This document shows positions 1 through 25,396 of a stretch of DNA of 25,396 nucleotides, piece after piece. The DNA comes from a virus. The first letter of the stretch is position 1; each line of letters opens with the position of its first letter. Below the pieces are notes generated by a model. That model made no database searches. It saw only the letters and a program-made list of their open reading frames with translations, and was not told where the DNA came from. The position numbers and the translations under genes were made by a program. The DNA is taken from positions 1 to 25,396 of IMG/VR virus record IMGVR_UViG_3300044612_002010; one strand, given 5' to 3'.

Positions 1-5
1 CGAGT

Positions 6-191
6 TTGCTTCGCGATGGGGCGCGGAAACTTTCCTCTCGCGTGACCTCTTTCGCGAGGCGGGCGTGGTATGTAACTTCTGACGAACTCATCCCGTGGGC
101 GGCGGCCATCCTCATCGTCGTCTCTCTCGCCGCTTCCCTCGTCCTCCCCATCCTCGCAAGTGTGTGGCTATGGCAACAGATTACAAACTGA
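6..191 (+). CDS. small single-pass membrane protein, possibly 5'-partial
   Basis: This encodes a short protein of about 61 residues. A basic N-terminal part is followed by one strong hydrophobic segment at about residues 29-55 (Trp/Ala/Ile/Leu/Val-rich), so it is probably a single-pass inner-membrane protein with its N-terminus in the cytoplasm. The first available start is TTG at position 6. The frame is open to the window edge, so the true start may lie upstream; an in-frame GTG at 42 is another option. The 3' end overlaps the next gene by 22 bases, as expected for a coupled phage early operon. I do not recognise a family and no function can be assigned. Confidence 0.5.
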   Translation: MLRDGARKLSSRVTSFARRAWYVTSDELIPWAAAILIVVSLAASLVLPILASVWLWQQITN

Positions 192-382
192 AGACCACCA
201 TCAACAAGTTCCCGCCCGGAACCCCCGTCAAGATTGTCCTTGACCCGCGCCACACAGTCGAGCTAGGTACCTCCTACGACATCGTCCTCCCAGATGGGAC
301 ACTGTCGTGGGCTTACCTTGATGAAATAGAATGGAGTGAAGAATGCCTTCCTTTGCAGAACACCCCAACCAGCGCAGGATGA
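170..382 (+). CDS. small hypothetical phage protein
   Basis: This encodes a 70-residue protein starting at ATG 170, inside the end of the preceding gene. Its composition is consistent with a small beta-rich fold (a KIVLDP stretch, then a YDIVLPDG stretch) with an acidic region near the C-terminus. The longer open frame upstream of 170 has the Pro/Arg-rich composition of out-of-frame sequence, so ATG 170 is preferred. Its 3' end overlaps the ATPase start at 343 by 40 bases. No family is recognised. The position at the head of the replication block suggests an early accessory role, which is inference. Confidence 0.55.
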   Translation: MATDYKLKTTINKFPPGTPVKIVLDPRHTVELGTSYDIVLPDGTLSWAYLDEIEWSEECLPLQNTPTSAG

Positions 383-1095
383 AACTCCTGCTGCTTGGTG
401 ATCCGGGTGCAGGCAAGACTGGTCTCATGGCCACTCTCGCCAATGCCGACTACAAGATCCGCATCGTGGATCTCGACAACAACCTGGCCATCCTCAATGC
501 CTACCTCAAGCAGGGCAAGGCCTCCAACATCTCCTACTTCTCCATCCCCGCCAAGGACCCGGAGTCGTGGAAGAAGTCCGTGAGCATCACCACGAAGTGG
601 ACTCTCCCCGAGGAAGACCTCGGTGACCTCACCACGTGGGATAGCAACACGGTGCTGGTCATTGACAGTGCCTCCTTCTGGAACGATACCTGCATGGCGC
701 AGGTCCTCCGGGAGAACGGCATCTCCGACGACAAGGCCGGCTTCGATCAGTCCCTCTGGGGCGTCATGAACAAGCGCTTCGAGAACCAGGTTGCGCGCCT
801 CACCTCCGACCGCTACAAGTTCCACTTGATTCTCATCGCGCACATCCGTATGATCGAGAACAAGAAGACGGGCGGAATCATGCGCGCCTTCCCCAGCTTC
901 CTCGGGCAGCAACTCCCCAATGTGGTTGCCCGCTACATGAACAACGTGTGGCTCGCTACACGCAAGGACGGAAAGCCGGTCTTGCATACGCAGACCACCC
1001 GTGATATGAGCTACCTGAAATGCAGCGCACCCCACAGGGTGGATGCAGAAGCGCCATTCGATCTGGGCGCTATCCTCAAGCGGATCGAAATGTGA
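343..1095 (+). CDS. Sak4/RecA-like P-loop ATPase (phage recombination ATPase)
   Basis: This is a 250-residue NTPase. A Walker A motif GDPGAGKT lies at residues 19-26 and a Walker B-type strand TVLVIDSAS has its Asp at residue 108. The short single-domain layout, with Walker A almost at the N-terminus and a later LILIAHIR strand, fits the phage RecA-like core family often annotated as AAA ATPase or Sak4-like single-strand annealing protein. Sak4 proteins act with a phage SSB in recombination-dependent replication, and the next gene is a plausible partner. ATG 343 is preferred because GGAGTGAAGA lies just upstream; ATG 379 would leave too little room before Walker A. The P-loop ATPase call is firm, while the Sak4 subfamily is inferred from length and context. 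Confidence 0.82.
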   Translation: MPSFAEHPNQRRMKLLLLGDPGAGKTGLMATLANADYKIRIVDLDNNLAILNAYLKQGKASNISYFSIPAKDPESWKKSVSITTKWTLPEEDLGDLTTWDSNTVLVIDSASFWNDTCMAQVLRENGISDDKAGFDQSLWGVMNKRFENQVARLTSDRYKFHLILIAHIRMIENKKTGGIMRAFPSFLGQQLPNVVARYMNNVWLATRKDGKPVLHTQTTRDMSYLKCSAPHRVDAEAPFDLGAILKRIEM

Positions 1096-1108
1096 AAGGA
1101 AAGAAAAG

Positions 1109-1522
1109 ATGTCGGACATCCATACCCGCGTTTACGACCTCAAGGACTTCGAGAGTCGCAAGTTCCTCCCGCCCGGCAAGTACCGTGGCGTCATCTGCGG
1201 TCACCTCGTCGGCACCACCCAGAAGGGAACCGACACCATCCGCCTGCTCGTCCGCCCGGAGGAGCCGCTCTCGGGTCAGGACATCTCCGGTGTGGAGATG
1301 AACGTCGAACTGAAGTCGGAGACCTTCTTCGACACGGACAATGCGCGTGGCCGTTTCTTCGACGCCATCCGCAAGATCGACCCCGCCGCCCTGCGTCCGG
1401 GCAATCTGCCCAGCATCGCGGAGAACGTCATGCTGGCGCAGGTCAACTTCGATTTCGTCCAGAAGAAGTCGAGGACCTCGGACGCCACCTACTGGGAGTG
1501 CGTCAACATCACGGCAGCCTGA
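1109..1522 (+). CDS. putative ssDNA-binding / recombination accessory protein
   Basis: This encodes a 137-residue protein starting at ATG 1109, preceded by the purine-rich ribosome-binding stretch AAAGGAAAGAA, 13 bases after the ATPase stop. The sequence alternates beta-strand-like segments (KYRGVICGHLVG, TIRLLVRPEE, VEMNVELKSE) and ends in an aromatic-containing strand (YWECVNITAA), which fits a small OB-fold-like or DUF669-like phage protein. Genes in this position, next to a Sak4-like ATPase and upstream of the polymerase, commonly encode single-strand DNA-binding partners. No diagnostic motif is visible, so the SSB role is inferred from gene order and the predicted beta-rich character. 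Confidence 0.5.
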   Translation: MSDIHTRVYDLKDFESRKFLPPGKYRGVICGHLVGTTQKGTDTIRLLVRPEEPLSGQDISGVEMNVELKSETFFDTDNARGRFFDAIRKIDPAALRPGNLPSIAENVMLAQVNFDFVQKKSRTSDATYWECVNITAA

Positions 1523-1531
1523 CGGCTTGAG

Positions 1532-1573
1532 CCACCTGCATAGTGGTGGGCGTGGTGGGGCGGCATCCCCACC
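1532..1573 (+). promoter_or_regulatory. two tandem hairpins before the GTG start of the UDG-exonuclease gene
   Basis: The only sizeable plus-strand gap (1523-1592) holds two possible stem-loops. The first pairs CCACC (1532-1536) with GGTGG (1545-1549). The second is a perfect 7-bp stem, GGTGGGG (1554-1560) with CCCCACC (1567-1573), around a 6-base loop. No T-run follows, so this is not a standard intrinsic terminator. The second stem ends 8 bases before the AGGA-type ribosome-binding site (1581-1584) of the next gene, so a role in mRNA processing, partial attenuation or translation control is possible. Confidence 0.4.
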
Positions 1574-1592
1574 CCCTCTCAGGAATCCTCCC

Positions 1593-2564
1593 GTGATCTT
1601 TCTCCTGGACTACCCATCCGTCCACGACATACGTGCCGGGTCCCACATCACGGGGTTCCCAGCTACCATGCTGAAGCTTGCGTTGCGCTACGCCGAAATG
1701 CCAACGCCACCCATGACCTTCCTCTTCAGCAAGCAGCCCAGCTTCTCCAACCCATCCACCTACTTCCATCCGCGCAAGCAAGTTCCCTATGGGGAACACC
1801 ACAATCCCCTGCATCCTCTCCTTGGCTACCTCAAGTCGGAGTTCGTTGCGGACTACGAGCGAGCCCGAGAGGAATGCAAGAAGCACAAGTTCATCGTCGC
1901 CATGGGCGACCTCGCTCTCTGGTGCCTTACCGGAGATCGCATGCTGGATCACCGGGGTACCCTGCTCTACTGGGAGAACATCCGGGTAATCCCCACGCAC
2001 AATCCTCGCGCCCTCATGAAGGACCAAAGCCTCCTTCCCGTGATGGCCATGGACCTGCGCAAGGCCCACAGGGAATCCCTCAAGCCACGCAGCGTCTTCC
2101 CCCGCCGCACCATCCACATCGTCGAGTCCCCCGCCGACATGGAGCGGTGCATCGATGCATGCGTGGCTAGCGGGTCCTTCGCCTTCGACATAGAGACTTA
2201 CGCCAACCAGATCACCATGATCTGCTTTGCGCCCTCCCCTCGCGACACCTACGTCGTCCCCTTCTGGAACGGTTCCCAAACCTTTTCTTTCGAGGAGGAG
2301 GTTCTGATCTGGGGCATGATCCAGATCCTCATGCTCCTTCCCCTTCGACGCATCGCACAGAATGCGGTGTTCGACCTCACCTTCCTCGATGCCTACGGGT
2401 TGACCCTGCGCTACCCCGTGGATGACACCATGCTGAAGTCCCACTCCAATGAGATCGAATGGCCCAAGGGTCTTGGATTCCTGGGCAGCATCTACTGCAA
2501 CGAGAAATCATGGAAGCTGATGCGTGTTGGCAAGGTGAAGGACAGAAAGAAGAAGGATGAGTAA
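1593..2564 (+). CDS. DNA polymerase N-terminal part: UDG-like domain plus split 3'-5' exonuclease domain
   Basis: This encodes 323 residues from GTG 1593, with AGGAAT 7 bases upstream; earlier in-frame codons overlap the previous gene and read as low-quality sequence. Residues about 95-160 look like a family 4-type uracil-DNA-glycosylase fold (VAMGDLALWCLTG, then RGTLLYW, then VIPTHNPRALM), as found at the N-terminus of SPO1-like phage DNA polymerases. Residues about 190-300 hold two DnaQ-type exonuclease motifs: Exo I (FDIET; D199, E201) and Exo II (AQNAVFD; N257, D261). The protein stops in the loop after Exo II. The missing Exo III motif is at the start of the gene at 3037. It overlaps the next gene by 8 bases. 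The two products probably assemble as one polymerase. Whether the UDG-like domain is active is unknown. Confidence 0.72.
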   Translation: MIFLLDYPSVHDIRAGSHITGFPATMLKLALRYAEMPTPPMTFLFSKQPSFSNPSTYFHPRKQVPYGEHHNPLHPLLGYLKSEFVADYERAREECKKHKFIVAMGDLALWCLTGDRMLDHRGTLLYWENIRVIPTHNPRALMKDQSLLPVMAMDLRKAHRESLKPRSVFPRRTIHIVESPADMERCIDACVASGSFAFDIETYANQITMICFAPSPRDTYVVPFWNGSQTFSFEEEVLIWGMIQILMLLPLRRIAQNAVFDLTFLDAYGLTLRYPVDDTMLKSHSNEIEWPKGLGFLGSIYCNEKSWKLMRVGKVKDRKKKDE

Positions 2565-2880
2565 AACAGCCAGGGTAGACCAGCTACTACATAGGGATTG
2601 GGATTCGTTCTGCTACGACCTGGTTCCTGAGGAAGAGGAGACCAGCTTCTCTCCCGAGGAACGTCTCTTCCTCGCAGTCATCATCCAAGCGGTGGATGAT
2701 GCCACCTCCTTGGCACCCTCCCTGCACAGGGATCAGGCACGCGGGGTGATCTTCTCCGCCAGTGCTACGCCCCTCAAGGACATGTGCGACTTCCTCGACA
2801 TAGACTACCCAAACTTCCGCAGCCTCGTGAAGCGCATGATTGACGAGGGCCGCACCATCAAGCGAGACTCCAATGTCTGA
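2557..2880 (+). CDS. small HTH-like phage protein lying between the polymerase halves
   Basis: This is a 107-residue protein starting at ATG 2557, overlapping the previous gene by 8 bases. It resembles a recurrent type of small phage/prophage protein: a helical core with EERLFLAVIIQAVDDA, then an RGVIFS segment, then PLKDMCDFLDIDYPNFRSLV, which has the pattern of a helix-turn-helix. It could bind DNA or RNA, but no specific role is known to me. It sits inside an interrupted DNA polymerase coding unit, so it may have entered as part of a gene insertion. It shows no LAGLIDADG, HNH or GIY-YIG motif, so a typical homing endonuclease is not supported. Confidence 0.65.
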   Translation: MSKTARVDQLLHRDWDSFCYDLVPEEEETSFSPEERLFLAVIIQAVDDATSLAPSLHRDQARGVIFSASATPLKDMCDFLDIDYPNFRSLVKRMIDEGRTIKRDSNV

Positions 2881-3040
2881 CTACACCCCGCAACCCCTCC
2901 TGTTCTTCACCCGCACGGAAGCCGGCATCATCGCCAACATCTTGGTGGATAGCACCTTGACCCGCATGGCAATCACCCCGAGCCATGCCCTCGCCATGCT
3001 GGCGTCCCTTGCGGACCTCATAGCCAGAGACCTGGAATGA
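2873..3040 (+). CDS. small helical hypothetical protein
   Basis: This encodes 55 residues from ATG 2873, overlapping the previous gene by 8 bases and the polymerase gene by 4 bases (ATGA). The protein is mainly hydrophobic and helical, with an Ala/Leu-rich C-terminal half (HALAMLASLADLIARDLE) that could form an amphipathic helix. There are no catalytic or binding motifs. The tight overlaps on both sides support real translation by coupling. It is the second of two genes separating the exonuclease and polymerase parts of the DNA polymerase. Function is unknown. Confidence 0.55.
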   Translation: MSDYTPQPLLFFTRTEAGIIANILVDSTLTRMAITPSHALAMLASLADLIARDLE

Positions 3041-4428
3041 AGACCTACACCACCGACTCCCTGCCGCCAGACATGGACCCCGCCCTCCAGCAGGTTGTCT
3101 ACAACGGTCTTGACGGGATGCTCACGCAGGAGATCTTCGAGGCTATCCCGCACTCCCCTACCTACGAGTTCGAGCGCAGCCTCCTGCCCCTCGTGGTTAC
3201 CATGATGCGGCGCGGCATGCTGGTCGATACGTCCCGCCGGGATGTCATGGTCGCCAAGCTGCAAGAGCAACTCGGTCGCACGTCCCAGGTCTTCGACCAC
3301 ATCTGCAAGGAGGTGTGGGGCCAGACCTTCAATCCCCGCAGTCCCGCCCAACTCAAGACCCTCTTGTACAAGCGCCTCTATCTTCCCGAGGTCATCGTCT
3401 CCAAGAAGGGCGAGAAGAAAATCTCCACCGACCGGGACACCCTTGAGCGCCTGCAGCGTGAGTTCCCGCGTGCCTACCCCATCGCCTCCCTTCTTCTGGC
3501 CATGCGAGACTTGGAGAAGACCGTTGACACACTCACCAAGACTCTATCCCCTGCTTCACGATGGCATGCTAACTTCAATATTGGCGGCACGGATACCGGT
3601 CGCTGGAGCAGTAGTAGCCATCCATTTGGTTGGGGATCTAATCTTCAGAACGTGGACGACTACATCCGCAGGGTATTCATCCCGGATCCTGGCCACGTCT
3701 TCGTCAATTGCGATCAGCAGGGTGCTGAGGCCCGGGTCGTGGGATACTTGGCCGGCGATGAGAACTACATCCGAGCAGTCGAATCCGGCGATGTCCATAC
3801 TATGGTCGCTGGCATGGTCTTCGGCTTTGAACCTAAGCGCGAGCTTGCGGATCGTAAGTACTATCGCGAGATGTCCTTTCGAGATATCGCAAAGCGAGCG
3901 GCTCATGGCAGCAACTATGGGGGAACTGCTCACACGATTGCTAGAGTCCTCAAGGTAGAGATCAAGATCATCGAGGAGTTCCAAGCCAAGTACTTCAAGG
4001 CGTTCCCCTTCCTGCGCAAGTGGCAGGTGTGGGTTGCCCAACAGCTACAGACAGAGCGCCAACTGGTGACGCCATTCGGGAGGCAGCGTGTCTTCTGGGG
4101 TAACCCCCGCGACGACGCCACGGTGCGCGCGGCCATCGCCTACGTACCCCAGAGTACGGTAGGGGACATGACGGCCAGGGGTCTCCTGTCCATCATGCAC
4201 TCCCTGCCCGATGCCCAGATCCTCAACAACATCCATGACGCTGCCCTCGTCCAAGTCCCCATCCACATGAAGGACGAGATGGTCCCCGCGATCCTTAAGT
4301 GCTTGACATACCCCCTTGAAGTGCGCGATATTTGGGGCAACACCAGGACCATGGTGATCCCATGGGAATCCCAGACCGGCATGAACTGGGGGAAGCGCAA
4401 GAAGGACAACCCGGATGGACTCGCATGA
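3037..4428 (+). CDS. family A DNA polymerase, polymerase part (with Exo III motif)
   Basis: This 463-residue protein is the palm/fingers/thumb part of a Pol I-type replicase. At its N-terminus, VYNGLDGM (Y22, D26) matches the exonuclease Exo III motif YxxxD that the 1593-2564 gene lacks. Polymerase motifs follow: TGRWSS near residue 187; motif A VNCDQQGAEARVVGYL with D226; motif B RDIAKRAAHGSNYG with R282, K286 and Y294; and motif C NNIHDAALVQVP with D401. The position equivalent to E. coli Phe762 is His290. The residue after the motif C Asp is Ala rather than the usual Glu. The gene begins in an ATGA overlap. It should make the phage's replicative polymerase together with the upstream exonuclease gene. 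Confidence 0.9.
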   Translation: MKTYTTDSLPPDMDPALQQVVYNGLDGMLTQEIFEAIPHSPTYEFERSLLPLVVTMMRRGMLVDTSRRDVMVAKLQEQLGRTSQVFDHICKEVWGQTFNPRSPAQLKTLLYKRLYLPEVIVSKKGEKKISTDRDTLERLQREFPRAYPIASLLLAMRDLEKTVDTLTKTLSPASRWHANFNIGGTDTGRWSSSSHPFGWGSNLQNVDDYIRRVFIPDPGHVFVNCDQQGAEARVVGYLAGDENYIRAVESGDVHTMVAGMVFGFEPKRELADRKYYREMSFRDIAKRAAHGSNYGGTAHTIARVLKVEIKIIEEFQAKYFKAFPFLRKWQVWVAQQLQTERQLVTPFGRQRVFWGNPRDDATVRAAIAYVPQSTVGDMTARGLLSIMHSLPDAQILNNIHDAALVQVPIHMKDEMVPAILKCLTYPLEVRDIWGNTRTMVIPWESQTGMNWGKRKKDNPDGLA

Positions 4429-4591
4429 TTACCTCGGCAGCAAGTTCCATAGCCAGATGCTAGCCAACCGCATCCGCGCCTACTGGCGCAAGCGCGGCAT
4501 CGAAGTCAACGTGTGGGTAGAGAAGGAAGCCAACGTCCATGTCCTCCGCAGCAATCTCCGGTTCTCGTTTCCGCCTGCCCAACAGGCGTGA
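4415..4591 (+). CDS. small hypothetical protein downstream of DNA polymerase
   Basis: This 58-residue gene starts at ATG 4415, inside the last codons of the polymerase gene, and ends at TGA 4591. Its sequence includes SKFHSQMLANRIRAYWRKRG followed by IEVNVWVE, a helix-strand arrangement typical of short conserved phage proteins encoded next to polymerases. It is basic in the helix and hydrophobic in the strand. It overlaps both neighbours, by 14 and 53 bases, consistent with coupled translation. Function is unknown. Confidence 0.6.
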   Translation: MDSHDYLGSKFHSQMLANRIRAYWRKRGIEVNVWVEKEANVHVLRSNLRFSFPPAQQA

Positions 4592-4865
4592 GTCCACCGT
4601 CGAAGACCTCTACTTCAACGGCGAGCGCTACCACCTCTCCTACTCCACCCTTCACGGGAAGGTGTGGGAAGTCTTCATCTCAGGGCCCCGCGCGGGCACC
4701 GACCTTTACGCCATCTGCTGCACCGCCGCCACCCTCGTGTCCCTCGCCCTCCAGCACGGAGTACCCCTGGACACCATGCGCGAGGCCGCCCTGCGCGACA
4801 AGGAGGGTAACCCCGTAGAGATCGTGGGAGCCGTGCTCGATGTCCTCGCCTCGTCTGGGGCATAG
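4539..4865 (+). CDS. TSCPD-domain-like small protein
   Basis: This is a 108-residue protein. Its C-terminal half (YAICCTAATLVSLALQHG, then VPLDTMREAAL, then EIVGAVLDVLAS) resembles the TSCPD domain known from the C-terminus of B12-dependent ribonucleotide reductases and found as stand-alone small proteins in alphaproteobacteria and their phages. The N-terminal half looks like two or three beta strands (LYFNGERYHLSYS, KVWEVFIS). No reductase catalytic domain is present, so it is not itself a ribonucleotide reductase. A role in nucleotide metabolism is possible but unproven. It overlaps both neighbouring genes. Confidence 0.6.
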   Translation: MSSAAISGSRFRLPNRRESTVEDLYFNGERYHLSYSTLHGKVWEVFISGPRAGTDLYAICCTAATLVSLALQHGVPLDTMREAALRDKEGNPVEIVGAVLDVLASSGA

Positions 4866-5268
4866 GCCCCACTACCTCAGCAAGGACAGGCCCACTCGCA
4901 TCCAACGGAAGGGCCTTCTATACGAGAAGAAGGTGGTGCGCCACCTTGTGGAGCAGGGCAACCTCGACACCTTCATCATCCACGGCCAATGGATCTACTG
5001 GGACAAGTCGGTGTGCCAGCCCGACATCATCGTCGTCCCGCCCAATGGCCCCGTGGTTGTGGTGGAGGTGAAGCTCACCCGCAAGCGCGCCGTAGAGAAG
5101 AAGCTGCGCGACGTGTACGGGGTGGCCCTGCAGCACATCTTCGCCGGGCGTAGCCTCTCCTACTGCCAGGTCTACAAGAACCTTGACGGAGGGGAGCCCT
5201 TCTCGTATGACCCGTGGGACATCCTCACCCTCAAGCCCTTCGAGTATGGAGAGATCCTGTGGAGATAG
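4840..5268 (+). CDS. PD-(D/E)XK family nuclease
   Basis: This is a 142-residue protein with the core signature of the PD-(D/E)XK fold: PDIIVVPPNG with P61-D62, followed one strand later by VVVVEVK with E76 and K78. An upstream Glu in GLLYEKKVVRHL (E29) fits the first helix of the fold. The size and single domain match phage VRR-NUC/RecB-like or Holliday-junction-resolvase-like enzymes. Next to the recombination ATPase and polymerase, it probably processes replication or recombination intermediates, or degrades host DNA. It overlaps the previous gene by 26 bases; no later Met fits upstream of the fold. Confidence 0.78.
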   Translation: MSSPRLGHRPHYLSKDRPTRIQRKGLLYEKKVVRHLVEQGNLDTFIIHGQWIYWDKSVCQPDIIVVPPNGPVVVVEVKLTRKRAVEKKLRDVYGVALQHIFAGRSLSYCQVYKNLDGGEPFSYDPWDILTLKPFEYGEILWR

Positions 5269-5603
5269 CTTCCAAGAACCTCACGATTCCCATCGAGATG
5301 CACGTCTCCTTGGGTGGCGGAGCCCTGCACATCAACACCTACGCGGGCCTAGGTGATGCTGATGGTACCCTCACCCTCATCGACATGAAGCATCTGGTCT
5401 CCGAGATGGTGGAGGGCTGGCTCTACTACGACGACGTGGAAGCTGCCCTACGGGAACTCACGGTCCTGCACGAGATCATCGATGCGAAGCTCTCGAAGCT
5501 CAAGACCTCAGCCTCCGCCTCCGCTTCTTCACGGGCGAGGAAGGCAAAGCCTCGTAGCCGGAAAGCCTCCCGTCGCGGCGCAACTGCCCAGCCAAGTAGG
5601 TGA
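5259..5603 (+). CDS. hypothetical protein with basic low-complexity tail (last plus-strand gene)
   Basis: The frame is open from ATG 5214, but GTG 5259 is preferred: it follows GGAGAG (5248-5253) and overlaps the nuclease stop by only 10 bases. The resulting 114-residue protein has a beta-rich N-terminal half, then a helical stretch (EMVEGWLYYDDVEAALREL), then a disordered Ser/Ala/Arg/Lys-rich tail from about residue 82. The tail lies opposite the 3' end of the convergent minus-strand gene. A basic tail could bind nucleic acid. No family is recognised. Confidence 0.55.
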   Translation: MEIASKNLTIPIEMHVSLGGGALHINTYAGLGDADGTLTLIDMKHLVSEMVEGWLYYDDVEAALRELTVLHEIIDAKLSKLKTSASASASSRARKAKPRSRKASRRGATAQPSR

Positions 5604-5802
5604 AATCCATGATGCTGACTTGCCGGCGCAGCATGGTGCATATCTTGCTGAGACGCATGACCCTCATGCTGGGTAGGCAGTTGCAGATGCGCATGTACTC
5701 GTGGGCAGTGAACCCGCGCGGGACCTTGTCGATCCCCGTGTACACCGTCTCGTAGTAGCCCCGGATCTTAGGACGAGAGAATCTGGAGCTTGACCTTTTC
5801 AA
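5500..5802 (-). CDS. hypothetical phage protein with basic C-terminus (last minus-strand gene)
   Basis: This encodes 100 residues from TTG 5802, preceded by a G-rich stretch on the minus strand that could act as ribosome-binding site. It overlaps the upstream gene by 35 bases. The central part (RGYYETVYTGIDKVPRGFTA, then HEYMRICNCLPSMRVMRLSK) has ordinary protein composition with helical character. The C-terminus is a run of basic residues (KKRRRRLRS). The final 104 bases overlap the end of the convergent plus-strand gene, so both genes encode basic tails from the same DNA. Function is unknown. The TTG start is the least certain point. Confidence 0.55.
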   Translation of the reverse strand: MKRSSSRFSRPKIRGYYETVYTGIDKVPRGFTAHEYMRICNCLPSMRVMRLSKICTMLRRQVSIMDFTYLAGQLRRDGRLSGYEALPSSPVKKRRRRLRS

Positions 5803-6010
5803 GGAGGCCCCCCATCGTGATTGCGTTCATCAGCCCGCCGAAAGCCCCGAAGATCTCGTCATTCTTGGTCAGCCCCACCACCAAGATGCAGGAAGCCTTG
5901 CCCTCCCCCACGACCTTGGCGGCTTCAGCCAGCACCAGGTTCAGTTCTTCCTGAAGCTTGGCGTCCGAGACAGGAGCGGAGACCCCCGGAAACGCGAAGA
6001 CCTCAGCCAC
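5768..6010 (-). CDS. small hypothetical protein
   Basis: This encodes 80 residues from GTG 6010, overlapping the stop of the preceding 43-residue gene by 8 bases. It has a helical acidic segment (DAKLQEELNLVLAEAAKVVG), a short hydrophobic strand (ASCILVVGLT), then a Gly/Ala/Met-rich hydrophobic stretch (IFGAFGGLMNAITMGGLL) that could be a membrane-associated helix. It lies downstream of the lysis cassette in the late operon. No family is recognised. Confidence 0.5.
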   Translation of the reverse strand: MAEVFAFPGVSAPVSDAKLQEELNLVLAEAAKVVGEGKASCILVVGLTKNDEIFGAFGGLMNAITMGGLLEKVKLQILSS

Positions 6011-6134
6011 GCTTGATCTCCTTCAGCATCTTCTTCGCTTCCTTGCTCACGCTCTTGGGCTTGCCCTGCGCCATCTTCTTCTTCATGGGCGGCCTCGAAA
6101 TCTGGGCGGGGATGTTGGCGCGGGAGATCGTCAT
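6003..6134 (-). CDS. very small Lys-rich phage protein
   Basis: This is a 43-residue gene from ATG 6134 to TGA 6003. The protein begins MTISRANIPAQISRPP and continues into a strongly basic helix rich in Lys and Met. This N-terminal pattern recurs in short proteins of related phages. It starts inside an ATGA overlap with the 6131 stop upstream and ends inside the next gene. Its length and charge suggest a nucleic-acid-binding or virion-associated peptide, which is inference. Confidence 0.55.
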   Translation of the reverse strand: MTISRANIPAQISRPPMKKKMAQGKPKSVSKEAKKMLKEIKRG

Positions 6135-6385
6135 CGCAGCTTCCTCTTCTTGGTGATGCACCCAAGGGGAATCATCATCTCCCCCCAGTAGCTGGGATCA
6201 TTGGTATCATGGAGGTCCATCGTACTGACGATGAGCACACTGGTATCCGTCACCTTGTGGACCCAGCCCACGGTGCGAATGTGGGGGGCGGCAAGAGAGT
6301 CGATCTCCTTCTTCTCCCGCCACTCATGGCCGCCCAGCGTCGCAGCGTCCACCCACTCGATATAGTAGAGGTCCCCGGGCTTCAC
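6131..6385 (-). CDS. small beta-rich hypothetical protein
   Basis: This encodes 84 residues from GTG 6385, which lies in a GTGA overlap with the upstream gene stop. The protein starts VKPGDLYYIEWVDAATLGG and continues with strands HIRTVGWVHKV and SVLIVSTMD, giving it the look of an SH3-like or small beta-barrel domain, similar to phage proteins with a 'G-D-x-Y-x-I-x-W' opening. It ends with a basic KKRKLR tail. No enzyme motifs are seen. Function is unknown. Confidence 0.55.
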   Translation of the reverse strand: MKPGDLYYIEWVDAATLGGHEWREKKEIDSLAAPHIRTVGWVHKVTDTSVLIVSTMDLHDTNDPSYWGEMMIPLGCITKKRKLR

Positions 6386-6678
6386 AGGAATTCCTGGGGG
6401 ATCTTGGCGCGCCTGGCATCCTTGGCCCGGCGAAGGCAATCCAGGCAGGTCACCAGCAGGGCTAGCTCCCTCTGCACTTCAGGGTCCGAATCCTCCATCC
6501 TCACCCAGACCAAGTCGCCCACCTCCGCGTGGATACGCTCCAGCCTGGCGTGCGTGGCCTTGTCAGCAAGGATCTCCTCGACCCGCTCCTTCGTGTAGCC
6601 CTCCGCGCGCTGAGGCCCATACATGTAGCAGGAGCCAACGAGCGGGGGCAGGTCCCACGATTGATTAAAGTGTGCCAT
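6382..6678 (-). CDS. small hypothetical protein
   Basis: This encodes 98 residues from ATG 6678, overlapping the upstream secreted-protein gene by 14 bases. Upstream in-frame sequence has the Pro/Arg/Ser-rich composition of a shadow frame, so ATG 6678 is chosen. Most of the protein is helical (RVEEILADKATHARLERIHA, then VQRELALLVTCLDCLRRAKD), with a conserved-looking short strand GDLVWVRME between. Two Cys residues lie three apart in the last helix (CLDC). Function is unknown. Confidence 0.5.
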   Translation of the reverse strand: MAHFNQSWDLPPLVGSCYMYGPQRAEGYTKERVEEILADKATHARLERIHAEVGDLVWVRMEDSDPEVQRELALLVTCLDCLRRAKDARRAKIPQEFL

Positions 6679-6913
6679 TGAATTTCCAGGCCTTTCCTTC
6701 GGTGACGATGCAGGCCACGTCCCCACGCACACCCACCAGCGTCCAACTCTTGGTACCGGCATAGAAGGTGTAGGTGATCTCGGGGGCCTGGAAGGTAACC
6801 TGCGGCACCTCCCCGAAGTTGTCAAGGAGATAGCGGGCTACCTTGTCAGCGGGTCCGCAGTTGGCCCACGCCACCCCCGGCAGCAGGGCGAGGAGGAGGG
6901 CCAGCTTCTTCAC
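6665..6913 (-). CDS. small secreted protein of the lysis cassette
   Basis: This encodes 82 residues from GTG 6913, in a GTGA overlap with the lysin stop. It begins with a clear Sec signal peptide: a Lys pair, then hydrophobic LALLLALLPGVAWA, with probable cleavage just before NCGP. The mature part is about 65 residues with two Cys (near residues 19 and 70), which could form a disulfide, and strands ITYTFYAG, WTLVGVRGD and ACIVTEG. It matches a short periplasmic protein type that I recall from alphaproteobacterial phages and prophages. Its position after holin and endolysin suggests a role in lysis or envelope protection. It has no coiled coil typical of a spanin. Confidence 0.6.
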   Translation of the reverse strand: MKKLALLLALLPGVAWANCGPADKVARYLLDNFGEVPQVTFQAPEITYTFYAGTKSWTLVGVRGDVACIVTEGKAWKFNGTL

Positions 6914-7422
6914 GACGCCATCTCCATGGCCACGCTCTGCACATCCTTGACGCGCTTGGCCCAGCCCCCGCCGAAGGTATCCCAGATGGGCAACCTCTGG
7001 AGGAAGGCCAGCCGGTACTCGCACACCCACGGGATGAGCGTCTTGGGGTCTGCCTTCTGGATGGCACCCATCGTCACGGGACCCAGCACCCCATCGGCAT
7101 TCACCGCCAGCGCTTCCTGCACCCCTGCCACTGCCCGCTTGGGTCCCGAATTGACGGCGTAATCGAAGAGGCAGAGATCCGCCCCCTTGGGCAACTCATC
7201 TCCCCGCACCTTGTCCCAGTAGCGCTTGCGATAGATCTCGTCGCGGTGCGCCGCCGGCATATTGCGTAGCTCCTCCTTGGTGGCCTCGCGGCCCAGCCAA
7301 TGGGAGTACGTGGCAATGGTGATGCCCTGCATGGTGGCTCCGCCGGGGTCGCGGGGATGGTCGGCCCACCCGCCCTCGTGGCGCAGCACCTCAGCGAGGC
7401 ACCTATCGAAGTTGTCCTTCAC
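6910..7422 (-). CDS. endolysin, glycoside hydrolase family 108 N-acetylmuramidase
   Basis: This 170-residue lysin starts at GTG 7422, in a GTGA overlap with the holin stop. The GH108 signature is present: catalytic Glu in RHEGGW (E16), then DHPRDPGGATMQGITIATY. A C-terminal segment (VNADGVLGPVTMGAIQ, about residues 107-122) resembles the putative peptidoglycan-binding domain usual in this family. Length matches typical GH108 phage lysins (about 160-190 aa). It cleaves the glycan strand of peptidoglycan once released through the holin. No signal peptide is visible, consistent with holin-dependent export. Confidence 0.9.
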   Translation of the reverse strand: MKDNFDRCLAEVLRHEGGWADHPRDPGGATMQGITIATYSHWLGREATKEELRNMPAAHRDEIYRKRYWDKVRGDELPKGADLCLFDYAVNSGPKRAVAGVQEALAVNADGVLGPVTMGAIQKADPKTLIPWVCEYRLAFLQRLPIWDTFGGGWAKRVKDVQSVAMEMAS

Positions 7423-7820
7423 TTCTTGCGCTCCTGCGCCTTGTCCCAACTGCGAAGGGCACCCATACCCAACATGCCGAACATCAACTCCCACAAGTTG
7501 TTATCCAGCACCGGCCACTTGGGAATGGGGTGCCCCGCAAGGGAGAGAGTGAATCCGGCCAGCGGTACTAGCATGTAGGAGTAGGCCAGCGCAAGCGCAC
7601 ACACCCAACCAATGGCAGGACGCCACCCCGAGACGAAGACGCTCTGGTGCCCGGCCTCCACCTTGTTGACCTCCATCTGCCCCAGGTCCCCTCGCAGGGA
7701 AGCCTCCAAGAGGGTGGCCTGCATCTCCAGCTTGGCCTTCTCGGCGGCGGCCTTGTCTGGGATGACGCGATCAAGCACGGTCCCCAGCAGGGGCAGCAGG
7801 GCACTGAGGATGGGCAACAT
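7419..7820 (-). CDS. holin of the 3TM (gene-transfer-agent type) family
   Basis: This 133-residue membrane protein starts at ATG 7820, adjoining the upstream stop. Hydrophobic segments lie at about residues 2-18, 67-92 and 108-122, with a charged helix (AAAEKAKLEMQATLLEA) between the first two. The pattern GWRPAIGWVCALALAYSYML with a following P matches the GTA_holin_3TM family. It should form the inner-membrane lesion that releases or activates the adjacent GH108 endolysin. The holin-lysin order and overlapping stop/start make this a classic two-gene lysis unit. Confidence 0.85.
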   Translation of the reverse strand: MLPILSALLPLLGTVLDRVIPDKAAAEKAKLEMQATLLEASLRGDLGQMEVNKVEAGHQSVFVSGWRPAIGWVCALALAYSYMLVPLAGFTLSLAGHPIPKWPVLDNNLWELMFGMLGMGALRSWDKAQERKK

Positions 7821-8047
7821 CACTTCTTCCTTCCAGAGGGACTCACCGGCCAACTCTTGCGGGCGGGCCCGGTCTTCTTGGCGGCCATCGTAGCCTTCTG
7901 CGAGGGGGTCATGCGGGCGGCAGCAGCGGCGGGCCGGCAGGCAGGGTAACCGCGCTTGCCCTTCTCGGCACCGCTGCGGCCACACTCCTTGCCCGTCTTC
8001 ACGTCAACCCACTTCTCCCCGAACCACTTGCCCAGGCCGCCCTTCAC
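7820..8047 (-). CDS. small basic conserved phage protein
   Basis: This encodes 75 residues from GTG 8047, overlapping the upstream stop in GTGA. The protein opens VKGGLGKWFGEKWVDVKTGK and continues with ECGRSGAEKGKRGYPACRP, then a Lys/Ala-rich tail ending SWPVSPSGRKK. The 'GLGKWFxExWVDxxTGKxCGRS...GYPACRP' pattern recurs in many phage genomes. The two Cys (in ECGRS and PACRP) could bind metal. Function is unknown. The high positive charge suggests nucleic-acid or virion association. It is the third of three adjacent small basic genes. Confidence 0.7.
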   Translation of the reverse strand: MKGGLGKWFGEKWVDVKTGKECGRSGAEKGKRGYPACRPAAAAARMTPSQKATMAAKKTGPARKSWPVSPSGRKK

Positions 8048-8214
8048 TTCTTCTTCACGCGGTTGTCCGCGCCTCCCCACGTCCCGCCCTTCTTCTTGTA
8101 CTCCTTGGCAGCCCACGCATTCGCATACGCGCTGGGGTACACATCAAACTTCTGCTTGGCCGCCGCCTTGGTGGCAGCCCACAGCTTGGGGTTCTTGGGG
8201 GTAGATTTGGCCAT
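8044..8214 (-). CDS. small basic conserved phage protein (DUF5872-like)
   Basis: This encodes 56 residues from ATG 8214, in an ATGA overlap with the preceding stop; an ATG 12 bases upstream is less likely. The sequence MAKSTPKNPKLWAATKAAAK, followed by QKFDVYPSAYANAWAAKEYK and a KKGGTW ending, is a pattern seen repeatedly in phages and large viruses (DUF5872-type). It is highly basic, with conserved aromatic residues (YPSAYANAW). No biochemical role is established to my knowledge. Confidence 0.75.
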   Translation of the reverse strand: MAKSTPKNPKLWAATKAAAKQKFDVYPSAYANAWAAKEYKKKGGTWGGADNRVKKK

Positions 8215-8468
8215 CAGCAGTTCCACGCCCGCAGGGACTTGTTGATCCTGCTGTTGGGGTCGTTGGCCGTCTTGGACGAGGTGAGCTTCTTCTTCATGCC
8301 CTTCATGCGGGCGCAGAAGCTATCTCGGCGGGGACCCCCCTCGGGCTGCGGGGCCTTGAGGCCAGGCTTGCCAGGGTTGGCCCTGTTGTAGCTGGCGCGG
8401 CCCTTGGCGTTGAGGCCGCCCGCTTCGGACTTCCCCTCCTTGCGCTGCCACGCGGGTGTCTTAGCCAT
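8214..8468 (-). CDS. small basic conserved phage protein (DUF6321-like)
   Basis: This encodes 84 residues from ATG 8468, overlapping the phosphoesterase stop by 8 bases. Conserved-looking blocks are WQRKEGKSEAGGLNAKGRAS followed by YNRANPGKPGLKAP, then RRDSFCARMKGMKKKLTSSK and NDPNSRINKSLRAWNC. This is a recurrent phage protein (DUF6321-type) of unknown function. Two Cys and many Lys/Arg suggest nucleic-acid contact. It is the first in a three-gene run of small basic proteins before the holin. Confidence 0.78.
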   Translation of the reverse strand: MAKTPAWQRKEGKSEAGGLNAKGRASYNRANPGKPGLKAPQPEGGPRRDSFCARMKGMKKKLTSSKTANDPNSRINKSLRAWNC

Positions 8469-9207
8469 ATGTCTTCTCCAGACGCTGGGTGCTGATGAAC
8501 TCCCAGCCCCCTTGGGGATAGCCCCCGCGCACATCGCGCAGCAGGGTAACCCCCGAAGTCCACATGGCCTGGGCAGGACCAGCATACCCTTCTTTCTGCT
8601 TGGGGTCAAGATAGCAGCCGGCAACCAGCCCGAAGAGCTTCTCCCGCCCGGTACGCACCGCCACGTCCCAGATGTGGGTATGGCCCATGACGCATGAGCG
8701 GTACTGCTTCTTGAGGAGGGTGGCCGCCGGGTACTCCCCGCCCACGCTCTTGCCCATCACCCCCGTGACGAAGTAGTGGGATGCCCCCACCCCGCCCACT
8801 TGGAACTCCTCAAGGAAGGGCACCACCTCCCAGGTAGCCAGGGCCAGGTCGTCGGTGCTAAGGGTACCCCGTAGCTCGGGGACATTGTCCACCGCCCTAT
8901 CGATGCGGGCCTCGTGGTTCCCCATGAGAAAGACCTTCTTGCCCTTCCACAACCCCAGGGTGAAGAGGGCTTGGTTGGCGGCAGCGAGATCGGCGTTGAT
9001 TGTCCTGCCGTCGAAGCTGCCCTTCCTGCGCCCGTTGCCCGTGAGGGCAGAGCCGTCATAGGAGGAGAGGGAGGGCATATCCGCCAGGTCCCCCAGGCAC
9101 AGCAACATATCCGGCTGGGTATCCTTGAGGTACTTGAGGAGCCACTCGAACCGACGGTTATTGACTCCGGGGCGCGCGTGGGAATCCGGGAGGATGAGGA
9201 CGTTCAC
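8461..9207 (-). CDS. calcineurin-like metallophosphoesterase
   Basis: This 248-residue enzyme has the full metallophosphatase motif set: DSH (D8, H10), GDLAD (D40, D43), GNHEAR (N97, H98) and GHTH (residues 175-178), with another His in ASHYF (H144). These bind two metal ions. The substrate cannot be read from sequence; phage members of this superfamily may act on nucleotides or nucleic acid ends, or process modified groups. It starts in an overlap with the glycosyltransferase fusion gene upstream, so it could be linked to glycan modification or be a general late accessory enzyme. Confidence 0.85.
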   Translation of the reverse strand: MNVLILPDSHARPGVNNRRFEWLLKYLKDTQPDMLLCLGDLADMPSLSSYDGSALTGNGRRKGSFDGRTINADLAAANQALFTLGLWKGKKVFLMGNHEARIDRAVDNVPELRGTLSTDDLALATWEVVPFLEEFQVGGVGASHYFVTGVMGKSVGGEYPAATLLKKQYRSCVMGHTHIWDVAVRTGREKLFGLVAGCYLDPKQKEGYAGPAQAMWTSGVTLLRDVRGGYPQGGWEFISTQRLEKTYG

Positions 9208-11372
9208 TTGAAGATCTCCTCAAGGGTCGGAAGCTCCTGCTTCTTGTCGCCCAGGATGATCTTCCACATGGTGGGGCCCACCCCCTCCCCGTGGCAGTAG
9301 ATGCGCATGCCCATCTCCCGGGCGTGCTCGAAGAAGTACTGGGCGTCCTGCGAGGCGGCAATCAACTCCCCCGTACTCCAGAACTTCTTGCCCGTTTGCC
9401 CGATGGAAATCTCCATGTACTTGGGGCGACCCTGCTCATCCTTGGCCGACTTGTCGATCTGGCCCTCGGGGTAGCAGAAGTCGAAGCCGAAGAGGTGGAA
9501 CTCGCTATACCCCAAGGAGAGGCTCAGGGACATGGTGCGCCACGCAGCACAGGTGCCGCCGTTGACAAGGAGGGAACCCGGCGGGAACACCTCGCTCTTC
9601 AGCAGCGCCTGCGTCATGGCGTGCCAGCCCCACACATTCTTGGTGCGCGCCAGCACATGCTTGGTCACGGAGGGGTCGGACATCGAAGCCACTAGCACCT
9701 TCGTGGTGGGCGGAATCTCTTGGAGGAGATCGGTGCGCTTGATGCCGTGGGTGCTGATGCCATCCACTGGGCGCGGATCCAGCAGCACGAGGTAGTGGGG
9801 GTCGATGCCCCAGCCCAGCACCGTGGGCAGCGAGTGCTTCACCACCGCCACGTCGGCACCCTCCCGCCACATCTTCAGGATCTTGTCCTTCCGCTTGTGG
9901 ATGTCAGGGCCCGCCGACACAATCACCAGCTTGCGCCCATGGGGCCGCGCCTTGGTGACCCACCGGGAGAGCAACTCCATGTTCTCCTTGACGTTGCTGA
10001 TGATGTGGTCCTTGGGCATGCAATCCTGCGCCGTGACCTTGAGGGGCACACCCCCCATGCCCGCCCCCGGAAGATCGGGGAGGCCCTCGCCCACCGCCGC
10101 AATCTGGACGATGCCACCCCCGGACACCTGGTCCTTGCTCTTGTAGACGCGCTTCTCCCGGAGGATGCGGGTGAAGATGGCCTCCACTCCCCTGAACTCG
10201 GCGGCGGGAATCCCACCCTGCGAGTCCGCCACGTAGTAGTCGTCGAAGACAACGACGGGTGCCCGCTTGCATTGCTCCCAATCGTGTGCGATGGTGTCCG
10301 CCGAGTGGCCGCCGTCGAGCCAGACGAATTCGACGCCCGGTACCTCGCGCAATGTTTCCTTTGTATCGCCCCGTGTGAGATGGAACTCGAACTTCTTGCC
10401 CTTCTGCTGCATTGCAGCAGCGAACTCTTGGAGTTTCTGGGTCACTTCCTCAAGGGAGAAGTGCTTCTTGACATTGTGTTCCTTGGCGTCGGTATCCGCT
10501 GACGCTTCCTCGAAGAGGTCATAGCCATGATAGACAACGTGGTCCCGTTTCCCAAAAGCAACCTGCGCCATCTGCAGGGCCCGGTCCCCATTCCATGTGC
10601 CGGTCTCCAGTATGACGCTGGGACCGTAATGCTGGACAAGTGCGAGGAGTTGATCGTAGCGCGTCTTCAGGTTCTGGATGACCTTGGTCTTTCGTGCACC
10701 CTTGAGATGTACGAAGACCTGGTTGAGCGGGCTATGCTCGAAAGCGTCGAGCCCCACGTAGTCGGGATCGACAATGTTGTGGGCTTCAAGCCCGTGCATC
10801 TTGTGCATCTGGAGGACGCGCTCGAAGATAAAGGCGTCGGTCCACTCGGCGTAGTTGAAGATCTCCCCGCTCATGTACATGTCGTACATGTCAGCGATGA
10901 GGGTGCGCCCCTCATTCCCGGCGAAGTAGATGAAGCCGGTCTCCGAGTAGTTGATACCCTTCCGGCCTAGGTGGGTGACATGGCCCTTGCAGATCCCGTG
11001 GAGCCAGTCGAAGGTGAGGGGGGACTTGGTGATGACATCCCCGTCCAGCCATACGAAGGGAGCGGGATCGCGGGCGGCATCGTGGAGGGCAAAGACCTTG
11101 GCACAGAACTTCTTGGCATCCAGGCGGTAGTTGTAACCCTCTGGGGTGTTCCCATCCTTGTCCGCGTGGGCCGCCTTGAATTCGTTGAAACCCTCGACTT
11201 CTTCCAAGCGCTTGACAACAAGGGCCCGGTGGGAGCATGACACCTCCGAGGGATCCATCCCATCCACGTACACCGTAAGGGAGATGTTGGAATCCCACAG
11301 GCGCGTGGAGTCCAGGAAGTTCTTGCCGTAGAGGTCCCAGCCCTTCGGCCCCCAAGAAGTAACGATTCTCAT
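9204..11372 (-). CDS. trifunctional fusion: glycosyltransferase, SAM methyltransferase, DUF115/MptE-like domain
   Basis: This 722-residue protein appears to have three parts. Residues 1-230 look like a GT-A glycosyltransferase: an opening like that of nearby GT8-type sequence, then VWLDGDV with D110-G-D112 as the metal-binding DxD. Residues about 235-430 look like a class I methyltransferase: ILETGTWNGDRAL (254-266), then FVWLDGGHSADT and VVVFDDY, as in Methyltransf_24-type enzymes. Residues about 480-635 match the DUF115/MptE-like Rossmann domain (VIVSAGPDIHKRKDKI, GIDPHYLVLLDPRP, LLVNGGTCAAW, EFHLFGFDF), known from Maf-type flagellin glycosylation proteins. It may modify a host surface glycan or a virion component. 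Confidence 0.78.
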   Translation of the reverse strand: MRIVTSWGPKGWDLYGKNFLDSTRLWDSNISLTVYVDGMDPSEVSCSHRALVVKRLEEVEGFNEFKAAHADKDGNTPEGYNYRLDAKKFCAKVFALHDAARDPAPFVWLDGDVITKSPLTFDWLHGICKGHVTHLGRKGINYSETGFIYFAGNEGRTLIADMYDMYMSGEIFNYAEWTDAFIFERVLQMHKMHGLEAHNIVDPDYVGLDAFEHSPLNQVFVHLKGARKTKVIQNLKTRYDQLLALVQHYGPSVILETGTWNGDRALQMAQVAFGKRDHVVYHGYDLFEEASADTDAKEHNVKKHFSLEEVTQKLQEFAAAMQQKGKKFEFHLTRGDTKETLREVPGVEFVWLDGGHSADTIAHDWEQCKRAPVVVFDDYYVADSQGGIPAAEFRGVEAIFTRILREKRVYKSKDQVSGGGIVQIAAVGEGLPDLPGAGMGGVPLKVTAQDCMPKDHIISNVKENMELLSRWVTKARPHGRKLVIVSAGPDIHKRKDKILKMWREGADVAVVKHSLPTVLGWGIDPHYLVLLDPRPVDGISTHGIKRTDLLQEIPPTTKVLVASMSDPSVTKHVLARTKNVWGWHAMTQALLKSEVFPPGSLLVNGGTCAAWRTMSLSLSLGYSEFHLFGFDFCYPEGQIDKSAKDEQGRPKYMEISIGQTGKKFWSTGELIAASQDAQYFFEHAREMGMRIYCHGEGVGPTMWKIILGDKKQELPTLEEIFK

Positions 11373-12130
11373 CGGAAGAGGTCCACCTTATGGTTCCAGT
11401 TGTAGAACTCGTGTTCAACCAGCGCCTTCTCCGCATTCCATGCGGCAGCGTAGGGAACGTCCTTGTAGTTGGGGAACCACGGTCCCCCGTCAGTGAAGTG
11501 GATAGCCTTCGGGCTCTCGTATCCGTAGCGCGTGGTGGGACTGTGATATGGAAGCCAGTTCCACGTCTCGTCGATCTCCCCTATGGAATCCGTCCACTCG
11601 AAACCATGCAGCCACGACCCCTTCTGGGTGTTGACTGCTTCGAGGTCCAGCTTCCTGCAATGGGGGTGCAGGGGATTCAGAACCATGAGGGAGGACCACA
11701 GCTTGCGGTGGTACTGCTGCTGCGCAACCCCGTCCATCTTGACGGCTTCTTTGGGACGAAACTTGTGTTGCACCACCGAGACTGCCCGCTCGGGATCGCA
11801 GAACTGGAGCATCTTTGCGATGTCGTGGAAGAAGAGGAAGTCGCAATCCACGAAGACCACAAGGTCCTTGATGCCATTCTGACGGGCCAGGTGGGGCACG
11901 AGAAAGCGCGAAAAAGAGAACTCCGTGGAGAACGGCTTGCCGTCCCCCATGTCGATCATCTGATTGCCTTCCCTGTAGAGTGTGCGCCAGTACTTCCCTG
12001 CAGCCTTCAAGGAGTCCAGCTTGAGAGGGGTGATGACGCAGGGAACGCTACAATGCCGCTTGATGCTATGCGCGGCTACCTTGTAGGCGATGTCCTCCCT
12101 AGGGTCATAGCCAATGAAGATGTGCAGCAT
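11369..12130 (-). CDS. GT8-like glycosyltransferase
   Basis: This encodes 253 residues from ATG 12130, 31 bases after the upstream stop; earlier in-frame sequence is antisense-type composition. The protein opens MLHIFIGYDPREDIAYKVAA, a beta-alpha start typical of GT-A enzymes. VVFVDCDFLFF carries the DxD motif (DCD), and the C-terminal part has IHFTDGGPWF, similar to the 'HfxGxxKPW' end motif of family 8. A nucleotide-sugar-dependent transferase is likely. It overlaps by 4 bases with the fusion gene downstream, which also has a GT-A domain, so the two probably build or decorate the same glycan. Confidence 0.82.
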   Translation of the reverse strand: MLHIFIGYDPREDIAYKVAAHSIKRHCSVPCVITPLKLDSLKAAGKYWRTLYREGNQMIDMGDGKPFSTEFSFSRFLVPHLARQNGIKDLVVFVDCDFLFFHDIAKMLQFCDPERAVSVVQHKFRPKEAVKMDGVAQQQYHRKLWSSLMVLNPLHPHCRKLDLEAVNTQKGSWLHGFEWTDSIGEIDETWNWLPYHSPTTRYGYESPKAIHFTDGGPWFPNYKDVPYAAAWNAEKALVEHEFYNWNHKVDLFR

Positions 12131-12161
12131 GAGCGCATCATAGGGCAGGCTCAATAGACTT

Positions 12162-15062
12162 TCAAGAACTTTCCTTGAGTTCCTGGAGGCGGCGCGTGTA
12201 GTCGGGGCGCACGGTCTTGGGGACATCCTCGATGCGCTGCGGCTTGCGGAATTCAAGGACCTTCTTCTGGATGCCGGTGTTGAAGGACTCGAAGTCCGGG
12301 ACGATGCGATCCCGCAGGGGACGACCCCGGTCGTGGGCGGCAATCTCCCGTCGCAGCCTCTGGGCTTCGACGCGGTAGGAGGGGTCCCCGGTGGACATGG
12401 CCCGCGCCATGTTGGTTGCGATCTTGTCGCTGTAGGACTTGCGGAGGCTATCAAGGCGAGTACCCAGGTCCTTGGTCTCCTCCTTGGCCTCGCGAGCCTC
12501 GGCAATCTTGGTGGGGGTGAAGCCAGTGGCCACCTTGACGAAGTCGAGGTTACCTTGGAGTTCCTTGGCGGGGAGAACTGGCTCCATCTTGCCGGGGGTG
12601 ACGTAGCCCAGTTCACGCATGGTGGCTGCCCGCGCCAGGTTGCGGAAGGCCACGGGCAGGAGGGAGGCCGCCGCCATGAGAGGCATGCCCTTCTGCTGGT
12701 ACTTGTAGGCTTCCTCGGCTCCACCCACCACGGCACCCATGAGCGGACCCATGTTCATGATGTCCAGCGAGGCCATGTTGCTGAGGTTGAGGTCGAGGGC
12801 CGTGCGCTTGGAGATGTCCACGCCCACGGCGCGGAAGGGTCCGTTGAGGACGTAGTCCGCCAACTCGGCGGGGGTACCCATGAAGTTGAGGGCGGGGACC
12901 TCCTTGAAGAGATCCCGCATGGTCTCGCGCAACTGGGCTTGGAGTGCGGTAGGGGTGAGCCCAAGGGATGGACCCACCAGCTTCATCAGCTTGTCGATGA
13001 GGTCCCCGGCGGGGGCGGCAAAGGGTAGTCCCCAGATGCCGGCAGTCATGAAGATGCCCAGCAGGGTGAGGCCAACGACCTTCTTGCCCTCGTCGGTGGA
13101 CATCAGACCCTTGCCACCGTAGTACTCTGCAGCCCGGCGGATGAAGCCCAGCATCTTGAAGGGGAATGTGGCGAACTGGAAGGCAAGGCCGGGGATGAGA
13201 CCGTGCATGTACTGGGCCCGGAAGGGCTTGGACATCGCGAACTGGGTCTCGGAGATGGCGAACTTGGCGGCATCCACCCGGTCCTCTACCGTCTCCCCCA
13301 CGTTCTTGGCGAACTTCTGGATGCGCTGGAAAGCCTTCTCGTTCTTGGCAAGTCGGTAGGCAGCAAGTCCCGTGGCAAGACGGTTGACCTGCTCGGCCAT
13401 GGTGAAGGGCAGGGAGAAGGCTTCAAGGACCTTGCCCATCTTCATGCCCAGCCCGTACATGGACTCAAGCTGGGATTGTGCCAGGAGGGCGGGGGCCTGG
13501 TCGCGCGTGAGAAGGGCTTCCGCGACGCCGCTGCGGAATAGCTCCTTGATCATCTCCTTCTCGTCGGCGGACAGTCCCCGCATCTTGTCCACGTTGAGAA
13601 GCTCTTCGGGCTTCAGGGTCAGCTTGATGCTATCCAGGACTTGGGTGAATGCCAAGGAGAGTTCCTTGGCAGCGTTGCCCGTGCCTCCCACTCCCGCAAG
13701 GAATGGCAGCGCAGTGTGCATCATCTGGGTGAGGTTGACCAGCGCGGAGGAGAGGTTGCCACCCAGCGTGTAGAGGAAGGCCACGCTCTTCAGCTTGGCG
13801 ACCATGGCCTCGTTGCTGTGGAGGTACTGCTCCTGCTTCTCCGCGATGGCCTGCAGCTTCTTGTCCTGGATGCGGGCGATGGCGCTGCGGCGCACACCTT
13901 CCGTAGCCTTGTTGGCAATCCAATCCGTCATCTGGTAGGAGAAGGGCGCGAAGGTGCTGCGGAAGTAGGTGTCGTAGTTGTCAGGGCGCAGCCAGCCGGG
14001 GACGTTCATGCGCCGACGCAGGCGAGGTTGCTTGCGCTTCTCCGCTTCCACGCGCATCCTGCGCAGGACCTCGTCGATGCTGCCAAGCGCATCCTTCTTG
14101 TCCGGTGTCATGATGGCTTGGAAGAGAACGTCGATGCGGTCCATCTCGTTGGCGGACGGCAGGTACAGATCGTAGAGTTCCTTCTCGGCCTGCAAGTCAC
14201 GAAGCCTGACGATGCTGATGCCCTGCTTCTTCAGTTCGGCCATGCGCGCTTCGGCCTTGGCCTTGGAACTCTTGAGGGAGGAGAAGCGATCCAAGGCTCC
14301 CATGCCCTCGGAAAGCACGGAGTCGTAGGCTTCGATGTGCTTCACATCGTTGGCGTCGTAGAACTCCACGGCCCATGCACCCCGGCGCACCTGGGGGAAG
14401 TAGCCCATGCGCCGGGCGTTCTCGATGCTGCGGATGACTGCCGCCGCTGCCTTGTGACGATCCGAGAGAGCCTTGGTCTCCTCGGGATTGCGTCCCTGCT
14501 CCTGGATGTTCTCGATGTCCTGCAGCGACATGTTGGGTGGGTAGCCGTAGGAGGCCTTCACCGCAGTGATGACGTTGTCGTAGATGTCGTTGAGGACTGC
14601 CCGGACCTCCTTGCGCAGGTCGTTGAGCTTCTTGGGGAGCGTGACGATCTCCCCCGTCTTCGATCCGATGTGATCCTCGGTTGCAACGATGGAGGCGCTG
14701 CCATCGGGGTTCTCGTCCGCCAGCTTCTCCTCGGCGTTCTCGACCTCGAAGATGCGCATCATGGCGCGCGAGTCCTTGGAGTCGAGCGCGGCGATCTTGC
14801 GCATGATGGGCTGGTACTGGTGACCCATGCGCGCGCGAAGCTCCTCGCCGTACTTGAGGGCTTGCACGTAGGGACGCAGGGCCGGGAAGCGCGTAGCCAG
14901 GTTGTCGATGCTGATGAACCCACTCAGGTACTTCTGAGTGTTGCTCATCAGCGTCAGCACGGAAGGCTGCAGCTTGTTGGCCTCGATGAGAGACTTCAAC
15001 CCCACCGCCTTGGCGACGGTGTTGTCGATGACCTTGGACTCTACGAAGTTGCATACGGCCAT
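12162..15062 (-). CDS. large internal virion protein, PLxRFG-like C-terminal half of a polyvalent protein
   Basis: This 966-residue protein is helical and alternates charged stretches with hydrophobic segments. The core at about residues 210-700 resembles the C-terminal region of giant phage polyvalent proteins (PLxRFG type): RRMGYFPQVRRGAW, NVPGWLRPDNYDTYFR, FLYTLGGNLSSALVNLTQMM and IPGLAFQFATFPFKMLGF. Hydrophobic, possibly membrane-inserting stretches lie near 425-460, 615-640 and 660-690. It starts 3 bases after the 1696-aa gene. In related phages such domains form one chain with the upstream enzyme domains, so these two genes probably act as a split pair, carried in the particle and inserted into or across the host membrane. 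Family assignment is by pattern only. Confidence 0.68.
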   Translation of the reverse strand: MAVCNFVESKVIDNTVAKAVGLKSLIEANKLQPSVLTLMSNTQKYLSGFISIDNLATRFPALRPYVQALKYGEELRARMGHQYQPIMRKIAALDSKDSRAMMRIFEVENAEEKLADENPDGSASIVATEDHIGSKTGEIVTLPKKLNDLRKEVRAVLNDIYDNVITAVKASYGYPPNMSLQDIENIQEQGRNPEETKALSDRHKAAAAVIRSIENARRMGYFPQVRRGAWAVEFYDANDVKHIEAYDSVLSEGMGALDRFSSLKSSKAKAEARMAELKKQGISIVRLRDLQAEKELYDLYLPSANEMDRIDVLFQAIMTPDKKDALGSIDEVLRRMRVEAEKRKQPRLRRRMNVPGWLRPDNYDTYFRSTFAPFSYQMTDWIANKATEGVRRSAIARIQDKKLQAIAEKQEQYLHSNEAMVAKLKSVAFLYTLGGNLSSALVNLTQMMHTALPFLAGVGGTGNAAKELSLAFTQVLDSIKLTLKPEELLNVDKMRGLSADEKEMIKELFRSGVAEALLTRDQAPALLAQSQLESMYGLGMKMGKVLEAFSLPFTMAEQVNRLATGLAAYRLAKNEKAFQRIQKFAKNVGETVEDRVDAAKFAISETQFAMSKPFRAQYMHGLIPGLAFQFATFPFKMLGFIRRAAEYYGGKGLMSTDEGKKVVGLTLLGIFMTAGIWGLPFAAPAGDLIDKLMKLVGPSLGLTPTALQAQLRETMRDLFKEVPALNFMGTPAELADYVLNGPFRAVGVDISKRTALDLNLSNMASLDIMNMGPLMGAVVGGAEEAYKYQQKGMPLMAAASLLPVAFRNLARAATMRELGYVTPGKMEPVLPAKELQGNLDFVKVATGFTPTKIAEAREAKEETKDLGTRLDSLRKSYSDKIATNMARAMSTGDPSYRVEAQRLRREIAAHDRGRPLRDRIVPDFESFNTGIQKKVLEFRKPQRIEDVPKTVRPDYTRRLQELKESS

Positions 15063-15065
15063 GGA

Positions 15066-18000
15066 TCACCCACAGGAGATGTCGTTCTCGAAGGCTTGGC
15101 CGCCTTCCATCTGGCGGAACTGGGCCTGCTCCACGCGGGAGAGCGCGTTGGTCACTCCTTCGGGGGTTCCTTGCGGGACAAGGAATCGACCTTCGTTCGG
15201 AAGTCTTCCAGCGACTTGCTGTTCCGCAGCATTTGCAGCACCTCGGCTGTAGCCCGCACTCCCACCGAATTCCCCCCCTGCTTGAAAAGGTCTAAGTGCG
15301 TCAGCAAGGCTGCCTCCCCTACTTCCTGGAATTCGGCTGGGGATCGGCTTGTCACCTGTCGCAATAGAAGCTGCGCGATTGTTTGTGTTGGAGTCATCGA
15401 AGATTCCCTTCATGTCTTGGAGCATCTGGAAGTTCTGGCTCACGAGATCTTCCAACGCTCCTCGGAAGGAAGTAGCATGCCCCTCGTCCTCAAGGAAGTT
15501 TTCTATCGAGCCCATGGACGAGATGAAATCGGCGTCGTGGTCGAACACCTCGATGTGGGCAATCTCGTGGATCATGGTAGTGTAGAACGATTGCGTGATG
15601 CCTGCAATCTTTTTTCCCTTGAACGTCATGGGATTGAGAAGGGCGACGGTGAAGGGAACCTTGGCGTTGAGGCCGTAGTAGGTGCTGTCCGTGCCCACGC
15701 CTATGTAGTACTTCTCGGAGAGATCCTTAACGTCTCCCTTGAAGTAGCCATCCTGCACGGTCTTCTTCATCGACATGAAGATCGAGCCAAACTCCCGCAG
15801 GGCACCCAAGACCTTCTCGCGCTTGTAGCCCTTCTTGACCAGCTCTCCCACGGGATCGATGTTGAGGTTGTTGTGGAACAGGACCTCGTCAGTGCTGATG
15901 CCCTGGAGGGGTTCGGACCTTGCGCCCGTGACGAAGTCAACAAGCTTCTGCTTCTTGCCGGCAGCGTCCCTGTACATCACCTCGAAGCTTTGGCCATCCT
16001 TGGCTACTTGGACGAAGAGTTCCGAGGGAAGCGTCATGGCAGTGGGGCGCGCCATGGAGGCCGAGGGGATAAGCGTGGCCTTGCCGTTGATGTCCAGCAC
16101 GTAGGTCTGCGCCATGGTGGCAGCAAGGTCCTGTGTGCCCAAGGCGTTCTTCATCCGGGCGAAGACAGAGTTCAAGGCACTGATGCCGCGCATGACGGTG
16201 TCCCTGAAATTCTCACGCTGGTCGTTGAATGGATACATCTTGTCGTTGGCGGCAACCTTTGACTTGACGTTGAAGATCATATCGGCAGGGTATTGACCTG
16301 GGCTTGATTGCGTCTTGCCAAAAGCAGCGTCAAACTGGTAAGCACCACTGGAAAGTACTTTGTGCGTGGCCAGCTTCATTTGTTTTTCCAGTGGTTCGTT
16401 TCTCCAACCCCAAACTTGGGGATCCAGTATGTACACTTCGATATCACCCCAAGGAAATGAAATATTAGATACCTTGGAGAACCCTCGAATCCTTAGCTGT
16501 TGCCTGCCTACGATAACAGGCTTGTTGTTGAACTTGATGTCAATATCCATGATGTTGCCGGAATCATCGGTAGCCAACCAAGGCTGGGACACGACATTCA
16601 TAATCTTGTTTGTGCTGCCCGAAAGCGTTTCCTCTTCACCGGAATACTTGTTGGTGAACTTGTCGCGCAGCTTGATTGTGACCTTGGTACCATTCTCTTC
16701 CTTGGTGGGAACGGTACGAACCTTGAAGGTGCTCCCGCCGCCCAAGGAATTGACTACCTCCTCCCCGGTGACAGTGACGGTGCTCTTCTTCCCGTCGCGC
16801 ACGGTCTCGATTTCGATCCTGTCGGACATGGTGAAGATGCCCATCTTGGCCTTGCCCATGCCGCCACTGCGCATGGTATTGGGCACATCCTTCTTGGTCC
16901 CCAAGACCGAGAAGAATGCCCTCTCCAGGATGTCCGGGGTCATGCCCACCCCGTTGTCCTTCACCACCATCGTATGGGTGGCATCGTCCCACGTCACATC
17001 GATATTGCCTTTGGAGATCTGGCCCTTGTGGATTGCTTCCTTCACGGCATCGAAGGCGTTCTGCACCATCTCCTTGGCGGCCACGACAGCCGGGGTATTA
17101 CTGTAACCGAAGATCGACAACTGCTTGATGAGTTGTTCCCTGTCGATGCCAAGGGAGACTTCACGCTCCGTGGCACTGCGCATCACACCCGGCTCGTCAT
17201 CCACGAGAGTCAGGTTGTTCAGCTTGTAGGTGTACTTCCTATCGGGCTGGCCCTCGGGGGCAACCACGGCGCGCTCGCCCTCGATGCTCCTGACCTTGAA
17301 CTCGTATCCGTCTGCCGTGCGCACCGTATCCCCAACCTCGATGGCGCGCGACTCCCGGGTCTTCGGAGGCTCCGCCCCGGATTCCGAAAGGATATCCACC
17401 AGGGAACTCCCGCCACCTGCGGGTGCAGTCGTGAGTACGGTGCGCTTGCCTACCTCATTCGGAGGGGAGACCACGCCCTCACTCTCAAGACGATCCAATA
17501 TGGCTTTCGCCTTATCGTACCCCATCTGAAAGTGTCTCTGGATGAACGTAGTACCTGCTTTGCCCTCGCGGCGAACCAGTTCAAGTGCCTTGGCATACTC
17601 ATCTTCCGTAAACTGCGCGGCGGGTGCGGCAGGAGGCTGCGGAGGTTGCTCGGTATCCGTGGTAGTCTGCGACTCACTTCCGTCAACCAGTTCAATTCCG
17701 TTATCGAACAGGATACTGATAAAAGCCTCTGTCCTCTCAAAAGAAGTGGAGGTAATAGGAAGTGCGGCATTGACTTCTTCGTAGGTAAGTCTTCCGGTCT
17801 GCTTGCCCTTTTCAACCAAGGCCCTTTCTTCGGGATTAAGGTCTGCTTCCGTAAGCTGAGATGCCACGGGCGCAGGTGCGGGCTCTTCGGTGGTAGCTGC
17901 AGGAGCAGGCTCTGCCGGAGCCTCGGTGGCTTGCACCGGAAGAACAGTGCGGTACCCTTCCGCGTTGGGGGCGCTGACCACGCCCTCCTGCTCCATGCGC

Positions 18001-20156
18001 TCGATGATGCGCTGCGCGCGCTCGGGTCCAAGCCCAAGGTTGCGACGCAGGGAGGAAATCCCGACGCTGCCCTGCTCGCGAACCAAGGCCACCGCATCGT
18101 TGTAGGCTTCTTGATCAACCTCGGCAGAAGCGGCTGCAACTTGCTCGGGGGTCTGCCTCTGCCTTGAGGGGACGTTGCCGGCCCAAGAGTTCTTGAGGAT
18201 GATGTCGTAAGCCTGCTGGGGGCTCATGGCATCGATTTCGGCAGGCTCGTACCCCATGGCGAAGAGGCGCTGCCGCATCGTGCGGTCAATCTGCAGCGGC
18301 GCGGAGAGCCTCCAGAAGATCTGGCCGCCGGGCCTGGTCTGCACCAAGCCTTCGTTCTCCAGCATCTTGAAGACCTTGGGCACTACCGTGGGATCTTCGA
18401 TGGTCCTGCCGATGGCACCCTCAAGCCACCGCTTCTGCATCTTGGTGTCGGGGCTCTCCTTGCTCAAGGCTTCCATGAGCTTGGGATCGCGCCGGATGCT
18501 GATGGCTTCCTTCTCTGCCTCGGTGGTGAAGCGGAAGAAGGCACCCTTCTGGACTACTTCGCCCTCTGCCTGCAGACGTGCAAGCAGGTCCTTGGTTTCG
18601 TCGGGGGTGACCTCCCCGATGATACGGTTGGCCTGAAGACTCTGGAGGAAAGCAGGATTGAAGAACTGGCTGGAATCCCGGTAGCCGTCTTCGGTGAAGG
18701 GGATGTTGTCCACCACCTGCTTGTAGGTGGTGTCCAAGGCGGTAGGAGCGGCACCCTGCGGAACTGGGGGCGGGGTCTCGTTCATGAAGTCGTAGGTGCC
18801 GATCTCCGGGATGTCCTTGACGATCTCGGGATCTTCCGCCAGACTGAGCTTCAGGTAGCGCTCGAATTCCTGGGGCGACATGTTGACCAGCGCTCCCTCT
18901 TCCTGCTCGGAGAGGTTCTGCCGCATGGCCAGCTTGCGCTTGATCTTGATGTCGACGGGAGCCTTGGCTCCAACGAGCTTCTCGGGGTCGTATTCCTTGG
19001 CGAGGGCGTAGGCCTCGGGGAGACGCACGGCATCCAGGAACTGTGCGCGCTGGGTCTGGATCTTCTGCGTTTCGGCGGCACGCGTCGCCGCATCCTCCTG
19101 CTGGCGCTGCTCGGCAGCCAGGCGCTGCTCTTCCTCTGCCGCTGCCGTGCGTCGCGCCCCGATGGCCCCGGCACCAGCGCCAACCGGGGCGGCACCAATG
19201 CCACCCTTGAGTGCGGCATCGACAACCTTGTTCCACTCGATGCTCTTGTCCGCGAGGATGTTAACGGCAGCTTGGTCGAGAAGTTCCTGTGAGCCCTCGG
19301 TGAGACCCTCGGTGGCGGCAGTCTCCAGGGCACCAGCAAGGGCACCACTCCAGCCCGGCCTGCTCTTGAGGAGCTTGGAGGAGATGAGGTTGGTGAGCCT
19401 GTCCCCCATCTCCACGCCCTGCGTCTTGCGCAGCAGCATCACGGGGGCGATGGAATCAAGGGCAGTCTTCAGGGAGCCCACGGCGAAGGCAACGCCGGGT
19501 CGCATCTCCTGGGTTTCATCGTAGATGTTGGCGAAGGACTCGGGTATGTTCTGGATGCCGGAACCCAGCACCGCGCCCGCAGCCGTACCGATCTGGCGAC
19601 TCACCTGCCGCATGGCCTCGGCGGCTGCAGCTTCCTTGGTGATGGTCTGCCCGGCAGCTTGCGCCGCCGCTTCAATGGCTGCAGCCCTGCTGGCTACCAA
19701 GCCGGAAGCCGCCCTGCCTGCAGCGAAGCGCGTGGCCGCAGCCCCCACGCCAATGCCGGGGATCAGTGCCGTGGCCATGCTGGGAAGCGCTTGGCCGATG
19801 GCTTCCCCACCGTACTCGATGAGAGACCCCAGCCCCTTCACATCCTCGTAGGACATCTGGGCCAGGTAGCCAGACTCCTTGAGCCTGTCCATGCGCTCCT
19901 TGTAGGCCTGCAGGTTGGCGCGCGCGGCGTTGTCGTAGCCCAGCGAGTTCTGGGCCATCGCCGGGAGGACCTCGGAGATGAGACCCTTGGTCTGCTCCCA
20001 GCCAGTGGCCAAGCCTCGGGACAGCGAGTTGGGACCCTCGGGAGTCCTTGAGGGTACCCAAGTGTAGCCATCCCACTCGATGGCATCCGCACCCGGAGTT
20101 CCCTTGAATGGGACGTACTGCTTGCCATCCCACTCGTATTTGGTAGGCTTGTCCAT
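15066..20156 (-). CDS. giant multidomain virion (polyvalent-type) protein: winged helices, sigma1.1-like, GHKL ATPase, HExxH peptidase
   Basis: This 1696-residue protein shows, in order: two short WDG-xx-VP repeats (7-37); Ala/Gly-rich hydrophobic stretches (115-245, 310-335); two possible winged helices (500-545, 570-620); an FtsK-gamma-like winged helix (683-740); a sigma-70 region 1.1-like domain (772-830, with GKQTGRLTYEEVNAALP); a second FtsK-gamma-like domain (851-910); a small beta-barrel-like part (938-988); a GHKL ATPase (1005-1165: N box E1029/N1033/D1036, G1 box DNGVGM at 1067, G2 box GGMGKAKMG at 1098-1106); and a zincin motif HEIAH (1530-1534) with H1540. The tail is Gly/Ser-rich. 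It is flanked by virion genes, starts at TGATG, and is probably packaged and injected. Domain calls are by eye; GHKL and HExxH are firmest. Confidence 0.8.
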   Translation of the reverse strand: MDKPTKYEWDGKQYVPFKGTPGADAIEWDGYTWVPSRTPEGPNSLSRGLATGWEQTKGLISEVLPAMAQNSLGYDNAARANLQAYKERMDRLKESGYLAQMSYEDVKGLGSLIEYGGEAIGQALPSMATALIPGIGVGAAATRFAAGRAASGLVASRAAAIEAAAQAAGQTITKEAAAAEAMRQVSRQIGTAAGAVLGSGIQNIPESFANIYDETQEMRPGVAFAVGSLKTALDSIAPVMLLRKTQGVEMGDRLTNLISSKLLKSRPGWSGALAGALETAATEGLTEGSQELLDQAAVNILADKSIEWNKVVDAALKGGIGAAPVGAGAGAIGARRTAAAEEEQRLAAEQRQQEDAATRAAETQKIQTQRAQFLDAVRLPEAYALAKEYDPEKLVGAKAPVDIKIKRKLAMRQNLSEQEEGALVNMSPQEFERYLKLSLAEDPEIVKDIPEIGTYDFMNETPPPVPQGAAPTALDTTYKQVVDNIPFTEDGYRDSSQFFNPAFLQSLQANRIIGEVTPDETKDLLARLQAEGEVVQKGAFFRFTTEAEKEAISIRRDPKLMEALSKESPDTKMQKRWLEGAIGRTIEDPTVVPKVFKMLENEGLVQTRPGGQIFWRLSAPLQIDRTMRQRLFAMGYEPAEIDAMSPQQAYDIILKNSWAGNVPSRQRQTPEQVAAASAEVDQEAYNDAVALVREQGSVGISSLRRNLGLGPERAQRIIERMEQEGVVSAPNAEGYRTVLPVQATEAPAEPAPAATTEEPAPAPVASQLTEADLNPEERALVEKGKQTGRLTYEEVNAALPITSTSFERTEAFISILFDNGIELVDGSESQTTTDTEQPPQPPAAPAAQFTEDEYAKALELVRREGKAGTTFIQRHFQMGYDKAKAILDRLESEGVVSPPNEVGKRTVLTTAPAGGGSSLVDILSESGAEPPKTRESRAIEVGDTVRTADGYEFKVRSIEGERAVVAPEGQPDRKYTYKLNNLTLVDDEPGVMRSATEREVSLGIDREQLIKQLSIFGYSNTPAVVAAKEMVQNAFDAVKEAIHKGQISKGNIDVTWDDATHTMVVKDNGVGMTPDILERAFFSVLGTKKDVPNTMRSGGMGKAKMGIFTMSDRIEIETVRDGKKSTVTVTGEEVVNSLGGGSTFKVRTVPTKEENGTKVTIKLRDKFTNKYSGEEETLSGSTNKIMNVVSQPWLATDDSGNIMDIDIKFNNKPVIVGRQQLRIRGFSKVSNISFPWGDIEVYILDPQVWGWRNEPLEKQMKLATHKVLSSGAYQFDAAFGKTQSSPGQYPADMIFNVKSKVAANDKMYPFNDQRENFRDTVMRGISALNSVFARMKNALGTQDLAATMAQTYVLDINGKATLIPSASMARPTAMTLPSELFVQVAKDGQSFEVMYRDAAGKKQKLVDFVTGARSEPLQGISTDEVLFHNNLNIDPVGELVKKGYKREKVLGALREFGSIFMSMKKTVQDGYFKGDVKDLSEKYYIGVGTDSTYYGLNAKVPFTVALLNPMTFKGKKIAGITQSFYTTMIHEIAHIEVFDHDADFISSMGSIENFLEDEGHATSFRGALEDLVSQNFQMLQDMKGIFDDSNTNNRAASIATGDKPIPSRIPGSRGGSLADALRPFQAGGEFGGSAGYSRGAANAAEQQVAGRLPNEGRFLVPQGTPEGVTNALSRVEQAQFRQMEGGQAFENDISCG
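15152..15397 (-). CDS. possible overprinted small gene inside the end of the giant gene
   Basis: An 81-residue reading frame starts at ATG 15397, with AAGGGA 7 bases upstream, and lies wholly inside the 3' end of the giant gene in the +1 frame. Its product looks like a normal helical protein: TIAQLLLRQVTSRSPAEFQE, VGEAALLTHLDLFKQGG, GVRATAEVLQMLRNSKSLED. The giant's frame over the same bases is Gly/Ser-rich and disordered, which is common when one frame is constrained by another. A run of seven C (15272-15278 on the plus strand) lies within it, so a frameshift or sequencing slip is an alternative explanation. Confidence 0.45.
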   Translation of the reverse strand: MTPTQTIAQLLLRQVTSRSPAEFQEVGEAALLTHLDLFKQGGNSVGVRATAEVLQMLRNSKSLEDFRTKVDSLSRKEPPKE

Positions 20157-21547
20157 CAGCGTGGCGGAATACGGACAGAGGGAGCGTCGGGAACTTCACC
20201 GGGGCCCTGCCCGGTGATCTGCATGAGCAGGGCATTGGCGCGGGCGAAGGCCGCGTTGGCTCCCTGCTCGTCGCCCGATGCCATCTTCGCCTTGCCCTCC
20301 TGCATAAGGGCGGTGACAGCGCGCATGGCGGTGGAGTCGGCCCCACTCTGTGCGCGCAGATGGGCGCTGAAGGTACCCGTCTCAAGGGCCAGACGCAGTT
20401 CAAGGCCCACAAGCCGGGTGCGCTCCTCCTGCGAAAGCCTGCCAGACTGCGACTTGGCCTGCAGCGCAGCGAGATCGTTGAGGAGACCGGAGTCCTCCAG
20501 CCTTCGGATGACGGCTGCGGGCTGGCGCGCAAGATTGGCATCAAGCTGCGAGCGCTGGAGATCGACAGAAGCGCTCTGCACAAGGACCCCGGCCATGGCC
20601 ACTTTCTGGGACTGTGCCTGCAGCGATTCGGTGGAGGCGTTATGTCGCTGCATCTCGCGCAGCTTGTCCACTTCAAGGGAGTAGGTCTTGCCCGCCTTGT
20701 CCCGCTCGAAGGCGGCATTCTCGATCTCGCGCTTGACGCCAGCCATGCGCATCTTGTCTTCGCGCGCGGCCTTGGCCTCCTCGGTCTCGCTGAGACGCTG
20801 CTTCTCACGCTCCCCGCGATACTCCTTGACGCCCTCCCCGATGGGGCCGGCAATCTGGGACAGCGCATTCTGCCCAAGCTTGGGCTGCGCCGCGAGGATC
20901 TTGAGGCCTGTCTCAAGGAGAGCCATGCCCTGGTCAGCCTTGTAGGTGGGCTGCGCCTTGCGCTCCTCGGGAAGCTCCGCCATGGCGCGCTTCTTGTACT
21001 CCTCGGGATTCTCGTAGGGCTCCTTGGCAATCCGAACGCCCGGGGCACCACCCCCACCGGGAGACGGAGTACCCAGGTACTGCCGCATGATGTCCATCAT
21101 GCCCGGAGGTGCCGGGGGCCTCTGCTCTTCAGCCCTTTGCTGCACAGGGGGCTCGGGGATGGTGGTCTGCACAGGAACGGGGCTAGTGCGCGGAGGAAAC
21201 GTAGCCCTAACAGCCGCAGAGGTCAGGTCTTCCGGGGTCTGGGTGTATTCGATAGGGCGCCCAGAGGCTAACATCCTGCGAGCATCTTCTGCGCGAGCCT
21301 CTTGCTGCCGACGCCCGTACTCCTCCGCTGCAACCTGAGGAGCATAGGATTCCCGACCGGGGGCAACACCTCCCGGATCTCCGCGTCCGGGGATAGGGAT
21401 AGTTCCCGCCGCCCGGCGACGCTGGCTCGTAAGCTCTGCAATTCGAGTCTGGATCTGCGCCCGTTCCGTGCGGCTAAGATCACTAAACTGCGGAGTCCCA
21501 ACAAAACGCTCAAGGTCTTCCAAGGAAAAATCGCGGATGTCAGCCAT
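20156..21547 (-). CDS. coiled-coil internal virion-type protein
   Basis: This 463-residue protein starts at ATG 21547 with GAGGT 5 bases upstream. The N-terminus is helical, residues about 110-165 are Pro-rich and disordered, and residues about 230-345 form a long charged helix or coiled coil (GEREKQRLSETEEAKAARED is one part). The C-terminal third is Ala-rich helical (NAAFARANALLMQITGQG). No enzymatic motif is visible. Its place between a transglycosylase and a giant multidomain protein, and its composition, suit an internal or ejected virion protein. The end overlaps the giant's start by one base. Confidence 0.6.
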   Translation of the reverse strand: MADIRDFSLEDLERFVGTPQFSDLSRTERAQIQTRIAELTSQRRRAAGTIPIPGRGDPGGVAPGRESYAPQVAAEEYGRRQQEARAEDARRMLASGRPIEYTQTPEDLTSAAVRATFPPRTSPVPVQTTIPEPPVQQRAEEQRPPAPPGMMDIMRQYLGTPSPGGGGAPGVRIAKEPYENPEEYKKRAMAELPEERKAQPTYKADQGMALLETGLKILAAQPKLGQNALSQIAGPIGEGVKEYRGEREKQRLSETEEAKAAREDKMRMAGVKREIENAAFERDKAGKTYSLEVDKLREMQRHNASTESLQAQSQKVAMAGVLVQSASVDLQRSQLDANLARQPAAVIRRLEDSGLLNDLAALQAKSQSGRLSQEERTRLVGLELRLALETGTFSAHLRAQSGADSTAMRAVTALMQEGKAKMASGDEQGANAAFARANALLMQITGQGPGEVPDAPSVRIPPR

Positions 21548-21554
21548 GGCAACC

Positions 21555-22067
21555 TCAGGGGAGGTCTTGAGTGGAAAGGGATTTGATGTACTGGTCGGCG
21601 CTACGGGGCATTAGGTCTCCCCAAGTCTCCATCTCCTGCTGTCCCAAGAGCCCGGCCTTGTCGAACTCGGGGTTGCGGACATGCACATCGAAGATGTAGC
21701 GCTGCACGGACTTGGGAAGCTTGGACTCCCAATCGTCACCGTACTTGCGTATGTGGGACCTGAGGTTGGTTTCCCCCCAGTTGTAGGCAGCGATGGCCTT
21801 CTTCTCGTCCCCAAACTTGTCGTAGAGCTTGACGAGGTAGTCGAGGCCGCCCTTGATGTTCTGGTAGGGATCTAGGGGATCGACCCCAAACGCCTTGGGA
21901 TACCGCAAGTCAAGCTGCATGGGACCCACGTTGTGGCCCCGGCGAGCCCCGGCCTTGTCCTTCTCGTTCCCGGTTTCCTTGAAGTATACCCCGTAGAACG
22001 CCGGGGAGTACTTCCCCGACTCGAACAACTTCTCGAAATAGGAATCAAGCTGTTCGTTGGTGGGCAT
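21555..22067 (-). CDS. virion-associated lytic transglycosylase (SLT-like)
   Basis: This encodes 170 residues from ATG 22067, one base after the upstream stop; the longer frame to 22214 is antisense-type composition. SLT motifs are present: YFKETGN with probable catalytic Glu E31, NVGPMQLD (GxMQ, 48-51), PYQNIKGGLDYL, and AYNWGE (94-99). This cleaves peptidoglycan by lytic transglycosylation. Placed among internal virion genes and away from the holin-lysin pair, it most likely makes a local hole during DNA entry, not final lysis. No signal peptide is present. Confidence 0.82.
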   Translation of the reverse strand: MPTNEQLDSYFEKLFESGKYSPAFYGVYFKETGNEKDKAGARRGHNVGPMQLDLRYPKAFGVDPLDPYQNIKGGLDYLVKLYDKFGDEKKAIAAYNWGETNLRSHIRKYGDDWESKLPKSVQRYIFDVHVRNPEFDKAGLLGQQEMETWGDLMPRSADQYIKSLSTQDLP

Positions 22068-22068
22068 G

Positions 22069-23031
22069 TTATCCCAAGATTCCCTTGACGAAGTTCCATG
22101 CCCCGCTGACGGCATTGCCAAGAGGATTGCTGTAGCTAGAACCCGCAGGAGTGTTGGACCCGAAGAGGTTGTAGATGCCAGCACCCGCAAGACCCAAGCC
22201 CGCAGCCGTGGCAAGAGGGCTTGATTGCGGGGTGATGGTCTGGCCCACCTGCGTGGTAGTACCCTGTGGAGCTACACCCCGGAAGATGCCACCGAGGCGT
22301 TCGATCTGCCCGAGGTCGAAGCCCTGCCCCCGCAGGTACTCCTGGTACGCAAGGTCCCGCTGCTGCTGCTCCAACTGGCGCGGCAAGGCCTGGCTCTTGA
22401 GGATGGCATCAAGGCCGCCCAGACCCAACTGCTGGGCCTGCTGGCCCATGGCCGCGTAGAGGGGGGAAGCCGCCAACTCGCGCTGGGCCTCCTGCTGACG
22501 CAGCCCAGTGCCCGCCGTGAAGGCTCGCTCCAACCCCGCCTGCTGGATATCCGTGAGGCGCTGGCCCAAGTTGCGCTCCGCCTCTGCCTCCTGCACCCCG
22601 TAGCGCGCCCCACCAAAGGCACCCTGCCTGCTGGCTTGGTAGCCCATCTGAGGGAGCATCTTCCCGTAGTCGCGCACCGCCTCACGCTTGGCGATGTCGG
22701 TGACGTACTGCGTGTAGGGGTTCATGTACTGGGAGTAGTCGGTATCCGCTACCCCGCGCGTGGCCGCCCCAAGGGAACCAAAGCCGGCGGCAAGCCCCGG
22801 CATATAGGATCCAGCGGCAGCCGGAATATCCCCAATAGCCTGCTGCTCCGTGGTGCTGAGAGGGGCAACGCGCTGGGCGGGGTCGTAGTATTCGTATTCT
22901 GGCGCGGCCTCGACTGCCCCTTCCAGGAGCTTGCGCTGGATATTGGCCGCCCAATCGGGAAGCTGCGCCGACGTGATGGTCGTCGTTGGGGTAGATAGGG
23001 TCGAACCCTGAAACAAGTCCTTGAACGCCAT
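22069..23031 (-). CDS. internal virion / ejection-type structural protein
   Basis: This encodes 320 residues from ATG 23031, with AGGA upstream in a 37-base gap. The protein has a Gln/Ala/Arg-rich helical middle. YMNPYTQYVTDIAKREAVRD followed by GYQASRQGAFGGARYGVQEA, then AERNLGQRLTDIQQAGLERA, is a pattern found in virion or injection proteins of many podovirus-like phages. The C-terminal 60 residues are Gly/Ala/Ser-rich with a short hydrophobic stretch (ATAAGLGLAGAGIYNLFG). No enzymatic motif is seen. The likely role is in the tail or internal core. Confidence 0.65.
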   Translation of the reverse strand: MAFKDLFQGSTLSTPTTTITSAQLPDWAANIQRKLLEGAVEAAPEYEYYDPAQRVAPLSTTEQQAIGDIPAAAGSYMPGLAAGFGSLGAATRGVADTDYSQYMNPYTQYVTDIAKREAVRDYGKMLPQMGYQASRQGAFGGARYGVQEAEAERNLGQRLTDIQQAGLERAFTAGTGLRQQEAQRELAASPLYAAMGQQAQQLGLGGLDAILKSQALPRQLEQQQRDLAYQEYLRGQGFDLGQIERLGGIFRGVAPQGTTTQVGQTITPQSSPLATAAGLGLAGAGIYNLFGSNTPAGSSYSNPLGNAVSGAWNFVKGILG

Positions 23032-23068
23032 GGCAGCTATCCTATCCCGGGTTACCCACTATACCACA
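23032..23068 (-). promoter_or_regulatory. longest gap in the minus-strand block, possible internal promoter
   Basis: This 37-base gap is more AT-rich than its surroundings. On the minus strand it contains TGGTATAGTGGGTAACCC, with a TATAGT element about 30 bases before the next ATG, plus a short GGGT/ACCC inverted pair. A weak or phage-specific promoter is possible, but no good -35 box is seen. Nearly all other junctions in this block overlap, which makes the gap stand out. Confidence 0.3.
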
Positions 23069-24019
23069 TTACACCTTGGACATCAAGGCCGTGAGGCTGA
23101 AGTTCTTGGGGGGTTGCTTCTCGTGCCCATAAGCCTTCTTGCGGATTTCCTTGCGCAACATATCCAGCTTGCGGGCACCCGCCGTGTTGTTGCCATCCCC
23201 AAGGGCCGCTACGGTGGCGGCATCGAAGACGAACTCCCCGGAGGACAACCTCGCCGGCCCCTTCCCATCGATGATGGCAGGCACGTCGTCATCCATTCCC
23301 CCGCTGCGGCCGGGGACGTAGCCCCCGCGCGCCAAACGGTCTCCCGGTCCCGGGTCTGAACTGCTCGTATCTGGAGTGGGATCTGACCCCGGGGTTCCCG
23401 GGCCGCCTTGACCCGGCTGCACATTCAGGTCATAGCCGGGGATGGTGCCCTGCCCCGTGAGGGAAGCTGTGCGCGACATGTAGTCGTCGGGAGACATGCG
23501 ACTTACGACGGCTTCGTTGAAGCCACGTTGGGGAGTGGTTATCCCCAAGAGATCCGCCAAGAAACTCGGCATTGCCGAAGCAAACGCCGCTCCGGGAACG
23601 TCGACTGCGGGACCAACCCCCAGCGCCGTAAGGTCTGTGTTGGCTCGCTGTGCCCCCGCGATTCCACCCAAGGCACCTGTTACCGCACCGCCAAAGGGAA
23701 CTCCCGACAACGCTCCGGCAGCCCGTCCAAAGGCACCCGGAGTGTTGTAGCCGGTTCCAAAGTCAAAGCCTGCCCCCTTGGAGTCAACCATATTGCCCGG
23801 TTCAGCATCGCCGCTTAGAGACGACAAGGGAGACTCCAAGCCGCGCACGACGGAGGCAATGCCGGGGGAAGGATCTTGGGGAGACAGGGTTCCGTAGATT
23901 CCCTTGTAACTTCCACTTGAACCGGAGTAGCGGGGAAGTTCAGGACTCTGCCTGGGCTCGTAGGTGTACTGGAAGGGAGGGCGCTCTCCGAAGAGAGCAT
24001 AGCCTTGAAACGGATTCAT
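23069..24019 (-). CDS. virion structural protein with conserved C-terminal module
   Basis: This encodes 316 residues from ATG 24019, overlapping the upstream gene by 4 bases. The first two thirds are Gly/Pro/Ser/Ala-rich and mostly disordered. The C-terminal 90 residues carry a pattern widely seen at the ends of phage structural proteins: RGGYVPGRSGGMDDDVPAII, then ARLSSGEFVFDAATVAALGD, then AGARKLDMLRKEIRKKAYG. This module probably directs assembly or packaging of the protein in the particle. The exact position in the virion is unknown. Confidence 0.65.
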   Translation of the reverse strand: MNPFQGYALFGERPPFQYTYEPRQSPELPRYSGSSGSYKGIYGTLSPQDPSPGIASVVRGLESPLSSLSGDAEPGNMVDSKGAGFDFGTGYNTPGAFGRAAGALSGVPFGGAVTGALGGIAGAQRANTDLTALGVGPAVDVPGAAFASAMPSFLADLLGITTPQRGFNEAVVSRMSPDDYMSRTASLTGQGTIPGYDLNVQPGQGGPGTPGSDPTPDTSSSDPGPGDRLARGGYVPGRSGGMDDDVPAIIDGKGPARLSSGEFVFDAATVAALGDGNNTAGARKLDMLRKEIRKKAYGHEKQPPKNFSLTALMSKV

Positions 24020-24279
24020 GTCTTGTCTACCTTCACCAAGCCCTTGGATTGCAGGTCGTTGAGGAGCTTCACCACCGTCTGGGCCACCGCCGTGACGGTG
24101 ATGTTGCCGAGGTCGATGGTGGCGCTGGTGGGTACTGTACCGGAAACCGCGTAGCCTGTCACGCCGGGGCCCGTAACCACCTGCCCGTGGTAGAGGTTGA
24201 GGACGCGCACCAACTCACCCCACGCACTCTGGGCGTCGGGGGGAAGTGAGAGAGGGGGAAGGGGCAGGAGGGGCTTCAT
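24016..24279 (-). CDS. small hypothetical structural-region protein
   Basis: This encodes 87 residues from ATG 24279, in an ATGA overlap with the upstream gene. The N-terminus is Pro/Leu-rich (LLPLPPLSLPPDAQ), the middle has beta strands (SATIDLGNITVTAVAQTVVK) and the C-terminus is a helix (LLNDLQSKGLVKVDKT). It resembles small accessory proteins between tail genes in other phages. No function can be named. Confidence 0.6.
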   Translation of the reverse strand: MKPLLPLPPLSLPPDAQSAWGELVRVLNLYHGQVVTGPGVTGYAVSGTVPTSATIDLGNITVTAVAQTVVKLLNDLQSKGLVKVDKT

Positions 24280-25396
24280 CGCTCACCGTCGGGGGCCACC
24301 CGAAAACGCATGGCACCCAAGCGCCACGAGGTGTTGACACCATCCCCGTCGATGCGATAATATGCGTGGCGCCCCCGTATACGCAGGTCGATCTTCTGCG
24401 TCTGCGCCGATACGGTGAAGGGCCCCTTCGTGACTTCCTGCGCCGTCGGAGTGTTGGGGTACTTGAGGGTGTGCAGCGTAATTTCGACGTTGCCCGGCAT
24501 CTCATCCCCATTCCTATCGGAGAAGTCGGGGATGATCCTATCCATGTACATCAACTCTTGGCCCGCGTCCAGATCGAAGAGATTGCTCTCGATGTAGGAT
24601 GGGAGGGCCGCTCCGTCGGCGTCGTTGCCATACTCATGATAGTAGAGCTTGGTGGCACTGCCGGCATACTCGGCGGCAATGGGGTAGGTGGCGATGCCCT
24701 GGTCGATCCACGCCGTGCGCACCATGGTGCCGATTGACCACAGATCCTGCATGTAGTCATAGATGACGTAGGAGTCCACTTCGCCCGAAGTGGTGGGGTA
24801 GAACCAGATGACCTCGTTGTAGGAGGTGTTGGAGCCGCACACGATCTTGTCTAGCTGGGTGCGATCCAGGGCCTCGAAGACGTAGCGCAGCACGTCGCAC
24901 TTCAGGGGTCGCGCCGCCGCACCATCATACATCATGAAGCGCTCGTCGGCCATCCAGTAGGTGCGGCCCCCCACCTCCGTCATGGCATTCTGGCCCAGCG
25001 CCCCGCAGTTGGTGCCGATGAGTTGGAACCCGAAGGTATACGGGGGACCAACCTGCTGCATGCTGTAGAGGTTCTCGTCGGTCCAGATGAGGATTTGGCC
25101 CCGGGTGCGCCTTGCTGCCACGATCTCGGAGGCCCCCGAGAGGACCTTGTCGCCCGCCGTGTTGGTTGCCGAGGCCGTCCAATCGTTGATGTCCTCCTGC
25201 GAACACCACCGGATGTAGAGGGGGTTCACTACCGAGGTCAGGGCGTCGGGGCACCCGAAGGAGATGAGGTGCCTATCTTCGGGGCTCACCAGGATCTGCG
25301 TATTTTGGGAGGGGGTGGCGGTAACCTGGTAGGCTCGCTTGGCGGTACCCTGCGAGGAATCCCAATAGTAGATGCCGTTGTTGCGGGGGGATGCCA
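24276..25396 (-). CDS. beta-rich phage structural protein, tail/neck region (5' end beyond window)
   Basis: The frame is open from 24276 to the window edge (at least 373 residues). A GTG at 25289 is not the true start, because upstream in-frame codons continue as sensible protein (NNGIYYWDSSQG, then RAYQVTAT). The body is beta-rich and recalls podovirus structural proteins near the tail: CSQEDINDWTASATNTAGD, GASEIVAARRTRGQILIWTD, PPYTFGFQLIGTNCGALGQN, YWMADERFMMYDG, SYNEVIWFYPTTSGEVDSYV. Repeated strand-turn units ending in W or Y suggest a beta-propeller-like or repeat-beta fold. It probably sits in the tail tube or neck. The family name is uncertain. Confidence 0.7.
   Translation of the reverse strand, partial: ASPRNNGIYYWDSSQGTAKRAYQVTATPSQNTQILVSPEDRHLISFGCPDALTSVVNPLYIRWCSQEDINDWTASATNTAGDKVLSGASEIVAARRTRGQILIWTDENLYSMQQVGPPYTFGFQLIGTNCGALGQNAMTEVGGRTYWMADERFMMYDGAAARPLKCDVLRYVFEALDRTQLDKIVCGSNTSYNEVIWFYPTTSGEVDSYVIYDYMQDLWSIGTMVRTAWIDQGIATYPIAAEYAGSATKLYYHEYGNDADGAALPSYIESNLFDLDAGQELMYMDRIIPDFSDRNGDEMPGNVEITLHTLKYPNTPTAQEVTKGPFTVSAQTQKIDLRIRGRHAYYRIDGDGVNTSWRLGAMRFRVAPDGER

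What the first reader, a model, noticed from the sequence alone, without database searches (positions are those of the whole stretch)
17427..18110. Two FtsK-gamma-like winged helices bracket the sigma1.1-like domain
Residues 683-740 (EAYNDAVALVREQGSVGISS, RAQRIIERMEQEGVVSAPN) and 851-910 (DEYAKALELVRREGKAGTTF, IQRHFQMGYDKAKAILDRLE, SEGVVSPPNEVGKRTVL) follow the FtsK gamma pattern: 'A...V...GKAS.S.LQR...IGY.RA..I...LE.EGVV.PPN...R.VL'. In FtsK this domain reads KOPS sites and activates XerD. Two copies in one phage protein could target host KOPS, interfere with chromosome segregation, or position the protein on DNA. One GGGNAGGG-type site is visible near 13405 in the window.
Basis: partly seen in the sequence, partly recalled or inferred. 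Interest (0 to 1): 0.87.

Follow-up and report, generated by a model that had tools for sequence, protein, structure and literature searches.

The report
Swappable FtsK-like domains in phage protein
A large phage protein, probably injected into the host cell with the viral DNA, carries two copies of the DNA-binding tip of the bacterial chromosome pump FtsK; these tips are recent, swappable inserts whose sequence-reading residues have changed, so they more likely tether the protein to DNA than read the host's chromosome signposts.

Summary
Observation confirmed. The 1696-aa protein (window 15066-20156, minus strand) has two FtsK_gamma domains (59.5 and 65.2 bits, cut-off 30.6) on either side of a sigma-70 region-1.1-like domain (43 bits, cut-off 22.5), followed by a GHKL ATPase and a zincin-like HEIAH motif. 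It lies in a podovirus ejection-gene block. Its N-terminus, or that of its orthologs, matches a virion structural family and the N4-type virion RNA polymerase family. It is therefore best read as a virion-delivered 'polyvalent' protein, a class in which FtsK wHTH domains are already reported.

The KOPS/segregation reading is not supported. At KOPS-reading residues N1296/R1300/E1303 the copies have E/R/E and D/A/D; N1296 is kept in 38 of 38 alphaproteobacterial FtsKs examined. KOPS octamers are not enriched in the window (11 seen, 11.9 expected).

New here: the gammas are optional cassettes. Gamma2 is a clean in-frame 201-bp insertion, flanked by an 8-bp repeat, absent from all five relatives covering the site, one 98.5% identical. 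Gamma1 diverges to 51% in L004 between 96-98% identical flanks and is absent from three more distant orthologs. The sigma1.1-like domain is in all.

Most likely role: non-KOPS dsDNA tethering. No binding data exist.

The parts
15066..20156 (-). 1696-aa polyvalent protein gene that carries the two FtsK gamma domains
   Evidence: ORF; Pfam/PHROG/NCBIfam hits
19683..20048 (-). N-terminal region (res 37-158) matching phrog_6958 'virion structural protein'; orthologs L079 and L081 also match phrog_2206 'virion RNA polymerase' in their N-terminal region
18522..18734 (-). probable winged helix 1 (about res 475-545)
   Evidence: AlphaFold helices/strands with pLDDT about 70-76 in the core; sub-threshold DUF5817_CT / SelB-wing hits
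18303..18452 (-). probable winged helix 2 (about res 569-618)
   Evidence: H-H-strand-strand pattern in low-confidence model; sub-threshold GntR/Rrf2 hits
17940..18116 (-). FtsK gamma domain 1 (about res 681-740); KOPS triad N/R/E reads E/R/E
   Evidence: 59.5 bits vs cut-off 30.6; residue table
17649..17822 (-). sigma-70 region 1.1-like domain (res 779-836), in all full-length relatives
   Evidence: 43 bits vs 22.5; L004, L079, L080, L081 also over cut-off
17430..17603 (-). FtsK gamma domain 2 (res 852-909); KOPS triad N/R/E reads D/A/D
   Evidence: 65.2 bits; 56-61% identity to alphaproteobacterial FtsK C-termini
17428..17628 (-). 201-bp in-frame segment holding gamma2, present here and absent from L003, L004 and the more distant orthologs
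17620..17627 (-). 8-bp direct repeat GCACCCGC, inner side of the upstream junction of the gamma2 segment
17419..17426 (-). 8-bp direct repeat GCACCCGC, downstream junction of the gamma2 segment
16671..17129 (-). GHKL (HSP90/MutL/gyrase-type) ATPase domain, with N-box KEMVQNAFDA, DNGxGM and GGxGxAK motifs
   Evidence: PF13589/PF02518 over cut-off; motifs kept in L004, L014, L015
15555..15569 (-). zincin-like metallopeptidase motif HEIAH
   Evidence: H, E, H invariant in 4 distant proteins; weak WLM hit
15069..15149 (-). conserved C-terminal tail ending in DISCG
   Evidence: shared by L079, L080, L081, even though L079 has a different effector region
12162..15062 (-). 966-aa downstream gene; its C-terminal part matches large polyvalent/DarB-type phage proteins
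   Evidence: phrog_11358 E 5e-36, phrog_10089 DarB-like
22069..23031 (-). DNA ejection protein (phrog_4287) in the same block
   Evidence: homologs in syntenic place in L014 and L017
24276..25394 (-). podovirus tail 'stabilization'-type virion protein (phrog_3287), upstream end of the block

Best explanation
The 1696-aa protein is a virion-packaged, ejected polyvalent protein of a podovirus whose host is probably an alphaproteobacterium. A constant N-terminus (packaging/ejection) and a constant C-terminal tail bracket an effector region (here a GHKL ATPase plus a zincin-like peptidase). Between them lies an Ala/Pro-linker region that accepts small DNA-binding cassettes. The two FtsK gamma domains are such cassettes, taken from alphaproteobacterial-type FtsK, directly or through other phages. 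Most likely they tether the ejected protein to double-stranded DNA (incoming phage genome or host chromosome) with changed or relaxed sequence preference, and do not serve as KOPS readers. The sigma1.1-like domain is the fixed member of the array. Shown: domain identity, genomic context, cassette gain/loss and exchange, altered reading residues. Inferred: virion location, ejection, DNA tethering, host group.
For: Domain identity. Virion link: N-terminus matches phrog_6958 and, in orthologs, phrog_2206 virion RNA polymerase; gene order tail stabilization protein - ejection protein - lytic-type protein - polyvalent protein; L014 has the same order of ejection protein and polyvalent protein, and phage DSL-LC04 has the homologous stabilization and ejection genes in the same order. 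Active-site motifs of GHKL and zincin kept in distant relatives. Cassette behaviour: 201-bp in-frame gamma2 insertion flanked by GCACCCGC, absent in 5 of 5 relatives; gamma1 51% identical to L004 between 96% (hinge) and 98% (sigma1.1) flanks, and absent in L079-L081. Origin: gamma2 56-61% identical to alphaproteobacterial FtsKs; all three phage gammas fall among them in a tree of few columns. Reading residues changed. Polyvalent precedent with FtsK wHTH: PMC5512222.
Against: No DNA-binding or virion proteomics data. The phage gammas are less positively charged than the FtsK median (-2, 0, -3 vs +1), which weakens a DNA-binding claim. AlphaFold confidence for the whole array is low (mean pLDDT 56, pTM 0.25) and the GHKL/zincin model failed (pLDDT 36). 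The host group rests on similarity of a mobile domain and a 33% DNA polymerase match to a Caulobacter phage.
Confidence: 0.55

Rival explanations
1. KOPS targeting: the gamma copies bind host KOPS sites and bring the ejected effector to the host chromosome or the division-site FtsK/Xer machinery, disturbing segregation.
For: True FtsK gamma homologs; gamma1 keeps R1300, E1303 and E1306; GGGCAGGG is locally over-represented on one strand of relative G002 (6 vs 1.9 expected).
Against: N1296 replaced in all three phage copies, R1300 lost in gamma2, E1321 lost in all. Window KOPS at chance; GGGCAGGG ranks only in the top 17% of octamers in the window and at 69% in G002 coding strands, while its complement is at 0.8% in G002; sites are scattered. 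Domains missing in close relatives.
Confidence: 0.1
2. Own-genome reader: the gammas recognise a phage-encoded sequence, so the protein stays on the incoming phage DNA (protection, first transcription with the sigma1.1-like domain).
For: Rapid cassette turnover in the DNA-reading part and different reading residues in each copy and allele; the sigma1.1-like domain is retained in all; small-terminase fusion of FtsK gamma in phages Sam46/Sam112 suggests phage-DNA use (PMC8190038).
Against: No enriched candidate octamer shared by the window and G002 stood out; the window is an incomplete genome of 25 kb, so power is low.
Confidence: 0.2
3. Protein-interaction decoy: the gammas no longer bind DNA and act as protein-binding modules (for example on host FtsK, XerD or RNA polymerase).
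For: Lower net charge; altered reading positions; the sigma1.1 family is known for interactions within RNA polymerase (general knowledge).
Against: E1321, near the C-terminal strand that I recall as part of the XerD contact, is lost. Fold and several helix residues (G1294, A1298, E1306, R1320) are kept. Other phage gammas sit on DNA-binding or recombination proteins.
Confidence: 0.15

Closest known systems
FtsK/SpoIIIE gamma domain (Pfam PF09397; structures 2VE8/2VE9, 2J5O/2J5P)
   Same: Fold and sequence family, both copies well over cut-off; closest cellular relatives are alphaproteobacterial FtsK C-termini.
   Different: No translocase motor; KOPS-reading residues altered; embedded in Ala/Pro linkers of a large phage protein, two copies.
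Polyvalent proteins of phages and conjugative elements (Iyer et al. 2017, PMC5512222)
   Same: Huge multidomain protein, zincin MPTase-like motif, DNA-binding domains including FtsK wHTH; neighbouring gene resembles DarB-type proteins; L014 relative carries LPD39.
   Different: The text search of that paper found no HSP90/histidine-kinase or sigma terms, so two gammas plus a sigma1.1-like domain plus GHKL may be an unlisted architecture (not exhaustively checked); cassette gain/loss between near-identical phages.
Rhodobacter phages RcMamaDuck/RcDormio 442-aa protein
   Same: Two FtsK gamma domains joined by an Ala/Pro linker, in an alphaproteobacterial phage; one copy has degenerate reading residues (G/K/A), the other keeps N/R/E.
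   Different: Fused to a GapR-like DNA-binding domain, in an AAA-ATPase/nuclease neighbourhood; not a polyvalent virion protein.
Sam46/Sam112 small terminase with N-terminal FtsK gamma (PMC8190038)
   Same: FtsK gamma re-used as a DNA-binding module by a phage.
   Different: Packaging protein; that paper reports conserved DNA-binding residues.

Membership tests
FtsK gamma domain (PF09397) | Profile score over the curated cut-off | tested here: met
   59.5 and 65.2 bits vs 30.6
FtsK gamma domain (PF09397) | Winged-helix fold like 2VE8/2VE9 | tested here: met
   Foldseek TM by target 0.8-0.9 on the gamma part of a low-confidence model
KOPS-reading FtsK gamma | KOPS residues N1296, R1300, E1303 (E1306) | tested here: not met
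   E/R/E/E, D/A/D/E and K/R/E/E vs N in 38/38 FtsKs
KOPS-reading FtsK gamma | Binds GGGNAGGG | not testable with these tools
   needs EMSA/SPR
FtsK/SpoIIIE DNA translocase | RecA-type motor domain with Walker motifs next to gamma | tested here: not met
   no FtsK_SpoIIIE motor hit in the protein
Phage-type polyvalent protein (Iyer 2017) | Several domains of disparate activity in one polypeptide, incl. MPTase | tested here: met
   gamma, sigma1.1-like, GHKL, HEIAH motif; MPTase by motif only, WLM below cut-off
Phage-type polyvalent protein (Iyer 2017) | Delivered into the host with phage DNA | not testable with these tools
   only indirect: ejection block and virion-family N-terminus
Sigma-70 region 1.1 (PF03979) | Profile score over cut-off | tested here: met
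   43 bits vs 22.5; orthologs 24.6-54.3 bits
Sigma factor | Regions 2-4 (promoter binding, core binding) | tested here: not met
   no Sigma70_r2/r3/r4 hit

The most novel reading that the evidence does not exclude
The linker region of this ejected protein family is a polymorphic DNA-targeting head. FtsK-derived and other small modules are inserted, exchanged and re-specified at the level of near-identical phages, retargeting a constant, virion-delivered effector machine to different DNA sequences or host factors, in the way that polymorphic toxins swap modules.
Probability: 0.2. Interest if true: 0.75.

Novelty: new variant of a known kind. Interest (0 to 1): 0.47.

Why it matters
It gives a natural, near-isogenic comparison (L003 without gamma2, the window with it, 98.5% identical elsewhere) for asking what a captured FtsK gamma domain does for a phage, and what the unexplained 'FtsK-like' genes of many phages are for. 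It also shows an ejected polyvalent protein exchanging small DNA-binding modules, and in one ortholog its effector region, between constant ends. That would make early-infection targeting testable.

Tried and rejected
KOPS enrichment: Markov and synonymous-codon shuffles of the window and of G002 gave no consistent signal; GGGCAGGG on one strand of G002 looked raised, but many motifs and orders were tried and the sites are scattered. 'Gamma2 is a duplicate of gamma1': rejected, 42% identity to each other against 56-61% of gamma2 to FtsK. First FtsK survey forced N1296 by its own regular expression and was redone without that bias. Donor of gamma2 in viral contigs: none found; for gamma1 only a phage RdgC-like protein at 49%. 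AlphaFold of GHKL/zincin failed for lack of sequences and was not used. Assembly chimera for gamma2: judged unlikely, since the insertion is in frame at both ends and gamma2 is diverged from any FtsK found. The tree of gamma domains has too few columns to date or polarise captures; only the nesting among alphaproteobacterial FtsKs is used.

Full report
What is there. The minus-strand ORF 15066-20156 encodes 1696 residues. Residues 683-910 map exactly to the coordinates given. Pfam finds FtsK_gamma twice, at window 17940-18116 (59.5 bits) and 17430-17603 (65.2 bits), cut-off 30.6. Between them lies a Sigma70_r1_1 match (43 bits, cut-off 22.5), and behind them a GHKL ATPase over cut-off and a HEIAH zincin motif with a sub-threshold WLM hit. 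The invariant letters of the ATPase boxes and of HExxH are kept in L004, L014 and L015, down to 23-29% identity, so both sites look functional. Each gamma copy alone finds FtsK gamma as its best solved structure. An AlphaFold model of residues 460-925 is poor overall (pLDDT 56, pTM 0.25), but its gamma part matches KOPS-bound 2VE9 (TM by target 0.91). Two further winged helices probably precede gamma1.

Where it sits. Upstream genes encode a podovirus tail stabilization-type protein (phrog_3287), a DNA ejection protein (phrog_4287) and a lytic-type protein; downstream lies a 966-aa gene with similarity to DarB-type proteins. In L014 the ejection protein precedes a 2994-aa protein with the same GHKL/zincin part and LPD39. 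The N-terminus matches phrog_6958 virion structural protein, and orthologs also match the N-terminal part of the phrog_2206 virion RNA polymerase profile. From this I infer a packaged, ejected polyvalent protein. FtsK wHTH domains in such proteins are known but rare (PMC5512222).

Cassettes. L003 is 98.5% identical but lacks gamma2 exactly: the window has 201 extra in-frame bases at 17428-17628, with GCACCCGC at both junctions. L004 lacks it too, with the same junction. In L004 gamma1 is 51% identical, while the hinge before it is 96% and the sigma1.1-like domain after it 98% identical, so gamma1 and its linker were exchanged or diverged as a unit. Three more distant full-length orthologs (L079, L080, L081) keep the N-terminus, the two winged helices, the sigma1.1-like domain (all over cut-off) and a DISCG tail, but have no gamma; no FtsK gamma was found in their contigs. 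L081 has another insert between sigma1.1 and GHKL. L079 lacks GHKL/zincin and has an HSHP...S..D motif with a sub-threshold Prok-JAB hit. By parsimony gamma2 was gained in the window lineage; loss in the relatives is less likely but not excluded.

Origin and reading residues. Gamma2 is 56-61% identical to FtsK C-termini of eight alphaproteobacterial genomes and only 42% to gamma1, so it was acquired separately. In a tree with few columns all three phage gammas fall among alphaproteobacterial FtsKs. In 38 such FtsKs N1296, A1299, E1306 and E1321 are invariant and R1300 is kept in 32. At 1296/1299/1306/1321, gamma1 has E/Q/E/T with R at 1300; gamma2 D/K/E/T with A at 1300; L004 gamma1 K/N/E/K with R at 1300. 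N1296, R1300, E1303 and E1306 are the experimentally named KOPS residues (PMC2533119; PMC2680272). The changes are as expected if KOPS reading was lost or re-specified.

KOPS counts. GGGNAGGG occurs 11 times in the window, 11.9 +/- 3.4 expected. Synonymous shuffles put GGGCAGGG in the top 17% of octamers of the window, not among the outliers; in G002 its complement is raised (0.8%), but the sites are scattered. The host is unknown, so host KOPS were not counted.

Other phages. FtsK gamma occurs in 383 of 50,697 phage records at E <= 1e-3, often on recombination-type proteins. Rhodobacter phages RcMamaDuck and RcDormio carry two gammas, with a GapR-like domain. A double gamma is therefore not unique; a gamma pair around a sigma1.1-like domain was seen only here.

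Reading. The most likely role of the gammas is to tether an ejected effector protein to DNA without KOPS specificity (confidence 0.55). Own-genome reading, protein decoy and true KOPS targeting follow in that order.

Noticed in passing
L079 5159-9280: Ortholog with the same N-terminus and DISCG tail but without GHKL/zincin; it has a JAMM-like HSHPDNTSFSKGD motif (Prok-JAB E 0.069, below cut-off): whole effector region exchanged between constant ends.
   Followed up: partly
L020 5671-6996 and L043 1171-2496: Rhodobacter phage 442-aa protein with two FtsK gamma domains plus a GapR-like DNA-binding domain (shown by Pfam for L020), annotated hypothetical.
   Followed up: partly
L084 2852-4180; L039 460-1680; L041 427-1692: FtsK gamma at the C-terminus of phage RdgC/recombination-type proteins (annotated so for L039 and L041; L084 by resemblance only).
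   Followed up: no
L014 4161-13145 vs window 12162-20156: A single 2994-aa polypeptide in L014/L016 has the GHKL/zincin part and a long C-terminal part with LPD39, where the window has two adjacent genes (1696 and 966 aa).
   Followed up: partly
window 9204-11372: 722-aa protein with MptE-like (E 3e-15) and Methyltransf_24 domains, beside a 455-aa protein of phrog_28018; possibly surface or sugar modification genes in the late block.
   Followed up: no
window 17603-17615 and 17846-17858: The gamma2 and sigma1.1-like domains start with nearly the same 13 bases (12 of 13; identical over CAGTTTACGGAA in L003/L004), a possible shared cassette edge.
   Followed up: partly
window 13641-16262 (+): 873-aa TTG-start antisense ORF opposite the polyvalent and 966-aa genes; looks like a by-product of high GC coding, not a gene.
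   Followed up: no
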